Assembly (NCBI RefSeq): GCF_005860765.1
Contig: NZ_VCEI01000011.1
Coordinates: 1,341,819 to 1,405,818 of the forward strand
DNA from: Dyadobacter sediminis
Lineage (GTDB): Bacteria; Bacteroidota; Bacteroidia; Cytophagales; Spirosomataceae
Reading direction: 5' to 3'
DNA length: 64,000 nt
Shown piece after piece: positions 1 to 64,000 of the stretch (position 1 is the stretch's first letter; every line of letters starts with the position of its first letter). Position numbers and translations under genes: made by a program. Below the pieces are notes generated by a model. The model saw only the letters and a list, made by a program, of their open reading frames with translations, had not been told where the DNA came from and did no database searches.

Positions 1-942
1 GAAAACTGGATTGATCATGCAAAAAGCAAGAACAACTGGTTTACACCTGAAAATACCGCGCAGTCGCTGAATGCAATTGCTTCACAATACCTGGATGAAG
101 ACAAACTGACCCAGTGGGCTGCACAATATCCGGAACCGGAATCTGCCAGGAAAATCGGCATTGTCATGGCCGGAAATATTCCTGCGGTGGGTTTTCAGGA
201 TGCGCTTTGTGTACTCATCAGCGGACACATCCTGCTGGCCAAACCCAGCTCGGACGATTTTGTGCTGATCAATGCACTTCTGAACAAACTGATTGATCTG
301 GAACCGGCGTTCGAAGATTACATCCGCTTTGTGGAGCGCCTGAATGATGCAGATGCGTACATTGCCACCGGAAGCGACAATACTGCCCGGTATTTTCATT
401 ATTATTTTGCCAAAAAACCGCATATCATCCGCAAGAACAGAACTTCTGTGGCTGTACTGACAGGCAATGAAACGGATGCAGAACTGAGTGCGCTTGGCCA
501 TGACATTTTACAGTACTTCGGGCTTGGCTGCCGCAATGTTTCCAAATTGTATGTGCCGGAAAAGTATGATTTTACCAGGTTCTATCATGCCATTCAGGAG
601 ATGGACAAAAACTATCTGCATCATCACAAGTACTTTAACAATTACGAGTATAACAAATCCATTTTTCTTGTAAACGCCGTTCCGCATTACGACAATGGCT
701 TTCTTTTACTAAGTGAAAGTGAAGTGCTTGTGTCGGCCATAAGCGTGCTGCATTATGAAACGTATCGCACAATGGATGAAGTAAGCGGCAAGCTGGCAGC
801 TTCTTCGGAAAAAATCCAATGCATTGTCGGAAGCAGCCATCCGCCTCTGCCACAAACCGTTGATTTCGGCAAAGCGCAGATCCCCGGTCTTTTGGATTAT
901 GCCGATGCCGTGGATACGATGGCTTTTCTGGCTGCTTGCTGA
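1..942 (+). CDS. Acyl-CoA reductase, LuxC family (5' end outside window)
   Basis: The frame is open from base 1 to a TGA at 940-942, so the N-terminus lies left of the window and 313 codons are visible. The protein resembles LuxC-type, NAD(P)H-dependent acyl-CoA reductases of the aldehyde dehydrogenase superfamily, which reduce activated acyl groups to aldehydes. The stretch GIVMAGNIPAVGFQD near visible residues 52-66 is the conserved N-terminal core, and the Cys at visible codon 177 in GLGCRNVSKLYVP sits where the family has its thioester nucleophile. It ends directly against the convergent esterase stop (943), with no spacer or terminator. In Bacteroidota such genes are common outside any luminescence context, so the substrate is unknown. 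Confidence 0.85.
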   Translation, partial: ENWIDHAKSKNNWFTPENTAQSLNAIASQYLDEDKLTQWAAQYPEPESARKIGIVMAGNIPAVGFQDALCVLISGHILLAKPSSDDFVLINALLNKLIDLEPAFEDYIRFVERLNDADAYIATGSDNTARYFHYYFAKKPHIIRKNRTSVAVLTGNETDAELSALGHDILQYFGLGCRNVSKLYVPEKYDFTRFYHAIQEMDKNYLHHHKYFNNYEYNKSIFLVNAVPHYDNGFLLLSESEVLVSAISVLHYETYRTMDEVSGKLAASSEKIQCIVGSSHPPLPQTVDFGKAQIPGLLDYADAVDTMAFLAAC

Positions 943-1758
943 TTACCGGTTTTCCTTTCCGAATGCCCATTGCAAAAACTCGGGCAGAACCGCTGACCAG
1001 GTTTTCTGGTTATGTTCCCCGAGTTCCACTTCTGTGTAAAATACATCTTTTTGCCAGACAAAACCTTTTCGTTCCAGTTCCGAAATGCATTCCAGCGTAT
1101 CCTGAATGGAATCAATAACGCCGTCATTATCGCGGTCGTCGTATTCGTCCAGCGATCCGCACTGGAACCAGATCTTCAGCGCTGGCTTTGATGCCGTATT
1201 CCGGATCTGCGCATGCATAATGCGGTCGGCATCGCTGTAACCTTCGTGCAGTGCTTTTTGACGCCACCATAACGCGCCTGAAAATATTCCGGCTTTCGAG
1301 AACAGTCCGGAATGGTTCCAGGCCATATCCAGCGCCATCAATCCGCCCAGCGAAAATCCGGCATAGGTGATTCCGGATGATTTTATATGAAAATGTTCCT
1401 TTAAATAAGGCAGCAGTTCATCCGTAACAAAGCTCGTAGTTGCCTGCGCTTTGCTGCCCCGCCCTGCATAATCGGGCATCATAGCAGTCCCGTACTCAAA
1501 TATCCTTTCCTGGCCGGCGTGAATTCCGGCAACAAGCACCGGAGCCATACGGTTCTCCACCTGCATCCGGGTCAGGATTTCATGCATATGCAACGCCTCG
1601 AAATCCTGCCCGTCGTTAAACAGCAGCAAAGGATAAGTTACAGACGGATTGTAATCCAGCGGAAGAAAAATGGAAATGGCCACTTCTCTTTCCAGAAAAA
1701 AGGAATACAGGTTTTTATGCTGGAATAGGATTTGCTGTTCAGAAAAACTCAAACGCAC
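943..1758 (-). CDS. Alpha/beta-hydrolase, putative esterase (esterase D / Fes type)
   Basis: A 271-residue cytosolic protein with GTG start and no signal peptide. It fits the PF00756 putative esterase family (esterase D, enterochelin esterase): a beta-strand ending in LLFNDGQD (46-52), the nucleophile elbow GFSLGG with Ser136, an acidic stretch around DEYDDRDNDG and a C-terminal His in GEHNQ as probable triad member. It hydrolyses an ester or thioester; the substrate cannot be read from sequence. It is divergent from a second alpha/beta hydrolase that heads the amidoligase cluster, with a gap of about 108 bp, so the two may share control. Its stop abuts the acyl-CoA reductase stop. Confidence 0.8.
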   Translation of the reverse strand: MRLSFSEQQILFQHKNLYSFFLEREVAISIFLPLDYNPSVTYPLLLFNDGQDFEALHMHEILTRMQVENRMAPVLVAGIHAGQERIFEYGTAMMPDYAGRGSKAQATTSFVTDELLPYLKEHFHIKSSGITYAGFSLGGLMALDMAWNHSGLFSKAGIFSGALWWRQKALHEGYSDADRIMHAQIRNTASKPALKIWFQCGSLDEYDDRDNDGVIDSIQDTLECISELERKGFVWQKDVFYTEVELGEHNQKTWSAVLPEFLQWAFGKENR

Positions 1759-1866
1759 TGCCGGTTAATGATTCTTGAAAAAACGGACGGCAAGTTATTA
1801 ATTTGCTTCCTATGATTTGTTTTGTATATTTCATTTATCGTCGTATTCTGTAAAATTTGTCATCTA

Positions 1867-2574
1867 TTGGAAGAGAAGCATTTTAAATATTACTCTCATC
1901 ATCTCGACAGAGACGTTGATATGCTTGTTTACGGAAGCTGGGGCTATCCGGTACTTGTTTTCCCTACAACCCTCGGCCGCTATTATCAAGCCAAAGATAT
2001 GGGCCTCATCGACAGCGTGCGCAAACAGATTGAGTCCGGAAAATACAAGCTGTACTGTGTAGATTCCATAGATGCGGATTCCTGGTATGCAAAGCATCTC
2101 AATCCGCAATATCGGGTTCTGAATCATATGCAGTACGACAAATTCCTGCACAACGAACTGGTTCCTTTTATCAAAAACGAATGTAAAGTGGAAAAAATCG
2201 GCGTTGCGGGATGCAGCTTCGGAGGTTTTCATGCTGCCAATTACGCCTTCCGTCATCCGGACATGGTCGCTTATCTGATCAGCATGAGCGGTGCATTCGA
2301 TATCAGGAGCTTTACCGATGGATTTTACGACGACACGGTCTATTTCAATAATCCCGTCGATTTTATGCCGAATGAACAGGGCTGGCGGTACGGGCATATG
2401 AAAATCGTGCTCGGAACTTCGGACTGGGACATTTGCCTGGACAGCAATTTGAAAATGTCAGGCATTCTCAGCAACAACGGAATAGATCACTGGCTGGATG
2501 TGCGCGGCTGGGAAAAGCACGATTGGCCGCTCTGGCATAAAATGTTTCCGGATTACTTGTCACGTATCATGTAA
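1867..2574 (+). CDS. Alpha/beta-hydrolase, esterase-like, first gene of the amidoligase cluster
   Basis: About 236 residues in the esterase D-like alpha/beta hydrolase fold. The elbow GCSFGG places the nucleophile at Ser117, and the C-terminal GWEKHDWPLWH carries the likely catalytic His. No ATG occurs before residue DVDM. I chose TTG at 1867 because the protein then begins MEEKHFKYYSHHL, as relatives do as far as I recall; the frame is open upstream to a TTG at 1822, but that would add a hydrophobic stretch unlike the family. Sixty-six bases separate it from the ATP-grasp gene. Being first in this operon suggests it trims, releases or prepares a peptide- or ester-linked intermediate; that is inference. 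Confidence 0.75.
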   Translation: MEEKHFKYYSHHLDRDVDMLVYGSWGYPVLVFPTTLGRYYQAKDMGLIDSVRKQIESGKYKLYCVDSIDADSWYAKHLNPQYRVLNHMQYDKFLHNELVPFIKNECKVEKIGVAGCSFGGFHAANYAFRHPDMVAYLISMSGAFDIRSFTDGFYDDTVYFNNPVDFMPNEQGWRYGHMKIVLGTSDWDICLDSNLKMSGILSNNGIDHWLDVRGWEKHDWPLWHKMFPDYLSRIM

Positions 2575-2640
2575 AACCGTATTTACAGATATTTCCATTA
2601 AAAAGTGAAAATGCTGGCTTAAACATAACAGTACTATTGT

Positions 2641-3801
2641 ATGAAAAAAATCGGAATATTGTTTGGAATGGAAAATACGTTTCCGAACGCATTTATTGAA
2701 AGAGTAAACAGTAAAGCCGTGGACGGGATTATTGCCGAAGCTGTATCCATTGATAAAGTTGTTCAGGCGGATCCAACGGAATATGCCGTTATCATTGACC
2801 GTATTTCACAGGACGTGCCGTTTTACCGGGCATATCTTAAAAATGCAGCCTTGTCCGGGACTGCAGTTATCAATAATCCGTTCTGGTGGAGCGCCGACGA
2901 AAAGTTTTTCAACAATGCACTCGCCGAAAAAATCGGGGTTCCGGTTCCAAAAACCGTACTGCTGCCTTCCAGGGAACGTCCTGAAAATACTTCCGAAACT
3001 TCTTTCCGAAACCTTGCCTATCCCATGGCCTGGGAAGAAATTTTTCAGTATGTAGGTTTTCCGGCCTATATGAAGCCGCATGACGGCGGAGGCTGGAAAA
3101 GTGTTTATAAAGTTGTGAACCCGCAGGATATGTGGCACAAACACCAGGAAACCGGACATCTTGTTATGATGTTGCAGGAAGAAGTTGTTTTTGATGACTA
3201 TTTCCGCTGCTACTGCATCGGGCAAAAAGATGTGCTCATTATGCCTTACGAACCCAGAAACCCGCATCATCTGAGGTATGCTGCCGAAATAAAAGCCACG
3301 GGCGAAGAAAGAGAAAAACTGCTCGAAACCGTTCGTGATTATACTATGAAGCTGAATGTGGCCTTGGGCTATGACTTCAATACCGTAGAGTTTGCAGTAC
3401 GCGACGGCATTCCGGTTGCTATTGATTTCTGTAATCCTGCACCGGACGCGGACATTTATTCCGTAGGTCCCGACAATTTTGAATGGGTTGTGGAAGCCGC
3501 GGCAAACATGGCCATTGAACGTGCTCAAAAGCATGTTCCCGGACAATCAAACCTGACCTGGGGAACATTTGTGAAAGATGCAATTGGCACGCCGCAGATG
3601 GCTGCCCAGTCGACGGCTGCACCGGCACCGGAACCGTCTGCAAAAGAAGTTAAAGTAAAATCTGTCGCGCCTAAAAAAGCACTGAAGCCGGTTGAAGACA
3701 AAGGATTTGAAACAATTACGGAGCCTGCTCCTAAAATTCCAACCAAAAAGGCAGCTGCTACCAAAGCGCCGGCAGAAAATTCCAAGTTGAAAAAATCCTA
3801 A
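2641..3801 (+). CDS. ATP-grasp amide ligase with Ala/Lys/Pro-rich C-terminal tail
   Basis: A 386-residue ATP-grasp protein of the RimK/glutathione-synthase-like type, which activates a carboxylate as acyl phosphate and joins it to an amine. Visible motifs are the ATP-lysine region PAYMKPHDGGGW (Lys145, Gly149-151), the strand MMLQEEVVFDDYFRCYC, and the metal-binding residues Glu250 (NTVEFAV) and Asp262/Asn265 (IDFCNPAPD). The fold ends near residue 310; the last 60-70 residues form a low-complexity tail rich in Ala, Pro, Lys and Glu, probably disordered. ATG start, 27 bp before the carboxylate-amine ligase gene. Two ATP-dependent ligases side by side point to stepwise amide-bond formation. 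The substrates are unknown. Confidence 0.85.
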   Translation: MKKIGILFGMENTFPNAFIERVNSKAVDGIIAEAVSIDKVVQADPTEYAVIIDRISQDVPFYRAYLKNAALSGTAVINNPFWWSADEKFFNNALAEKIGVPVPKTVLLPSRERPENTSETSFRNLAYPMAWEEIFQYVGFPAYMKPHDGGGWKSVYKVVNPQDMWHKHQETGHLVMMLQEEVVFDDYFRCYCIGQKDVLIMPYEPRNPHHLRYAAEIKATGEEREKLLETVRDYTMKLNVALGYDFNTVEFAVRDGIPVAIDFCNPAPDADIYSVGPDNFEWVVEAAANMAIERAQKHVPGQSNLTWGTFVKDAIGTPQMAAQSTAAPAPEPSAKEVKVKSVAPKKALKPVEDKGFETITEPAPKIPTKKAAATKAPAENSKLKKS

Positions 3802-3828
3802 CCAATCATTTCAGCGCAGCTTTTTATT

Positions 3829-4929
3829 ATGGCAACTTTCACTCTGGGAATTGAAGAAGAATTTCAGACCATTGATCCCGTCACGCGCAATTTGCGGTCG
3901 CATATGTCCAAGCTTGTGGAGGACGGGAAAATCACACTTAAGGAAAGAGTAAAAGCAGAAATGCATCAGGCGGTTGTGGAAGTAGGGACAAATATCTGCC
4001 ATAATATTCAGGAAGCGCGTGAAGAGGTCACTTACCTAAGGAAAATGATTCTGGACCTTGCGGAAAAACAAAATCTGCAGGTTGCCGCAGCCGGAACGCA
4101 TCCTTTTGCCGACTGGGTGGAACAACTCATTACGCCCGATCCGCGCTATGACGAGATTATTGATGAAATGCGCGATGTCGCTCGCGGAAATCTCATCTTC
4201 GGCCTGCATGTGCATGTCGGGATTGAAAGCCGGAACGAAGGCATTGAGATTATGAACGCCGTACGGTATTTTCTGCCGCATATTTATGCATTATCGACCA
4301 ATTCGCCATTCTGGTGCGGCAGAAATACCGGTTTCAAATCCTACCGTTCCAAGGTTTTTGATAAATTTCCAAGAACCGGAATTCCTGATTTTTTTGCAAG
4401 TGCATCGGAATACGATGAATATGTCGCATTGCTGATCAAGACCAAATGTATTGACAACGGCAAGAAAATCTGGTGGGATATCCGGCTGCACCCGTTTTTC
4501 AACACCATTGAATTCCGTATGTGCGACGTTCCCATGCGAACGGACGAAACCATTTGTCTGGCCGCCATTATGCAGGCGCTTGTGGCCAAAATTCATAAAC
4601 TGCACCGTATGAACCTCAGCTTCCGGCCTTATCACCGGATGCTGATCAATGAAAACAAATGGCGCGCTGCACGGTACGGAATTCACGGCAAACTCATTGA
4701 TTTCGGTAAACAGGAAGAAGTCGAATACAGTATTCTTGTGGAGGAACTGCTGGAATTTATTGATGACGTTGTAGACGAACTCGGCAGCAGACATGAAATC
4801 AGTTACATCCATGAAATCATGCGCATGGGCACCGGCGCGGACCGTCAGCTTGCTGTTTTTGATCAAACCGGAAATATGAGCGCCGTTGTGGATTATATTG
4901 TTTCTGAAACCAAAGTCGGGTTGTATTAA
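3829..4929 (+). CDS. Carboxylate-amine ligase, GCS2 family (YbdK-like)
   Basis: 366 residues of the type-2 glutamate-cysteine-ligase family (PF04107, glutamine-synthetase-like fold). Recognisable elements are GIEEEFQ (7-13), with the metal-binding glutamates, MHQAVVEVGT, FGLHVHVGI and SPFWCGRNTGFKSYR. Members use ATP to couple an amino-acid carboxylate to an amine; E. coli YbdK has weak glutamate-cysteine ligase activity. Here the gene lies between an ATP-grasp ligase and a glutamine amidotransferase, so it probably makes one bond of a short non-ribosomal product rather than glutathione. A 100-bp gap with a hairpin follows before the next gene. The true substrate is not visible. Confidence 0.88.
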   Translation: MATFTLGIEEEFQTIDPVTRNLRSHMSKLVEDGKITLKERVKAEMHQAVVEVGTNICHNIQEAREEVTYLRKMILDLAEKQNLQVAAAGTHPFADWVEQLITPDPRYDEIIDEMRDVARGNLIFGLHVHVGIESRNEGIEIMNAVRYFLPHIYALSTNSPFWCGRNTGFKSYRSKVFDKFPRTGIPDFFASASEYDEYVALLIKTKCIDNGKKIWWDIRLHPFFNTIEFRMCDVPMRTDETICLAAIMQALVAKIHKLHRMNLSFRPYHRMLINENKWRAARYGIHGKLIDFGKQEEVEYSILVEELLEFIDDVVDELGSRHEISYIHEIMRMGTGADRQLAVFDQTGNMSAVVDYIVSETKVGLY

Positions 4930-4998
4930 AATTCAATCGGAGTGTGAATTTATTGACCATAAATGTGTTAACCTTATTTACACTTTCTTAAAACTAAA

Positions 4999-5021
4999 AG
5001 CTGAGTGCATTGCATTCAGCT
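4999..5021 (+). promoter_or_regulatory. Hairpin just upstream of the amidotransferase start codon
   Basis: Two 11-nt arms flank a single T; they differ from perfect complementarity by one G-U pair. The structure ends 8 nt before the ATG at 5030, in the only gap of about 100 bp inside the operon, and no T-run follows. It is better explained as an mRNA structure (processing, stabilisation or translational control) than as a terminator. Function is inferred. Confidence 0.45.
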
Positions 5022-5029
5022 ATTATAAA

Positions 5030-5893
5030 ATGAACACGAACCATAAACATTTCCATATTGCGATCCTCGATATGTACAGCGGGGTGGACAATGAAGGAAT
5101 GCGCTGCATCAAAAAGATCATTACGGCATTCGGTGAGCAGGAAGCCATTCCTGTAACTTATACAATTTTCGACGTACGACAGAAGCTTGAAGTTCCGGGC
5201 ATGGAATTCGATGCCTACATTTCAACCGGCGGGCCCGGAAATCCGTCGCCAGTCGGCGAAGCATGGGAACGCAAGTTTTTTAATTTTCTGGACCAGCTTC
5301 TGCACTTTAATCAAAACCGCCGCAACCGCACCAAAAAACATCTGTTCCTGATTTGTCATTCCTTTCAGATGGCATGCATTCACTGGCAGCTTGCAGCAGT
5401 AAGCAAAAGAAGAAAAACGTCATTCGGTACTTTTCCTGTGCATAAGACACTTGCCGGCAGAAAAGATCCGCTTCTGAACGCACTTGAAGACCCTTTTTAT
5501 ATTGTCGATTCCAGAGATTTTCAGGTGACGCAGCCGAATCAGCAAGTGTTTGAAAGCATGGGCGCCAAGCTGCTTTGTCTTGAAAAAATCCGTCCGCATG
5601 TCCCGCTGGAACGCGCTGTGATGGCGATCCGGTTCAGCAATGAGATTGTGGGAACGCAGTTTCATCCCGAAGCAGATGCCGAAGGGATGCTGCGGTATTT
5701 TTTAAGAGAAGACAAAAAAACAAGTATCATTGCCAATTACGGCGAGGCCAAATACAGTGATATGATCCGTCATCTGAATGACCCTGAAAAAATTGTGCGG
5801 ACCGAAGCAGTTATCATTTCGTCTTTTCTGAAAAATGCTTACCTGAAAACTGCTGTTCCGCCAGTAGACGCACAACTGGCTCAAACTTTGTAA
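5030..5893 (+). CDS. Class I glutamine amidotransferase (GMP-synthase GATase-like)
   Basis: 287 residues from the ATG at 5030; the upstream in-frame extension overlaps the preceding gene and the hairpin, so I reject it. It has the class I GATase triad: Cys109 in FLICHSFQMA, and His212 and Glu214 in GTQFHPEAD, plus the oxyanion strand STGGPGNPSP. Such domains release ammonia from glutamine for a partner enzyme. No synthetase domain is fused, so a neighbour, probably one of the ATP-grasp enzymes, would be the acceptor. The nucleophile elbow reads CHSFQ where the common pattern is GxCxGxQ, a noticeable deviation. It could instead hydrolyse a gamma-glutamyl bond. It is followed after 18 bp by the second ATP-grasp-like gene. 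Confidence 0.82.
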   Translation: MNTNHKHFHIAILDMYSGVDNEGMRCIKKIITAFGEQEAIPVTYTIFDVRQKLEVPGMEFDAYISTGGPGNPSPVGEAWERKFFNFLDQLLHFNQNRRNRTKKHLFLICHSFQMACIHWQLAAVSKRRKTSFGTFPVHKTLAGRKDPLLNALEDPFYIVDSRDFQVTQPNQQVFESMGAKLLCLEKIRPHVPLERAVMAIRFSNEIVGTQFHPEADAEGMLRYFLREDKKTSIIANYGEAKYSDMIRHLNDPEKIVRTEAVIISSFLKNAYLKTAVPPVDAQLAQTL

Positions 5894-5911
5894 TCAATTC
5901 AAGCTGATAAT

Positions 5912-7105
5912 ATGCAAAAGGAAGCACGCGAGGCTTACAATCAATCGTTTACGGAAAACAGATATCAGGAATTTCTGAACGCTTTTGAAGTTGATTTTCC
6001 CGGACAGCTGGATTTCAGAATTGCAGAAACGCCTGTTTTTATTCCCGCTGAGCTCAAAAACAAGATTATACAGGCTTCGGATGAAATTATAGATTCGCTA
6101 CTGTCGCCGGACTTCAAAGAAAAAACAGACCGTGCAGTTCCTGTAAATGAATCGGTGCCGAATGAAAATGCGCATACTTCTTTTCTGGCCATTGATTTTG
6201 CAATTTGTAAAAACGATTCCGGCGAATTGTTTCCCCAGCTGATCGAGCTTCAGGGATTTCCGTCTTTATACGGTTATCAGGCTTATTTGTCTGAACAGTT
6301 CCGAAAATACTTTGATACGCCTGCCGATTTCCAGTACTGCTTCGGCGCAGAATCCTATGAAGCATATGTAAGTAAACTACGGAACCTGATCGTTGCCGGC
6401 GAAAACCCGGAAGAAGTTATTTTACTTGAAATTTTTCCGGAGAAACAAAAAACCCGCATTGATTTTGCCATTACGGAACGAATGCTGGGCATCAAGGCGG
6501 TTTGTTATACCAAGCTGATCCGCGAAGGAAGGAAGTTGTATTATGAAAGCAACGGAAGAAAAATTCAGGTCAAAAGAATTTATAACCGGCTCATTTTTGA
6601 TGATCTAAAAAATTATCCGGACCTGGAAACCAGCTATCGTTTTACCGATGATGTGGACGTGGAGTGGGTCGGGCATCCCAACTGGTTTTTTCGGATCAGT
6701 AAATTTGCCTTGCCGTTCCTGAAAAGCAGTTTTGTCCCGGAAACCGATTTTGTCAGCAATTACAACGGCCGCTTTCCGGCAGATCTGGAAAGTTATGTGT
6801 TGAAACCATTGTTCTCCTTTGCCGGCTCCGGCGTTCAGCTGCATGTCTCGCAAGAGCTGCTCAGAGCAATCCCAGACCCTGAAAATTACATTCTGCAGAA
6901 AAAAGTAAGATACGAACCGGTTATTCAGGCCCCGGACGGACTGGTCAAATGCGAGATCAGGATGATGTACGGCTGGAACGATTCCGCAGAAAAACCGGAA
7001 TTGCTGATTAGTTTAAGCCGTTTGAGCCGTGGAGAAATGATCGGTGTGGATTATAATAAAAATTTCACCTGGGTCGGAGGAAGCGCTACATTTTTCGAAA
7101 AGTAA
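5912..7105 (+). CDS. Divergent ATP-grasp-like ligase
   Basis: A 397-residue protein without close relatives that I can name. Its central part (LIELQGFPSLYGYQ near 108-121; EIFPEKQKTRIDF near 173-185) and C-terminal part (YVLKPLFSFAGSGV near 294-307; NYILQKKVRYEPVI near 324-337; KCEIRMMYGW) look like an ATP-grasp fold. The Lys-Pro-Leu plus Gly-rich loop would hold ATP, and the glutamates after it would bind metal. The order recalls circularly permuted ATP-grasp or glutathionylspermidine-synthase-like enzymes, but I cannot prove the permutation. It lies 18 bp after the amidotransferase and 4 bp before the aminotransferase, so it is almost certainly co-translated with them. A ligase role is inferred from fold and context. 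Confidence 0.7.
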   Translation: MQKEAREAYNQSFTENRYQEFLNAFEVDFPGQLDFRIAETPVFIPAELKNKIIQASDEIIDSLLSPDFKEKTDRAVPVNESVPNENAHTSFLAIDFAICKNDSGELFPQLIELQGFPSLYGYQAYLSEQFRKYFDTPADFQYCFGAESYEAYVSKLRNLIVAGENPEEVILLEIFPEKQKTRIDFAITERMLGIKAVCYTKLIREGRKLYYESNGRKIQVKRIYNRLIFDDLKNYPDLETSYRFTDDVDVEWVGHPNWFFRISKFALPFLKSSFVPETDFVSNYNGRFPADLESYVLKPLFSFAGSGVQLHVSQELLRAIPDPENYILQKKVRYEPVIQAPDGLVKCEIRMMYGWNDSAEKPELLISLSRLSRGEMIGVDYNKNFTWVGGSATFFEK

Positions 7106-7109
7106 CATC

Positions 7110-8321
7110 ATGCACATTACACATCGCCAGCATTTTTTTGATCATTTGGCACAAACATCTGATTATCCGCTGGCACTGGAAATTGATAAAGCCGAAGGCA
7201 TTTACATGTATAGTCCGGATGGAAAGCGTTACATGGATCTTATTTCCGGAATTGCCGTCAGCAACGTCGGGCACAGGCACCCGAAAGTGCTTGAAGCCAT
7301 TCATAATCAGCTTGACAAACACATGCATTTACTGGTTTACGGCGAATTTGTCCAGAGTTCCCAGGTGCAGCTTGCAGCTTCTCTGGCCAGTACACTGAAT
7401 TCTGCACCGGAAACTATGTCGCCGTTCGGAGCTATTGATAATGTCTATTTTACCAATTCGGGAGCCGAAGCGGTGGAAGGCTCCATGAAACTGGCCAAGC
7501 GTTTTACCGGACGTTCGGAATTCATTTCCTGCTACAATGCCTATCACGGCGCGACACAAGGCGCCCTGAGCCTTGCCGGAGCCGAGTTCTTTAAAAACAG
7601 TTTTCGTCCGCTGCTTCCGGAAACCAAGCATATCAGGCATGGATATATACCGGATATTGAAAAAATCACTGAAAAAACAGCAGCTGTTGTCATTGAAGTA
7701 ATCGGCGGCGAATCAGGCGTAAGGATTCCTGGCTCCGAGTATTTTCCGGCATTGCGCGCCCGGTGCACGGAAACCGGCACGTTGCTGATCGTGGATGAAA
7801 TCCAGACCGGATTCGGACGTACGGGCACTTTCTGGGCATTTGAACAATTCGGTTTTTACCCTGATATTTTGCTGAGCGCCAAAGGCATGGGCGGCGGAAT
7901 GCCGATCGGCGCCTTTATGGCTTCGCATGAAATTATGCAGGTTCTGAAATCGAAACCTATTCTCGGGCACATTACTACATTCGGCGGCCATCCGGTAAGC
8001 TGCGCTTCTTCACTCGCCGCTCTGAACGTCACGCTGGACGAAGATCTTGCTGCCAAGGCAGTGGAAAAAGGGGCGCTTTTCAAATCCCTGCTTGTTCACC
8101 CGAAAATCAGCGAGGTAAGAGGAAAAGGGCTGATGCTTGCAGCGCAAATGGACTCTTTTGAAATCTTGAAAGATACGATCGATCAATGCATTGAAAAAGG
8201 CGTGATTACGGACTGGTTTTTATTTTGTGACAATGCCATGCGCATTGCGCCTCCGCTGACTATTTCAGAAGAGCAGATTACCGAAGCGTGCCATGTTATT
8301 CTTGAAGTTCTGGATAGCTGA
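7110..8321 (+). CDS. Class III PLP-dependent aminotransferase
   Basis: 403 residues from the ATG at 7110, 4 bp after the previous stop; the longer open frame upstream overlaps the ATP-grasp-like gene and is not needed. It has the class III signature: NVYFTNSGAEAVEGSMK, the Asp of IVDEIQTGFGRTG that contacts PLP, and the Schiff-base lysine Lys258 in LLSAKGMGGGMPIG. Relatives use omega-amino acids, ornithine, diamines or 4-aminobutyrate. As last gene of the cluster it may provide, or remove, the amine that the ligases use. No terminator is evident in the 108 bp before the next gene. Confidence 0.88.
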   Translation: MHITHRQHFFDHLAQTSDYPLALEIDKAEGIYMYSPDGKRYMDLISGIAVSNVGHRHPKVLEAIHNQLDKHMHLLVYGEFVQSSQVQLAASLASTLNSAPETMSPFGAIDNVYFTNSGAEAVEGSMKLAKRFTGRSEFISCYNAYHGATQGALSLAGAEFFKNSFRPLLPETKHIRHGYIPDIEKITEKTAAVVIEVIGGESGVRIPGSEYFPALRARCTETGTLLIVDEIQTGFGRTGTFWAFEQFGFYPDILLSAKGMGGGMPIGAFMASHEIMQVLKSKPILGHITTFGGHPVSCASSLAALNVTLDEDLAAKAVEKGALFKSLLVHPKISEVRGKGLMLAAQMDSFEILKDTIDQCIEKGVITDWFLFCDNAMRIAPPLTISEEQITEACHVILEVLDS

Positions 8322-8429
8322 AAATGTGTTACTGCAGGCGGCCATGAGGTGTCTTCACCGAATGTGTTCGCCGCGTAAATCACAAACAAACTAAAGATCA
8401 TTTATAAGCTACAATTCATTGTCAAAAAC

Positions 8430-9305
8430 ATGGAACATTCGATTGAAAACGACTTTTTAAGAATTTCAGTTAAGCAGGCCGGAGCTGAACTTTGCAAAAT
8501 TCAGTCCGTAAAATCCGGAAAAAACTTTATGTGGAATGCCGATCCGGATGTTTGGGCAAGTTCTGCACCTGTCCTTTTTCCGGTAATCGGAGCAGTCAAA
8601 AACGGGTTTGTAAAGTACAAAGGCAATGATTTTGCAGTTCCCAGGCACGGCATTATCCGGAATAATGCCCGGGTTGAATTGGTTCATCAAACGGAAAATA
8701 CCCTGACTTTCGGAATGAAATACAGTGAGGAAACCTTAAAGATTTATCCTTTCGAATTCGAGTTTCAGATATCATACCGGCTTGAAGCGCATATAATAGT
8801 TGTTAGCCATCAGGTTATTAATCATGGAACGGAAGAAGTGCTGTTTTCCCTGGGCGGGCACCCGGCATTTAAATGCCCTTTGCATGAAGACGAAGTTTAT
8901 GAAGATTATTATCTGGAATTTGAAGCGGTTGAAACCGATTCAACGTGGCTGCTGGAAGACGGACTGGTGAGTAAAAATACAAAGCCCGTTCTTGAAAACA
9001 CCAATGTACTGCACCTTCACAAGCATTTGTTCGATCATGACGCTCTGATATTCAAGCATCTGGTGTCGAAAACGGTAAGCTTGCGCAGCACCAAGTCGCC
9101 GGAAGTGGTAACGGTGCATTTTAATGACTTTCCTTATCTTGGAATCTGGGCAAAGCCGCAAGCCAATTTTGTATGTATTGAACCCTGGCTTGGCATTGCC
9201 GACAGTATCGATTCTGACCAGAACTTTGAAACAAAAGAAGGCATTTTAAAACTGGCTCCCGGTCAGACTTTCGAGGCTTCTTTTACGATTGCGATATACG
9301 AGTAA
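8430..9305 (+). CDS. Aldose 1-epimerase family protein (LacX-like)
   Basis: 291 residues of the galactose-mutarotase-like fold. PRHGIIRNN (about 71-79) and LGGHPAFKCPL (about 141-151) supply the two conserved histidines, and WAKPQANFVCIEPW (about 247-260) carries the Glu that would act as base. These subgroup members interconvert anomers of sugars or bind hexose phosphates; the exact sugar is not determined. It follows the amidoligase cluster by 108 bp in the same direction and is probably a separate unit. ATG start after an A-rich leader. Confidence 0.82.
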   Translation: MEHSIENDFLRISVKQAGAELCKIQSVKSGKNFMWNADPDVWASSAPVLFPVIGAVKNGFVKYKGNDFAVPRHGIIRNNARVELVHQTENTLTFGMKYSEETLKIYPFEFEFQISYRLEAHIIVVSHQVINHGTEEVLFSLGGHPAFKCPLHEDEVYEDYYLEFEAVETDSTWLLEDGLVSKNTKPVLENTNVLHLHKHLFDHDALIFKHLVSKTVSLRSTKSPEVVTVHFNDFPYLGIWAKPQANFVCIEPWLGIADSIDSDQNFETKEGILKLAPGQTFEASFTIAIYE

Positions 9306-9306
9306 T

Positions 9307-9702
9307 TTATAGTTCAATAGCCAGCAATTCATTTCCGAGACGGTGTAGCGCCGTCTCAATTTTTTTGATCTGTACAGCCCGTGGTTTTTTCAAACCGGAA
9401 GCATAATGATTCAACTGCTTTTCATTAATACCGGTCAGTTTGGCAATGCCCTTTTGATTGAAAATTCCTTTGTAATATTCAAGGAGACTTTCAACATCCA
9501 GTTTCCAGACTATTTCGTATTCACCTTTAAGAACCGCGGGAATATTCTTTGCCGGAAAAGTTTTAATCAATTCAATGCATTCCAGTACTGAAGCTTTTGC
9601 CTCCTGTACGGTATCCCCCGCTCCGGTAATCATTTTCACATTTTCAGCAAATGCTGCATAATTATCTTTCCCGCGACTGATGATAACTTTTATTTTCTTC
9701 AT
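9307..9702 (-). CDS. hicB: HicB-type antitoxin with C-terminal DNA-binding helix
   Basis: 131 residues. The N-terminal half is a HicB fold (degraded RNase H): ISRGKDNYAAFAENV, then GAGDTVQEAKASVLECIELI. The C-terminal third (NQKGIAKLTGINEKQLNHYA) is an XRE-like helix-turn-helix. The protein would neutralise HicA and repress its own promoter. It lies 3 bp downstream of hicA, the usual order for this pair. Its stop lies 1 bp from the convergent epimerase stop. Confidence 0.85.
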   Translation of the reverse strand: MKKIKVIISRGKDNYAAFAENVKMITGAGDTVQEAKASVLECIELIKTFPAKNIPAVLKGEYEIVWKLDVESLLEYYKGIFNQKGIAKLTGINEKQLNHYASGLKKPRAVQIKKIETALHRLGNELLAIEL

Positions 9703-9705
9703 AAC

Positions 9706-9885
9706 TCATTTCAAATCCATTTCCTTCAAAATCTTTTTCCTAAGCCCTTCATGCATTTCCTTGGCGCCGTGAAAAGGTACCGGATAAATCATTTCATTCT
9801 TTTGATACACGTAATGGCTCCCTGATGTACGGATATGTATCCATCCATTTTTCTTGATAAGCCTGTGAAATTCTGAAGACTTCAA
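9706..9885 (-). CDS. hicA: HicA-type mRNA interferase toxin
   Basis: 59 residues from a TTG at 9885, the usual HicA size, beginning MKSSEFHRLIKKNGW. The dsRNA-binding-like core IRTSGSHYVYQ contains the conserved Gly-Ser-His with the catalytic His. An in-frame TTG at 9924 would add 13 residues (MYIFEGIPYSTLF) foreign to the family. A TAnnTTTG element at 9912-9919 puts the transcript start downstream of 9924, which supports the shorter form. HicA toxins cut mRNA when HicB is lost. Confidence 0.82.
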   Translation of the reverse strand: MKSSEFHRLIKKNGWIHIRTSGSHYVYQKNEMIYPVPFHGAKEMHEGLRKKILKEMDLK

Positions 9886-9911
9886 AAATAGTGTGCTGTA
9901 TGGTATTCCTT

Positions 9912-9919
9912 CAAAGATA
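9912..9919 (-). promoter_or_regulatory. Putative -7 promoter element of hicAB
   Basis: On the minus strand this reads TATCTTTG, a perfect match to the Bacteroidota -7 consensus TAnnTTTG. It lies 27 bp upstream of the proposed hicA TTG. I found no -33 TTTG at the expected distance. Confidence 0.5.
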
Positions 9920-9994
9920 TACAATTATATACCTTTTTTAATATGAAAAATCAACAGATTAGTGTATTAAAGTGATTTAGTAAAGGCATAAAAC

Positions 9995-10020
9995 AAAAAA
10001 GGCTCCAAACGGAGCCTTTT
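9995..10020 (-). terminator. Rho-independent terminator of trxA
   Basis: A 6-bp stem GGCTCC/GGAGCC with AAAC loop (10001-10016) is flanked by A and T runs. It stands 22 bp past the trxA stop, and read on the minus strand the hairpin is followed by T6. Confidence 0.85.
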
Positions 10021-10041
10021 CATTATCTCAAATTGCTGTAC

Positions 10042-10374
10042 TTATACAGTAGCAACGATCTGAGCATTCAATTTATCTTCCAAAGTTGTTTTTGGAACTA
10101 CACCGACAACTTTGTCAACCAATTGTCCGCCTTTGAAAATCATCAATGTCGGGATGCTGCGAATACCGAATTTAGCAGGTATCGATGAGTTCATATCCAC
10201 GTCCATTTTACCAATAACGGCTTTTCCATCATACTCGCCGGCCAGCTGCTCTACAACAGGTCCGATCATCTTACATGGGCCACACCATTCTGCCCAAAAA
10301 TCTACAAGTACTGGTTTGTCGCCCTGGATAAGTTCTTCAAAGGTGCTATCGGTAATCTCAATTGCTTTTCCCAT
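10042..10374 (-). CDS. trxA: Thioredoxin
   Basis: 110 residues, typical single-domain thioredoxin. The redox motif WCGPC is at 30-34, with buried Asp25 in LVDFWAEW and the cis-proline in RSIPTLMIF. It reduces protein disulfides in the cytosol, fed by thioredoxin reductase (not in this window). It lies 87 bp downstream of dnaE on the same strand; a TAnnTTTG-like element (TAAGTTTG, minus strand, 10457-10464) at the end of dnaE could give it its own promoter. Its terminator is at 9995-10020. Confidence 0.95.
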   Translation of the reverse strand: MGKAIEITDSTFEELIQGDKPVLVDFWAEWCGPCKMIGPVVEQLAGEYDGKAVIGKMDVDMNSSIPAKFGIRSIPTLMIFKGGQLVDKVVGVVPKTTLEDKLNAQIVATV

Positions 10375-10461
10375 GTCAAAAATTGTCTAATGTTTTTTTA
10401 TTAATCTGATGCTATAAGGAAATATACGGACTAAAAGTTCCGGATTCCTTCAATTACAAAC

Positions 10462-13400
10462 TTAGTTTAAAGAGAATTTTACGCCGTGAACTCCGCTTAG
10501 TACTTTGAAGAGTTCGTTGGACGGAGAAACCCTGTAACCGCGTGATACCATTTCTACTTCCAGATGCGTTTCCGGATCCGTAACCACCATATTTACAGCG
10601 CATTGGCCCGGATGATTACCAAAAGTATCATTCAGCAAATGAATAAACTGCGCATCAATCTGATCCAGTGCCAGGTTGATTTTTATTTTTCTGCACATTT
10701 TCTCACGGATTTCAGGCAGCAGCTGAATCTGTGTGATCTTGAACTCAAACTGATCTTCTTGTTTCCACCGGTTCTGGACTTTTCCTTTGATGTACAGAAA
10801 CTGCCCGACCTGAAGATAATTCTTGAAACGGATGTAATCCTCGCCGCCCAAAAGCATTTCCATGGAACCGCGGTAATCCTCCAATTTAAAGATCATGAAA
10901 AGACTTCCGTTCCGGGACATCCTTTCCATGGCGCTCGTAACAATTCCGCCGACGCTGATTTCCTTGCCAAAATATTTGGGTGACTTCTCGCCTTCGGCTA
11001 TTTCCATCACCTTGTCCAGCGTACAGTTGCAGAAGTTGTCGAGTTCCACCCGGAAAGTATCCAGCGGATGACCTGAAATATAAAATCCGACCACTTCCTG
11101 CTCGTAACGAAGCTTTGTCAGATCGTCCCACGGCATTACTTCGGCAGCTCTTGGTTTGGCCAGCATGGAACTGCCCATTCCCATCGAACCGAACAAGGAA
11201 GCCTGAGCCGAAGATTTTTCCGCATGATAATTATTGGCGTATTTGATCAGGCGTTCGATAAATGTCCCGTTTTCTCCGGGTTCAGCGGCAAAATACTGTG
11301 CACGGTGATATTCCGGAAAACAGTCAAAACTACCCGCATAAGCAAGGCTTTCCAGTGTTTTCTTATTAACCGTCCTTAAATTGACCCGGGTTATAAAATC
11401 AAAAATATCTTTATAAGGCCCGTTTACATTGCGTTCTTCGATAATCGATTCCACCGCCGCATCTCCGCTACCTTTTACGCCGGCAAGCCCGAAACGTATT
11501 TCATTCTTGTTATTGGCATTGAACTGCCGGTCCGATTCGTTGATATCCGGCCCGAGCACTTTGATTCCCTGCGCCTTGCACTCTTCCATAAAGAAGGTGA
11601 TCTTTTCAATGTTTCCCAGTGAACTGGTGAGTACCGCAGACATGTATTCTGCCGTATAATGCGCTTTGAGGTATGCAGTCTGATACGCAACAAAAGCGTA
11701 ACACGTTGAATGTGACTTGTTAAAGGCATAAGACGCAAATGCTTCCCAGTCCGTCCAGATCTTTTCCAGCTTTTTGGCATCCAGCCCTTTTGCAGTTCCG
11801 CCTTTCATGAAATCGCCTTTCATTTTGTTCAGCGTTTCAATCTGCTTTTTACCCATGGCTTTACGCAAAGTATCGGCTTGTCCTTTTGTAAATCCTCCGA
11901 GCTTCTGGGACAAAAGCATCACCTGCTCCTGATAAACCGTAATCCCGTAAGTATCAGCAAGATATTCTTCCAGTTCGGGCAAGTCATATGTAATTTCCTC
12001 CTGACCGTTTTTTCGGCGAATGAAGTTCGGGATGTAGGCAATCGGGCCGGGTCGGTACAACGCGTTCATAGCGATAAGGTGCTCAAACCGGTCTGGAATA
12101 AGGTCGCGCATGTGCTTTTTCATCCCGTCTGATTCAAACTGGAAAATGGCGTTGGTTTCTCCACGCTGGAACAGCTCAAAAACCTTCGGATCGTCCAGCG
12201 GAATGTCGTCAATGACAATATCCACGTCATGATTTTGCTTGATGAGCCGCAACGCTTCCTTGATAATGGTCAGGTTTCGGAGCCCCAGAAAGTCCATTTT
12301 GATTACACCGGCATCTTCAATGATTTTTCCCTGATACTGCGTAATCAGGAAATCGGAATCCTTGGAAGTACTCACCGGGATAATTTCGGTAAGATCACTC
12401 GGCGCGATGATAATTCCCGCAGCGTGAATTCCGGTATTCCGTACCGTTCCTTCCAGCCGACGAGCTTCCTGCAAAACACTGGCTTGCAAATCGGTTCCGG
12501 AAGCAATCGCACGCATTTTCTTGACGTTATCCAGCTCATCGGGCTGAATTCCTTCTTTCTTCATCAAGCTTCCCTCTCCTTCCAGCGGCGCAGTAAATAT
12601 GCGGTTCAGCGTCATGTTGTAAGTCGGCTTGTCCGGAACCAGTTTGGCCAGTGCATTCGCATCGGCAAGCGGAAGATCCATCACGCGCGCCACATCCTTG
12701 ATCGCCGATTTGGCAGCCATGGTACCATAGGTTACAATCTGTGCAACCTGGTTATAACCGTATTTTTTAACCACATAATCGATTACTTTCTGCCGGCCTT
12801 CGTCGTCAAAATCCGTATCAATATCGGGCAATGAAATCCGGTCCGGGTTCAGAAAACGCTCAAAAAGCAGATCATACTTGATCGGGTCGATGTTCGTGAT
12901 TCCGGTACAATACGCCACCACGGAACCCGCCGCGGAACCACGGCCCGGACCTATAAATACGCCCATATTCCTGCCGGCTTCAATAAAATCTGCAACGATC
13001 AGGAAGTAACCGGGAAAACCCATGTTCCGGATCGTGTCCAGTTCAAAGTTGAGGCGTTCTTCAATTTCGGGTGTTACCGTGCCGTACTTTCTGCGCGCGC
13101 CTTCAAAGGTCAAATGCTTCAGATATTCCCACTGGTTCAGAACATCAGCCGTAAGCTCTTTTTTTCCGGCCATTTCCGACAGCGTATGCGTCTTGAATTC
13201 CTCGGGAATCGGAAAGTTGGGCAGCAGAATATCTTTTCTTAAATCAAGCGTTTTTATCTTGTCAACGATCTCATTGGTATTATCCAGCGAGTGAGGCAGG
13301 TCGTTGAACAGCTTCATCATTTCACTGGTGTTCTTGAAATAAAACTGGTCGTTGAAAAACGCAAAACGCGAACCTTTCGGAATGCCTTTGTCGTCATCAA

Positions 13401-14112
13401 AATCCTTGGCCGAAGGCGTACTCTGCTTGTCGCCGGTATTGATACAAAGCAGAATATCGTGCGCGTTCCAGTCTTCCTGATCTACGTAATGCGAGTCGTT
13501 TGAAGCAATAATCTTAACATTATATTTCTTGGCAAACCTTACAAGCACTTCATTGACAATGTACTGATCCCGGATTTCATGGCGCTGCAGTTCTACATAA
13601 AAATCATCCCCAAAGAGATTCAGCCACCATCTGAACTCCTTTTCAGCTTCTTCTTCGCCCTTTTTGAGAATGGTTTTCGGGATAATGGCACCAATGCAGC
13701 AAGTAGTTGCAATAAGCCCCTGATGGTATTTGACAATCACCTCTTTGTCGATCCGCGGGTACTTGCCGTACATGCCCTCGATAAAGCCGAGCGAACACAT
13801 TTTCACCAGGTTTTTATAGCCGATTTCATCTTTTGCAAGTAAAAGCTGATGATGGCGAACGTCCTTTTTGTCTTTTGTAAACTGACGCACATGCCTGTCT
13901 TCCACGACGTAAAACTCGCAGCCTACAATCGGCTTGATGCCTTGCTTGTTGCCTTCCGCAACAAACTCGAACACACCGAACATATTGCCGTGGTCTGTAA
14001 TGGCAACAGCCGGCATGTTGTCTTCCTTGGCCTTTTTAAATAGTTTCTTTATATCCGCCGCACCGTCCAGCAGTGAAAACTGGGTATGGCAATGTAAGTG
14101 GGAAAACTGCAT
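10462..14112 (-). CDS. dnaE: DNA polymerase III subunit alpha
   Basis: 1216 residues, the replicative polymerase. The PHP domain opens with SHLHCHTQFS (His5, His7, His9), then the DHGNMFG strand. The palm contains PDIDTDF at 429-435, whose Asp430 and Asp432 match the catalytic pair of E. coli DnaE. The finger region has FQFESDGMKKHMRDL, followed by helix-hairpin-helix motifs and an OB-fold (GGIVTSAMERMSRNGSLFMIF) near residue 1050. Length is normal for Bacteroidota. It acts with the clamp and clamp loader. ATG start; the upstream neighbour is a co-directional DUF2461 gene 59 bp away. Confidence 0.96.
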   Translation of the reverse strand: MQFSHLHCHTQFSLLDGAADIKKLFKKAKEDNMPAVAITDHGNMFGVFEFVAEGNKQGIKPIVGCEFYVVEDRHVRQFTKDKKDVRHHQLLLAKDEIGYKNLVKMCSLGFIEGMYGKYPRIDKEVIVKYHQGLIATTCCIGAIIPKTILKKGEEEAEKEFRWWLNLFGDDFYVELQRHEIRDQYIVNEVLVRFAKKYNVKIIASNDSHYVDQEDWNAHDILLCINTGDKQSTPSAKDFDDDKGIPKGSRFAFFNDQFYFKNTSEMMKLFNDLPHSLDNTNEIVDKIKTLDLRKDILLPNFPIPEEFKTHTLSEMAGKKELTADVLNQWEYLKHLTFEGARRKYGTVTPEIEERLNFELDTIRNMGFPGYFLIVADFIEAGRNMGVFIGPGRGSAAGSVVAYCTGITNIDPIKYDLLFERFLNPDRISLPDIDTDFDDEGRQKVIDYVVKKYGYNQVAQIVTYGTMAAKSAIKDVARVMDLPLADANALAKLVPDKPTYNMTLNRIFTAPLEGEGSLMKKEGIQPDELDNVKKMRAIASGTDLQASVLQEARRLEGTVRNTGIHAAGIIIAPSDLTEIIPVSTSKDSDFLITQYQGKIIEDAGVIKMDFLGLRNLTIIKEALRLIKQNHDVDIVIDDIPLDDPKVFELFQRGETNAIFQFESDGMKKHMRDLIPDRFEHLIAMNALYRPGPIAYIPNFIRRKNGQEEITYDLPELEEYLADTYGITVYQEQVMLLSQKLGGFTKGQADTLRKAMGKKQIETLNKMKGDFMKGGTAKGLDAKKLEKIWTDWEAFASYAFNKSHSTCYAFVAYQTAYLKAHYTAEYMSAVLTSSLGNIEKITFFMEECKAQGIKVLGPDINESDRQFNANNKNEIRFGLAGVKGSGDAAVESIIEERNVNGPYKDIFDFITRVNLRTVNKKTLESLAYAGSFDCFPEYHRAQYFAAEPGENGTFIERLIKYANNYHAEKSSAQASLFGSMGMGSSMLAKPRAAEVMPWDDLTKLRYEQEVVGFYISGHPLDTFRVELDNFCNCTLDKVMEIAEGEKSPKYFGKEISVGGIVTSAMERMSRNGSLFMIFKLEDYRGSMEMLLGGEDYIRFKNYLQVGQFLYIKGKVQNRWKQEDQFEFKITQIQLLPEIREKMCRKIKINLALDQIDAQFIHLLNDTFGNHPGQCAVNMVVTDPETHLEVEMVSRGYRVSPSNELFKVLSGVHGVKFSLN

Positions 14113-14171
14113 GTTATCAGATAAAATGAGTGAACTGCGGACTTTCAGAACGAAATTTCAATGACCTGAAA

Positions 14172-14843
14172 TCATTGCTCCGTATGCTGTTCATATAATA
14201 TATAATTCATATAATCGGTAAAAGGTTTAAGGATTCGAACACCTTTTAACACTTTTTCACCAAAATCTTTGGAAGCCACTTCCTTATCCGTAAAACGGTG
14301 CATAAAGAAAAGCTGTTTACGTTTGAGCAGCTCAATTTCGGGATGATCTTTCGGGTAACCTTTGGGCATGGTCTTGAGTGACTCGCCGGATATTTCAGGA
14401 AAAAAATCTCTGAATTCCTTTTGCTCGATAATGGTTTTCAGTTCGTCTGCATTATAATCGATTTCCTGACGGTAGCGTGCAATCTGTTCGGAAGTGGTTT
14501 CCCACATTCCTCCGCCCAGAAAAGTCTGATCGTGCGGCTGGATCTGAATATAGTAATCAATTTTGCCCGAACTTTTACCGCCCGGACCAATTCCTGCGCT
14601 GAGGTTATTTTTATACGGTGCCTTGTTTTTGGAAAACCGGATATCGCGGTTTATGCGCAAAAGGCATTCTTTTACCTGAAGATTTCCAAGGTCCTGAAAC
14701 TTTCCGATCTGCTGAATCAGATAACCCACCAGACTTTCCATGTCTGCTTTGGCGGCGTCGTAATCTTTCCGGTGCTCCTGAAACCAGTCTCTGTTGTTAT
14801 TTTCTGCTAATTGGCTGAGGAAGTGAAGTGTTTGGGATTCCAT
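14172..14843 (-). CDS. DUF2461 family protein
   Basis: 223 residues matching the DUF2461/TIGR02453 family: the opening LHFLSQLAENNNRDWFQEHR, the core ECLLRINRDIRFSKNKAPYK (about 60-79) and YIQIQPHDQTFLGGGMW. The biochemical function of the family is not known to me. No signal peptide or membrane segment. ATG start at 14843, about 26 bp below a TAnnTTTG element on the minus strand. It is divergent from the RelE-type toxin-antitoxin pair. Confidence 0.85.
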   Translation of the reverse strand: MESQTLHFLSQLAENNNRDWFQEHRKDYDAAKADMESLVGYLIQQIGKFQDLGNLQVKECLLRINRDIRFSKNKAPYKNNLSAGIGPGGKSSGKIDYYIQIQPHDQTFLGGGMWETTSEQIARYRQEIDYNADELKTIIEQKEFRDFFPEISGESLKTMPKGYPKDHPEIELLKRKQLFFMHRFTDKEVASKDFGEKVLKGVRILKPFTDYMNYILYEQHTEQ

Positions 14844-14868
14844 TGTGATTTATTGCAACTATAAAATT

Positions 14869-14876
14869 CAAATCTA
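14869..14876 (-). promoter_or_regulatory. Putative -7 element for the DUF2461 gene
   Basis: The minus strand reads TAGATTTG, matching TAnnTTTG, which implies a leader of about 20 nt. A TTG on the same strand lies only 15 bp further upstream, shorter than usual spacing. Confidence 0.4.
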
Positions 14877-14959
14877 CTACGTTTTCTTGTTCAATTTAAC
14901 GAATTTTGGCAAATAGAAGCAGGAATGTAATCCTCAAAAATGCTAACTGACTGAAAGAT

Positions 14960-15154
14960 ATGAACGTCCAATTTTTGTCAAACGAAAAAGGAAAAAAGAC
15001 CGCCGTTGTGATACCGATCAAGGATTGGGAAGAGATTCAGAAAAAGCTGAAGAAAGAAAAACTCGTTGAATCTTTAAGCCAGTCTGTCAAGGAAATGAAA
15101 ATGATGAAAGCAGGCAAAATGGCAGAACCTGAAATTAACGATCTGTTTGAATGA
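14960..15154 (+). CDS. Small antitoxin of a RelE-type toxin-antitoxin pair
   Basis: 64 residues. The N-terminal part (MNVQFLSNEKGKKTAVVIPI, then KDWEEIQKKL) resembles the strand-helix DNA-binding start of PHD/YefM-like antitoxins and of Bacteroidota RelB-type partners. The rest is charged and ends in acidic residues that could wrap the toxin. Its stop overlaps the start of the next gene (ATGA, 15151-15154), the classical coupled arrangement. Antitoxin identity rests mainly on size, order and overlap. Confidence 0.72.
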   Translation: MNVQFLSNEKGKKTAVVIPIKDWEEIQKKLKKEKLVESLSQSVKEMKMMKAGKMAEPEINDLFE

Positions 15155-15477
15155 TTAAAATCACTTACACACCAGAATTTAAAAAAGAATACAAAAGACT
15201 TTCTAAAAAATTTCCATCTCCTGAATCTGATATAAAACTGCTTATTGAAGAATTGTATAAAAATCCGACACTTGGAAAATCACTCGGATCGCACGCTTAC
15301 AAGATAAGATGTCAGGTTAAAAGCAAAGGAAAAGGCAAAAGCGGCGGAGTAAGGATTATCACGTACTATCTTGAAGAAGATTACAAAATTTATTTATTAA
15401 ATATCTACGACAAATCTGAAAGACAGTCGATTTCAGCCAAGCAGATTCGCGATCTGATCCAATCTGTAACGGATTAA
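15151..15477 (+). CDS. RelE/ParE-superfamily toxin
   Basis: 108 residues. The start IKITYTPEFKKEYKRLSKKFP is the standard helix-rich opening of RelE/ParE toxins. The central Lys/Arg-rich stretch (KSKGKGKSGGVRIITYYL) and the final YLLNIYDKSERQSI match the fold's core strands. Such toxins cut ribosome-bound mRNA (RelE) or block gyrase (ParE); the many basic residues favour the RelE side. It overlaps its antitoxin by 4 bp and precedes trpS by 29 bp. Confidence 0.82.
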   Translation: MIKITYTPEFKKEYKRLSKKFPSPESDIKLLIEELYKNPTLGKSLGSHAYKIRCQVKSKGKGKSGGVRIITYYLEEDYKIYLLNIYDKSERQSISAKQIRDLIQSVTD

Positions 15478-15506
15478 AGTAAAATACCAATAACAAAATT
15501 ATCTAA

Positions 15507-16484
15507 ATGGCCAGAATCCTTACAGGCATTCAAAGCAGCGGGCGTCCCCATCTGGGAAATATTTTGGGAGCGATCCTGCCCGGAATCGAATTATCAAAAA
15601 ATCCTGAGAACGAGTCGTTTTTCTTCATTGCAGACCTGCATTCGCTTACTTCGCTGAAAGACGGAGCACTGAGAACGGAATATGTACGTGCCGTTGCTGC
15701 GGCATGGCTTGCACTCGGGTTTGATTACAAGAAGAATGTATTCTGGCGGCAGTCGCGCATTCAGGAACATACGGAACTGGCCTGGTACCTGAACTGCTTC
15801 ACGCCTTTTCCCATGCTGGCGAACGCAACTTCGTTCAAGGAAAAATCGGAAAAACTGGCTGATGTAAATGCCGGGCTTTTTACATATCCTGTTCTACAAG
15901 CCGCAGATATTCTGCTTTATGACGCCAATATTATACCGGTCGGCAAGGATCAGAAGCAGCATCTGGAAATGACCAAAGACATTGCAAACCGTTTCAACCA
16001 GCTTGCAGGAGAAGATATTCTGATATTACCGGAACCACAGATTGACGAAGCAGTCATGACGGTACCCGGCATAGACGGACAAAAAATGAGCAAGTCATAC
16101 CATAACTACATTGACATTTTTGTGCCGGAAAATGACCTGAAAAAGGTTACAAAAAAGATTGTTTCCGATTCGACGGCACTGGAAGATCCCAAAAATCCGG
16201 AAACGGATATTACTTTTAAACTGTACAGTCTGGTTGCATCGCCGTCCGACGTAGCTGCCATGCGTCAGAACTATGAAAAGGGCGGTTATGGATACGGACA
16301 TGCCAAACAGGCACTGTTCGAATGCCTGCTGGAAAAATTTGCCGAACCACGCAAGATTTTCAACTATTATATGGAAAACGAAAGCGAACTGGAAGCAATA
16401 CTGAAGGAAGGCGAAGAAAAAGCCAGAGCCATCGCACAGCAAACCATTACCAAGGTCCGTAAAGTTCTCGGATTCAGCTCATGA
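15507..16484 (+). CDS. trpS: Tryptophan--tRNA ligase
   Basis: 325 residues, class Ic aminoacyl-tRNA synthetase that charges tRNA-Trp. The HIGH-type motif is PHLGN (14-18) in SGRPHLGNILG and the second signature is KMSKS at 193-197. Length and the ending VRKVLG are normal for bacterial TrpS. ATG start. The stop overlaps the next gene start (ATGA at 16481-16484). Confidence 0.95.
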   Translation: MARILTGIQSSGRPHLGNILGAILPGIELSKNPENESFFFIADLHSLTSLKDGALRTEYVRAVAAAWLALGFDYKKNVFWRQSRIQEHTELAWYLNCFTPFPMLANATSFKEKSEKLADVNAGLFTYPVLQAADILLYDANIIPVGKDQKQHLEMTKDIANRFNQLAGEDILILPEPQIDEAVMTVPGIDGQKMSKSYHNYIDIFVPENDLKKVTKKIVSDSTALEDPKNPETDITFKLYSLVASPSDVAAMRQNYEKGGYGYGHAKQALFECLLEKFAEPRKIFNYYMENESELEAILKEGEEKARAIAQQTITKVRKVLGFSS

Positions 16485-17056
16485 TGCATGCAATTGATAT
16501 GTTGATCCGTTCCGATCAGGAATTGTTCCTGTGGCTGAACAGCATGCATACGCCGTGGCTGGATACGCTGATGTACTGGATTACATTCAAATATACATGG
16601 ATTCCGCTCTACCTTTTTCTGATTGTACTTACGATGCGCTATAACAGAAAAGAAGGTTTTGCAACGATTGCAATGGTTCTGATTGCTGTGATTATTGCGG
16701 ATAAAATTACGTCAGGATTTATGAAGCCGTACTTCATCCGCTTCCGGCCCTGTCATGAGCCTTCTTTACGGGGCTTGTTTAATCAGGTAACGGACTGCGG
16801 CGGACTCTACGGGTTTGCCTCTTCGCATGCTTCCACCAGTTTTGCAGTGGCTTTTACATGGTTTGCTTTTCTGAAAGAAAAAGTCCGTTATATGGGCCTG
16901 ATTTTTTTATGGGCTATCGTATATTCATACAGCAGGGTATATGTAGGCGTGCATTATCCGGGCGATATTCTGACCGGTGCACTGATCGGAATGCTGATCG
17001 GATGGCTTTGTGTTAGGCTCTACAATACTTTTTTGGTAAAATATTACCGCAATTAA
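16481..17056 (+). CDS. PAP2-family membrane phosphatase
   Basis: 191 residues with about five hydrophobic segments. The three-part acid-phosphatase signature is present: KPYFIRFRP, FASSHAST and SRVYVGVHYPGD, which supplies the catalytic His and its Asp partner. Relatives dephosphorylate undecaprenyl pyrophosphate, phosphatidylglycerol phosphate or lipid A. The active site would face the periplasm. It is translationally coupled to trpS; two adjacent ATGs (16481, 16484) are possible starts. Confidence 0.87.
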   Translation: MMHAIDMLIRSDQELFLWLNSMHTPWLDTLMYWITFKYTWIPLYLFLIVLTMRYNRKEGFATIAMVLIAVIIADKITSGFMKPYFIRFRPCHEPSLRGLFNQVTDCGGLYGFASSHASTSFAVAFTWFAFLKEKVRYMGLIFLWAIVYSYSRVYVGVHYPGDILTGALIGMLIGWLCVRLYNTFLVKYYRN

Positions 17057-17067
17057 CTGATTTTACT

Positions 17068-17075
17068 TAATTTTG
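17068..17075 (+). promoter_or_regulatory. Putative -7 promoter element of prs
   Basis: TAATTTTG matches TAnnTTTG, 20 bp before the prs ATG. It overlaps the 10-bp palindrome TTTGCGCAAA at 17072-17081, a possible operator. No clear -33 box. Confidence 0.5.
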
Positions 17076-17095
17076 CGCAAATTTTAGTTTGGCCA

Positions 17096-18040
17096 ATGGG
17101 TTCATTCAATACAGTAAAAATATTCTCGGGAAGTCAATCCGAGTATTTGGCCAAAGACATAGCCAGGTATTATGGCAAGGAACTGGGTGGATATACGTTA
17201 AGGAAATTCAGCGACGGAGAGTTATCCCCTAGTTTTGAGGAATCAATCCGGGGCTGCGACGTTTTTCTGATCCAGTCCACATTTCCTCCGGCCGATAATT
17301 TACTTGAATTATTGCTGATGGTCGATGCGGCCCGTCGTGCTTCTGCGCATTATGTAACCGTTGTAATTCCTTATTTCGGCTATGCAAGGCAGGACAGAAA
17401 AGACAAGCCGCGGGTAGCGATTGCTGCTAAGGTTGTAGCAAATCTGCTGACGTCCGTAGGCGTTGATCGATTAATGACTGTTGATCTGCATGCCGGACAA
17501 ATCCAGGGCTTTTTTGATTTGCCCGTGGATCATCTGGAAGGAACTTCCATTTTTGTTCCTTATATCAAATCCCTGAACCTTAAAAACCTGCTGATTGCAT
17601 CTCCGGATATGGGCGGCGCTGCGAGGGCCAGAAATTTTGCAAAGTTCCTGAATGTGGACATGATCCTTTGTGACAAACACAGGAAAAGAGCCAACGAAAT
17701 AGCCAGCATGCAGGTAATCGGAGACGTGGAAGGCATGGACGTCGTGCTTGTCGATGACCTTATTGACACCGGCGGTACGCTCTGCAAAGCAGCCGAAATA
17801 ATTCTTGGAAAAGGCGCCAATTCGGTAAGAGCCATTAGTACTCACGCAATTATGTCCGGAAAAGCGCACGAAAATATTGCAAATTCTGTTCTGGAGGAGC
17901 TGATCATTACAGACACGATTCCGTTGAAGCAACAGAATGCAAAAATACGCGTATTGTCCGTTGCTGAGCTTTTTGCAAAAGCGATCGGTCGTATCCGTGA
18001 TCATGAATCTATTAGTTCATTGTTTATAAATCATCAGTAA
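17096..18040 (+). CDS. prs: Ribose-phosphate pyrophosphokinase
   Basis: 314 residues. It makes PRPP from ribose 5-phosphate and ATP for nucleotide, His, Trp and NAD synthesis. Visible motifs: the start VKIFSGSQSEYLAKDIA, the ribose 5-phosphate and metal strand VDLHAGQIQGFFD and the PRPP loop VLVDDLIDTGGTL. The flexible loop YFGYARQDRKDKPR is also present. It stands 35 bp before rplY, a pairing I know from other bacteria. Confidence 0.96.
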   Translation: MGSFNTVKIFSGSQSEYLAKDIARYYGKELGGYTLRKFSDGELSPSFEESIRGCDVFLIQSTFPPADNLLELLLMVDAARRASAHYVTVVIPYFGYARQDRKDKPRVAIAAKVVANLLTSVGVDRLMTVDLHAGQIQGFFDLPVDHLEGTSIFVPYIKSLNLKNLLIASPDMGGAARARNFAKFLNVDMILCDKHRKRANEIASMQVIGDVEGMDVVLVDDLIDTGGTLCKAAEIILGKGANSVRAISTHAIMSGKAHENIANSVLEELIITDTIPLKQQNAKIRVLSVAELFAKAIGRIRDHESISSLFINHQ

Positions 18041-18075
18041 ATTTATTTTTAACTATATTTTAATTTAATATTCTT

Positions 18076-18642
18076 ATGAAAAAGCATGAGATTGTAGGGT
18101 TTAAAAGAGCGAATCTCGGCAAGATGGAGGCCCAGGAATTACGTTCACAGGGTTATGTTCCATCTGTGCTGTACGGAGGTAACGAGCAGGTACATTTTTA
18201 TGCACCGGCCATGTTGTTCCGTGAATTGCTTTTCACACCGGATATTTTTAACGTGACGCTTAATATTGAAGGTACATTATATAATGCCATTCTTCAGGAA
18301 AAACAGTATCACCCGGTTAACGATTCTTTGATCCACGCGGATTTTCTGGAAATCGTTGACGGAAAAGAGATAAAAGTGGAGGTGCCGGTAAAACTGACAG
18401 GTACTTCAACCGGAGTAATGAAAGGTGGTAAAATGAACCAAAAATTGCGTAAATTGCGCGTACAAGGTCTGGCCGAGAACATTCCGGACTATGTTAATGT
18501 TGATGTAACAGAACTGGATTTAGGAAAATCTGTGAAAGTGGGAGCTATTAAGGCAGAAAATTTTGTTATATTAACAGCCGGAAGCAATCCGATCGCTTCG
18601 GTAGAAATCCCTCGTGCACTTCGCGGTACACTGGGCAAGTAA
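18076..18642 (+). CDS. rplY: 50S ribosomal protein L25 (general stress protein Ctc form)
   Basis: 188 residues: an N-terminal 5S-rRNA-binding L25 domain (about 1-90, with YVPSVLYGGNEQVHFYAP) plus the C-terminal TL5/Ctc beta domain (about 95-185, VPVKLTGTSTGVMKGG). This is the long form common in Bacteroidota. It binds 5S rRNA in the large ribosomal subunit. It lies in the prs unit and is followed by a strong terminator. Confidence 0.94.
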   Translation: MKKHEIVGFKRANLGKMEAQELRSQGYVPSVLYGGNEQVHFYAPAMLFRELLFTPDIFNVTLNIEGTLYNAILQEKQYHPVNDSLIHADFLEIVDGKEIKVEVPVKLTGTSTGVMKGGKMNQKLRKLRVQGLAENIPDYVNVDVTELDLGKSVKVGAIKAENFVILTAGSNPIASVEIPRALRGTLGK

Positions 18643-18677
18643 GTATTTTATTTTTCATGGCTAATAGATGCAAACGT

Positions 18678-18700
18678 GCCGACCTTTGGTCGGCATTTTT
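18678..18700 (+). terminator. Rho-independent terminator after rplY
   Basis: A perfect 7-bp stem GCCGACC/GGTCGGC with TTT loop is followed by ATTTTTG, 36 bp past the rplY stop. Confidence 0.9.
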
Positions 18701-18731
18701 GTTTGATAACTGTCAGCTTGTGATTTTTACT

Positions 18732-19679
18732 TTAAAATACAGGCGTAGCGACTTTCAGCCATTCTGCAATCTGTTGCACAAGAACTTCATTGATCCGTAC
18801 ATAGCTTTCATGTGTCCAGCCGCCGATATGTGGCGTGAGCACCACCTTATCCGAAGTACGCAGGTAATCAAACGCAGTTTGCTGCGCCGGAGACAACTTG
18901 CTGATTTTTTCGTTTTCAAGAACGTCCAGACAAGCGCCTTTTATTTTTCCTGACTGAAGTCCGTGTACAACCGCATCCAGGTTCACGATTTCTCCGCGTG
19001 AAAGATTCAGCAGATAAAACGGTTTTAAGAAATTTCCAATAAAATCCTCATTGATCAGATACCGGGTTTCTTCGGATAACGGAATGTGAAGGCTGAGTAT
19101 ATCGGCTTCTTTGGTCATTTGTTCAAGCGTACATTCCGCTGCAAATTCGTCTCCGTAATGATCCCGGTATTTGTCATAAGCCAGAACGCGGCAGCCAAAA
19201 CCGCTCAGCCTTTTTGCCGTTGCCGAGCCGTTGTTTCCATATCCGATTATCCCGACTGTTTTGTTCATCAGTTCCACACCGCGGTTTCCCTCCCGATCCC
19301 AGATTCCCTGACGCACTTCGCGGTCTGCTTTGGTGATGTTGTTAAACAGGCTCAGCAGCATTCCAAGCGCATGTTCCGCTACGGCATCACGGTTTCCTTC
19401 TCCTGCATGAAAAACCTGTATACCGCGTGCTCTGGCTACATTCAGGTCAATAAGGTCCAGGCCCGCTCCTGCCCTGGCAATGAACCGCAGCTTACCGGCG
19501 GGAGCCAGCATTTCTTTGTCCAGAAAAGTTTTACTCCGGATTACAATTCCTTCATAGTTTGAAATAGCCGCTTTTATGTCTTCCCGACGATATTCCGGAT
19601 GATATGTAAAATCCCAGCCTTGCTCCTGCAGCATGGTAAAAAGAGAAGAATGCATCGTGTCTGCTATCAGGATTTTCAT
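18732..19679 (-). CDS. D-2-hydroxyacid dehydrogenase (phosphoglycerate-dehydrogenase-like)
   Basis: 315 residues, NAD-dependent. The nucleotide loop is GIIGYGNNGSATAKRL (about 143-158). Catalytic Arg, Glu and His are seen in LNLSRGEIV, CLDVLENEK and TPHIGGWT. It lacks the C-terminal ACT domain of full-length SerA, so serine feedback is unlikely. Substrate could be 3-phosphoglycerate or another 2-hydroxyacid. It is convergent with the prs-rplY unit and divergent from pdxA; a TAnnTTTG element at 19722-19729 on its strand fits its start. Confidence 0.86.
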   Translation of the reverse strand: MKILIADTMHSSLFTMLQEQGWDFTYHPEYRREDIKAAISNYEGIVIRSKTFLDKEMLAPAGKLRFIARAGAGLDLIDLNVARARGIQVFHAGEGNRDAVAEHALGMLLSLFNNITKADREVRQGIWDREGNRGVELMNKTVGIIGYGNNGSATAKRLSGFGCRVLAYDKYRDHYGDEFAAECTLEQMTKEADILSLHIPLSEETRYLINEDFIGNFLKPFYLLNLSRGEIVNLDAVVHGLQSGKIKGACLDVLENEKISKLSPAQQTAFDYLRTSDKVVLTPHIGGWTHESYVRINEVLVQQIAEWLKVATPVF

Positions 19680-19721
19680 GGGAGCACAGGATTTTTTGTA
19701 ACTTGCCGGTCAAACGTTTGG

Positions 19722-19729
19722 CAAAAGTA
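19722..19729 (-). promoter_or_regulatory. Putative -7 element for the hydroxyacid dehydrogenase
   Basis: The minus strand reads TACTTTTG, matching TAnnTTTG, 43 bp upstream of the ATG at 19679. No -33 box at normal spacing. Confidence 0.4.
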
Positions 19730-19774
19730 ATACAGAATTACTCAGAAGCACAGTTACAACCGCATTTTACCTCC

Positions 19775-20878
19775 ATGAGCGATCAAAATACCGATAAACC
19801 AATTATAGGAATAACCCTTGGCGATTATAACGGCATCGGGCCCGAAGTAATCCTGAAAGCACTGGAAGGCAACCAGCTGGCAAGATTATGCACGCCTGTC
19901 ATATACGGTTCGCTGCGTGTGCTAAATCAGTACCGGAACCTGTTTGAAATGAAAGACTGGACTTTGCACGGGATCCAGCGGCCGGAACAGGCCAACCCGA
20001 AATTAACGAATGTCATCACCTGCTGGCCGGATCAGCAAACGGAAATCCAGCCGGGCAAGATCACGCCTGAAGCCGGACAAGGTTCCCTTGCAGCTCTTAA
20101 CCGGGCCGTTGAAGACCTTAAATCGGGCAGCATTCAGGCTTTGGTTACCGGTCCGATCAATAAAGACAATATACAAAGCGAGACATTCAAATTTCCAGGC
20201 CATACGGAATACCTTGCCGAAGCTTTTAACAAGAATGAAGCCCTGATGTTTATGGTCGCAGGAGAACTGAGAGTCGGTGTTCTGACAGGCCACATTCCGC
20301 TTGGAAAAGTAGCTTCACAAATTACACCTGAGAAACTGAGCGCCAAGATTGAACAAATCCTGCAATCCCTGAAAGGTGATTTTGGCATAAAAAAACCTAA
20401 ACTGGCCGTTCTCGGACTAAATCCGCATGCCGGAGAAAACGGTTTGCTCGGCAGTGAAGAAATTGAAATTATTCAACCGGTAATCAGGCAGTTCAAGGAA
20501 AAAGGGCATCTTGTCATCGGACCATTTCCAGCGGATGGCTTTTTTGCGGCCGGCACTTACAAGCAGTACGACGCCGTACTGGCCATGTATCACGACCAGG
20601 GCCTTGTTCCTTTCAAAACACTGGCCTTTAATGAAGGCGTTAATTTTACTGCCGGACTTTCCATTGTGCGTACATCGCCGGATCACGGAACAGCATATAA
20701 CATTGCCGGAAAAAACATTGCGGAGCCCGGCTCTTTGTTACAGGCCATTTACCTTGCATGCGACGTTTCGAGGTTCAGGATCGTTAACAGTGAACTAAAT
20801 AAAAATGCCCTGATCTCCAAACCACAGCCTTCGGAAAGCCAGCATCCTGCAAAAGCGGGCGGCAAGCAAAGGTTTTAA
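19775..20878 (+). CDS. pdxA: 4-hydroxythreonine-4-phosphate dehydrogenase
   Basis: 367 residues from the ATG at 19775, giving the family start PIIGITLGDYNGIGPEV; an open frame upstream to a TTG at 19703 adds an unrelated leader. PdxA oxidises 4-phosphohydroxy-threonine in vitamin B6 synthesis. Metal and substrate residues appear in FPGHTEYLAE, TGHIPLGKVA, GLNPHAGENG and YHDQGLVPFK. The last 20 or so residues (Pro/Gln/Lys-rich) go beyond the usual end. A yicC gene follows after 64 bp. Co-occurrence with the PNPOx-like/MocR pair at 60983-63162 is not close enough to imply one pathway. Confidence 0.93.
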   Translation: MSDQNTDKPIIGITLGDYNGIGPEVILKALEGNQLARLCTPVIYGSLRVLNQYRNLFEMKDWTLHGIQRPEQANPKLTNVITCWPDQQTEIQPGKITPEAGQGSLAALNRAVEDLKSGSIQALVTGPINKDNIQSETFKFPGHTEYLAEAFNKNEALMFMVAGELRVGVLTGHIPLGKVASQITPEKLSAKIEQILQSLKGDFGIKKPKLAVLGLNPHAGENGLLGSEEIEIIQPVIRQFKEKGHLVIGPFPADGFFAAGTYKQYDAVLAMYHDQGLVPFKTLAFNEGVNFTAGLSIVRTSPDHGTAYNIAGKNIAEPGSLLQAIYLACDVSRFRIVNSELNKNALISKPQPSESQHPAKAGGKQRF

Positions 20879-20942
20879 GCCGATTCATTTCTGCCGCTGG
20901 ATTTCAGTACCAAACAACTTCTTTTTTTAAAAGCGATTCATC

Positions 20943-21830
20943 ATGTTAAAATCAATGACCGGATACGGTGTATCCAACATCGAGTCCGACTCAATCAATG
21001 TAACGGTTGAAATAAAAACCCTTAATTCCAAATTTCTGGATATTTACTGCCGCATTCCCAGAAATTATTCGGACAAGGAAATCGAAATACGAAACCTGAT
21101 CACGCAATCGCTGGAAAGAGGAAAGGTTGAATTTACGCTTTCCGTGCAGCCAGTCGGCAAAACCGTAGCTTCGACGTCTGTCAACAAGCCGCTTGTCAAT
21201 GCTTACTTTGCGGATCTTTCAGCCACCGCAACGGATCTGGGATTTTTACCTGACATGACCGAGCTGTTACGCATTGCGCTGCAAATGCCAAATGCCTATA
21301 ATAACGAAGCTGCGGAAGATTCGGACAAGGAAAATGACTGGGCACAGATTAAAGTAGCCGTCATGGAAGCACTCCGGAAATGCAACGTTTTTCGTGAACA
21401 GGAAGGCAAAATGACTTCCGACAAGTTTGTTGAGTACATCAAAACGATCAGCGGTTTGCTGGACAGCGTTTCCGAACAGGATAAATTACGGATCCCTGCC
21501 GTTCGTGAACGCCTTGAAAAACAAGTAAGGGAACTGCTGGCTGACGACAATTTTGATACAAACCGTTTTGAACAGGAACTGATTTACTATGTTGAAAAAT
21601 TTGATATTTCAGAAGAAAAAATACGGCTTGCCAATCACCTCACCTACTTTACCGAAACATTGAAGGCAAGTGAAAGCAACGGCAAGAAACTCAATTTTAT
21701 CGCCCAGGAAATAGGCAGGGAAATCAATACGATCGGATCAAAGGCCAACGATGCAACCATTCAGCATTTTGTAGTGCAAATGAAAGACGAACTTGAAAAA
21801 ATAAAGGAACAAACCATGAATATCATTTGA
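20943..21830 (+). CDS. yicC: YicC-family endoribonuclease
   Basis: 295 residues with both family halves: the N-terminal MLKSMTGYGVSNIE and VEIKTLNSKFLDIYCR, and the C-terminal DUF1732 block LNFIAQEIGREINTIGSKAN. E. coli YicC is an RNase reported to act in small-RNA turnover. In many bacteria gmk follows; here it does not. ATG start, no terminator evident. Confidence 0.92.
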   Translation: MLKSMTGYGVSNIESDSINVTVEIKTLNSKFLDIYCRIPRNYSDKEIEIRNLITQSLERGKVEFTLSVQPVGKTVASTSVNKPLVNAYFADLSATATDLGFLPDMTELLRIALQMPNAYNNEAAEDSDKENDWAQIKVAVMEALRKCNVFREQEGKMTSDKFVEYIKTISGLLDSVSEQDKLRIPAVRERLEKQVRELLADDNFDTNRFEQELIYYVEKFDISEEKIRLANHLTYFTETLKASESNGKKLNFIAQEIGREINTIGSKANDATIQHFVVQMKDELEKIKEQTMNII

Positions 21831-21983
21831 CCTTCACACGAAAAAGTGGGTACTTATCATCCTTATTGTTATTTTAAAGGCGCGGTTTGAACCATTTTCC
21901 GGATTTAGCACAGCAACCAGACAGTACCTGATCCTTAATTCATGACATGCCGAAAACGCGAATAATGTTCCCGATTCATTTTC

Positions 21984-22001
21984 TATCTTTGACATGTCAA
22001 A
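21984..22001 (+). promoter_or_regulatory. Promoter and overlapping 14-bp palindrome before the TPR kinase
   Basis: TATCTTTG at 21984-21991 matches the -7 consensus. The perfect palindrome TTTGACATGTCAAA (21988-22001) starts inside it and covers the likely transcript start, so a dimeric repressor bound here would block transcription. The leader to the kinase ATG would be about 85 nt. Confidence 0.5.
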
Positions 22002-22082
22002 TAAAATACCGGATGTGTACCATGAAAATCCTTTACAATACGCGGCCTGCCTTTAAGCCTGCCCGATACGGTTTTCCTCTTT

Positions 22083-23888
22083 ATGGCTAATCTATACAGG
22101 CTGACTACTCTTTTTCTTTTGACCCTCTTACTTTCAGGAAGCCAATGCAGTTTCTTTCAGAAGGATGAGAATCATACGGCTAAAAAGTCAAACATTGTCG
22201 CTGCGCTTCCGCGTGAAAATTTTGCGGAGGATACCCTATTGATCCTGAAATACCACAAACTCTCCTCGACTTACCTTTTTCAGGATGCCGAAAGAGCCAT
22301 GTTTTATGCCAAATATGTATTGCGCCTTTCACAAAAGCATGAGTGGAGCAAAGGTAAAATACTGGCATACAACTTGTTGAGCACCTATTATTTACTGGAT
22401 GGAAGTTACGACGTGCTACGGGAGCTTTCCAATGAAACAATGATTCTGTCCAGACAGATCGGTATGCCGTTCTATACGGCACAGGCAATGCGTTTTCTGG
22501 CCGACAGTTATTCCGAGTACCGCCAATGGGATTCTGCAAGAGTCAATTACAGTCATGCCATCCGGATTTTTAAAACATTGGGTGCGGACAGCGCCAGAGC
22601 CATATGCCTTGAAAATATGGGCAACAGTTTTCGGGAAAAAAAGATGTACGATGAAGCTATACCGTACTATGATCATGCCTATGCATTATTTGATACGCTA
22701 CATTCGGACTGGGGAAAAGCTACGGTACTTCAAAGCAAGGGTTATTTGCATGTCCTTCAAAGTGAGCATGCACAGGCGGAGGAATATTTTGAAAAATCGC
22801 TGGTTTTGTTTCAGAAAATCAATAATCTGTACGGTGAACTGAACGTATTGAATGATCTTGCAAACACATATGCGCTCAGCGGCAAGTATGATGAAGCCAT
22901 TAAAACTTCGCTGAAAGCACTGGATTACTCCAATATCTACCACTCTTCACAGCAAACCAACTGGGCATTGTTATCGCTTTCAAAAGGGTATAAAGGGAAA
23001 CACATGTACTTGGAAGCACTGGACTATCTGGAAAAAGTCATTTTTAACCGGAGAATGCTTCATAATGAAACCGTTCAGCGGCAGTATACCATGTATCAGC
23101 TCAGCTATGACAATCAGCTGATGGATTCCAAGTATCAGGAAAAACTGGTTAGCGAACAGCGAACAGCGCTTCAGATTCTGATTGCATTTTCCATACTGAT
23201 TATCGGTTTTGCAGCTTTTTTATGGTTTAACAACAAAAAGCTGAGAAGAAAGAATGCGGAAATCAATGAAGCGCTGATCCGCGGGCAGGCTATTGAAAGA
23301 AAACGCGTGGCCGCAGAGCTGCATGACAATCTGGGCGGTACGCTGGCTTCACTGAACTGGTACTTGTATGGAATTGATAAAAAAGTTTTATCATCCGAAG
23401 AAGAAAAGATTTATGACAGTGTGCATCAGATGGTAAGATCTGCTTACAGGGAAGTAAGAAGTCTGTCGCACAACCTGATGCCGCAGGAACTGGAAGAACA
23501 CGGGCTTGTCATGGCCATGCACCGGCTAATCGACAAGCTGAACGAGAACAAGAATATTTCATTCATCCTGAACATTTCGGGGCTGGACCAGCGGCTGAAT
23601 AACAAAATCGAATTTGAACTGTACAGCATTGTTCTGGAATTAACGAATAACATCATCAAACATTCCGGAGCAACGGAAGCTACTGTAGTACTTAAGGAAA
23701 ATCTCAAGAGCATTCAGTTGGTAATCCGTGATAACGGCAATGGAATGATGGATCAGTCGAAACAGGGAATCGGACTCAGAAACATTAAAAACAGGCTTGA
23801 CAGCCTGCGCGGAAAACTGAATATCCACTCAGAAAAAGATATAGGTATTACCGTGGAAATAGAGATTCCCAAGCCTGCCATAAAATGA
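22083..23888 (+). CDS. TPR-containing sensor histidine kinase, putative lipoprotein (HisKA_3)
   Basis: 601 residues. A signal sequence ends in a lipobox-like LSGSQC (Cys22). TPR-type helices fill about 60-340 in the predicted periplasm, a membrane helix lies at about 363-385, and then come a HisKA_3 dimerisation domain (ERKRVAAELHDNLGGTLAS, phospho-acceptor His414) and an HATPase_c domain with N-box NNIIKHSG and GNGMMDQSKQGIGLRNIKNR. This is the NarX/DesK kinase class, whose partners are LuxR/NarL-type regulators. None is encoded next to it, so it is an orphan. The palindrome at 21988-22001 lies in its promoter. Confidence 0.9.
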   Translation: MANLYRLTTLFLLTLLLSGSQCSFFQKDENHTAKKSNIVAALPRENFAEDTLLILKYHKLSSTYLFQDAERAMFYAKYVLRLSQKHEWSKGKILAYNLLSTYYLLDGSYDVLRELSNETMILSRQIGMPFYTAQAMRFLADSYSEYRQWDSARVNYSHAIRIFKTLGADSARAICLENMGNSFREKKMYDEAIPYYDHAYALFDTLHSDWGKATVLQSKGYLHVLQSEHAQAEEYFEKSLVLFQKINNLYGELNVLNDLANTYALSGKYDEAIKTSLKALDYSNIYHSSQQTNWALLSLSKGYKGKHMYLEALDYLEKVIFNRRMLHNETVQRQYTMYQLSYDNQLMDSKYQEKLVSEQRTALQILIAFSILIIGFAAFLWFNNKKLRRKNAEINEALIRGQAIERKRVAAELHDNLGGTLASLNWYLYGIDKKVLSSEEEKIYDSVHQMVRSAYREVRSLSHNLMPQELEEHGLVMAMHRLIDKLNENKNISFILNISGLDQRLNNKIEFELYSIVLELTNNIIKHSGATEATVVLKENLKSIQLVIRDNGNGMMDQSKQGIGLRNIKNRLDSLRGKLNIHSEKDIGITVEIEIPKPAIK

Positions 23889-23955
23889 AATCCAGATCCG
23901 GATCAAACTGTACAGGAGCTTTTGATGTTACAGAGAGGAAAGTAAAATACAACTC

Positions 23956-25140
23956 ATGAATATTGCTGAAAAGAAACAGGATTATATAACTGCGTTCGAG
24001 CAAAGTCTTCAAAATGATACCTTCATCAAATTATCACTTGGCCATTACAAAGGCGCAGAAGAAAATCTTAAAAATATCTATATAAAAAAGACGCTGATCA
24101 AAAGGGAAGAAAAATGCAGCTTCACATTCCGGTACAAAACCAAGGACATAGTTAAAAATTTCAGTCTGCAGGAAACGGTGGCGTATGTACTGAACAAACT
24201 CGCAACCGACTTCCATGCAGCAACGCTGCAGACCACTGCTTCCGACCTGCAATTTGAACTGCTCAAGAATCAGAAAGTTTTGTTGAAAAAGACGGACACG
24301 GCTGTGAGGACACAGCCTTCACTTGAACACGACAAAGCTAAAAACCGCCTGCTTACTTCCAAAAACAAGCCGTATTTGCACCAGCTGAAAATAACGGACG
24401 AAAACGGGAATGTTTACAAAAATGCGCAGGACAAATACCGCCAGATCAATCATTACGTAGAAATCCTGAGCAGCCTGATCCGGGACATTCCGACCGAGGG
24501 AAAGCTGAAAGTGGCCGACATGGGCTCGGGAAAAGGTTATCTGACATTTGCATTGTACGATTATCTGATTAACGTCCTGAAAGTGGATGCCCATGTAACG
24601 GGCATTGAATTCCGGAAAGACCTTGTGGATTTGTGCAACCAGATCGCCGGAGAAAGCGGTTTTGAGCAGCTTCATTTTGAGGAAGGGACCATTGCAGATT
24701 TTAACAGCAGCGGAACAAACATGCTGATCGCGCTGCATGCCTGCGATACCGCAACGGACGATGCGATTTACAAGGGGATTACAGCAGGGTCCGACCTGAT
24801 TGTGGTTGCGCCGTGCTGCCACAAGCAGATACGCAGAGAAATCGAAAAGAACAAAGCAGAAAATGATATCGGCTTTTTAACACGATACGGTATTTTTCTG
24901 GAAAGGCAGGCAGAAATGGTTACGGACGGAATCCGGGCTTTGGTACTCGAATATTTTGGTTACAAGACCAAAGTTTTTGAGTTTATATCCGATGCACATA
25001 CGCCTAAAAATGTTCTGATCGTTGGAATCCGAAATCAGCGGGACGTGCCGAACCGGGACATGATCCTGAAAAAAATACACGAAGCCAAACAGTATTTCGG
25101 CATTGATTATCATCATCTGGAAAAAATAGCCGGAATCTGA
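23956..25140 (+). CDS. SAM-dependent methyltransferase (Methyltransf_32-like)
   Basis: 394 residues. A Rossmann methyltransferase domain lies in the middle: motif I VADMGSGKGYLTFALYDYL (about 192-210), acidic motif II end in VTGIEFRKDLVDLC and motif IV-like NMLIALHACDTATDDAI, then VVAPCCHKQI. This architecture matches the PF13679 family, some members of which modify RNA. The N-terminal 150 residues are unassigned, and the substrate is unknown. ATG start, 67 bp after the kinase; a shared transcript is possible. Confidence 0.82.
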   Translation: MNIAEKKQDYITAFEQSLQNDTFIKLSLGHYKGAEENLKNIYIKKTLIKREEKCSFTFRYKTKDIVKNFSLQETVAYVLNKLATDFHAATLQTTASDLQFELLKNQKVLLKKTDTAVRTQPSLEHDKAKNRLLTSKNKPYLHQLKITDENGNVYKNAQDKYRQINHYVEILSSLIRDIPTEGKLKVADMGSGKGYLTFALYDYLINVLKVDAHVTGIEFRKDLVDLCNQIAGESGFEQLHFEEGTIADFNSSGTNMLIALHACDTATDDAIYKGITAGSDLIVVAPCCHKQIRREIEKNKAENDIGFLTRYGIFLERQAEMVTDGIRALVLEYFGYKTKVFEFISDAHTPKNVLIVGIRNQRDVPNRDMILKKIHEAKQYFGIDYHHLEKIAGI

Positions 25141-25264
25141 AAAAGCCTTTCAGGAGCTGATTTTAAAACGGTTTAACTGATTTCAATTTCTGGATCATAA
25201 TTTGCAGGTTCAGGTTTACGATTTATAAAAACCCGTTATAATCTTTAAATGCCTGCCTCGTGCG

Positions 25265-25272
25265 TATATTTG
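25265..25272 (+). promoter_or_regulatory. Putative -7 promoter element of the RND transporter gene
   Basis: TATATTTG matches TAnnTTTG and sits 30 bp before the ATG. CTTTA at 25243-25247 is at about the right distance for a weak -33 element. Confidence 0.5.
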
Positions 25273-25302
25273 CAACTTTTTGTGGAAACCTGATTTATTT
25301 AT

Positions 25303-27624
25303 ATGTGGAATAAAATAGCGACTTACATTATCCGCTACCGGCTTTTGTGGGTTGCATTGGTGTTGGTATCAACAATCTTCATGGCTTATGAAGCCAGCAA
25401 AATCGAACTCTCCTATCAGTTTGCGAGAATACTTCCTTCCAGCGATCCGGTCGAGAAAGAGTATCAGGATTTTCGGAAGTTATTCGGTGAAGACGGCAGT
25501 GTCATGGTGATTGGCTGGCAGGACCCGCAGCTTTTCGAAATCAACAAATTTCGTGACTGGTGCAAGCTTTCGCAGGAAATCAAGGAAACACAAGGCATCA
25601 AAAATGTGCTTTCACTTGCCAATGTTTATAAAATTGTCAGAAATGACAGTCTTCAGCAATTTGATTTCTCACCCGTAATCCGGCAGATCCCGTCTACACA
25701 GCAGGAAGTGGACAGCCTGAAAAAAGAAATTGCAAACCTGCCGATCTATGAAGGATTGGTGCTGAACAGCAAATCAAACGCCACGCTGATTGTAGTTACC
25801 TTCAACGACAAAGAGCTGAACAGCAAACGTCGGCTTACGATTGTAAGCGACATTGAAGCTATGGCTGAAAAGTTTGCCGAGAAATACAATACAGACCTGC
25901 ACTATTCCGGAATGCCCTATATCCGGACGGTGAACATGAAGAAAATATCGGGTGAAATGAAGCTGTTCATGGGTCTTGCCGTGTTTGTAACACTCCTGAT
26001 CCTGTGGGCTTTTTTCCGTTCGCTGCGGCTTACCTTGCTTTCCATTGTTGTTGTGCTTATCGGGGTGATATTTTCCGTCGGGATTTTACACCTTTTTGAT
26101 TACAAAATTACCGCATTGACCGGCCTGCTTCCGCCGCTGCTGATTGTAATCGGCGTTCCGAACTGCGTTTTTCTGATCAACAAATATCAGTCGGAACTCA
26201 AAGCGCATAATGACAAGGACGAAGCGTTGCTGGAAATGATCCGTCAGATCGGGTTGTCAACTTTTCTGGCCAACATGACAACGGCAATCGGGTTCGGGGT
26301 TTTTTATTTTACAAACAGCATTCTGCTGGTCGAATTCGGCGTTGTGGCTGCCATCAGCGTGATGGTTACGTATGTGCTGTGCCTGCTGCTGATTCCGATA
26401 ACGCTGCATTACATGAGCACACCGAAGCCACGACACCTCAAACATCTGGAAGGAAAATGGGCATCCGGTTTTTTGAAAAAAATAGATTTTCTGGTTCATA
26501 ACCGCCGCAAACAGATCTACATGGCCATGGTCCTGCTGATCATCATTTCGGCCATCGGCATGACCAAGATCAAAACGATCGGGTACGTTGTGGACGACCT
26601 TCCGAAAAAAGATGTGGTTTATACCGACTTGCGGTTTTTCGAAAAAAACTTCAATGGCGTGCTGCCGTTTGAAGTGATGATCAATACTAAAAAACCTAAC
26701 GGTGTTTTTGCAGATCAGGCGCAGACTTTATATAAGATCAAGGCATTTCAGAACGAAATGGCCAAGATGCCGGAATTTTCAAAACCGATTTCAGTCGTTG
26801 AAGCTTCGCGCTTTCTTTACCAGGCTTATCGTGGCGGCGACGCCCGGTATTTTGCTTTGCCGGGCGTACTGGAACTGAATAAACTGACCAATTATGTTCA
26901 GGGAAAACAAAATGCATCCAAACAGCTCAATACTTTCCTGAACGAAGACAAAAGCATTACAAGGGTCAGTTTTCAGATGGCGGACGTAGGCTCCGAGCGA
27001 ATCAAGGAACTGATGCAAAAAATCAGGCCGAAAGTGGATTCCATTTTCAGTCCGGAGCAATACAAAGTCAGTCTGACCGGACACAGCCTCGTTTTCCTGA
27101 AAAGCAATGATTATCTGCTCAGCAATTTGTACGAAAGTCTTTTAATTGCCATTTTACTGATTGCCATTGTGGGCATGGTACTGTTCCGTTCCATCCCCAT
27201 TATCCTGCTTTCCAAGCTGCCGTGCCTTATTCCGCTTGCATTGACGGCCGGTATTATGGGTTATTTCGGAATTTATTTCAAGCCGACAACGATCCTTATT
27301 TTCAGCATCACATTCGGGATTGCTTCGGATGGAACGGTTTATTTCCTGACGCGTTACAGGCAGGAATTGTATAATAACGGCTTGACGCCGTCACAGGCGG
27401 TTACACAATCCATTTTCGGAACCGGATTGAGCATGATTTATACGGCTGTGATCCTGTTTTCCGGTTTTATCATTTTTGCAGCATCCAGCTTTGGCGGAAC
27501 CGCCGCAATGGGCGTTATGGTTTCCATTACCTTGCTTGTCGCCATGTGCACCAATCTGATTTTATTGCCTGCACTGCTTTTATCCATTGCAAAAAGACAA
27601 GGCAAGAATGTAAATCCTTCATAA
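25303..27624 (+). CDS. RND superfamily transporter (MMPL/HAE3-type)
   Basis: 773 residues. The expected duplicated layout is visible: TM1 at about 10-30, a periplasmic loop to about 220, a TM bundle at about 225-370 (LFMGLAVFVTLLILWAFF), TM7 near 405-420, a second loop to about 600, and a final bundle from about 607 to 760. Such HAE3/MMPL proteins export lipids, hopanoids or hydrophobic compounds by proton motive force. No membrane-fusion or outer-membrane partner is adjacent, which is normal for this class. Substrate unknown. A shared bidirectional terminator follows. Confidence 0.88.
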   Translation: MWNKIATYIIRYRLLWVALVLVSTIFMAYEASKIELSYQFARILPSSDPVEKEYQDFRKLFGEDGSVMVIGWQDPQLFEINKFRDWCKLSQEIKETQGIKNVLSLANVYKIVRNDSLQQFDFSPVIRQIPSTQQEVDSLKKEIANLPIYEGLVLNSKSNATLIVVTFNDKELNSKRRLTIVSDIEAMAEKFAEKYNTDLHYSGMPYIRTVNMKKISGEMKLFMGLAVFVTLLILWAFFRSLRLTLLSIVVVLIGVIFSVGILHLFDYKITALTGLLPPLLIVIGVPNCVFLINKYQSELKAHNDKDEALLEMIRQIGLSTFLANMTTAIGFGVFYFTNSILLVEFGVVAAISVMVTYVLCLLLIPITLHYMSTPKPRHLKHLEGKWASGFLKKIDFLVHNRRKQIYMAMVLLIIISAIGMTKIKTIGYVVDDLPKKDVVYTDLRFFEKNFNGVLPFEVMINTKKPNGVFADQAQTLYKIKAFQNEMAKMPEFSKPISVVEASRFLYQAYRGGDARYFALPGVLELNKLTNYVQGKQNASKQLNTFLNEDKSITRVSFQMADVGSERIKELMQKIRPKVDSIFSPEQYKVSLTGHSLVFLKSNDYLLSNLYESLLIAILLIAIVGMVLFRSIPIILLSKLPCLIPLALTAGIMGYFGIYFKPTTILIFSITFGIASDGTVYFLTRYRQELYNNGLTPSQAVTQSIFGTGLSMIYTAVILFSGFIIFAASSFGGTAAMGVMVSITLLVAMCTNLILLPALLLSIAKRQGKNVNPS

Positions 27625-27670
27625 ACAGTATATCTGCTACTCTTCGTTAAACAATACGTTTCATTAAACA

Positions 27671-27705
27671 AAAAGAACTGGCTCACAGGAACCAGTTCTT
27701 TTTGT
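27671..27705. terminator. Bidirectional terminator between the RND gene and the Anbu gene
   Basis: AAAAGAACTGG pairs with CCAGTTCTTTT around a 10-nt loop; the stem has A on one side and T on the other, so it can end transcripts from both directions between the convergent genes. Confidence 0.88.
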
Positions 27706-27731
27706 TTGTTTTACAGGATTGAAATCGCATT

Positions 27732-28460
27732 TCAGCCATTATCAATAACCTCAAACGGCTTATCCATCCAGTCTTCCGGAATATCGTCGAGTGCCTGCTT
27801 TAATTTATCAGCCCATATCTCGGATATTTTTTCCATATCCTTTTTCTCATACCGGTGCTCGATGATGGAAAAACTGTCTTTTTTGTAAAGTACAATGTCA
27901 ATCGGGAAATCAACGTCGTTATTGCTCACACGCGTGGAATCAAAAGACAGAAATCCGGCTTTAAGTGCCTGTTTCATTGTAGAATATTCGTTCAGTACCC
28001 GGTTCAGGATCGCTTTGCCCTGACCGGAATTCCCGATGATCACATAAGGCGAACCTTCATCCAGCTCCACCCAGTTTCCTTCCGAATAAAGCAGGAACAG
28101 CTTGTGTTCGGCATCGTCTTTCAGCTGGCCGCCCACAATCGTGTTCAGGTTAAACTTAAAACCCGAGCGTTCCAGATTGGCCCTGTCCTCTTCCGCAACG
28201 CGTTTGATCTGTTCGCCAAAGGCATTTACAGCTTTATACAGTTTGTTGTAAACAACGCCTTCGTTGATCAGCTCCTCAAAATAATGCACCGCCTTGTCCC
28301 GCACGGAACGAAGTCCGCTGGTCATGATAAACAGCGAGTAACTATCCTTTTGCGTTACATACATTTTCTTTTTGACCGTCGTGTTGGTTCCTGCTGTAAT
28401 GCGGGTATCAGCCAACGCAACCAGTCCTTCTTTTACTTTTATTCCCAGGCAATAAGTCAT
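27732..28460 (-). CDS. Anbu-type proteasome-like NTN hydrolase
   Basis: 242 residues. The start MTYCLGIKVKEGLVALADTR is that of Anbu (ancestral beta subunit / HslV-like), where the residue after the initiator Met (Thr2) is the predicted nucleophile. LFIMTSGLRSVRDKAVHYF and NTIVGGQLKDDAEHKLFLLY follow the proteasome fold. Anbu proteins assemble into ring or spiral particles. They are usually encoded with a circularly permuted ATP-grasp, an alpha-E protein and a transglutaminase-like protein, in a predicted peptide-tagging system; none of these adjoins it here. ATG start; a possible -7 element TACATTTG is on the minus strand at 28537-28544. Confidence 0.88.
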   Translation of the reverse strand: MTYCLGIKVKEGLVALADTRITAGTNTTVKKKMYVTQKDSYSLFIMTSGLRSVRDKAVHYFEELINEGVVYNKLYKAVNAFGEQIKRVAEEDRANLERSGFKFNLNTIVGGQLKDDAEHKLFLLYSEGNWVELDEGSPYVIIGNSGQGKAILNRVLNEYSTMKQALKAGFLSFDSTRVSNNDVDFPIDIVLYKKDSFSIIEHRYEKKDMEKISEIWADKLKQALDDIPEDWMDKPFEVIDNG

Positions 28461-28821
28461 TTTTATCTCTGATTAGGTTAAAGCAATGGCTGTTTTCTGT
28501 CAGGACAACATCGCTTGTAACTACTTGAATCCGGTCCAAATGTACCAAAATGAGCGGTTTGGATTTAAAACTCAGCCTTTTACTTTTTGAGTTTTGACAA
28601 TAAACAAAATACAGAATGAACTAAATGCCTTCTAATCAACAAGTTGAACAATACACCTTTGTGTACTAATCTTTACAGACTCAACCAGTTCCCATGCAGA
28701 TTTGAAATGTGGTCATTGTTTCCCTGCATTACCCAATAACAGCATCATGATAAAACTAAAAACCTTCGCAGAGGATCAGCGAAGGTTTATGTACTATTAT
28801 TCCAAAATTCTAAAATCTTAA
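28461..28821. other. Intergenic region without a gene (361 bp)
   Basis: It holds the upstream region of the Anbu gene, including the weak -7-like element at 28537-28544, and the terminator of the ferredoxin gene. I found no credible ORF and no RNA gene. Confidence 0.6.
28761..28787 (-). terminator. Terminator after the ferredoxin gene
   Basis: A perfect 9-bp stem AACCTTCGC/GCGAAGGTT with a 9-nt loop, followed on the minus strand by TTTAGTTTTA, 35 bp past the ferredoxin stop. Confidence 0.82.
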
Positions 28822-29145
28822 TTAACTATCCTGCAGTGCTTTTATGCGGATCACAAGTCCGTCCATATGATCATCCGGCCTGAGCTGGCAGGAAAGGCGG
28901 CTGTTTATGTCCACATCCGGCAAAGTATCCAGTGTAGCCAGTTCGCTGTCGTTTGATTCCGGCAGTTTGTCTGCTCCTTCCAGCACTTCAATATGGCATG
29001 TGGCGCAAAGTGCCATTCCACCGCAAGTGGCCTGGATATCGTATTCATATGCTTTGAGAACCTCCATCAGGCTCAGTCCCATATCCACCGGAACTTCCAG
29101 CTTCCGCCTTTCGCCGTTATATTCTTCAACTGTTATACTGATCAT
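28822..29145 (-). CDS. 2Fe-2S ferredoxin
   Basis: 107 residues, adrenodoxin-like. Cys41, Cys47, Cys50 (CGGMALCATCH) and Cys86 (LSCQLRP) give the C-x5-C-x2-C...C cluster ligands. It carries electrons; its partner is very probably the reductase encoded 2 bp upstream on the same strand. The acceptor is not visible. ATG start. Confidence 0.92.
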   Translation of the reverse strand: MISITVEEYNGERRKLEVPVDMGLSLMEVLKAYEYDIQATCGGMALCATCHIEVLEGADKLPESNDSELATLDTLPDVDINSRLSCQLRPDDHMDGLVIRIKALQDS

Positions 29146-29147
29146 GA

Positions 29148-30152
29148 CTAAAAAGGATTGACCCCGTTAACGGTCGTGTATTTAAAACTTAATTTCTGAT
29201 CGGGATAAATGTATTTGAAAGCGCTCTGCATCATGATTGCCGCTTCATGAAAACCACATAGAATCAGTTTCAGCTTTCCGGGATACGTATTGATGTCACC
29301 GATTGCATAAATGCGCTCAATGTTTGTCGAGTAATCGAAAGTATCGACTATAATTGCTGACTTTTCCACGCCCAGGTTCCAGTCAGCAATGGGGCCGAGT
29401 TTCGGACTGAGGCCGAACAACGGAATAAAATGATCTGTCGGGACTTTGACAACCGACTTGTCATTTCCGGTAATGGAAACCTCCTTAAGAACGCCATTGC
29501 CGCCCAGGCTGCTGACCTGCGCTTGCAGGATCAGATCAATTTTTCCTTTTTCAGCAAGTTCAAACACTTTTTCAGCTGAATCCGGAGCGCCGCGGAATGT
29601 GTCGCCGCGGTGTACAAGCGTTACGCGAGACGCAATGCCGGCCAAGAAGACAGTCCAGTCCAGTGCCGAATCGCCTCCGCCTGCAAGCACAACGTTCTGA
29701 TCTCTGAACTGTTCGGGTTTCCTGACCATGTAATGAACGCCTTTTCCTTCAAAGTATTCCAGTCTTTCAACCGCCGGTTTTCTGGGCTCGAAACTGCCGA
29801 GCCCCGCTGCAATCACAACAACCTGGCAATGAACTTCCGTACCTTCGTTTGTTTTTACGAGGTAACTTTCATCTTGCTGTTTTTCCAGAAATTCCACTCT
29901 TTCACCCAACGTAAAACCCGGCTTGAACTCTTCAATCTGCATGTACAGGTTTTTGACAAGATCCTCAGCAATGATTCCCGGTGCACCCGGAATGTCATAA
30001 ATAGGTTTCTGCGGGTAAATTTCGGCAAGCTGGCCGCCGATAACAGGCAACGCATCTATCAAATGGCAGCGCATTTTCAGCAATCCTGCTTCAAAAACAG
30101 CAAACAGGCCGACAGGTCCGGCGCCTATGATGCAAATATCGGTGGTTATCAT
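29148..30152 (-). CDS. Ferredoxin--NADP reductase, thioredoxin-reductase-like type
   Basis: 334 residues. FAD loop DICIIGAGPVGLFAVFEAG at 5-23, the FAD-contact GGQLAEIYPQKPIYDIPG (39-56), the NADPH loop VVLAGGGDSALDWTV and the closing IYAIGDINTYPGK. It lacks the CxxC of thioredoxin reductase, so it fits the YumC/FNR2 class that passes electrons between NADPH and ferredoxin. The ferredoxin gene follows 2 bp later and is surely co-transcribed. A TAnnTTTG element and an inverted repeat lie upstream. Confidence 0.92.
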   Translation of the reverse strand: MITTDICIIGAGPVGLFAVFEAGLLKMRCHLIDALPVIGGQLAEIYPQKPIYDIPGAPGIIAEDLVKNLYMQIEEFKPGFTLGERVEFLEKQQDESYLVKTNEGTEVHCQVVVIAAGLGSFEPRKPAVERLEYFEGKGVHYMVRKPEQFRDQNVVLAGGGDSALDWTVFLAGIASRVTLVHRGDTFRGAPDSAEKVFELAEKGKIDLILQAQVSSLGGNGVLKEVSITGNDKSVVKVPTDHFIPLFGLSPKLGPIADWNLGVEKSAIIVDTFDYSTNIERIYAIGDINTYPGKLKLILCGFHEAAIMMQSAFKYIYPDQKLSFKYTTVNGVNPF

Positions 30153-30188
30153 GTTCAGTTTCTGTTTGAATTCCGGAATAATATGCTA

Positions 30189-30196
30189 CAAAAGTA
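30189..30196 (-). promoter_or_regulatory. Putative -7 promoter element of the reductase-ferredoxin operon
   Basis: The minus strand reads TACTTTTG, matching TAnnTTTG, 37 bp before the reductase ATG. Confidence 0.45.
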
Positions 30197-30228
30197 CCTT
30201 GTGAATGTCGTCCGTTCTAATCACAATT

Positions 30229-30245
30229 GGTTATCTACGATAACC
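30229..30245. promoter_or_regulatory. Inverted repeat upstream of the reductase operon, operator candidate
   Basis: Perfect 7-bp arms GGTTATC-TAC-GATAACC; a third GGTTAT-like half-site follows at 30249-30254. It sits about 33 bp upstream of the -7 element, a position suited to an activator. No T-run, so not a terminator. The rest of the 326-bp gap (30153-30478) shows nothing else I can support. Confidence 0.4.
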
Positions 30246-30478
30246 TGAGGTTATGGAAAATCCTTTTTCAAATGGTTTCCGGATCAGGCAGAATGCGGGA
30301 TTTAACAAGCGGCTGCTGGTATAAAGTATCCTGCCTCCTGACAAAACTTCGATTAAATGCGTTATTTTTATTGCTGTCTTTCCGGCTCGTTTAAGGGGTA
30401 GAAACCTGAAAAGCCCGTCTTCTTCGGTGACAGACATTCATTTTACATCTGAACCCGAAGAAATTTTTAATCCTCACT

Positions 30479-31777
30479 ATGAAACAAACCAAAATCGGCA
30501 ACTATCGTTGGGTAATCTGTGCTTTATTATTCTTTGCAACTACAATCAATTACATCGACCGGCAAATTCTCGGACTGCTGAAACCTACGCTGGAACTTGA
30601 ATTCAACTGGTCGGAATCGGATTACGCCAATATTGTCATGGTATTTGCCGGCTGTTACGCACTGGGTTATCTTATTTTCGGGAATTTCATTGATAAGATC
30701 GGTTCCAAAATGGGTTATTCCATTTCCATTATCGTCTGGAGCATTGCTGCCATTCTGCATGCATTTGTAAAAAGCACATTCGGGTTTGGAGCTGTACGGG
30801 CACTTCTGGGACTGGGTGAATCGGGCAATTTTCCGGCTGCCGTAAAAGCAACGGCAGAATGGTTTCCGAAACGCGAACGTGCACTTGCCACCGGCATTTT
30901 CAACTCGGGAACCAGCATCGGAGCAGTAGCAGCGCCTATTCTGGTTCCGTGGCTGCTGGGCGCTTACGGCTGGCAGGAAGCCTTTCTGATTACCGGCGCA
31001 CTTGGTTTTATATGGCTTGTTTTCTGGTGGCTTCTGTATGAAATTCCGTCCCGTCACAAGAAACTGACCGCAGAAGAAAATGCCTACATTCACAGCGACA
31101 ACGAACTTTCCGACGGTGAAAACCAGGCTCCTATTCCCTGGTCAAAACTGCTGCAATTGCGTCAGGCGTGGGTTTTTATCATTGGCAAGATACTTACTGA
31201 CCCGATCTGGTGGTTTTTCCTCTTTTGGCTTCCGTCCTACTTTGCAACTACTTTTTCCCTAGATCTGAAAAAGCCGAGTCTTCATCTTGCGATTGTTTAC
31301 ACGGCCACTACTTTCGGCAGCATCGGCGGCGGTTATTTGTCTTCGTATCTTATCAAGAAAGGCTGGGCGCCGCTGAGAGCAAGAAAAACAACTTTACTGA
31401 TTATGGCATTTGCGGTCATGCCGATCATTCTGGCCAAATATGCTACGGATATCTGGGTTGCAGTAGGAATAATCAGTATTGCGGCTGCGGCGCATCAGGC
31501 GTGGAGTGCCAATATTTTCACGATTGTTTCCGATATTTTCCCGAAAAGAGCCGTCAGTTCCGTGGTCGGGATCGGCGGGATGGCTGGTTCCATCGGCTCC
31601 ACTTTGTTTCCGTTACTCGTTGGTTCTCTGCTGGATTATTACAAAGCAGCAGGAAATATTAGCGCAGGATACAACGTTCTGTTTATAATATCCGGCCTTG
31701 CTTATCTGGTCGCATGGCTTATCATTCATTTTCTGACTTCCAACATGAAACCGGTTGAAGAATCAATAAGGAAATAA
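30479..31777 (+). CDS. MFS transporter, anion:cation symporter type (hexuronate-like)
   Basis: 432 residues with 12 predicted membrane helices. The start YRWVICALLFFATTINYIDRQ and the loop ESGNFPAAVKATAEWFPKRE (about 121-140) are typical of the ACS family that includes ExuT and galactonate or glucarate carriers. Probably imports a sugar acid with protons. The dehydrogenase lipoprotein gene follows after 70 bp in the same direction, which hints at joint sugar metabolism. ATG start after an AT-rich leader. Confidence 0.86.
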   Translation: MKQTKIGNYRWVICALLFFATTINYIDRQILGLLKPTLELEFNWSESDYANIVMVFAGCYALGYLIFGNFIDKIGSKMGYSISIIVWSIAAILHAFVKSTFGFGAVRALLGLGESGNFPAAVKATAEWFPKRERALATGIFNSGTSIGAVAAPILVPWLLGAYGWQEAFLITGALGFIWLVFWWLLYEIPSRHKKLTAEENAYIHSDNELSDGENQAPIPWSKLLQLRQAWVFIIGKILTDPIWWFFLFWLPSYFATTFSLDLKKPSLHLAIVYTATTFGSIGGGYLSSYLIKKGWAPLRARKTTLLIMAFAVMPIILAKYATDIWVAVGIISIAAAAHQAWSANIFTIVSDIFPKRAVSSVVGIGGMAGSIGSTLFPLLVGSLLDYYKAAGNISAGYNVLFIISGLAYLVAWLIIHFLTSNMKPVEESIRK

Positions 31778-31847
31778 CGTTCCTGAAAGTAAAATTCAGC
31801 CTGATTCGCAGCTTCATTAACCATCGCCTGACAGATCAATTTCAACA

Positions 31848-34166
31848 ATGAAAAAGTACGGTTCTCATTTTCTTTTCCTTGCCATTTCCATTACCCTGTT
31901 CTATTGTAAAACAAACAAGAAGGTTGTCACGCAGCAGACTACGGCTACTACGGAAATTGTAAAACCCGATACCGTGGCGCCTGTTCCCGGAACATCCCCT
32001 TTTATCCGTCCTGAAAATACGATTGCCAGAATGCAGGTTGAAAACGGGTTTGAAGTAAAGCTCGTTGTGGCCGAACCGCTTGTCAGTGCGCCCGTAGCCA
32101 TGCAGTTTGACGACAAAGCCAGAATGTGGGTCGTGGAAATGACCGGCTACATGCCGGATACGATCGGAACCGGCGAAGATATCCCGAACGGTAACATTGT
32201 GATTCTGGACGACAGGAACAAGGACGGCGTGTACGACGAACGGATCGTTGTTGTGGATTCCCTGGTGCTTCCAAGAGCGATTTGCCTCATTGAAAATGGC
32301 ATTCTGGTTGCGGAACCGACCAATTTATGGTTCTACGAAATAAAAAACGACAAAGCGGTCAAGAAGACTTTGGTAGATGACAAATATACCGAAGGCGGCA
32401 ATGTAGAGCACCAGCCAAACGGCCTGTTGCGTGCCATGGATAACTGGATCTACAACGCCAAGTCGGATAAACGCTATCGTAAAAGAGGGAATAAATGGGA
32501 AATCGAGCATACGCATTTTCGCGGCCAGTGGGGCATTACGCAGGATAATTACGGACGACTTTATTACAACAACAATTCACAGAACCTGCTCGGCGACTAC
32601 TTTCCGGCGGGACTTGGCGCTTTTAACAAAAACCAGAAAGGCGTTGCCGGCTATAATGAAAAATCAGTTGCCAATAACAAGGTTTATCCGATCCACCCGA
32701 CTCCCGGCGTAAACCGAGGGTACATGAAAAATATCCTCGACGACAGCCTGCGGCTGAACGACTTTACGGCAGCTGCCGGACCGGTTATTTACCGCAGCGC
32801 CTTGTTCGGTCCGTCTTACGAGTTCAACGCGTTTGTGCCGGAACCGTCTGCCAATCTGATCAAACGGAATATTCTGGATGAAAGAGGCTATGTTGTAAAA
32901 GGAGAACAGGCATATAAAGGAAAGGAATTTCTGGCCAGTACCGACGAACGTTTTCGTCCCGTAAGCCTTTACAATGCACCCGATGGCGCCATGTATGTGC
33001 TGGATATGTACCGCGGAATCATTCAGCATAAAACATACCTCACGCCTTACCTGAAAGACCAGATCGGGAAAAGAAACCTTACGCAGCCCCTTTCCAGCGG
33101 ACGCATTTACAAGATCGTTCCGAAAAATACAGAATCCAGGCCCGTAACCATTCCTGACAAAGCGGACGAACTTGTAAAGCTGCTCGGACATGCCAACGGA
33201 TGGGTACGCGACAGGGCGCAGCAGAAACTGATTGACGGAAAATACAACCAGACGCTCCCTGCACTGCGGGAAGCTGTAAAGCAAAAAAACAATCCGCTAC
33301 TTGCCATTCATGCATTATGGACGCTGGAAGGACTTAATTCGCTTAAATCCGAAGAGGTTGTGGCCTGGCTTTCTTCGCCGGAATGGACCTACCGGATGCA
33401 GGCACTTTCCGTGGCGCCTTACATGATGAATCCGTCCTCGTACCGGCAGTTTGCCTCGGCTTTTGAAACTATGGTGAATGAAAATGACACGCTTTCAGCG
33501 CCGTACATAGCTTTTATCTGCAAATCAATGGAAACCTTTGATTCGACTGCTTCGCATAACCTGCTGACGAAACTGGCTGTCAAATATCCCTCCAACCGTT
33601 ATGTTTCCGATGCTGTGATCAGCAGTCTTCAGGATAAGGAAGAATTGTTCCAGAACGAGATTACAGCCTCGCTTGCCGATCCGAACATACTGTTCAACAA
33701 ACAGCTGCAAAAAGCCATTGCCGGTATTAAAAATGCGCAGGGAAACCGGAACCCGGAAACGCTGAAAAAAGAATTCCCGAAAGGCGAAGCGTTATTTACT
33801 TCCATTTGCCAGACTTGTCACGGACCGGATGGCGGCGGCGTCCGGTCACTTGCGCCGCCTTTGAACCAGTCGGAATGGGTCACTGGAAACAAGGATAAGC
33901 TGATTTCTATTGTACTATTTGGTCTTACAGGCCCTGTAAAGGTGAACGGACATGTGTACCAGACCCCGGAAGTGAGCGGCGACATGCCGGGAATCGGATA
34001 TGACAAAGACATGCCGAACGAAGATATTGCGCAGCTTTTGAGCTTTATCCGCAAATCCTGGCGCAACAATGCGGACAAAGTTACAACCGAAGAAGTTGCC
34101 CGCACACGCCAGAAACTGACAGGCCGTGAAAAAGCCTTTACAGAAGCCGAACTGAACGGAATATAA
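31848..34166 (+). CDS. Membrane-bound dehydrogenase with C-terminal cytochrome c, lipoprotein
   Basis: 772 residues. A short signal ends in TLFYC (Cys near 24), so it is likely lipid-anchored. The N-terminal half (about 55-430) resembles the sorbosone/glucose-dehydrogenase-like beta-propeller of PVC-type membrane-bound dehydrogenases (QFDDKARMWVVEMTGYMPD, YNAPDGAMYVLDMYRGIIQ). A helical, HEAT-like stretch covers about 440-640, and a class I cytochrome c ends the protein, with CQTCH (Cys654, Cys657, His658) and a possible Met ligand in GDMPGIG. It would oxidise a sugar or alcohol and pass electrons to the respiratory chain. Cofactor and substrate are not fixed by sequence. Confidence 0.85.
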   Translation: MKKYGSHFLFLAISITLFYCKTNKKVVTQQTTATTEIVKPDTVAPVPGTSPFIRPENTIARMQVENGFEVKLVVAEPLVSAPVAMQFDDKARMWVVEMTGYMPDTIGTGEDIPNGNIVILDDRNKDGVYDERIVVVDSLVLPRAICLIENGILVAEPTNLWFYEIKNDKAVKKTLVDDKYTEGGNVEHQPNGLLRAMDNWIYNAKSDKRYRKRGNKWEIEHTHFRGQWGITQDNYGRLYYNNNSQNLLGDYFPAGLGAFNKNQKGVAGYNEKSVANNKVYPIHPTPGVNRGYMKNILDDSLRLNDFTAAAGPVIYRSALFGPSYEFNAFVPEPSANLIKRNILDERGYVVKGEQAYKGKEFLASTDERFRPVSLYNAPDGAMYVLDMYRGIIQHKTYLTPYLKDQIGKRNLTQPLSSGRIYKIVPKNTESRPVTIPDKADELVKLLGHANGWVRDRAQQKLIDGKYNQTLPALREAVKQKNNPLLAIHALWTLEGLNSLKSEEVVAWLSSPEWTYRMQALSVAPYMMNPSSYRQFASAFETMVNENDTLSAPYIAFICKSMETFDSTASHNLLTKLAVKYPSNRYVSDAVISSLQDKEELFQNEITASLADPNILFNKQLQKAIAGIKNAQGNRNPETLKKEFPKGEALFTSICQTCHGPDGGGVRSLAPPLNQSEWVTGNKDKLISIVLFGLTGPVKVNGHVYQTPEVSGDMPGIGYDKDMPNEDIAQLLSFIRKSWRNNADKVTTEEVARTRQKLTGREKAFTEAELNGI

Positions 34167-34187
34167 GTTTAAGAATAATGATTTCAC

Positions 34188-34223
34188 AAGGCTGTTTTCT
34201 TTCAAAAGGAAGCAGCCTTTTTA
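34188..34223 (+). terminator. Terminator after the dehydrogenase-cytochrome gene
   Basis: AAGGCTG (34188-34194) and CAGCCTT (34213-34219) form the base of an imperfect longer stem, followed by TTTTA, about 22 bp past the stop. Confidence 0.75.
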
Positions 34224-34401
34224 TTAATAAGCCGGACACTTTCGTATTAACTTTCATTAAATCTCTTTTAATGATCAGATTTGGTTTTCTAAACCGCTAA
34301 GTTTGCCGGTATAAATACAGCTTTGCCGTTATCAGGTTATTGATTAAAATTAGTTAAGCATCTTGATTTTGTAATTTGCTCTTTTCAAAACATGAACTTC
34401 T

Positions 34402-34417
34402 TAACAGCTAACAGCTG
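34402..34417. repeat. Short heptamer repeat (AGCTAAC type)
   Basis: Two tandem copies of AACAGCT/AGCTAAC lie 30 bp before the RlmL-like start. The same heptamer forms a longer array at 47000-47032. This suggests a dispersed intergenic repeat of the genome. Function unknown. Confidence 0.45.
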
Positions 34418-34446
34418 ATTGCCAGTAGCCACTTAGCAGATTTCAC

Positions 34447-35634
34447 ATGTCTTTTTTTACAACTTCCGCGCCGATCACCATTACTTGCCACAAACGCCTC
34501 GCGCCGTATCTGGAGCAGGAAGTCAAAAACCTGGGATTTGTTATCGAGGAAGCGTTTGTAACAGGTGTCCGCATCAAGGGAACCATCAACGATTGCATCA
34601 AGCTGAATCTCAATCTTTACTGCGCCAGTCAGGTTTTGTACAGCCTGGGAAGTTTTACCGCCAGCCATCCGGATGATGTTTACAACTATGTCCTGAACGT
34701 AAATTGGGAAGACATTCTTGAAAACGAAGGTTATTTCTCAGTGACGAGCAACGTTCAGAATCCGACGATCAACAACAGCATGTTTGCCAATCTGCGCGTG
34801 AAAGATGCCATTGTAGACCGTTTCCGCGAACAGAAAGGAACGCGTCCTTCCACCGGATCCGATCTTACAGGCGCTGTTGTGCACTTGTTCTGGAAAAATG
34901 AACATGCCGAACTTTTTATGGATACTTCCGGCGATTCACTGGCGCGGCATGGTTACCGCAAAATTCCCGGGCGCGCACCGATGCTGGAAGCCCTTGCTTC
35001 GGCCACCATCCTGGCAAGCCGCTGGGACCGGGCTTCTGCTTTTATCAACCCGATGTGCGGTTCGGGAACGCTGGCGATTGAAGCCGCTTTGATTGCCACC
35101 AACAGCCGTCCGGGTTTGTTCCGCAACAACTATGCGTTCATGCACATTCAGGGGTTTGACGAAGAAATCTACTTTGCCGAACAGGATTTGCTGGACGAGC
35201 AGATTATTGAAGTTCCCGGCCTGCGGATCATCGCAACGGATTACAGCAATGTAGCCATCGCCAATGCCAAAAAGAATGCCATTGCTGCCGGCGTTGCGGA
35301 TCTGATCGAATTTGCAGTGTGTGATTTTGCCGATACCGAAGTGCCGGCTGAAAACAAAGGTGTATTTTTCATCAATCCTGAATACGGCGACCGGCTTGGA
35401 AATCTGGATGAACTGGAAGATACTTATGCGCGAATAGGCGATTTTATGAAAAAGAAATGCGGCGGCTATTTTGGCTACGTATTTACCGGAAATCTGGAAC
35501 TGGCCAAAAAAATCGGGTTAAAGGCAAAGCGCAGAATTGAATTCTATACAAGCACCATTGACTGCCGTCTGCTGGAATATGAACTGTACGAAGGCACCAG
35601 AAGAGAAATGGCAAAGGAAAACGGACTGGCATAA
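34447..35634 (+). CDS. THUMP-domain RNA methyltransferase (RlmL-like)
   Basis: 395 residues: a THUMP/ferredoxin-like N-terminus (about 1-155, CHKRLAPYLEQEVKNLGF), then a class I methyltransferase with LNPMCGSG-like motif I (AFINPMCGSGTLAIEAALIA, about 198-217), acidic IIATDYSNVAIANA and motif IV INPEYGDRLG. RlmL makes m2G2445 in 23S rRNA; here only that half exists, without the RlmK domain fused in E. coli. The catalytic motif is NPEY where NPPY is usual. ATG start; no close upstream partner. Confidence 0.88.
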   Translation: MSFFTTSAPITITCHKRLAPYLEQEVKNLGFVIEEAFVTGVRIKGTINDCIKLNLNLYCASQVLYSLGSFTASHPDDVYNYVLNVNWEDILENEGYFSVTSNVQNPTINNSMFANLRVKDAIVDRFREQKGTRPSTGSDLTGAVVHLFWKNEHAELFMDTSGDSLARHGYRKIPGRAPMLEALASATILASRWDRASAFINPMCGSGTLAIEAALIATNSRPGLFRNNYAFMHIQGFDEEIYFAEQDLLDEQIIEVPGLRIIATDYSNVAIANAKKNAIAAGVADLIEFAVCDFADTEVPAENKGVFFINPEYGDRLGNLDELEDTYARIGDFMKKKCGGYFGYVFTGNLELAKKIGLKAKRRIEFYTSTIDCRLLEYELYEGTRREMAKENGLA

Positions 35635-35673
35635 TATTTTTTGATTATCATTCAGAATCAAAATTCTGAACTC

Positions 35674-35853
35674 ATGAAACAGTCACAATCGGGAAACGGG
35701 CAACAAAGCCAAAGTTCCCAAACCAGAACTGAAAACAAGGATAATCTGGACAGCAGACATCAGGAAGAAGAAACTGTAAAAGGCGATCATATTACGCATA
35801 ACAAACAAGAACAACATAGTTCCGGTAAAAGCCAGAAACAGCAGCAGAGCTAA
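35674..35853 (+). CDS. Small hydrophilic Gln/Ser/Lys-rich protein, unknown
   Basis: 59 residues from the ATG at 35674. The composition is almost entirely Gln, Ser, Lys, Glu, Asp, His and Asn, with no hydrophobic core, so it should be disordered. It lies 39 bp after the methyltransferase and ends with a good terminator, which supports a real transcript. Similar low-complexity stress proteins exist in Cytophagales, but I cannot assign a family. Confidence 0.5.
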   Translation: MKQSQSGNGQQSQSSQTRTENKDNLDSRHQEEETVKGDHITHNKQEQHSSGKSQKQQQS

Positions 35854-35887
35854 GGTCAGGCTTTACATTTCGGAGTTGATTATTTAA

Positions 35888-35926
35888 AAGAACCGGGCAA
35901 GAACATTCACTGTCCGGTTCTTTTTG
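35888..35926 (+). terminator. Terminator after the Gln-rich small gene
   Basis: A 9-bp stem AAGAACCGG/CCGGTTCTT with a 17-nt loop, then TTTTG, 35 bp past the stop. Confidence 0.85.
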
Positions 35927-36002
35927 TAAAATCTTTAAATCAGAACAGAATCAACAATCCAGTACTCTACTTTCACATCTCACATCTCATTTTGTAAAAA
36001 AC

Positions 36003-36728
36003 ATGATCGTCAATTATCAGGAAAAAGGCTGGCAGATTATTTCACAACGTGCACATGGCTTGCTAGCCGGACAATTCTGCTTCTACTGGAAAAATGACAT
36101 GCGCCCGGAACGCTGGCTGGAAACGATTATTGCTACCACAGAACATGACGATGCATTCAACGAATTTGTGAATGACGATAACCTGATCAATGAGAACGGC
36201 GGGCCGATCAATTTTAAAATGCGTGTGTTTGAAGAGGCAAAATGCGATGAACTGCTGCAACTTGCGTTATCCAAAAGTCGTTATATCGCCTTGCTGACTT
36301 CACGCCATATTCAGTTTTTATACCAGCATTCGGATCAGAAAGATGCAAGGGAATTTTGTAAAATGCTGGAAAAATGGGACCGCAAATGGCTGAAAGAAAC
36401 AGGCTTGAAAAAAGAGGAAATTACATGGGCTTACGCTGTTCTGGAATGGTGCGACGCACTTTCGCTATTGATTTGCCAGCAGCTGATCCAGCCGGAAAAC
36501 AGAAAAATTGAAATCAGCGGCGGTCCGGACAATCTGCAGTATCAGTTATGGTCCAAGAATGAATCCGAGCTTACAATTGAGCCCTGGCCTTTTATAAAGG
36601 ACAGCTTCACCATTACTTACGAATCGAAACTGGTTTCCAAACTGACCTTTAAAGATGTGAAGGAATTCAGGGAAGATCTGAAAGATGCGCCTTTGACGAT
36701 ACACACCTTTCAGATTTCCAGACGTTGA
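36003..36728 (+). CDS. DUF3891 family protein
   Basis: 241 residues. The opening MIVNYQEKGWQIISQRAHGL, then LLAGQFCFYW, is typical of the DUF3891 family; a conserved TEHDDAFNEF follows at about 42-51, and WAYAVLEWCDALSLLICQQL near 140-159. His and Asp residues in the first and second motifs could bind a metal, as in HD-type proteins; this is speculation. No signal peptide. Two tandem CACATCT heptamers lie just before its ATG (35974-35987). Its stop is 2 bp from the convergent treZ stop. Confidence 0.8.
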   Translation: MIVNYQEKGWQIISQRAHGLLAGQFCFYWKNDMRPERWLETIIATTEHDDAFNEFVNDDNLINENGGPINFKMRVFEEAKCDELLQLALSKSRYIALLTSRHIQFLYQHSDQKDAREFCKMLEKWDRKWLKETGLKKEEITWAYAVLEWCDALSLLICQQLIQPENRKIEISGGPDNLQYQLWSKNESELTIEPWPFIKDSFTITYESKLVSKLTFKDVKEFREDLKDAPLTIHTFQISRR

Positions 36729-36730
36729 CT

Positions 36731-38569
36731 TTATATGCCGGAAAACAATGTGAATGATTCCGGCTGCACATTTACAGCATTGGCATCTTCGTTGTCCGGC
36801 AAGGTTCCCAAGCCGTTCCATTCTTCATCCGACGACGCGATCAGCTTCTGCCACTGACTTACAGCTTCCGGCAAAATAACCGAACGAACGGACTTTGAAA
36901 AGTTGAGAACCCCGGCAACATGCGTATCTCCGGACCAGCGGTGAATAATGATTGTTTCTTCTTCAGGATTTGCCTCCACTTCAATGGCATTTCTGTCCGG
37001 GCTGTTCAGTGCCGGCATTTCTTTTCTCAGCTCAATCAGTTTTTTGTAATACCGGAACATGGTCTGATGACTTTCTTTTTCCAGTAATTCCCACTGAAGC
37101 TTCGAGTTGTTGAAGGTTTCTTCCGAAACCGGGTCCGGTGCTTCACCTTCCAGATGAAAGGCTGCGAATTCGCTTTTTCTTCCTTTTCTCACTGCTTCTG
37201 CCAGTTCCTGATCGGTATGGCTCACAAAGTACTGGAACGGGTTGCTTTCGCTCCACTCCTCGCCCATAAAGAAAAACGGCTGATACGGACTAACGATCAC
37301 AGCGCCGGCCAGCAGTTTCTGCATTTCATAACTTACAAGCTGGCTCGTTCTTTCGCCAAGCATGCGGTTGCCGACATGATCATGGTTCTGTGAAAAAACC
37401 ACAAACTGGCTGCCCGGATTTCCTTCTGCTTTTACTCCGAACTTCCTTTTGCGGTGTTCCGAAAATATTCCGTCAAATACATATGCGTCTTTGTACGATT
37501 TGGCAAGCGAAGTAATGGGTTCAAAATCAGAATAATAACCATTTCGTTCCTGACCGGACGAAACGCGCAGCGCATGATGAAACTCATCAATCCACTGTGC
37601 ATCCATTCCGTAGCCGCCTTTTGAGACCGGATTGATGAACCGCGTATCATTCAGATCCATTTCCACAATCAGGTAATGCGTTTTTCCGGATTCTTCCATG
37701 TATTCGTCCAGCCTCGTCCTGATTTCTTCCAGCAGATGCACCGGACTGAAATCCTTGATGGCATGAACGGCATCCATACGCAGCGCGTCGATATGAAAAT
37801 CGCGGAACCACATCAGCGCATTTTCGATGAAATATTGTCTTACGCCATCGCACCACGCGTCATCGAAGTTGATGGCATTTCCCCACGGCGTATTGTATTT
37901 ATCCGTAAAGTAAGGTCCGTACTGTGAAAGAACGTTTCCTTCCGGCCCGATATGGTTGTAAACAACATCCAGAATAACAGCCAGTCCTTTGCGGTGACAG
38001 GCATCCACCAATTGCTGAAGACCTATTGCGCCGCCATAGGAATCCTGCACACAATAAGGAAAAACACCGTCGTAGCCCCAGTTTCTGCCGCCGGCAAATT
38101 GTGAAACCGGCATGATTTCAATGGCTGTGATACCCAGTTCTACCAAATGATCCAGCTTTTCCTCCATCGCCGCAAACGTACCTTCCGGTGTGAAAGTGCC
38201 GGTATGCAGTTCGTAGGTGATATAATCTTTGAGAAATGGATTTTCCCAGTCATGGTCATGCCATTTGTACGCCTGAATGTCAATGGCCTCCGATGGACCA
38301 TGAACACCTTCCGGCTGCGAAAGCGTTGCCGGATCGGGAAGCGGATCTTTTCCGTCTATGATAAAATGGTACAGATCACCGGGCCGTACGCGTTCGGTTT
38401 CCAGCTGCCAGTAACCGTAACTTTCTTTCCGAAGCGGTAGTTTCAGTTCTTTATTAACAAGCTGGATTTGTACCTGCTCTGCTTCCGGTGCCCATACAGC
38501 TATGGTTGCCTGTCCATCTTCATCAAACCTAACTCCGGGTATTTTATATAGTAATTGCTCTGAATTCAT
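36731..38569 (-). CDS. treZ: Malto-oligosyltrehalose trehalohydrolase
   Basis: 612 residues from the ATG at 38569 (MNSEQLLYKIPGVRF); the frame runs into glgX further up. An N-terminal CBM48-like domain (WAPEAEQVQIQLV) precedes the GH13 barrel. YELHTGTFTPEGTF and GRNWGYDGVFPYCVQ are TreZ signatures; the nucleophile Asp is in LRMDAVHAI, the acid Glu in LIVEMDLND and the third acid in QNHDHVGNR. It releases trehalose from the end of maltooligosyl-trehalose. TreY, which makes that substrate, is not in the window. The gene starts 1 bp after the glgX stop, so the pair is one operon. Confidence 0.93.
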   Translation of the reverse strand: MNSEQLLYKIPGVRFDEDGQATIAVWAPEAEQVQIQLVNKELKLPLRKESYGYWQLETERVRPGDLYHFIIDGKDPLPDPATLSQPEGVHGPSEAIDIQAYKWHDHDWENPFLKDYITYELHTGTFTPEGTFAAMEEKLDHLVELGITAIEIMPVSQFAGGRNWGYDGVFPYCVQDSYGGAIGLQQLVDACHRKGLAVILDVVYNHIGPEGNVLSQYGPYFTDKYNTPWGNAINFDDAWCDGVRQYFIENALMWFRDFHIDALRMDAVHAIKDFSPVHLLEEIRTRLDEYMEESGKTHYLIVEMDLNDTRFINPVSKGGYGMDAQWIDEFHHALRVSSGQERNGYYSDFEPITSLAKSYKDAYVFDGIFSEHRKRKFGVKAEGNPGSQFVVFSQNHDHVGNRMLGERTSQLVSYEMQKLLAGAVIVSPYQPFFFMGEEWSESNPFQYFVSHTDQELAEAVRKGRKSEFAAFHLEGEAPDPVSEETFNNSKLQWELLEKESHQTMFRYYKKLIELRKEMPALNSPDRNAIEVEANPEEETIIIHRWSGDTHVAGVLNFSKSVRSVILPEAVSQWQKLIASSDEEWNGLGTLPDNEDANAVNVQPESFTLFSGI

Positions 38570-38570
38570 T

Positions 38571-40739
38571 TTAAAACAAGATATTTTTAAAAACCATAAC
38601 GGATCTGCTGTCAACGGTCACTTCTGCACCTGCATGAAATACCGGCCCGTTCTCATCGATTGTTCCTTCACTGGTATCAATCACTTTATGCCATTCCTGA
38701 CCGTATTTTTCAGGAGGCAAAACATACGTAACGGGTTCGTAATGCGCATTGAAAACCAGATAGAAATTGTCATCGTAAATAGGTTCACCTTTTTTATTTA
38801 CGTGGCGGATTCCTTTGCCGTTCAGGTAAATTCCAAGCGATTTGGCATAATCATGGTTCCAGTTTTCGTCGGGCATCTCTGTACCTTCAGGCAGAAACCA
38901 GGCGATGTCTTCGAGTCCGACTCCTTTGATCGGCAAACCTCTGAACCAGTCTTTACGCCGGAACGAACGGTGTGCTTTACTGAATGCAACCAGTTTCTGT
39001 GAAAACTCAAGTAGTTTCGTATCCACATGTTCCCAGTTAAGCCACGAAATCTCATTATCCTGGCAGTAAGCATTGTTATTTCCTTGCTGGGTACGTCCCC
39101 ATTCGTCACCGGCGACAAGCATCGGAACGCCTTGGGACAAGAAAAGTGTAGTCAGGAAATTTCGTTTCTGCTTGTTTCTCAGTTCAATAATTCCGGGATC
39201 GTCCGTCGGGCCTTCCACGCCGCAGTTCCATGAACGGTTATGACTGTCGCCATCCATATTGTTTTCGCCATTTGCAATGTTACGCTTTTCATTATACGAA
39301 ACCAGATCATTAAGGGTAAATCCGTCATGTGCCGTAATGAAATTGATACTTGCCGTCGGGCGTCTGTATTCCCCTTTGTAAAGATCTGAGCTTCCTGTAA
39401 AGCGTTCTGCAAATTCGGCAAGCATGCTGTCTGCTCCGCGCCAGAAATCCCGCATACAATCGCGGTACAGTCCGTTCCATTCCGCCCAGCCGATCGGGAA
39501 TTTACCGACCTGGTATCCGTTATGGCCAACGTCCCACGGTTCGGCAATCAGTTTTACCTGCGAAATAATCGGGTCCTGATGTATAATATCGAAGAAAGCA
39601 CTCAGTCGGTCCACTTCATGTAGCTCTCTGGCCAGCGTGGATGCAAGGTCAAAACGGAATCCGTCCACATGCATTTCCGTGATCCAGTAACGCAGACTGT
39701 CCATAATCAGGCGCAGAACGCTCGGAAGCCTTGCATTGAGCGTGTTTCCGGTACCGGTATAATCCATGTAATAGCGTCCGTCCAAAAGCCGGTAATAGGA
39801 TGCATTGTCAACACCTTTGAACGAAAGTGTCGGGCCCATGTGGTTTCCTTCACCGGTATGGTTGTAAACTACATCCAAAATAACTTCAATTCCGGCCTTG
39901 TGAAGTTCTTTCACCATGTTTTTAAATTCCAGCACCTGATCGCCGTGTGTTCCGGAACTGCTGTAGCGTACATCCGGCGAGAAAAAGCCGATGGAATTGT
40001 ATCCCCAGTAATTGGTAAGTTCGCGTTCTTTCAGATGGCGGTCTGCAATGAAATGATGCACCGGCATCAGCTCAACGGCATTTACACCCAGATTCTTAAG
40101 ATATGCAATCGTGGCCGGATGGCCCATGGCTGCGTAAGAACCTCTGATTTCTTCGGGTATTTCCGGGTTCAGGTACGTAAAACCTTTTACATGGGTTTCA
40201 TAAATGATGGTGTCATGGTACGGAATATTGGGCGACTGTACACCTTCCCAGTCAAATTCCGGGTCCACAACAACCGATTTTGGAATATAAGGTGCACTGT
40301 CCAGTTTACTGTAACTCAGATCTTCGTTCTCATCTCCGATGACATAGCCAAAAAGCGCATCGTGCCACTGGATTGTTCCCGAAATGGCTTTTGCATACGG
40401 ATCAATCAATAATTTATTCGGGTTAAAGCGGTGGCCTTGTTCGGGTTCAAACGACCCGTGTACGCGGTAACCGTACAATTGTCCGGGTTTGAGGCCCGGC
40501 ACATAAACATGCCATACGTGATGCGAGACTTCCCCAATTTCAATTTTAATATTCTCAGACAGGCTTTCCGGGCTATCAAACAGACACAAATCCACGCCAG
40601 TCGCATTTTCTGAATACAAGGCAAAGTTCACTCCGATACCGTCATATGTTGCGCCTAAGGGGTAAGGTTGCCCGGGGTAAACAATTACATTGTCCAGTAC
40701 GGATTGGTCAACTACTTTCTTGTTAGAAATTTTTCTCAT
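38571..40739 (-). CDS. glgX: Glycogen debranching enzyme (isoamylase type)
   Basis: 722 residues, GH13 with an N-terminal CBM48 domain (PLGATYDGIGVNFALYSENA). Catalytic residues occur in GFRFDLAST (Asp), KLIAEPWDVG (Glu) and ITAHDGFTLND (Asp). It cuts alpha-1,6 branches of glycogen or malto-dextrins and feeds linear chains to TreY/TreZ. It is first gene of the two-gene glgX-treZ operon. ATG start; no promoter motif recognised in the 187-bp divergent gap. Confidence 0.94.
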   Translation of the reverse strand: MRKISNKKVVDQSVLDNVIVYPGQPYPLGATYDGIGVNFALYSENATGVDLCLFDSPESLSENIKIEIGEVSHHVWHVYVPGLKPGQLYGYRVHGSFEPEQGHRFNPNKLLIDPYAKAISGTIQWHDALFGYVIGDENEDLSYSKLDSAPYIPKSVVVDPEFDWEGVQSPNIPYHDTIIYETHVKGFTYLNPEIPEEIRGSYAAMGHPATIAYLKNLGVNAVELMPVHHFIADRHLKERELTNYWGYNSIGFFSPDVRYSSSGTHGDQVLEFKNMVKELHKAGIEVILDVVYNHTGEGNHMGPTLSFKGVDNASYYRLLDGRYYMDYTGTGNTLNARLPSVLRLIMDSLRYWITEMHVDGFRFDLASTLARELHEVDRLSAFFDIIHQDPIISQVKLIAEPWDVGHNGYQVGKFPIGWAEWNGLYRDCMRDFWRGADSMLAEFAERFTGSSDLYKGEYRRPTASINFITAHDGFTLNDLVSYNEKRNIANGENNMDGDSHNRSWNCGVEGPTDDPGIIELRNKQKRNFLTTLFLSQGVPMLVAGDEWGRTQQGNNNAYCQDNEISWLNWEHVDTKLLEFSQKLVAFSKAHRSFRRKDWFRGLPIKGVGLEDIAWFLPEGTEMPDENWNHDYAKSLGIYLNGKGIRHVNKKGEPIYDDNFYLVFNAHYEPVTYVLPPEKYGQEWHKVIDTSEGTIDENGPVFHAGAEVTVDSRSVMVFKNILF

Positions 40740-40926
40740 TTTATATCATTTTAATCCCAAAAAAACGATTTCGACAACGTGTCTAAATCTGCTTTTCCAA
40801 ATAGCTTGCTCACTTTAATCATGAGCGAAAATTCTTTGAGTACACCTTTTGCTATAAAATTATGCCAACGGTCGGAAAAGATCGCAGGGAAGAAATTCCA
40901 CAATCACCTAACAACTAATTGGAAAA

Positions 40927-41145
40927 ATGAATCAGGAAATACAGGAAGCACTCAAATTGTTCAGAGTAGCCAATCCGCTCATGCTGTCGCACTTGCCCGA
41001 ATGCACTGAAGATGATTACCATAATGCAACGGAATTACTTGCAGAACACGGACTGGCAAATGTCCACAAATCCGAGATTACACTTAAAAACAGAACCGCA
41101 AGCCTTACAGAAGAAGGAGAACAAGCCTTGCAGTCCATGAACTAG
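40927..41145 (+). CDS. Small protein, unknown
   Basis: 72 residues, hydrophilic and mostly helical in character, with an end TASLTEEGEQALQSMN that resembles the closing helix and wing of small winged-helix proteins. No recognised family. It stands 20 bp before a second small gene, and the two probably form an operon divergent from glgX. Confidence 0.55.
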   Translation: MNQEIQEALKLFRVANPLMLSHLPECTEDDYHNATELLAEHGLANVHKSEITLKNRTASLTEEGEQALQSMN

Positions 41146-41164
41146 CCACATAACCCCATTTCAC

Positions 41165-41434
41165 ATGCCCGTTCCAACCAACCTTTCAGAAGATCTTCTT
41201 TCGGAAATGTACCTGTTTCTTGAAGAAGTAAGTGAAGTCAACGAAGATACCGAATATAATCCTTCCAAAGAATATCTTGTCAAGGCCATCCAGCAACTTG
41301 TCAGGGAAAAAGGACTTACTTCCATTGATGAGGATTTTGAAACGCCTTTCGTTCATCCGATGATCACGATCCAGAAATGGGTGGAGGAGTTAAAAACCGC
41401 TGTCAAAGAAACTTTACTGAAAAACCCGCATTAA
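41165..41434 (+). CDS. Small acidic protein, unknown
   Basis: 89 residues, rich in Glu and predicted helical (LLSEMYLFLEEVSEVNED, ITIQKWVEELKTAVKETL). No family recognised. It follows the 72-residue gene by 20 bp. The next 263 bp up to the kinase contain no gene. Confidence 0.55.
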   Translation: MPVPTNLSEDLLSEMYLFLEEVSEVNEDTEYNPSKEYLVKAIQQLVREKGLTSIDEDFETPFVHPMITIQKWVEELKTAVKETLLKNPH

Positions 41435-41697
41435 TCAGGCACAATGCAGCATCCGCTAAAATGCCCTGGATCGATGTTTTTTGGTATGGTTTTTATGGAA
41501 TTTTGAATGGTTCCAAATAGATTCGGAACGGAAATATCCTGGTTTCAAGAAATCGAATTTACTGCACCTGGTTAGCAAGGTTCATACGGGCTGGGCAAAT
41601 TTTGCATTTTACTTAGTATGAAAGCTCCGGGATTTGCTACTTTCGCACTTTATCGCAGTCATCGATTTCAAGAAATTAGCATTTTTACCAACAATTT

Positions 41698-43281
41698 ATG
41701 ATTCTGATTGTCGACGACAGGCCGGAAAACATTCTTCCTTTAAAAAAGATACTTGAACTGCACCAATTCAAAACGGATAGTGCAGGTTCAGGTGAAGAAG
41801 CATTAAAAAAGATCCTGAACCAAAGCTACTCCGTAATCATCATGGATGTGCAGATGCCCGGTATGGACGGGTTTGAAGTAGCAGAAGCCATTTCAGGGTT
41901 CAGCAAGGCAAAAGACACACCGATCATTTTTCTATCAGCGGTAAATAAGGAGAAGAAATTCATTACAAAGGGCTATTCCTCAGGCGGTATCGACTACCTT
42001 ACAAAACCGGTTGATCCCGATATCCTGCTGCTGAAAGTCAAAACGTTCAACAAGCTTTTCCAGCAGCAGCAGGAACTTAAGGCCATCCAGCATTCGCTTC
42101 AGAATGAAATCGAGATCCGTAAAAATGCGCAGGAAGAACTTGCATTCCGGATGCATGAACTGCGTTTTATACTGGAATCCCTGCCCCAGATTGCGTTTAC
42201 CGTCAACGTGGAAGGCAATATTGATTTTGTGAACGAACATTGGTTTCAATTTTCGTCCCTGGCCAGCGTATTTCCTGAAATGCACCCCGAAGACTATTTC
42301 ACAGAACGTTGGTCTGAGCACTTTGCTGCCGGACAGGAATTTACACGTGAAGCCAGACTTAAGGCCCTTGAATCTGCCGAATACAAATATTTCTTGCTTA
42401 AAATCATTCCGATTGTCCAGAATGGAGCCATTGTGCGGTGGGTGGGAACATTCACCGATATTCATGAACAGAAAATGGCGAACGAACTGCTGGAACACAA
42501 AGTGGAATTGCGTACGCGCGAGCTGCTGGACAAAAATACCGAACTGGAAACCACCAATCATGAACTTCAGCAGTTTGCATGGGTCGTGTCCCACGACCTT
42601 AAAGAACCGCTCAGGAAAATTCAGACGTTTAACCATCTGATCAAGGAAAAATTTCTGACCGGGAATGAAGAAGCCATTTCTCTCCTGAACCGCTCGATCA
42701 ACTCCTCGGCAAGAATGTCGCGGCTGATCACCGATCTGCTGGAATATTCCAGGCTTTCTGTTAAAGCAAACTTTCAACAAACTGACCTTAACTTCCTGAT
42801 TGAAGAGATTTTACTGGACTTTGATGAAGTTATTGAAGAGAAAAATGCATTGGTTCAGGTTCATCCGTTACCTATTATAGATACCATTCCGAGCCAGATC
42901 AGACAAGTATTTCAAAACCTGATCGGCAATGCCCTTAAGTTTTCCAAACCGGGAACGCCACCCTTGATCACGATCTCGTCGGAATTCATTGAATTCAAAG
43001 AAATGGCCGGGCCTGCGGTAACAAACGGAAATTTCTGCCGGATTGTCATCGCCGATAACGGGATCGGGTTTGATGAAAAATTTCTGGACCGGATATTTGT
43101 GATCTTTCAGCGGCTTAACAACATCAGCACATACGAAGGGACCGGCATCGGACTTGCGATTGCAAAGAAAATTATGGAGAAACACAACGGTCTGATTTCT
43201 GCCCGAAGCATGGAAAACGAAGGTTCACAGTTTATCCTCGTACTGCCGCTGGTTCAGGAAAATGACATCACCGAACCTTAA
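41698..43281 (+). CDS. Receiver-PAS histidine kinase
   Basis: 527 residues, cytosolic. An N-terminal receiver at about 1-120 (phospho-Asp in VIIMDVQMPGMDG) is followed by a coiled linker, a PAS domain at about 150-265 (LPQIAFTVNVEGNIDFVNEHW), HisKA (FAWVVSHDLKEPLRKI, His299) and HATPase_c (NLIGNALKFSK, DNGIGFDEKFLDRIF, GTGIGLAIAKK). The receiver at the front means another kinase, probably the large one encoded 30 bp downstream, may control it. ATG start. It heads a five-gene signalling run. Confidence 0.92.
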   Translation: MILIVDDRPENILPLKKILELHQFKTDSAGSGEEALKKILNQSYSVIIMDVQMPGMDGFEVAEAISGFSKAKDTPIIFLSAVNKEKKFITKGYSSGGIDYLTKPVDPDILLLKVKTFNKLFQQQQELKAIQHSLQNEIEIRKNAQEELAFRMHELRFILESLPQIAFTVNVEGNIDFVNEHWFQFSSLASVFPEMHPEDYFTERWSEHFAAGQEFTREARLKALESAEYKYFLLKIIPIVQNGAIVRWVGTFTDIHEQKMANELLEHKVELRTRELLDKNTELETTNHELQQFAWVVSHDLKEPLRKIQTFNHLIKEKFLTGNEEAISLLNRSINSSARMSRLITDLLEYSRLSVKANFQQTDLNFLIEEILLDFDEVIEEKNALVQVHPLPIIDTIPSQIRQVFQNLIGNALKFSKPGTPPLITISSEFIEFKEMAGPAVTNGNFCRIVIADNGIGFDEKFLDRIFVIFQRLNNISTYEGTGIGLAIAKKIMEKHNGLISARSMENEGSQFILVLPLVQENDITEP

Positions 43282-43311
43282 ATCAAATTGAAATTCAGCA
43301 TTACAGTACCT

Positions 43312-46300
43312 ATGACAAAAACCTCTAATTCAATCATACAGCAATTACGGATTGTATTTTCCTTTTCCGTCCTGCTTTTGTTTTTCAGCCTTCTGGCATC
43401 GTATTACAGCACACAGAAACTGATCAATAATTCCCGGCTGGTAAATCATACAAACGAGGTACTGATTGAAGCAGAAAGCATTATTTCGCATATGAAGGAC
43501 GCAGAAACCGGCCAGCGTGGATTTCTGATCACGTCCGATCCGGCATTTCTTGATCCTTACAAAGGGGCCTACGAAAAAACCACCGACAGCTATAACAACC
43601 TGCAGGAACTGACTTCCGAAAATCCTGTACAGCTTAAAAACCTGCGTGAAGTAAAAGCGCTGTACGAGGCCAAATTCGGCCAGATGCAGTACATCATTGA
43701 TCAGGCCAGAAAAAATTCTTCTTACGTCGATGATACCGATGCGCGTTTAAGGGAAATGCTGAAAGGAAAGAAACTGATGGATGACCTCCGGTTAATGATT
43801 GACAGGATCAAAAAGGAGGAAAACCAGATTTTACAGAACAGACTGGAACAACAGCAGATTTACATTACATACACGCCGGTTCTGTTGATCATTGCCGCTC
43901 TGATTTCCATACTGATTACCTTCTTTGCCTATATCCGTATTAAAAACGATATGGATAAACGCATTGCCATTCAGAAAGTTGAAGAGGAAAAATACAGGGA
44001 AACGCAAAAAAGGATCGCGCATATTGAACAGATTACCCAGGAAGTTTCAGCCGGGAATTACGATGCAAAAAGCCTGGATGAAAATGAGGACGAGCTGGGA
44101 CGGATCTCCTTGGCGCTGAATTCCATGACGGAATCGCTGAAAGTGACTTTTGATGATCTTAACCGCCAAAACTGGTTACAGAAAGGCACTGTAAGCATCA
44201 GCGATGCGATCCGTGGTGAAAGAGTACTTAAAAAGCTGGCTGCCAATCTGATGAAAACAATCACGGATTATGCCGGTGCGCAGATCGGAACCATTTACAT
44301 TGTAGAAAACACCTGGAACTATAAACTTACCGGTTCGTACGCCATACAGCATGCACCTGAAAACCTGAAAACAGGCGAAGGGCTTGCCGGACAAGTGATT
44401 GAAAGCAAAAAACCGCTTTTTTTACAGCATATTCCGGAAGATTATCTGAAAGTGACTTCCACACTCGGAGAAACAAAGCCCGCTGCCATTGCTATTCTGC
44501 CGCTGACTTATGCTTACGAATGCATCGGGATTATTGAACTTGGCTTCCTGGAAAAGCCTGAACCGATTGTGGTTAAATTCCTGGAAGACAATCTTGAATC
44601 CATGGCAACCGGAATCAACTCAGCGCTGGATTATCTGAAACTGCAGAACTTCCTGGAAGAAACGCAGACACAGGCCGAAGAACTTCAGACGCAGCACAAT
44701 GAACTTGAAAATCTGAATGCGGAACTGGAGGCGCAATCGCAAAAACTGCAGGCTTCCGAAGAAGAACTCCGCGTGCAGCAGGAAGAACTTCAGCAAACCA
44801 ATGAAGAACTGGAAGAAAGAAGCGGGCTCCTCGAAGAAAAGAATTTTGAAATCCAGAAAAAAGCCGAAGAACTTGAACTTACAACCCGCTATAAATCGGA
44901 GTTCCTGGCCAATATGTCGCATGAACTCCGTACACCGCTGAATTCCATTTTGCTTCTGAGCAGATTGCTGGCAGAAAACAACGATGAAAACCTGAACGAC
45001 GAACAGATCGAGTATGCAACCGTCATCCAGTCTTCGGGCAACGGACTGCTCGGTCTGATTGATGAAATTCTGGATCTTTCCAAGATTGAGGCGGGCAAAA
45101 TGGATCTTGAATATGCCAGGATTTCGGTCAGCGATATCAGTACGGATATGAACGCCTTGTTTGCTCCGGTAGCAAAGCAGAAAGGGCTTGATTTCAGAAT
45201 CAACATTGCATCCGGAGTTCCGCAGGTCATTGAAACGGACAAAATGCGTCTGGAGCAGATCCTTAAAAATCTGATTTCCAATGCACTTAAATTCACTTCA
45301 ACCGGATTTGTAAAGGTTAACATGCAGCTCAGGGAAGACGATCAAGGCATACTCTGTATTTCTGTAACCGATTCGGGAATCGGCGTTGCACCCGAAAAAC
45401 AGCAACACATCTTTGAAGCTTTCCAACAGGCAGACGGTTCTACCAAAAGAAAATATGGCGGCACCGGACTGGGCTTGTCCATCAGCCGCGAACTTGTAAA
45501 ACTGCTTGGCGGTGAAATCACCCTGACCAGCGCTGTGAACGAAGGCAGCGAATTTGCCCTTTGCATTCCGCTTGAAAGAAGGGATGAAACGGAAGAATCG
45601 GTACCTGAAAAAACCACTTTCCCGATCAGCCACAAAGACGAACCGCAAACCAAAATAATACCGGACTTTCACGCACAGTTCAGAAGCTTGGTTATTCCGC
45701 CTGACATTGCAGACGACCGGGACCAAATTGAAGAAAATGACAAAGTAATCCTGATCATTGAGGACGATACGGTTTTTGCCAAATCCTTGCTTGAATACAC
45801 CCGCAGGCACAAGTACAAAGGCATCGTATCGGTAAGAGGCGATGAGGGGCTTTTACTTGCCGAGAAGTTCAGGCCGATGGGTATTCTGCTGGACATACAG
45901 CTGCCGGTTATGAGCGGATGGGAAGTAATGGACAAGTTGAAGGAAAACCTAAATACGCGGCATATTCCCGTTCATATCATGTCGTCACACCGCATGAAAA
46001 ATGAAAGTCTGATGAAAGGTGCAGTCGATTTCATTGACAAGCCCGTTGCACTGGACAAAATGCAGGAAGTATTTAAAAAGATTGAATACATCATCAGCCG
46101 GAAGACGAGTAAAGTACTGATTGTGGAAGACAATTCCATGCATGCCAAGGCACTTGCGTATTTTCTGGGAACTTTCAATATCAACTCCGAACTGAAAAGC
46201 AATATCAATGAAGGTGTACAGGCGCTGAAAAACAACGAAGTGGACTGCGTGATCCTGGATATGGGCATTCCCGACAAGAAAGCTTACGATATGCTGGAAG

Positions 46301-46920
46301 AAGCCAAAAAGAATCCGGGGCTTGAAAATATTCCCATCATCATTTTTACCGGTAAAAGCCTTTCCATGCCGGAAGAACTCAGGATCAAACAATATGCAGA
46401 TTCCATAATTGTCAAGACAGCTCACTCCTATCAGCGCATGCTGGATGAAGTTTCGCTGTTCCTGCATGTGGTGGAAGAAAATAAAATTAATTCCAAAAAA
46501 GCCAATGAACAGAAAAAGCTGGGCGGACTTAGTGAAATCCTGAGTAATAAAACGGTTCTGATCGCAGATGACGATGTCAGAAATATTTTCTCGCTGACCA
46601 AATCGCTGGAAAATTACAAGATGAACGTCATTACTGCACTGGACGGAAAAGAGGCTTTGCAGAAACTGAAAGAAAATCCCGCAGTAGATGTGGTGCTGCT
46701 GGATATGATGATGCCGCAAATGGACGGTTATGAAACGGCCAAACGCATCCGTGAGAATTTCCAGTGGCGCAACCTGCCGGTTATTGCCGTTACTGCCAAG
46801 GCCATGACGGGCGACAGGGAAAAATGCATCAATGCCGGCGCTTCTGATTATATTACCAAACCGGTGGATATCGATCAGCTGATTTCCCTGTTACGGGTAT
46901 GGCTTTATGAAAAGTATTAA
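43312..46920 (+). CDS. Large hybrid histidine kinase: CHASE3-HAMP-GAF-HisKA-HATPase-REC x3
   Basis: 1202 residues from the ATG at 43312; a TTG at 43288 is less likely. TM helices at about 12-32 and 182-205 enclose a CHASE3 sensor (MKDAETGQRGFLITSDPAFL). HAMP (EQITQEVSAGNYDAKSLDEN), GAF (about 300-440) and a long coiled coil (440-525) follow, then HisKA with His537 (NMSHELRTPLNSIL) and HATPase_c. Three receivers end the protein: REC1 (LLDIQLPVMSGWE), REC2 (VILDMGIPDKKAY) and REC3 (VLLDMMMPQMDGYE). This order recalls multi-receiver kinases of stress signalling. It probably sits in the inner membrane and relays phosphate internally. Confidence 0.93.
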   Translation: MTKTSNSIIQQLRIVFSFSVLLLFFSLLASYYSTQKLINNSRLVNHTNEVLIEAESIISHMKDAETGQRGFLITSDPAFLDPYKGAYEKTTDSYNNLQELTSENPVQLKNLREVKALYEAKFGQMQYIIDQARKNSSYVDDTDARLREMLKGKKLMDDLRLMIDRIKKEENQILQNRLEQQQIYITYTPVLLIIAALISILITFFAYIRIKNDMDKRIAIQKVEEEKYRETQKRIAHIEQITQEVSAGNYDAKSLDENEDELGRISLALNSMTESLKVTFDDLNRQNWLQKGTVSISDAIRGERVLKKLAANLMKTITDYAGAQIGTIYIVENTWNYKLTGSYAIQHAPENLKTGEGLAGQVIESKKPLFLQHIPEDYLKVTSTLGETKPAAIAILPLTYAYECIGIIELGFLEKPEPIVVKFLEDNLESMATGINSALDYLKLQNFLEETQTQAEELQTQHNELENLNAELEAQSQKLQASEEELRVQQEELQQTNEELEERSGLLEEKNFEIQKKAEELELTTRYKSEFLANMSHELRTPLNSILLLSRLLAENNDENLNDEQIEYATVIQSSGNGLLGLIDEILDLSKIEAGKMDLEYARISVSDISTDMNALFAPVAKQKGLDFRINIASGVPQVIETDKMRLEQILKNLISNALKFTSTGFVKVNMQLREDDQGILCISVTDSGIGVAPEKQQHIFEAFQQADGSTKRKYGGTGLGLSISRELVKLLGGEITLTSAVNEGSEFALCIPLERRDETEESVPEKTTFPISHKDEPQTKIIPDFHAQFRSLVIPPDIADDRDQIEENDKVILIIEDDTVFAKSLLEYTRRHKYKGIVSVRGDEGLLLAEKFRPMGILLDIQLPVMSGWEVMDKLKENLNTRHIPVHIMSSHRMKNESLMKGAVDFIDKPVALDKMQEVFKKIEYIISRKTSKVLIVEDNSMHAKALAYFLGTFNINSELKSNINEGVQALKNNEVDCVILDMGIPDKKAYDMLEEAKKNPGLENIPIIIFTGKSLSMPEELRIKQYADSIIVKTAHSYQRMLDEVSLFLHVVEENKINSKKANEQKKLGGLSEILSNKTVLIADDDVRNIFSLTKSLENYKMNVITALDGKEALQKLKENPAVDVVLLDMMMPQMDGYETAKRIRENFQWRNLPVIAVTAKAMTGDREKCINAGASDYITKPVDIDQLISLLRVWLYEKY

Positions 46921-46999
46921 ACCAAGGCAATTGCCGGAAAAAGGAAAAATGAACAGCTTGAATAATTTTGTTTACTGAACATTATTCCAAAAAGCCAAA

Positions 47000-47032
47000 A
47001 GCTAATAGCTAACAGCTAACAGCCAACAGCTG
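47000..47032. repeat. Tandem heptamer array (AGCTAAY)
   Basis: Four imperfect copies in a row (AGCTAAT, AGCTAAC, AGCTAAC, AGCCAAC) plus AGCTG, in the gap between the large kinase and the receiver gene. Related heptamers occur at 34402-34417. No coding or terminator function is apparent. Confidence 0.6.
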
Positions 47033-47082
47033 CATAAACCAATTTATATACAACGAAAACTTGCGGAAACGAAGCCGACGGT

Positions 47083-47448
47083 ATGGGTAAAAAAAGAATA
47101 CTGATAATTGATGATGATGCAAGAAACATTTTTGCCCTTAAAGCTACTTTAAAAGCAAAATCGTATGACTGCTTTTCCTGTACAGGTGCTCCCGAAGCAC
47201 TGGAACTACTGCGTACAAACGAAACAGTTGACGCCATTCTGATTGATATGATGATGCCTGAAATGGATGGTTATGAAGCCATTCCATTGATTAAAGGCAT
47301 GGAGGGCCGGAAAAATATACCTGTATTTGCAGTCACTGCACAGGCAATGGTCGGAGATCGGGAAAAGTGTCTCCAGGCCGGTGCAGACGGATATATCTCA
47401 AAACCGATTGATGTGGAAAAACTTTTACAGCTGCTTGGCGATATATAA
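47083..47448 (+). CDS. Single-domain response regulator
   Basis: 121 residues, receiver only: acidic pair in ILIIDDDARNIFALKATL, phospho-Asp in LIDMMMPEMDGYE, the Thr of VFAVTAQAMVGDREKC and Lys of YISKPIDVEKL. It closely resembles the third receiver of the preceding kinase (shared DDDxRNIF and GDREKC), so it may come from a duplication of it and could compete for, or relay, the same phosphate. No output domain. CheR follows after 9 bp. Confidence 0.92.
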   Translation: MGKKRILIIDDDARNIFALKATLKAKSYDCFSCTGAPEALELLRTNETVDAILIDMMMPEMDGYEAIPLIKGMEGRKNIPVFAVTAQAMVGDREKCLQAGADGYISKPIDVEKLLQLLGDI

Positions 47449-47457
47449 CTGTGCATA

Positions 47458-48267
47458 ATGATTGAAGATGAAGATATAGCTATTTTGCTAAACGACTTGT
47501 TCGATATTTACGGATATGATTTTACGCGCTATTCCAAGGCATCGCTGAAAAGACGTATCATCAGGCTGTGTGCGCTGGATAAAATTCCGAGTTATGCCGA
47601 ACTTCGTTACAGGGTCAGAACGGATGAAACGTACTTCAAACGCTTTGTGGAAGAAATTACGGTGAACGTTACCGAAATGTTCCGTGATCCTTCTTTTTAC
47701 AAATCCCTGCGGGAAGATATCCTACCGGTGCTGGGAACCAAGCCATTTATCCGTATATGGCACGCGGGTTGTTCCACCGGTGAAGAAGTTTATTCCATGG
47801 CTATTCTGCTGAAAGAAGCAAACCTGCTACGGAAATCTCTTTTGTACGCTACGGACCTGAATCCCAGTGTATTGGAAAAGGTACGAAAAGGAATTTTTCC
47901 GTTGAACCAGATGAAGCAATACTCTGAAAGCTATATTGCATCAGGCGGCATTCATGATTTTTCAATGTACTATACAGCCCATTACGGACAGGCAAAATTC
48001 GATAAGGAACTGGCTGAAAAAATCATTATTTCCACGCACAACCTTGTTTCCGACAGTTCATTCAATGAATTTGACCTGATCCTCTGCAGAAATGTGCTGA
48101 TCTACTTTGACAAGGAATTGCAGGACAGGGTTTTAAAGCTTTTTGATGAAAGCCTCGGAACGTTGGGCTACCTTGCACTCGGCACAAAAGAAACTCTCAA
48201 ATTTTCAGCTGTCCAGAGCAAGTTCAGGCAGCTGAACCGCGAAAAAATATGGAAGAAAATCATTTAA
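47458..48267 (+). CDS. CheR-type glutamate methyltransferase
   Basis: 269 residues. The N-terminal helical domain (YDFTRYSKASLKRRIIRLC) is followed by the SAM domain with TVNVTEMFRDPSFY, WHAGCSTGEEVYSMAI, LLYATDLNP and LILCRNVLIYFD, all standard CheR motifs. It would methylate glutamates of a receptor or kinase coiled coil. No methyl-accepting chemotaxis protein is near; the long coiled coil of the adjacent kinase is one possible target. It overlaps the CheB gene by 19 bp. Confidence 0.92.
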   Translation: MIEDEDIAILLNDLFDIYGYDFTRYSKASLKRRIIRLCALDKIPSYAELRYRVRTDETYFKRFVEEITVNVTEMFRDPSFYKSLREDILPVLGTKPFIRIWHAGCSTGEEVYSMAILLKEANLLRKSLLYATDLNPSVLEKVRKGIFPLNQMKQYSESYIASGGIHDFSMYYTAHYGQAKFDKELAEKIIISTHNLVSDSSFNEFDLILCRNVLIYFDKELQDRVLKLFDESLGTLGYLALGTKETLKFSAVQSKFRQLNREKIWKKII

Positions 48268-48830
48268 AAAATTCTTGCAGGGCTCTGCTGATCGGCGGCT
48301 CAGCCGGAAGTCTGCAGGTATTGTTCAACCTGTTTCCGGCCATAAAGCCTGACTTTACTTTTGCTGTTATCATTGTACTTCACCGCCGTAATTCCGGAGA
48401 TTCTGCGCTTTCCGAACTGCTTTCCACCAAAACGCTTGCCCATACACTGGAAGCCGAGGACAAGGACCCCATCCTTCCCGGCAAATTTTATCTTGCTCCG
48501 GCTGACTACCATTTGCTGATTGAAAAAAACGGTACCTTTTCGCTCGATTATTCCGAGAAAGTCAATTTCAGCCGTCCGAGCATTGATGTTACGTTTGAAT
48601 CGGCTGCCGAAATCTATGGCCCTTCGCTCGTCGGAATGCTGCTTTCCGGCGCTAATGAAGACGGAACCAAAGGACTTTTAACAATCAAGAAAATGGGCGG
48701 AAAAACAGTCGTGCAAAATCCGGAAACGGCTCAGATGCCGTTTATGCCGCAGCATGCCATCAGTCATCATGCTGCCGATTATATTTATAATATCATTGAA
48801 ATGGCTGATTTTATAAATAACCTCAGGTAA
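48249..48830 (+). CDS. CheB-type methylesterase, catalytic domain only
   Basis: 193 residues. The catalytic Ser is in LLIGGSAGSLQV, His in VIIVLHRRN and Asp in LSGANEDGTKGL, followed by the conserved VVQNPETAQMPFMPQHA. The N-terminal receiver of classical CheB is absent, so its control must come from another protein, for example the free receiver at 47083. It would remove methyl groups set by CheR. ATG start inside the CheR gene. Confidence 0.92.
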   Translation: MEENHLKNSCRALLIGGSAGSLQVLFNLFPAIKPDFTFAVIIVLHRRNSGDSALSELLSTKTLAHTLEAEDKDPILPGKFYLAPADYHLLIEKNGTFSLDYSEKVNFSRPSIDVTFESAAEIYGPSLVGMLLSGANEDGTKGLLTIKKMGGKTVVQNPETAQMPFMPQHAISHHAADYIYNIIEMADFINNLR

Positions 48831-48953
48831 AATTTATACACGATTGCCAGCATTACGGCAACAAGGCACATCTTTTTTATATATTAAAGACTTCTCTGGA
48901 ATGATCCGTTGCTTTTCAGAGGTTTTCACCATCAGTCATTAATTATCAGCGAT

Positions 48954-49334
48954 ATGTCCAGGCATAGCAAATTGTACAGTGTGTTTTTCAACAAATGCCC
49001 AAGATGCGGGATTGGCGATTTCTTTGTTACCAAAAATGCCTATAATCTGAAAAACTTTGATAAAATGCACAAGCGCTGTCCGCATTGCAATGAAAACCTT
49101 GTTCCTGAACCGGGATTTTATCAGGGTGCATTATATATGAGCTACTCGTTTTATGTAGCTTTTATGGTCATTTACTTTCTGATCTTTGTCAATTTTTTTG
49201 AAAAGTACATCGATTATTTTCTGATCAGCATCATACCGATCCTGATTATTCTCACGCCTTATTTCTATCGTCTCGCACGCAGGGCATGGCTTGCACTTTT
49301 TATAAAGCCTTCGTCCAACGAACTATCATCCTGA
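48954..49334 (+). CDS. DUF983 family membrane protein
   Basis: 126 residues from the ATG at 48954. Two CxxC knuckles (CPRCGIGDFF and CPHCNENL) form a zinc-ribbon-like N-terminus, and two membrane helices follow (about 55-78 and 83-103). This is the DUF983 pattern of Bacteroidota and Alphaproteobacteria; function not established. A 66-nt hairpin lies just after it. Confidence 0.85.
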   Translation: MSRHSKLYSVFFNKCPRCGIGDFFVTKNAYNLKNFDKMHKRCPHCNENLVPEPGFYQGALYMSYSFYVAFMVIYFLIFVNFFEKYIDYFLISIIPILIILTPYFYRLARRAWLALFIKPSSNELSS

Positions 49335-49349
49335 AAGAATACAGTTCAA

Positions 49350-49415
49350 AAAGCAGAAAATGCGATGGATACATTCCGGATCTAGCCGGCCTGTACCTAT
49401 CGCATTTTCTGCTTT
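49350..49415. repeat. Long near-perfect hairpin between convergent genes
   Basis: The outer arms 49350-49366 and 49399-49415 are perfectly complementary over 17 bp. Pairing resumes inside (70-73 with 92-95, and CCGG 76-79 with 86-89 of 493xx) and leaves a 6-nt loop ATCTAG and few mismatches. It is much longer than the usual terminator stems seen elsewhere in this window and lacks a long T-run. It may stop transcription both ways between the DUF983 and hydrolase genes, be a REP-like element, or encode a structured RNA. Confidence 0.7.
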
Positions 49416-49426
49416 ATACTTTGTGT

Positions 49427-50662
49427 TTATACCAGACTGGCTTCCTGTTCTGCGGTAACAACTTCCGGATTTTTCCTTATATAAACGAATTTGTTGCTGC
49501 CTGCATTTTCAACCATTTTTTCTATCTGGATTTGTCCTTTCCGCAAAGCATTTGCAGAAGGCTCGTGCAGGATACGTACGGAAATATCACCCGACGGATC
49601 CGTATCCCATATTCCTGAATGATGCCAGTGATGAAGATGATCCCAGTCCGGACGGTCAATAATCGGGTAATAGCATACGCCCCAGAGCGGAACACCATCC
49701 TGAATCAGCTTGCTGGTTTCATCCGCAACCATTTTGATCCACAGCGGTCTGTCTTCCAGCGGATGACTGGTTTCAGTCAGTACTACCGGAACGTCATACC
49801 GTACATGCGCCTCTTTCATCAGCTCCGACAAAGATCTCATACGCGCATCCAGATGTTTATCATTCCAGCCTAAAACCTGATGCGAACCGGCAACCCACTG
49901 ATTATCATAATAAAAGTTGAAGCCCAGCATATCCAAGCAATCCGGACTTCCGCCCAGCTCGGGACAAATTCTGCCGCACAGCATGTCCACAGACTGATAC
50001 TGCAGTTCGTGCTCCCACCGTGCTTTATCTATTTGTTCCCGTGTTGCGTTCAATGGCGGAACAACATTGATTAAAGGCTCTGTAGTCATAATCCGTATAC
50101 TCGGATCAAAAGCTTTCAATGCTTTTACCCCGGCAATGTATGCACGCATCAGGCCATACTTGACTTCCCAGCCGTTGTGCCTGCAATACGGAGCAGTAGC
50201 GGCAGCGTCGCCGCCAAGCCAGGATATAAAGCTGACTTCATTGATCGGCGTAACAATCAGTGTCTGTTCCGGGGCAATATCGTTGTAAAAAGCAGCAAAT
50301 GCTTCACAAAGTGCTACAAATCGGCGTGTGAAATGCGGATGCAGCGGACTCAGGTCGTCCGGATAACCGAAATGGCATATGTCCCAGACTTGCTGTATTC
50401 CGCATGCTTTTCCGGCCAGAATCATTTTCTTTACGTCAGAAAAATCATACTGATAGGGTTCGTATTCTACCTTGCTCCATCTTATTCCCTCACGAACAGT
50501 ATTGATGTTCAGTGTTTTCAATAATTCATAATCCTCATGGATCAACTTGAAATGCACTGTTTCATTTAATAAATCCACTCTGTTGCCATAAAAATTGAGC
50601 TGATCAGTACACTCAAATCCGCCCATCCAGAATGATTTAAATGGATTTTCTATAATTGTCAT
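49427..50662 (-). CDS. Glycoside hydrolase, clan GH-A (beta-glucosidase-like)
   Basis: 411 residues, a TIM-barrel glycosidase without signal peptide. The start FKSFWMGGFECTDQ and INTVREGIRWSKVE resemble GH1/GH5-like barrels. The acid/base is Glu142 in TPINEVSF and the nucleophile Glu297 in VVLTETSHP, the two expected positions on strands 4 and 7. It cuts or transfers a beta-linked sugar; the substrate is unknown. It lies 34 bp downstream of a glycosyltransferase on the same strand, so both probably act on one exopolysaccharide or glycoside. Confidence 0.82.
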   Translation of the reverse strand: MTIIENPFKSFWMGGFECTDQLNFYGNRVDLLNETVHFKLIHEDYELLKTLNINTVREGIRWSKVEYEPYQYDFSDVKKMILAGKACGIQQVWDICHFGYPDDLSPLHPHFTRRFVALCEAFAAFYNDIAPEQTLIVTPINEVSFISWLGGDAAATAPYCRHNGWEVKYGLMRAYIAGVKALKAFDPSIRIMTTEPLINVVPPLNATREQIDKARWEHELQYQSVDMLCGRICPELGGSPDCLDMLGFNFYYDNQWVAGSHQVLGWNDKHLDARMRSLSELMKEAHVRYDVPVVLTETSHPLEDRPLWIKMVADETSKLIQDGVPLWGVCYYPIIDRPDWDHLHHWHHSGIWDTDPSGDISVRILHEPSANALRKGQIQIEKMVENAGSNKFVYIRKNPEVVTAEQEASLV

Positions 50663-50696
50663 AAGGGTTTTTTATACCAGGAATATCTTGGCTGAT

Positions 50697-51941
50697 TTAT
50701 GAATTTTTAAGTAAGTTCTGCATGTTACCCTGTACTTTTGAAACACTGCTTCTTGGCATGGTCACTACTTTCTTGTTTTTAAATGTGGTAGTCATATAAT
50801 CCACCATATCCGCGCAAGTCAGATCCCATGAATTTGTCAGCAGAAAGCGGTCTACTTCCGTTAACCAGTTTACTTTATCTTCCAGAGCAAGCCAGTTTTC
50901 GATTGCAGCAATAAATTCCTCTTCATTATGCGCAATGGTAACCAGTTTGTTTTTCTCGTAAGGATTGATCACATCACGGATGGCTGTGGAAACAACAGGC
51001 TTTCCGGCACACAGGTATTCCGGTGTTTTGGTCGGGCTGATAAAGCGGGTCGATTCATTCAGCATGAAGGGAACCATCGCAACGTCCCATCCGGACAAGT
51101 ACTGCGGAAGCTCGTCATACGATTTTGAACCCAGATAATGAATATTCGGATTTCTGGGCAGTGCACCCGGATCAATTTTCACAACCGGTCCGATCAGGAT
51201 GATGTTCCAGTCAGGTCTTGCATCGGCAACGGCCCGGATCAGGTTAATATCAAAACGTTCATCAATAACGCCGTAAAAACCGATTTTCGGACCTGCAATG
51301 CATGCCTGGTCAGCTGGCTCCGACTTCTGCTTGCGCGCTTTGCCGAAATGCTTTTTATCTATACTGCTTGGAAACGGGTGAATATTGGAATGTAGATGTT
51401 TTTTATGCTCATACAAGGAATGGCCGCCTGTAAAAACGATATCGGCATTGTTGATAAGATCTTTTTCCAGGGTTTTAAGTTCTTCCGGTGCAAATTTGAA
51501 AGCGGATAACTCGTCCATACAATCATAAACCATCAGGCCAGGTGTAATATGACTGGAGAACTGAAGAGCCATCGGCGTATAATACCAGAAAATGAATTCT
51601 TCCGCATTTTTGTTGATAAAGAAAACTTTAAGCAATTCTTTCAACTGCAGGTTTATTTCTTCTTTGCTCAGTCCGTGGGAAAGATGCGGCACACACACCC
51701 AAAGGTCGGGAAGACGCTGGGAAAAGGTTAGATACGGAATATCCGTAGATCCGAAAATCGGCTCTTCCAGAAAATAGACCGCTGAAATGTCTGAAAACCG
51801 GGTCAATAAATGTTGTGGACGTTGGTATACGAAATCCCACCGCAGATGCGAAAAGCACAACAGGTTTTTTGGTAACGACTCCAGACTGGTCTGGTCGTCT
51901 AAAGATAAATGATCACTGGTTGCGATGTTTGAAAAACCCAT
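50697..51941 (-). CDS. Glycosyltransferase, GT-B fold (GT4-like)
   Basis: 414 residues. LLCFSHLRWDFVYQRPQHLL (about 27-46) is the N-terminal signature of a Bacteroidota glycosyltransferase group, MVYDCMDELSAF lies near 140, GPKIGFYGVIDERFD opens the second Rossmann domain and PTKTPEYLCAGKPVV carries the donor-binding Glu. It transfers a sugar from an activated donor. Relatives are often next to UDP-galactopyranose mutase, which is absent here. It is first gene of the pair with the hydrolase. Confidence 0.85.
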   Translation of the reverse strand: MGFSNIATSDHLSLDDQTSLESLPKNLLCFSHLRWDFVYQRPQHLLTRFSDISAVYFLEEPIFGSTDIPYLTFSQRLPDLWVCVPHLSHGLSKEEINLQLKELLKVFFINKNAEEFIFWYYTPMALQFSSHITPGLMVYDCMDELSAFKFAPEELKTLEKDLINNADIVFTGGHSLYEHKKHLHSNIHPFPSSIDKKHFGKARKQKSEPADQACIAGPKIGFYGVIDERFDINLIRAVADARPDWNIILIGPVVKIDPGALPRNPNIHYLGSKSYDELPQYLSGWDVAMVPFMLNESTRFISPTKTPEYLCAGKPVVSTAIRDVINPYEKNKLVTIAHNEEEFIAAIENWLALEDKVNWLTEVDRFLLTNSWDLTCADMVDYMTTTFKNKKVVTMPRSSVSKVQGNMQNLLKNS

Positions 51942-52317
51942 ATGTATATATTTCGTGAAAGTGAAACAGCTTTATACTGAATTTTAAATTCAGACAGAAT
52001 TTGTAAAAAACAATTATGCCAGATTATTAAATGCTTAATTTATCCTCCGGCGCAGCAAAAATCACACTAAATCCACAGCCTGCTTGCTGAACAGGTACTG
52101 GTTTGTAGATTGGTTTACACAATTAAACGAGTTCGACTGATTTTATGGCGCAGTATGACTTGTTTCAGGATTGTGCATCCGGTCAGAAATATTTTTTATC
52201 CGGAATCATAACGAAAAACGCAGCTGTATATACGCAATATAGAATTTGTTTAGATAACATATATAATTTATAAATTGAAAAGTAGTAATTATTCTATACC
52301 ATCGCCTTTTCGGAACT
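51942..52317. other. Intergenic region without a gene (376 bp)
   Basis: AT-rich, upstream of the glycosyltransferase and downstream of the GH140-like gene, both on the minus strand. I see no ORF with family character, no terminator-quality hairpin and no RNA gene. Confidence 0.55.
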
Positions 52318-53721
52318 TTATTCCCGGTCATTTTCGAAATGATAGCCTTTGGATGCATCGTCGAGCACCAGTATCCAGTCTTTTCCATATCCGGAAGTCG
52401 GCGGCTTGAAAAGGTGACGACCTGTATTTGGAAATTTACCGATCAGACTGCTTTTTCCGGTTCTCGGATCAAACCAGTATGCATTCAGCTCTTTTCCTGT
52501 GATTTTTCCTGTATTCACATGGAACGGCTTACCCGCAGCGGTATAAATAAACGCATAATCCTTGCCATGGGTGGCTTGTATCCGCTCTGCCGATGCCAGG
52601 TTACTTTCCTCAACAAGGGATTGATCGGGAATCCGGTCGAGCAACGGCCTTGATTCCATCAGCTTTCTTACAAAAGTCATCTGTTTTGCACCCGGCAGAT
52701 CCAGCGCCTCTTTCCAGGTAAAGTGCGGCCCGTTCACCGGTTCCTTGCCTGTATCAAACATCTGCCATACCGCATGGCAGCCGTATGTATGCCCGAAAGC
52801 GCCTGCAAAAAGATCAAGATAGGCAAATTTTCTCACATCATAAGCATTGGAAATGCCCAGATCCGCGGCATTGAAGCATACCGGATGGTCTTCATAGATT
52901 GGTTCTGAATCAATTACAGGCTTTGCGGGTTTGCGGTTGTAAACAAAAGAAACTTTGTCATATGTAATTTCGTCACGGCAATGGCCATCCTGCAGCATAT
53001 TGAAGTCCAGCCATTCATCCTGATGAAACCAGTTGGAAGAACCTCCCATTTGAACGCCATTCGGCTGGGGATGGAAACTCATCAGTGCATGGCTGTTGCC
53101 GCCGGCTCCTCTGGCAATTCCTTCCGCCATTTGCCTCCACACTTTTACATCGTCCGAATCCTTGCGCGGCGTACGGTCGCCGCCCAGCACCCAGACTACA
53201 TTTTCACGGTTCTGATACCGCTTTCCGATCCACGCTCCGTAAGCGGCGGCATTGCTTACATTAAAAATTTCCGGGCCTTTTCCCCACGTATCTTTATTCA
53301 GCTTGTCGCCCCATGTTGGCAGCAGCGCGATAACAATTCCATACTCAGCCGCTTTATCTATAATGTAATCCACATGCCTGAAATAGGCTTCGTTCGGTTT
53401 TGCAGGGTCATTGTCTGTCAAAGGCCGGTCGCCAAGTGCATTCGGCGTGTTCAATCCGTCGAGTTCGGCAAGTGCAACGGCCTGCACTACCGTGAACCCC
53501 TGTTCAGAACGTTGTTTCAGGTATGCGTCTGCTTCCTCTTTATTCAGCCGGTGAAAAAGCTCCCAGGCTGTATCGCCCAGCCAGAAAAATGGTTTTCCGT
53601 CCTGATGTACAAGGTAACGCTGATTTTCCGCAACTTTCAGGCGTCCGTTTGCGAATGGCTTTTGTGCATTTACAGACAGGCAGCACAAAAGCAGGCCTGC
53701 TGTCAAAAACTGCTTTTTCAT
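52318..53721 (-). CDS. Secreted DUF4038 / GH140-like glycoside hydrolase
   Basis: 467 residues with a signal peptide cut after about residue 19 (LLLCCLSVNAQ). RYLVHQDGKPFFWLGDTAWELFH opens the DUF4038 barrel; ENVVWVLGGDRTPR and KPVIDSEPIYEDHP hold the expected acidic catalytic residues. A small C-terminal beta domain (YAFIYTAAGKPFHVNTGKIT, WFDPRTGKSSLIG) closes it. GH140 members remove apiose from pectin; related Bacteroidota proteins act on other plant glycans. The protein would be periplasmic. It is divergent from the metal ATPase by 278 bp. Confidence 0.84.
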   Translation of the reverse strand: MKKQFLTAGLLLCCLSVNAQKPFANGRLKVAENQRYLVHQDGKPFFWLGDTAWELFHRLNKEEADAYLKQRSEQGFTVVQAVALAELDGLNTPNALGDRPLTDNDPAKPNEAYFRHVDYIIDKAAEYGIVIALLPTWGDKLNKDTWGKGPEIFNVSNAAAYGAWIGKRYQNRENVVWVLGGDRTPRKDSDDVKVWRQMAEGIARGAGGNSHALMSFHPQPNGVQMGGSSNWFHQDEWLDFNMLQDGHCRDEITYDKVSFVYNRKPAKPVIDSEPIYEDHPVCFNAADLGISNAYDVRKFAYLDLFAGAFGHTYGCHAVWQMFDTGKEPVNGPHFTWKEALDLPGAKQMTFVRKLMESRPLLDRIPDQSLVEESNLASAERIQATHGKDYAFIYTAAGKPFHVNTGKITGKELNAYWFDPRTGKSSLIGKFPNTGRHLFKPPTSGYGKDWILVLDDASKGYHFENDRE

Positions 53722-53860
53722 CTACATAATGATTATTTAAAACCAAAAGGCAAAAACAAGCCGGATTTACCATTTTGCAAACAATCATAATGGCATTCCT
53801 TGCACAATACCGGTACCGACGAAAAAAGCTAAACGGCTGGCTCCTACCTTCGAAACGCAT

Positions 53861-53908
53861 GCAACAACATTGCAAAATACTGATATTCAGTACTTGTAAC
53901 CCTGTTGC
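53861..53908. promoter_or_regulatory. Nested dyad upstream of the metal ATPase, operator candidate
   Basis: The inner palindrome TACTGA-TAT-TCAGTA (53878-53892) and outer arms GCAACA (53861-53866) and TGTTGC (53903-53908) share almost the same centre, at about 53885. This suggests binding of a dimer or tetramer just upstream of the ATPase promoter element. Confidence 0.5.
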
Positions 53909-53922
53909 ACACGTTTAGCAGC

Positions 53923-53930
53923 TATCTTTG
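53923..53930 (+). promoter_or_regulatory. Putative -7 promoter element of the metal ATPase
   Basis: TATCTTTG, a perfect TAnnTTTG match, 70 bp before the ATG at 54000. A TTG at 53905-53907 inside the outer dyad arm is a possible -33 element with short spacing. Confidence 0.5.
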
Positions 53931-53999
53931 TTCAGGTTCCGGCAACGGCAGTCCATATTTATATTTACAACATACCGGTTGCAGCAATGTGATTAAAAG

Positions 54000-55997
54000 A
54001 TGATAACTCACCGTAACAAGCCTGTAAAACACCATCATGAAGACGAATGCTGTTCATCGGATGTACCCGCCGGTAACGGGCAGGAACACAAGCATGATGA
54101 TCATGACCACGATCATGGCGATCACAGCCATGGCGGCGGCGGAGATTCCGGTATACTGAAAAGCCGCTGGATGCTCTGGCTGAGCCTGTTGATCCTTGCC
54201 GTTTACCTCATCACCACTTTTTTGTTCGGAATAGCCATCAACCGCATGGCGGAAGTGAGCATGATGCTTGCTGCCTATGTGCTTGCCGGCAACAAAACCA
54301 TTGCCATCGCATTCAGAAAAGCAGCACGCGGCGATTTTTTTAATGAATTTACTTTGATGACTATTGCAACGCTGGGCGCTTTTTACATCGGGGAATTTAG
54401 TGAAGGCGTGGCGGTGATGATCTTTTATGAAATCGGAGAGCTTTTTCAGGATTTGGCCGTAAGCCGTTCCAAACGTTCCATAAAAGCTTTGCTCGACATT
54501 CGCCCCGAAGCCGTAACGGTAATCCGGGACGGTAAAGATCAACCGGTAGCGCCGGGTTCGGTTCAGATCGGGGAAACGATTGTGGTGAAAGCCGGAGAAA
54601 AAGTAGCGCTTGACGGCATTCTGAAATCCGCAGCGGGCACATTCAATACCGCCGCACTCACTGGCGAATCCAGGCCCGATGACAAGGAACAGAACGAGCA
54701 GGTTCTTGCCGGCATGATCAATATGTCCAAAACGGTTCAGATTGAGGTAAAAACGTTGTTCAAGGATTCCAAGCTGTCGCGCATTCTGGAAATGGTTCAG
54801 GATGCAACGGCCCGCAAGGCTCCTACGCAGCTGCTGATCAGCAGGCTTGCCAAAATTTATACGCCGGTTGTTTTTCTGCTGGCCGTTCTGATTATCCTTC
54901 TGCCGTACTTTTTTGTTGCTGATTATAACTTTAATCAATGGCTTTACCGAGGTATGGTGTTTCTGGTCATTGCCTGTCCGTGTGCACTGACGGTTTCCAT
55001 TCCGCTGGGCTATTTTGGCGGAATCGGCCTGGCTTCCCGGAACGGGATCCTGATCAAAGGCGCTAATTTCCTTGATGTAATCACCCGAATCGATACGCTG
55101 GTTTCGGATAAAACCGGTACGCTGACCAAAGGTGTTTTCAAGGTTCAAAAGGTACAGACTGCCCTGGATGAAAAAGATTTTCTCACTGCGGCGGCATCGC
55201 TGGAAAGTTACTCCACACACCCCGTTGCGAAAGCCGTTGTACAGCACGCCGGCTCTCTGAATCTGCAGAAACCTGAAGATGTGGAAGAAATTTCCGGGCA
55301 CGGACTGAAAGGAATAGTCAATGGCAAAACCGTACTCGCAGGAAATCTGAAACTGCTTGACAAATTCTCCATCCCCTATCCCGAAGAACTTAATGAAGTT
55401 GCCGAAACCATCGTAGCCGTTGCCGTCGGTCATTCCTATGCAGGTTATCTGACCATTGCGGATGAAATTAAAGACGATGCGGCTGAAACAGTTGCGAGCC
55501 TTAAAAAACTGGGCATTGAAACCATCATGCTTTCCGGTGACAAGCAGGCCGTTGTTTCGCATGTCGGCGAGCAGTTGCATATAAATAAAGTTTACGGCAA
55601 CCTGCTTCCCGAAGACAAGGTAACGGTTGTCCAGAAACTGAAAGACGAAGGAAGACGAATAGCATTTGCCGGCGACGGCGTAAACGATGCGCCGGTAATA
55701 GCGCTCGCGGATGTGGGCATTGCCATGGGCGCGCTGGGCTCCGATGCCACCATTGAAACCGCGGATATTGTGATTCAAAATGATCAGCCTTCCAAAATTT
55801 TGTCTGCGATCAGAGCGGGGAAAGTTACAAAACAGGTTGTTTATCAGAATATTGGTCTGGCAATGGGAATCAAAATCGTTGTGATGCTGCTTGGCGCAGG
55901 CGGAATTGCCACGCTTTGGGAAGCGGTTTTTGCAGATGTTGGCGTAGCTTTGTTCGCGATTCTGAACGCTTTCAGGATCCAGGGAAAAAAAATTTAA
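54000..55997 (+). CDS. Heavy-metal P1B-type ATPase with His-rich N-terminus (Zn/Cd/Pb type)
   Basis: 665 residues. Instead of an HMA domain the N-terminus has a CC pair (DECCSSD) and a His/Asp/Gly-rich stretch (about 30-49). Eight membrane helices follow; the metal site is CPC (Cys326-Cys328) in IACPCALTVS, the phosphorylated Asp370 is in SDKTGTLTKG, and the hinge is FAGDGVNDAPV. CPC together with a Lys/Asp in the last helices suits P1B-2 pumps for Zn, Cd or Pb. It exports metal from the cytosol. ATG start; an exported Cys/His-rich protein and a TonB receptor follow, probably as an operon. Confidence 0.9.
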   Translation: MITHRNKPVKHHHEDECCSSDVPAGNGQEHKHDDHDHDHGDHSHGGGGDSGILKSRWMLWLSLLILAVYLITTFLFGIAINRMAEVSMMLAAYVLAGNKTIAIAFRKAARGDFFNEFTLMTIATLGAFYIGEFSEGVAVMIFYEIGELFQDLAVSRSKRSIKALLDIRPEAVTVIRDGKDQPVAPGSVQIGETIVVKAGEKVALDGILKSAAGTFNTAALTGESRPDDKEQNEQVLAGMINMSKTVQIEVKTLFKDSKLSRILEMVQDATARKAPTQLLISRLAKIYTPVVFLLAVLIILLPYFFVADYNFNQWLYRGMVFLVIACPCALTVSIPLGYFGGIGLASRNGILIKGANFLDVITRIDTLVSDKTGTLTKGVFKVQKVQTALDEKDFLTAAASLESYSTHPVAKAVVQHAGSLNLQKPEDVEEISGHGLKGIVNGKTVLAGNLKLLDKFSIPYPEELNEVAETIVAVAVGHSYAGYLTIADEIKDDAAETVASLKKLGIETIMLSGDKQAVVSHVGEQLHINKVYGNLLPEDKVTVVQKLKDEGRRIAFAGDGVNDAPVIALADVGIAMGALGSDATIETADIVIQNDQPSKILSAIRAGKVTKQVVYQNIGLAMGIKIVVMLLGAGGIATLWEAVFADVGVALFAILNAFRIQGKKI

Positions 55998-56019
55998 CAA
56001 ACATACGGCTCAATATCGC

Positions 56020-56352
56020 TTGAAAAATCTGATTGTCATATTGTCTGTTTACATGCTTTTGCTTTCGCTGCTTCCATGCGGCGATCCGGCGGAATGCAAG
56101 GATGAAAAACAGGCTGTTGCTTTCAGTTCAAACACGCATGCCGATCATGACAATCATTCTGAAAATTGTCCGCCATTTTGCAGCTGCACCTGCTGCGGAC
56201 AGTTTCTGAGTATTTTTACTGCCCATTCCTTTCTGGTAAAAACGGTTGCTTTGCCTGCTATGGGCAAAGCTTTTTATCAGGACTTTTACTCCGGCCTTAT
56301 ACCTTCTGCAATCTGGCAGCCGCCGCAAACAGACTTAAATCTCACCGTCTGA
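56020..56352 (+). CDS. Small exported Cys/His-rich protein
   Basis: 110 residues from a TTG at 56020. A hydrophobic signal (LIVILSVYMLLLSLLPCG) has a Cys near 20 that could be lipidated. Next come a His-rich stretch (THADHDNHSENC) and a Cys cluster (CPPFCSCTCCG), which could bind metal in the periplasm. It lies 22 bp after the metal ATPase and 35 bp before the TonB receptor. In function it may be a metal carrier between the two; that is inference. No ATG is suitably placed. Confidence 0.72.
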   Translation: MKNLIVILSVYMLLLSLLPCGDPAECKDEKQAVAFSSNTHADHDNHSENCPPFCSCTCCGQFLSIFTAHSFLVKTVALPAMGKAFYQDFYSGLIPSAIWQPPQTDLNLTV

Positions 56353-56387
56353 ACATTTAAAAGTTTTCACAAGATTTAATTTCCACA

Positions 56388-58556
56388 ATGCAAAAATCCA
56401 TATTGCTTGTGCTGGCCATGCTATACGCATGTTTTTCGCAGGCACAAAATACGTTATCCGTTGTCATCAAGGACAAGCAAACTGATATGCCGCTTCCCGG
56501 CGCTACGATAAAAATCAAGGAAAGCACATCGGGTTCTGTTACGGACGAAAACGGATTTGCTGCCATCTCAGGAATTCAGAATGAAGCGGTAATCATAGAA
56601 AGCTCGTTTATCGGTTACCGTAAACGGACGGATGAAATCCGTTTTCCAATGGCCGATACGCTCACTATACGGCTTGAAAGCGATGCCGAGGAAATGGGAG
56701 AAGTCGTGATTTCCTCCACACGAAGTTCCAGAACCATTCAGGATATTCCCACGCGTGTGGAATTCATTGCCGGAGAAGAACTGGACGAAAAAGCGAACAT
56801 GAAGCCCGGCGATATCCGCATGGTCCTGAGTGAAAGTACCGGCATACAAGTGCAGACGACTTCGGCGACCAGCGCGAATGCAAGCATCCGGATTCAGGGT
56901 CTGGACGGACGGTATACGCAGATTCTTAAAGACGGATTTCCGCTTTATTCCGGAGCTTCCAGCGGATTGGGATTGCTTCAGATTCCGCCGCTTGACCTGA
57001 AACAGGTTGAAGTTATCAAAGGCTCCGCTTCAACGCTTTACGGCGGTGGCGCCATTGCCGGACTTGTCAATCTGATTTCAAAAACGCCCGGAAAAGAACG
57101 GGAACTGCGTTTTCATCTGAACGGCACGAGTGCGGGCGGGTTTGATGCCAACGGCTTTTACTCCAAGAAATTCGGTAAAACAGGACTGACGCTTTTTGCT
57201 TCACATAACCGCAACGCACCGTACGATCCCGCCGGCATTGACCTTACGGCCATTCCGAAATTCCAGCGTTTTACGTTCAATCCGAAGCTGTTTTTTTACC
57301 CGACCGAAAATACAACCGTCAGTTTAGGCGTCAATACGACGCTTGAAGACCGTACCGGCGGAGACATCCATTTTATCAAAGGTCAACAGGAAAACGGCCA
57401 TACCTATTTTGAAAAGAACAAAACCGGCAGAATAAGTACGCAGTTTGTGCTGGACCATATCTTTGGAAAGCACGAGCATTTTATTGTAAAAAACAGTCTG
57501 AGTTACTTCAACCGAAAGCTGACAACGCCTGGTTACCAGTTCAACGGCACGCAATATGCCTCATTTACAGAAGCTTCCTATGCCAATCACGGCGACAAAA
57601 TGGAATGGATTGCCGGCGCCAATCTCTGGACGGACCAGTTCCGGGAAAAAGCCTTTCCGGGAACTTCAAACCGGGATTACTCACTGAATACGTTTGGCGC
57701 ATTTGTACAAAATACGCTGAAAGCAGCAAAATGGCTGCATATTGAAAGCGGCGTCCGCGCTGATTATATCATGGATTACGGATTTGCATTTCTGCCGAGG
57801 GTTTCCGCACTTTTCAAATTCGGTCCGGCATTCACTTCGCGTTTGGGCGGCGGGATTGGCTACAAAGCACCGACTATTTTCACGGAAGAAAGTGAACGCA
57901 TTCAATATCAGGGCGTTTTGCCGGTCAATAAAAACACAAATAGCCTGGAACACAGTTATGGCGGCAACTGGGACGTTAATTATCAGACTTCCATTTTTGA
58001 CGAGCGTCTTTCTGTTAGCATCAATCATCTGTTTTTTTATACGTATCTGACCAAACCGCTGATCCTGAAAAATACAGGCTCCGGTTTATATCAGTTCAGA
58101 AATATTGACGGCCATATCGATACGCGCGGAACCGAAACAAACATCAAGCTCGGCTATGCAGATTTTAAACTTTTTCTGGGCTATACTTTTACAAATTCCA
58201 GAATCAGCGAAAGCGGACTGCACCGGGAAAATTACCTGAATTCGCGGCACCGGATCAATTCCGTCCTCTTTTATGAAGTGGAAGAAAAATGGAAAGCAGG
58301 GCTGGAAGCCTATTATTTCAGCAAGCAGGAACTCAGCGACGGCAAAACCGGCAAGGAATACGTCATTCTGGGATTTATGGCTGAGCGTTTGTGGGAACGC
58401 TTTTCGGTTTATATCAACTTCGAGAACTTTCTGGATGCAAGGCAAACACGTTTTGACACGATTTATACTGGCTCCGTCACCAATCCTTTTTTCCGCGACA
58501 TTTACGCGCCGCTGGACGGATTTGTTTTCAACGGCGGCATCAAAATCAGATTGTAA
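56388..58556 (+). CDS. TonB-dependent outer-membrane receptor
   Basis: 722 residues. Signal peptide to about residue 20 (CFSQAQ), then a carboxypeptidase-regulatory-like beta domain (about 22-100, LPGATIKIKESTSGSVTDENG), a plug (VRMVLSESTGIQV, RIQGLDGRYTQILKDGFPL, EVIKGSASTLYGGGAIAGLV) and a beta barrel to the end. No SusD partner follows, so it is not a PUL-type SusC. Placed after a metal ATPase and a Cys/His-rich exported protein, it probably imports a metal, metallophore or cofactor. The last residue is Leu, not the usual aromatic. Confidence 0.88.
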   Translation: MQKSILLVLAMLYACFSQAQNTLSVVIKDKQTDMPLPGATIKIKESTSGSVTDENGFAAISGIQNEAVIIESSFIGYRKRTDEIRFPMADTLTIRLESDAEEMGEVVISSTRSSRTIQDIPTRVEFIAGEELDEKANMKPGDIRMVLSESTGIQVQTTSATSANASIRIQGLDGRYTQILKDGFPLYSGASSGLGLLQIPPLDLKQVEVIKGSASTLYGGGAIAGLVNLISKTPGKERELRFHLNGTSAGGFDANGFYSKKFGKTGLTLFASHNRNAPYDPAGIDLTAIPKFQRFTFNPKLFFYPTENTTVSLGVNTTLEDRTGGDIHFIKGQQENGHTYFEKNKTGRISTQFVLDHIFGKHEHFIVKNSLSYFNRKLTTPGYQFNGTQYASFTEASYANHGDKMEWIAGANLWTDQFREKAFPGTSNRDYSLNTFGAFVQNTLKAAKWLHIESGVRADYIMDYGFAFLPRVSALFKFGPAFTSRLGGGIGYKAPTIFTEESERIQYQGVLPVNKNTNSLEHSYGGNWDVNYQTSIFDERLSVSINHLFFYTYLTKPLILKNTGSGLYQFRNIDGHIDTRGTETNIKLGYADFKLFLGYTFTNSRISESGLHRENYLNSRHRINSVLFYEVEEKWKAGLEAYYFSKQELSDGKTGKEYVILGFMAERLWERFSVYINFENFLDARQTRFDTIYTGSVTNPFFRDIYAPLDGFVFNGGIKIRL

Positions 58557-58720
58557 AAACGCAACTTTTGCATTCCTATCGCTTTCAAGCCATTAAACTC
58601 ATTCGCAGAAATGCACTCAAAACAATGAAACAAGAAGAATGATCATGTTGAGTAAATCAGGAATTTCAAACTTGGAATTACTGCAGCAAAAGCAAAATCC
58701 AAAAAACATTATGACAAAAA

Positions 58721-58830
58721 ATGACAACTTCATGACGTTAATTTCAACACCAAAAAGTAACAACCCCATGACAACTCCATGACGTTCCTTTAAACAACCG
58801 GAATTAACTACTTCATGACAACCTCATGAC
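58721..58830. repeat. Three 16-bp direct-repeat boxes at exact 47-bp spacing
   Basis: Copies begin at 58721, 58768 and 58815. Read on the minus strand each is GTCATG-RR-GTTGTCAT, that is, two GTCAT half-sites 11 bp apart. The 47-bp units also show weaker similarity outside the boxes. A further half-site precedes the array at 58711. Two half-sites one helical turn apart is the geometry of OmpR/PhoB-type regulators, and the minus-strand box is close to the PhoB consensus. 47 is not a multiple of 3, which argues against coding. Confidence 0.7.
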
Positions 58831-58848
58831 CATAATCTGACAACAAGT

Positions 58849-58880
58849 AACTGCGCTATCCAGAAAGAATCAGCGCAGTT
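58849..58880. terminator. Hairpin between convergent genes, likely terminator
   Basis: Perfect 9-bp arms AACTGCGCT/AGCGCAGTT with a 14-nt loop, 16 bp beyond the stop of the 92-residue gene. T-rich stretches are present on both sides but short. Confidence 0.6.
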
Positions 58881-58896
58881 CCAAATTCTCTTTTCC

Positions 58897-59175
58897 TTAA
58901 ACAACCGGATTCGAAGTGATTCCGGCCATTTTTTCCAGCGCAAGGGTCACCCTTTCGATGCGGTCTACATTTCCCCTGCTGTGATCCGAAACCGCCTGTG
59001 CCACTGACGTAAGGTAATCGCTTCCGCGCTTGGTGTTAAAGAACGGGTCATTTGCGGCGAGTACGCCACGCCAGTTTTTCCCGACAACATTTCTTGCCCT
59101 TATAAACCGTTGCAAAAGGCGTTGTTTAATAGTCAGTCTTCCGAACTCTGCGACTCTTGATTGTAGTTCTTCCAT
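58897..59175 (-). CDS. Small protein divergent from an XRE regulator, unknown
   Basis: 92 residues, basic and predicted helical (LQSRVAEFGRLTIKQRLLQR), with ATG start. No family recognised. It faces away from the XRE gene across a 205-bp region with two inverted repeats, like the regulator and target pairs of phages and integrative elements. It could be a remnant of such an element or an autonomous regulated pair. Confidence 0.6.
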   Translation of the reverse strand: MEELQSRVAEFGRLTIKQRLLQRFIRARNVVGKNWRGVLAANDPFFNTKRGSDYLTSVAQAVSDHSRGNVDRIERVTLALEKMAGITSNPVV

Positions 59176-59292
59176 CGAAATTTAGTTGTGTGTATAAAAA
59201 AATTAAATTATTCAAAACTCATGCTGCATTAAACAAGGACTTCTGAACGGCAACAATAGACGCCAGGCTTTTTGCTGCAAGATGATAGTTTT

Positions 59293-59308
59293 GTAATTTG
59301 CGTATTAC
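59293..59308. promoter_or_regulatory. Inverted repeat in the XRE divergent region (I)
   Basis: GTAAT-N6-ATTAC in the spacer between the 92-residue gene and the XRE gene; candidate operator. Confidence 0.4.
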
Positions 59309-59310
59309 GA

Positions 59311-59338
59311 AAAACACTATATACAAAAGTATAGTTTT
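59311..59338. promoter_or_regulatory. Inverted repeat in the XRE divergent region (II)
   Basis: ACTATA (59316-59321) and TATAGT (59330-59335) with 8 bp between, extended imperfectly by AAAAC and TTTT. About 45 bp before the XRE start; candidate autoregulatory operator. Confidence 0.45.
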
Positions 59339-59380
59339 ATGAACATAAAGTCAAGTAATTTTATACTTTAAACTAAAAAA

Positions 59381-59734
59381 ATGAGTACAGTTGGTAAAAG
59401 AATCAAAAAATGCAGGGAAAATTGTAATTTAAGTCAGGAGCAGCTGGCAGCCATTATGGAGAAAGCAGGCAAAGCGACGATCTCCAACTGGGAAACGGGC
59501 AGGAACGAACCGACCCTTACGGAGTTCAAAAAACTGGCGGAAGTGTTAAAAACAACCGTTTCCCACCTGATCGGCGAAACACCGATGTTTGAAGAACCCA
59601 GAGAAAATTACGTTCTGGTAAAAAAGGACGATCTGATCGAGCTGCAGCGAAAAGCACTGGAAAGAGAATCCGAAAGAAACCGGGAACTCAAAGAACTGCT
59701 TGAAAATTCCAAAAAGACGGATCAGCAGGAATAA
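59381..59734 (+). CDS. XRE-family transcriptional regulator with C-terminal coiled coil
   Basis: 117 residues. HTH at about 5-65 (VGKRIKKCRENCNLSQEQLA, ATISNWETGRNEPTLTEFKKLAE); the Gly-Glu-Thr ending LIGET is typical. The C-terminal third (LIELQRKALERESERNREL) is a coiled coil for dimerisation. It probably represses its own gene and the divergent one by the inverted repeats between them. Its stop is 7 bp from the convergent MFS stop. Confidence 0.88.
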   Translation: MSTVGKRIKKCRENCNLSQEQLAAIMEKAGKATISNWETGRNEPTLTEFKKLAEVLKTTVSHLIGETPMFEEPRENYVLVKKDDLIELQRKALERESERNRELKELLENSKKTDQQE

Positions 59735-59741
59735 AATCCCA

Positions 59742-60953
59742 TCAACCTAACCGCACACTGCTTTGAAACAAAAAACGAAAACCCAGCGCACAGCCAAAAC
59801 TTAGCAGCACAAGCGCCAGCCAGAGTACATCATATCCCCAGTTTGCTGCAATGAAACCGCCCGCAGCCGGCCCGATAATGGAAGCAGCCGCCTGCGAAAC
59901 GGAATACGCTGCGGAGTATTTCCCACGATTCATCTCGCTTGCACGGCTTATAACGAACGTGCTGATATACGGCAAGGCAAGCATTTCTCCGGCCGTAAAT
60001 AAAAGGACGGCCACCGCAGCCGGCACAAGCGGCATCACGGCCGGAACGACGAGCGCCAGAAAAGCAAGCGCACTGAAAACGGTTCCGGATATGATGAAGA
60101 ACGAATCGGGTTTGCGATGCGCAAAGTTCTGGATAATGACCATTTCAAAAAGTGCAATGATGATTCCGTTCATGCCGAGCAGCATGCCGATAGTGGATTC
60201 TCCAATGTGCATTTCTTCTTTCCAGTAAACCGGAACAAGCCTGAACAGCAGCACAAAACAGATCATGTACATGGTAACCAACATCAGAAAACGAACAAAA
60301 TAGGCATCTTTCCAAGGCGACTGACCGGCAGACTGACTGACCTCATGCGCATTTTTGCTGATCTTTCTTCCTTCCGGTAACAATAAAGTAATCAGCAGTC
60401 CGGCCAGTATGTAAACCAGCCCGTCGACCCAGAACAGCAATCCGTAATCAATTGCGGCCAGAATCCCTCCTGCCGAAGTTCCGAAACCAAAACCGATGTT
60501 CATGGCCAGGCGGTTCAATGCGTAAGAACGAGTTAAATTCACGGGCAGCGAGTAAGATGCAACAGCCGTATTGTTGGCTGGCTTGAATGCTTCCACAAAA
60601 AAGCTTAATACGAGAATAAGGACACATATGCCCGTAAAATCGGTAACAAAACTGAAAAGTACAAACAACATTCCGCTAACCAGAAGACTGATAATCTGGA
60701 CCGGCCGAAATCCCCATTTGTCCGTAACATACCCGCCAGCCATGGCGCCCAGCACCGAACCCACTCCGAACAAGGTAATGACAAGACCGGCATCGGCAAT
60801 GCTCCGGTGCAGACTTTGTGTAAGGTACATGCTCATGAACGGCACAGCCATGTAGCCGCAGCGGTTTATAAGAATGACGGCGCTAAGCAGCCATGTTTCC
60901 CGGCTCAGCCCACTGAATGCTACTTTGTAACTTTGTAAAATTTTGTAAACCAT
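59742..60953 (-). CDS. MFS transporter (DHA1-type drug-efflux-like)
   Basis: 403 residues from the ATG at 60953; a GTG at 60977 is an alternative and would lie 3 bp from the MocR stop at 60983. Twelve hydrophobic segments, with motif A-like GAMAGGYVTDKWGFRPVQ near 70-87 and ALNRLAMNIGFGFGTSAGGI near 150. Substrate cannot be inferred. It lies directly downstream of the MocR-type regulator on the same strand, so it may be co-transcribed. Confidence 0.84.
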   Translation of the reverse strand: MVYKILQSYKVAFSGLSRETWLLSAVILINRCGYMAVPFMSMYLTQSLHRSIADAGLVITLFGVGSVLGAMAGGYVTDKWGFRPVQIISLLVSGMLFVLFSFVTDFTGICVLILVLSFFVEAFKPANNTAVASYSLPVNLTRSYALNRLAMNIGFGFGTSAGGILAAIDYGLLFWVDGLVYILAGLLITLLLPEGRKISKNAHEVSQSAGQSPWKDAYFVRFLMLVTMYMICFVLLFRLVPVYWKEEMHIGESTIGMLLGMNGIIIALFEMVIIQNFAHRKPDSFFIISGTVFSALAFLALVVPAVMPLVPAAVAVLLFTAGEMLALPYISTFVISRASEMNRGKYSAAYSVSQAAASIIGPAAGGFIAANWGYDVLWLALVLLSFGCALGFRFLFQSSVRLG

Positions 60954-60982
60954 ATTAATCAACCATTTTGCAGCCACAAATC

Positions 60983-62452
60983 TTACAACAAATTCCTGAT
61001 TATCCCGACACTCTCTTCCAGTTCTTCCGGCGTGGACGATGCGAACCCGAGCCTTACAGCATTTCGCGGTTGTTCGAGCAGCGTATTTGCAGCGCCATTT
61101 GCAATGTAAAGATCCCGCGTCAACGCCTTTTCTGCCAGCCGTACAAGGTCAATAGCCGGATCGAATCTCGTCCAGACTGCCATTCCGCCGTCTGGAACCT
61201 GAAAGTCCGCATAATCCTGCAAATGAATTTTCATCAACTCACAAAAAAGGTCACGCCGTTGCCGGTAAACCCTAACCGATTTTCTTAAATGCCGCTGAAT
61301 AATGCCGTTATGCAGTAGTTCCGCCATGGCGTTTTCGAGCATCTGATCACCCTGCCTGTCAACAATTCTGCGGTATGCGGCCAGGTGATCAATTACATCT
61401 TCAGGGCCGACAAGGTACCCGACGCGAAAAGCGGGTGAAATCGTTTTGGTAAATGAGCCGCAGTAAAGCACCATTCCGGCAGGATCACTTCCGGCCAGCG
61501 GAAGCAACGGTTTGCTCAGGTAATGAAAATCGTAGTCGTAATCGTCTTCCAGGATAATGAATCCGTATTTTACCGAAAGCTCCATCAATGTAAGCCGCCG
61601 GTCTGCCCGGAGTGCCACGGTTGTCGGATAATGATGATGCGAAGTAATGTAGACCAGACGGATCGGTTGTTTTTTACACAAATCTTCCAATGCATTTACG
61701 TCCATGCCAGATTCGTCAACCGGCACATGCAGGACCTTTGCACCGGCCTGAACAAAATTCATGTTTGCCCCGTGCCAGGCGGCCGCATCGGCAACAACAT
61801 GATCGCCGGGCTGCAGCAAACCCGTACTGATCAGAAAAACACCCATAATCACACCGCGTGTAATGAGAATATTTTCAGGTTTGGTCTTCAGTCCCCGGGT
61901 CTCGTTCAGATAAGCGGAAAATTCCTGCCTTAACCAGTAAGAACCTTTGGTATCGCCGTAACCCAGACGGACATACGAATTTCCGTTCAGCAACTGGCTC
62001 CGGTAAGCGCGCGAAAGTGCTTCAAGCGGTGCGAGCCTCGCATCCGGGAAACCGTCGTCCAGATGCAGCCGGGTTCCTGATTTCAGAACAGGTTTGTTTA
62101 AATGAGAAGCTGTTTCAAAGCTGAAACCTGCTTTCTTAAGAGCATTTAATGTTTCCGGTCGTTCGTCTATTGGTTTTCTGATTTGTATTTCGGGTAAATG
62201 CCGGGCAACAAAAGTACCGTTTCCGACGTGACTTTCCAGCCAGCCCTGCGCCAGCAATTCTTCAAATGCCTGAACAATGATCCTTCTGTGTACCTGCAGG
62301 GTTACGGCGAGCTGCCTTGTACTCGGCAGCTTGTAACCCGGCTGCAAAGTGCCGGCACGCACCAGAACAGCAATCTGATTGGCTATCTGCAGGTAAACAG
62401 GCAACTTCCCTCCTTTCTCGACAGACAACAACGCAGTAAGTAAATTCACCAT
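60983..62452 (-). CDS. MocR-type regulator: GntR helix-turn-helix fused to aminotransferase fold
   Basis: 489 residues. The winged HTH (about 15-85: PVYLQIANQIAVLVRAG, KLPSTRQLAVTLQVHRR) is followed by a fold type I aminotransferase domain with PLP lysine in LYCGSFTKTISPAFRVGYL and Asp/Tyr contacts in LEDDYDYDFHY. MocR proteins such as PdxR sense PLP or an amino compound. Here the gene is divergent from a pyridoxamine-phosphate-oxidase-like gene, a typical PLP-linked pairing, so control of that gene is likely. ATG start. Confidence 0.92.
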   Translation of the reverse strand: MVNLLTALLSVEKGGKLPVYLQIANQIAVLVRAGTLQPGYKLPSTRQLAVTLQVHRRIIVQAFEELLAQGWLESHVGNGTFVARHLPEIQIRKPIDERPETLNALKKAGFSFETASHLNKPVLKSGTRLHLDDGFPDARLAPLEALSRAYRSQLLNGNSYVRLGYGDTKGSYWLRQEFSAYLNETRGLKTKPENILITRGVIMGVFLISTGLLQPGDHVVADAAAWHGANMNFVQAGAKVLHVPVDESGMDVNALEDLCKKQPIRLVYITSHHHYPTTVALRADRRLTLMELSVKYGFIILEDDYDYDFHYLSKPLLPLAGSDPAGMVLYCGSFTKTISPAFRVGYLVGPEDVIDHLAAYRRIVDRQGDQMLENAMAELLHNGIIQRHLRKSVRVYRQRRDLFCELMKIHLQDYADFQVPDGGMAVWTRFDPAIDLVRLAEKALTRDLYIANGAANTLLEQPRNAVRLGFASSTPEELEESVGIIRNLL

Positions 62453-62476
62453 GAATGGACTACATTAAATTTTGAT

Positions 62477-62500
62477 ATTGGATCATTCCGACGTTCCAAT
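62477..62500. promoter_or_regulatory. Dyad in the MocR divergent region, operator candidate
   Basis: ATTGGA and TCCAAT arms with a 12-bp centre, 8 bp upstream of the forward -7 element. A fitting site for the MocR-type regulator encoded leftward. Confidence 0.5.
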
Positions 62501-62507
62501 TAAAAGC

Positions 62508-62515
62508 TAGTTTTG
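62508..62515 (+). promoter_or_regulatory. Putative -7 element of the PNPOx-like gene
   Basis: TAGTTTTG matches TAnnTTTG, 17 bp before the ATG at 62533. Confidence 0.48.
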
Positions 62516-62532
62516 CTAAAAAACAACTTACC

Positions 62533-63162
62533 ATGCAACCAGCTCCATCCCATCTTGTTCCAAGCCGCCTGGCCAAGCGTGCCCGTTATGATGCTGAAAC
62601 GATCCATCCCATTCTGGATGAAGCATTATTTTGCACCATCAGCTTTTGCAGCGAAAACAGGCCATTTTCCATTCCGACTTCTTTTGTACGGCATGAAGAC
62701 AAAATCTATATTCACGGATCGGTAGGCAGCCATTTCATACGTGAAATTGAAAAGGGGGTTCCTGTTTGCATTACAGTGATGCTCATGGATTCGCTTGTTG
62801 TTGCCAAATCTGCATTCAGCCATTCCGTAAATTACCGTTCGGTCATAATTATTTCAAATGCTGAAAAGGTTGAAGACCGGGAACTGAAAACAGCGTCATT
62901 TGAATGGCTGACCAATAAGATTGTCCCCGATAGCTGGGATTATTTACGTCCGATAAAAGAATCCGAAATCCGGAAAACGGCTGTTCTGGCATTTTCACTG
63001 GAAGAAGCCTCTGCAAAAACACGTTCAGGAATGCCAAAAGATGAACCGGAAGACCAAATATTGCCGATCTGGTCCGGATTAATCCCTTTGAATAACTCAA
63101 GAATGCCGGCAATTGCAGATGAATCGAGTGAAAATATTCCGCTGCCTAAACATTTGCGCTGA
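62533..63162 (+). CDS. Pyridoxamine 5'-phosphate-oxidase-like flavin-binding protein
   Basis: 209 residues of the split-barrel FMN fold (NimA/PNPOx-like). FCTISFCSENRPFSIPTSFV, KIYIHGSVGSHFIREIEKG and AFSHSVNYRSVIIISNAEKV are the core strands. Members reduce or oxidise pyridoxamine phosphate, nitro compounds or heme products. The link to a MocR regulator favours a B6- or amine-related role, but the substrate is open. Start is the first ATG after the -7 element. Confidence 0.85.
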   Translation: MQPAPSHLVPSRLAKRARYDAETIHPILDEALFCTISFCSENRPFSIPTSFVRHEDKIYIHGSVGSHFIREIEKGVPVCITVMLMDSLVVAKSAFSHSVNYRSVIIISNAEKVEDRELKTASFEWLTNKIVPDSWDYLRPIKESEIRKTAVLAFSLEEASAKTRSGMPKDEPEDQILPIWSGLIPLNNSRMPAIADESSENIPLPKHLR

Positions 63163-63235
63163 CCCATGCAACTTTTGATTAAATCTGTACATCTTTTCCC
63201 TACTACATGTCCGATTTAATCAAAACTGCAATCCA

Positions 63236-63469
63236 ATGACAGGAAAAGAACTATTTGACCGCTACCAGTCGGCTGCTCTCAGAAACGGACTTGGCTCCCG
63301 CGAATTCCATTACGGAAATATTTTGTTTCAGGCACTTCGCATTGAAGGCGAGGAAAAACTTTTTCAGTTGCTCGAACTTGCAGAAAATACAGGAAAAAAA
63401 ATTGAACTCGGCTATTCTCAATCTGTTGAAAATACGTTTCAGGACCCGGACGTGGCCATTCTGGTATAA
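63236..63469 (+). CDS. Small protein, unknown
   Basis: 77 residues, balanced composition, no signal or membrane segment. LFDRYQSAALRNGLGSREFH and LLELAENTGKKIELGYSQS show no family I recognise. It is 73 bp after the PNPOx-like gene in the same direction. Confidence 0.55.
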   Translation: MTGKELFDRYQSAALRNGLGSREFHYGNILFQALRIEGEEKLFQLLELAENTGKKIELGYSQSVENTFQDPDVAILV

Positions 63470-63568
63470 AATCCCGCAGCCGGAAGACAGGGTTTACAAT
63501 AATTTTGGACAGTAACTAAATAAATGCGTACAAATCATTGTTGAAACTAAAACAATGAAGCGTAAAGA

Positions 63569-64000
63569 ATGGAATTTCTGATTGTACTGGCATTTTTTGG
63601 TTATATCTATTACCTGAAGAACTACGCAGACCTTCGAACCAAAACGGAAAAAGAACAGGCAGCGCTGCAGGAAGGCATTGCACTTTATGAAAGCGGAAAG
63701 CTGCATGCGGCTTTTGCTTATTTTGATCAGCGTATAAAGTCGAGGCCGGCTTCATGTGCGGCTTATTTGTACAGGGCACTTTGTTACAAAGATCAGGGAA
63801 ATGCGGAAGCTGCATTCAGGGATCTGCAAACGGGAATGAGCTACGACGATTCGCTTTATACGCTGCATCTGGAAACAGGCAAATTGTACTATGAAAAAGG
63901 TGAATATGATCACGCCTTGGCTTCCTTTGACAAAGCCGTGTTACATGCCGGAAACCTCGCCCCGGAAACCTATCGCTGGCGTGGACTGACATATCAGAAA
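63569..64000 (+). CDS. TPR-repeat protein with N-terminal membrane anchor (3' end outside window)
   Basis: ATG at 63569; 144 codons stay open to the window end with no stop. An N-terminal hydrophobic helix (MEFLIVLAFFGYIYYL) anchors the protein, then TPR-type helices with the A-x-x-x-Y-E and A-A-F-x pattern (LYESGKLHAAFAYFDQR, LYYEKGEYDHALASFDKA) begin near residue 38. TPRs mediate protein contacts. The rest of the gene, and therefore its role, lies to the right. Confidence 0.78.
   Translation, partial: MEFLIVLAFFGYIYYLKNYADLRTKTEKEQAALQEGIALYESGKLHAAFAYFDQRIKSRPASCAAYLYRALCYKDQGNAEAAFRDLQTGMSYDDSLYTLHLETGKLYYEKGEYDHALASFDKAVLHAGNLAPETYRWRGLTYQK

What the first reader, a model, noticed from the sequence alone, without database searches (positions are those of the whole stretch)
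1867..8321. Six-gene amidoligase cluster predicted to make an unknown amide- or peptide-bonded metabolite
Co-directional genes encode an esterase-like hydrolase, an ATP-grasp ligase, a GCS2-type carboxylate-amine ligase, a class I glutamine amidotransferase, a second ATP-grasp-like protein and a class III aminotransferase. Gaps of 4, 18 and 27 bp show tight coupling for most of them. Two or three independent ATP-dependent C-N ligases, an ammonia source and an amine-handling transaminase suggest stepwise non-ribosomal assembly without NRPS genes. No known pathway (glutathione, cyanophycin, purine) matches the set. Families are established; the pathway is inference.
Basis: partly seen in the sequence, partly recalled or inferred. 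Interest (0 to 1): 0.8.

Follow-up and report, generated by a model that had tools for sequence, protein, structure and literature searches.

The report
Dedicated peptide-ligase gene set of Bacteroidota
Five neighbouring genes in this bacterium form a set of stand-alone amide-bond-making and bond-cutting enzymes that recurs in about a third of the sampled genomes of its phylum and probably makes a small peptide-like compound that is still unidentified, while the sixth gene first counted with it looks like an ordinary household gene.

Summary
The genes are really there (window 1867-8321; nearest named relatives are Dyadobacter), with the gaps reported. Five of the six (esterase A, ATP-grasp B, YbdK-type ligase C, GATase-fold D, second ATP-grasp E) behave as one unit. 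In 345 sampled Bacteroidota genomes, B occurs with E, or with a circularly permuted ATP-grasp that stands in for E, in 114 of 118, even where the genes are unlinked. C was found in 41 of 47 chosen carriers and 1 of 33 chosen non-carriers. Aminotransferase F was found in all 40 same-class genomes tested, carriers or not, so it is probably a bystander. A further partner lies outside the window: an L-amino-acid-ligase-type ATP-grasp beside an M17 aminopeptidase (25 of 47 carriers, 0 of 33 non-carriers). In several lineages an M29 aminopeptidase-like gene takes D's slot, so D is more likely a trimming hydrolase than an ammonia source. E has the fold of glutathione and glutathionylspermidine synthetases and YgiC. 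Best reading: stepwise NRPS-independent assembly and trimming of a short, perhaps gamma-glutamyl, peptide or peptidyl-amine. Product unknown.

The parts
943..1758 (-). Est0: divergent PF00756 esterase, conserved neighbour
   Evidence: PF00756 E 6e-35; near the cluster and divergent in 36 of 40 own-family loci; an Est0-type match (over 150 bits) near B in 42 of 80 named loci and 5 of 37 loci of other families
1867..2574 (+). A: PF00756-type alpha/beta hydrolase (start TTG 1867 likely; the ORF opens at 1822)
   Evidence: PF00756 E 1e-9; S117, D188, D211, H218 in 99% or more of 120 rows, numbered from the 1867 start
2641..3801 (+). B: stand-alone ATP-grasp ligase (Ddl/ArgX/RimK fold), marker of the system
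   Evidence: AlphaFold model against Ddl/ArgX/RimK, E 2e-13 and weaker; in 118 of 345 Bacteroidota genomes; K145, E250, D262, N265 in 99% of 155 rows
3829..4929 (+). C: GCS2/YbdK-type carboxylate-amine ligase (predicted gamma-glutamyl ligase)
   Evidence: PF04107, NF010039 over cut-off; PDB YbdK 1r8g E 5e-65; 41 of 47 chosen carriers, 1 of 33 chosen non-carriers
5030..5893 (+). D: class I GATase-fold enzyme with Cys-His-Glu triad, predicted trimming (gamma-glutamyl) hydrolase
   Evidence: PF00117 E 3.5e-6; C109, H212, E214 in all 112 rows; 75 of 345 genomes, all of which also have E or its stand-in; slot taken by an M29-type gene elsewhere
5912..7105 (+). E: ATP-grasp ligase of the GSS/GspS/YgiC (circularly permuted) fold
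   Evidence: Model pLDDT 90; VIA-align Z 26.1 to YgiC, 24.4 to GspS, 23.5 to yeast GSS, 21.8 to Cp1B; in 103 of 345 genomes
7110..8321 (+). F: class III aminotransferase, judged NOT part of the system (probable housekeeping passenger)
   Evidence: Match at E 1e-100 or better in 40 of 40 same-class genomes, carriers or not; beside the cluster in 27 of 40 own-family loci, 0 of 37 loci of other families, 15 of 80 named loci

Best explanation
A-B-C-D-E, with the divergent esterase Est0 and an unlinked M17 aminopeptidase plus L-amino-acid-ligase pair (own genome G000:C12), is a dedicated Bacteroidota system. It builds a short peptide or peptidyl-amine metabolite with stand-alone ligases and trims or recycles it with hydrolases. 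Proposed order (inferred): the L-amino-acid ligase makes a dipeptide where present; C caps an amine with a gamma-glutamyl group; B and E, by acyl-phosphate chemistry, add further amino-acid or amine units, E in the manner of glutathione or glutathionylspermidine synthetase; D removes the gamma-glutamyl (or another N-terminal) group, a job done by an M29 aminopeptidase-like enzyme in some relatives; the esterases act on an ester or thioester form. Shown here: presence, conservation, co-occurrence, fold matches of models, conserved putative catalytic residues, exchange of D and M29 in one gene slot. Inferred: substrates, order, product, and that D is a hydrolase.
For: Co-occurrence in 345 genomes: B with E or its stand-in in 114 of 118; all 75 D genomes have E or its stand-in. 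C in 41 of 47 carriers against 1 of 33 non-carriers. L-amino-acid-ligase type in 25 of 47 against 0 of 33, next to M17 in the own genome, PDB match L-amino acid ligase 4wd3 E 4e-25. A-B-C-D-E in that order in one stretch in 32 of 40 own-family loci; all five near B in 54 of 80 named loci. E's stand-in, a CP_ATPgrasp_2 protein (PF14403; PDB match 3n6x), is in all 15 genomes with D but no E. A PF02073/AmpS-like gene lies in D's slot in 7 loci; strong matches occur in 8 of 345 genomes, none with D, including G400 against G392 and G335 of one family; on the B tree the M29 state needs at least 2 changes on well-supported branches. E fold. Precedent: Cp1B, a GSS-fold ATP-grasp making a pseudodipeptide without an NRPS (PMC12568646, passages).
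Against: No substrate, product or activity is known for any member. Outside the own family the full five-gene linkage is rarer: 5 of 37 loci of other families. C is missing in 6 of 47 carriers tested, D and M29 are both missing in 35 of 103 E carriers, and the L-amino-acid ligase in 22 of 47, so neither a gamma-glutamyl cap nor trimming by D can be obligatory. D against M29 over all 345 genomes is not significant (Fisher p 0.21); within E carriers the chance of no overlap is 0.0006; both ignore relatedness. E has no Pfam match and only a weak sequence match to YgiC (E 0.0017). A shared slot is not a shared reaction; in G307 the M29 gene is not beside B, C or E.
Confidence: 0.55

Rival explanations
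1. D is a true glutaminase subunit: it releases ammonia from glutamine, which one of the ligases uses to make a primary amide.
For: PF00117 match; Cys-His-Glu triad in all rows; best NCBIfam hits are glutamine amidotransferases, though far below cut-off (35.9 bits against 264).
Against: In 8 genomes E occurs with an M29 aminopeptidase-like gene and no D; in 35 more E carriers there is neither. The nucleophile elbow reads (I/L/F)-I-C-H-S-(F/Y)-Q or close to it instead of the G-x-C-x-G-x-Q that I recall for class I GATases.
Confidence: 0.2
2. The enzymes modify a protein or cell-surface polymer (RimK- or tubulin-ligase-like tagging and de-tagging) rather than make a free metabolite; D, M29 and M17 would be de-taggers.
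For: B's model matches RimK and ArgX among others; peptidases are recurrent partners.
Against: Among the 28 most recurrent neighbour groups of 92 loci (ORFs of 70 codons or more), the small proteins (ferredoxin- and thioredoxin-like, a 99-aa and an 80-aa protein) each occur in at most 11 loci, all close relatives; C and the L-amino-acid-ligase homologue belong to families known from small-molecule substrates.
Confidence: 0.15
3. Specific version of the best explanation: a glutathione- or trypanothione-like thiol or polyamine conjugate, gamma-Glu-X from C, extended or amidated by E, degraded by D and M17.
For: C is related to plant glutamate-cysteine ligases (weakly) and YbdK (strongly), and E has the GSS/GspS fold; gamma-glutamyl hydrolysis followed by M17 cleavage would mirror glutathione breakdown (recalled knowledge).
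Against: I recognised no cysteine or polyamine enzyme by eye among the 28 most recurrent neighbour groups, not all of which were annotated; some carriers lack C; thiol or polyamine specificity was not tested.
Confidence: 0.15
4. An accessory of cyanophycin or beta-aspartyl peptide metabolism.
For: In several Chryseobacterium loci and in Halpernia the cluster adjoins cyanophycin synthetase, cyanophycinase and a beta-aspartyl-peptidase-like gene; 6 of 8 Hymenobacter loci have a cyanophycinase-like gene within 10 kb.
Against: Cyanophycinase over cut-off in 17 of 47 carriers and 9 of 33 non-carriers, and no match in the window's own genome.
Confidence: 0.04

Closest known systems
E-64 pathway ligase Cp1B and other NRPS-independent ATP-grasp peptide pathways (dapdiamide, cystargolide, rhizocticin, bacilysin/BacD)
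   Same: Stand-alone ligases assemble a short peptide without NRPS; E has Cp1B's fold (Z 21.8); the unlinked ligase matches L-amino-acid ligases and BacD.
   Different: I recognised no warhead-forming or resistance gene among the 28 most recurrent neighbour groups (by eye); about a third of sampled genomes of the phylum have it; a gamma-glutamyl-type ligase and hydrolases are part of the set.
Glutathione, glutathionylspermidine and trypanothione synthesis (GSS, GspS) and YgiC/YjfC (called peptidylpolyamine synthetases in PMC12568646)
   Same: GCS2-type ligase (C) plus a GSS/GspS/YgiC-fold ligase (E).
   Different: E shares 9-16% identity with these structures; one or two more ATP-grasp ligases and a GATase-fold or M29 enzyme accompany it; substrates unknown.
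Gamma-glutamylation and deblocking routes with a class I GATase-fold hydrolase (Puu pathway PuuD; plant GGP1), recalled
   Same: Ligase adds gamma-glutamyl, GATase-fold enzyme removes it.
   Different: No oxidase or aldehyde dehydrogenase was recognised among recurrent neighbours (by eye); the ligase is GCS2, not glutamine-synthetase-like; the class III aminotransferase here does not track the system.
Amidoligase neighbourhoods predicted by Iyer et al. 2009 (Mol Biosyst 5:1636), recalled, not readable here
   Same: Context networks of ATP-grasp and GCS2 ligases with peptidases (recalled).
   Different: Whether this exact neighbourhood is in that paper could not be checked.

Membership tests
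GCS2 / YbdK carboxylate-amine ligases (C) | PF04107 domain over gathering score and equivalog model over cut-off | tested here: met
   PF04107 210 bits against 21; NF010039 556 against 371; PDB YbdK 1r8g E 5e-65
GCS2 / YbdK carboxylate-amine ligases (C) | ATP-dependent gamma-glutamyl ligation in vitro | not testable with these tools
   needs purified protein
GSS / GspS / YgiC circularly permuted ATP-grasp (E) | Whole-length fold match | tested here: met
   Z 26.1, rmsd 3.5 over 342 residues to YgiC; 24.4 GspS; 23.5 yeast GSS; apart from 3k1t at 12.7 the next fold group is at Z 8.3 or below
GSS / GspS / YgiC circularly permuted ATP-grasp (E) | Pfam or NCBIfam sequence model over cut-off | tested here: not met
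   no Pfam or NCBIfam hit for E at E 0.001; its stand-in c16 does meet PF14403 (37.3 against 32)
Class I glutamine amidotransferase (D) | PF00117 with Cys-His-Glu triad | tested here: met
   27.2 bits against 22.8; C109/H212/E214 in all 112 rows
Class I glutamine amidotransferase (D) | Canonical G-x-C-x-G-x-Q nucleophile elbow (motif recalled) | tested here: not met
   I-C-H-S-(F/Y)-Q in all 23 aligned rows, with no Gly two before or two after the Cys
Class I glutamine amidotransferase (D) | Delivers ammonia to a partner synthetase | tested here: inconclusive
   the M29 exchange and absence of both in 35 of 103 E carriers argue against it; no biochemistry
L-amino acid ligase (unlinked partner, G000:C12:491850-493046) | Sequence profile match to solved L-amino acid ligases | tested here: met
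   profile of 11 homologues, 4wd3 E 4e-25, 3vot 3e-12, BacD 7e-9; the own-genome copy matches that profile at E 1e-189
Peptidase M29 (c23, D's stand-in) | PF02073 over cut-off | tested here: met
   55.8 and 53.4 bits against 27 for two of the four rows; profile of four rows against AmpS 1zjc E 2e-6; only positions 204-371 of the 406-position model are covered
Cyanophycin system | Cyanophycinase in the same genome | tested here: not met
   none in G000 at E 1e-15; 17 of 47 carriers, 9 of 33 non-carriers
Graspetide (RiPP) cluster | Short precursor-peptide gene beside the ATP-grasp gene | tested here: inconclusive
   no small ORF of 70 codons or more recurs beyond close relatives among the 28 most recurrent groups; shorter ORFs were not surveyed
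Glutathione biosynthesis | GshA plus GshB, or GshF, in the genome | not tested

The most novel reading that the evidence does not exclude
About a third of Bacteroidota species make an undiscovered small peptide cofactor or conjugate typical of the phylum: a gamma-glutamyl peptide, perhaps carrying a polyamine or thiol like glutathione or trypanothione. It would be assembled by up to four stand-alone ligases and turned over by exchangeable trimming enzymes (GATase-fold D or M29).
Probability: 0.2. Interest if true: 0.85.

Novelty: new variant of a known kind. Interest (0 to 1): 0.6.

Why it matters
Enzymes that co-occur this strictly in a third of a phylum sample are expected to share one job, yet no product is known to me, and none turned up in the listings of the paper searches. 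The result is a short, testable gene list, including an unlinked L-amino-acid ligase that reading this window alone would miss. It also suggests two corrections: the 'glutamine amidotransferase' is probably a trimming hydrolase, and the aminotransferase a bystander. If the product is a glutathione-like cofactor or conjugate, it would fill a gap in the redox, amine or storage chemistry of a large phylum.

Tried and rejected
Cyanophycin link: attractive from Chryseobacterium loci, rejected as a general role (17 of 47 carriers against 9 of 33 non-carriers; no match in the own genome). Aminotransferase as a member: rejected. Defence system: no PADLOC match for 7 proteins. Mobile element: no plasmid match for B or D. 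A distant match for c16 on ten plasmids, of which three were viewed, and 69 plasmid records matching C, of which two were viewed. An 872-883-residue neighbour in some relatives, first suspected to be CphA, did not match CphA.

Literature: ten full-text searches, of which I saw the listings; none of the listed titles and abstracts describes this set. I saw passages of four papers and read none whole. Iyer et al. 2009 is not held, so an earlier prediction there is not excluded. That plant GGP1 is of the class I GATase fold was sought in PMC3042935 and not found there; it is recalled, as is PuuD.

Limits. c16 was searched in 74 of the 345 sampled genomes only. Genome-wide co-occurrence of A and Est0 was not tested. 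One quick B tree, 20 of its 39 inner branches weakly supported. In the 80-genome tests I chose 47 carriers for family spread, and 33 non-carriers: 16 of the same class, and 17 of other classes taken from the list; this is not a random draw. Rows dropped: L035 from the tree (no B ORF called), 3 of 40 own-family and 3 of 40 other-family loci (no B ORF called). Loci cut by contig ends stayed in the counts and lower them. An earlier count gave F as 43 of 43 (27 + 16); the right count is 40 of 40 (24 + 16).
Full report
WHAT IS THERE. The six ORFs lie where reported, all on the + strand. Likely starts are TTG 1867 (A), ATG 2641 (B), ATG 3829 (C), ATG 5030 (D), ATG 5912 (E) and ATG 7110 (F); gaps are 66, 27, 100, 18 and 4 bp. 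The window is G000:C1:1341819-1405818 of a 6.2 Mb genome. The closest named relatives of B are Dyadobacter. Library matches: A is a PF00756 esterase, C is PF04107/GCS2 and exceeds the PRK13515 carboxylate-amine ligase cut-off, D is PF00117, F is PF00202; B and E have no Pfam match.

FOLDS AND ACTIVE SITES. B's model (mean pLDDT 78, low-confidence tail after about residue 307) matches D-Ala-D-Ala ligase, ArgX and RimK. E's model (pLDDT 90) matches YgiC (Z 26.1), glutathionylspermidine synthetase (24.4), yeast glutathione synthetase (23.5) and the E-64 ligase Cp1B (21.8) over its whole length. Residues expected to be catalytic are near-invariant across orthologues: C109/H212/E214 in D (112 rows), E112/Q114/K298/E348 in E (108 rows), E250/D262/N265 in B (155 rows), E9-E11 and H127/H129 in C (119 rows). 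Which of them are catalytic is by analogy with recalled family knowledge.

CONSERVATION. Among 101 genomes of the own family, 88 have B. In 40 wide own-family loci, A is present in 39, C in 35, D in 33, E in 32 (one cut by a contig end), F in 27 and Est0 in 36; A to E lie in that order in one stretch in 32 (counted by hand). By a stricter count on called ORFs, all five are near B in 28 of 37 own-family, 54 of 80 named and 5 of 37 other-family loci, so tight linkage is strongest near home. In 345 genomes of the phylum, B is in 118, E in 103 and D in 75. B occurs with E or its stand-in c16 in 114 of 118; the four exceptions are among the lowest-scoring B hits. E or c16 occurs with B in 114 of 118. 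All 75 D genomes have E or c16. Fisher p-values ignore relatedness, and c16 was searched in 74 of the 345 genomes. In several genomes the parts are all present but D, E or both are unlinked from B (G226, G367, G135).

STAND-INS. In all 15 genomes with D but no E, a CP_ATPgrasp_2 protein (c16) is present; one further genome, G237, has both E and c16. An M29 aminopeptidase-like gene (c23) lies after C, before E, in D's slot in 7 loci (L119, L122, L132, L133, L248, L249, L250). Strong c23 matches (over 500 bits) occur in 8 of 345 genomes; all 8 have E and none has D. Over all 345 genomes this avoidance is not significant (Fisher p 0.21); among the 103 E carriers the chance of no overlap is 0.0006; both ignore relatedness. 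Within one family, G400 has B-C-M29-E while G392 and G335 have B-C-D-E. On a B tree of 42 rows, M29 needs 5 changes, at least 2 of them forced by well-supported branches. In G307 the M29 gene is not beside B, C or E. Weaker M29 homologues (132 bits or less) are common, also in non-carriers and in genomes with D, and are not counted. This exchange is the main reason to doubt that D supplies ammonia.

WHAT DOES NOT BELONG. A search with F in 80 chosen genomes (47 carriers, 33 non-carriers) finds a match at E 1e-100 or better, taken as the orthologue, in 40 of 40 genomes of the window's class (24 carriers, 16 non-carriers) and in 9 of the 40 others (5 carriers, 4 non-carriers). F is thus independent of the system. 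F beside the cluster: 27 of 40 own-family loci, 0 of 37 loci of other families with B called, 15 of 80 named loci.

WHAT WAS MISSED. Beside the cluster in Chryseobacterium, Elizabethkingia and kin, and near it in some Flavobacterium, Polaribacter and Saprospiraceae loci, lie an ATP-grasp of L-amino-acid-ligase type (28 of 92 loci with three or more core genes) and an M17 aminopeptidase (25 of 92). The ligase is in 25 of the 47 carriers and none of the 33 non-carriers. In the window's own genome it is on contig C12 at 491850-493046, right after an M17 gene. C was found in 41 of 47 carriers and 1 of 33 non-carriers (G104, 307 bits). The carriers lacking C are G137, G164, G113, G283, G318 and G130.

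HOW IT MOST LIKELY WORKS. Shown: a co-occurring set of two to four amide-ligase-type proteins with hydrolase-type partners. Inferred: acyl-phosphate ligation by B, C, E and the L-amino-acid ligase builds a short peptide or peptidyl-amine, with C adding a gamma-glutamyl unit, and D (or M29) and M17 trimming it. The direction (biosynthesis with deblocking, or synthesis and turnover) is open. Cyanophycin was considered because of adjacency in Chryseobacterium and closeness in Hymenobacter and rejected as general. The missing isoaspartyl dipeptidase that PMC10206079 notes for Bacteroidota (passages) is a different question.

COMPARISON WITH THE KNOWN. The closest mechanistic precedent found is the E-64 pathway, where a GSS-fold ATP-grasp enzyme and an amide bond synthetase join three building blocks without an NRPS (PMC12568646, passages). 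That paper names YgiC and YjfC, as peptidylpolyamine synthetases, among the structural homologues of Cp1B. The graspetide survey (PMC8939145, passages) does not contain the terms GCS2 or COG2170. Iyer et al. 2009, the most likely place for an earlier prediction, is not held.

VERDICT. Novelty: new variant of a known kind, with the product unknown.

Noticed in passing
window 1-942 (+): The end of a LuxC-like acyl-CoA reductase gene precedes the cluster; with a ferredoxin-like gene (by eye) upstream it recurs near the cluster in Dyadobacter and some relatives.
   Followed up: partly
L198:14529-19197 and the matching parts of L108, L177, L186, L191, L194, L208: In several Chryseobacterium loci and in Halpernia the cluster adjoins cyanophycin synthetase, cyanophycinase and a beta-aspartyl-peptidase-like gene.
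   Followed up: yes
L247:3723-10453 (Selenomonas ruminantium plasmid pSRC2): A glutamate-cysteine-ligase-family gene, a MATE exporter, the c16-like CP-ATP-grasp match (annotated hypothetical) and an alpha/beta hydrolase lie in one co-directional stretch: a possible exported analogue of the C plus E pairing.
   Followed up: no
L256, L259, L260 (genomes G323, G170, G224): Where D is unlinked in this family, it is followed in three loci by similar-sized genes (514-528 aa <, 248-249 aa >, 321-337 aa <) that were not identified.
   Followed up: no
genome G237: The only one of the 74 genomes searched for c16 that has both E and c16.
   Followed up: no
window 9307-9702 (-) and 15151-15477 (+): Small ORFs that look by eye like a HicB-type protein with a helix-turn-helix (weak RstR match) and a RelE/ParE-like protein; possible toxin-antitoxin pieces.
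   Followed up: no
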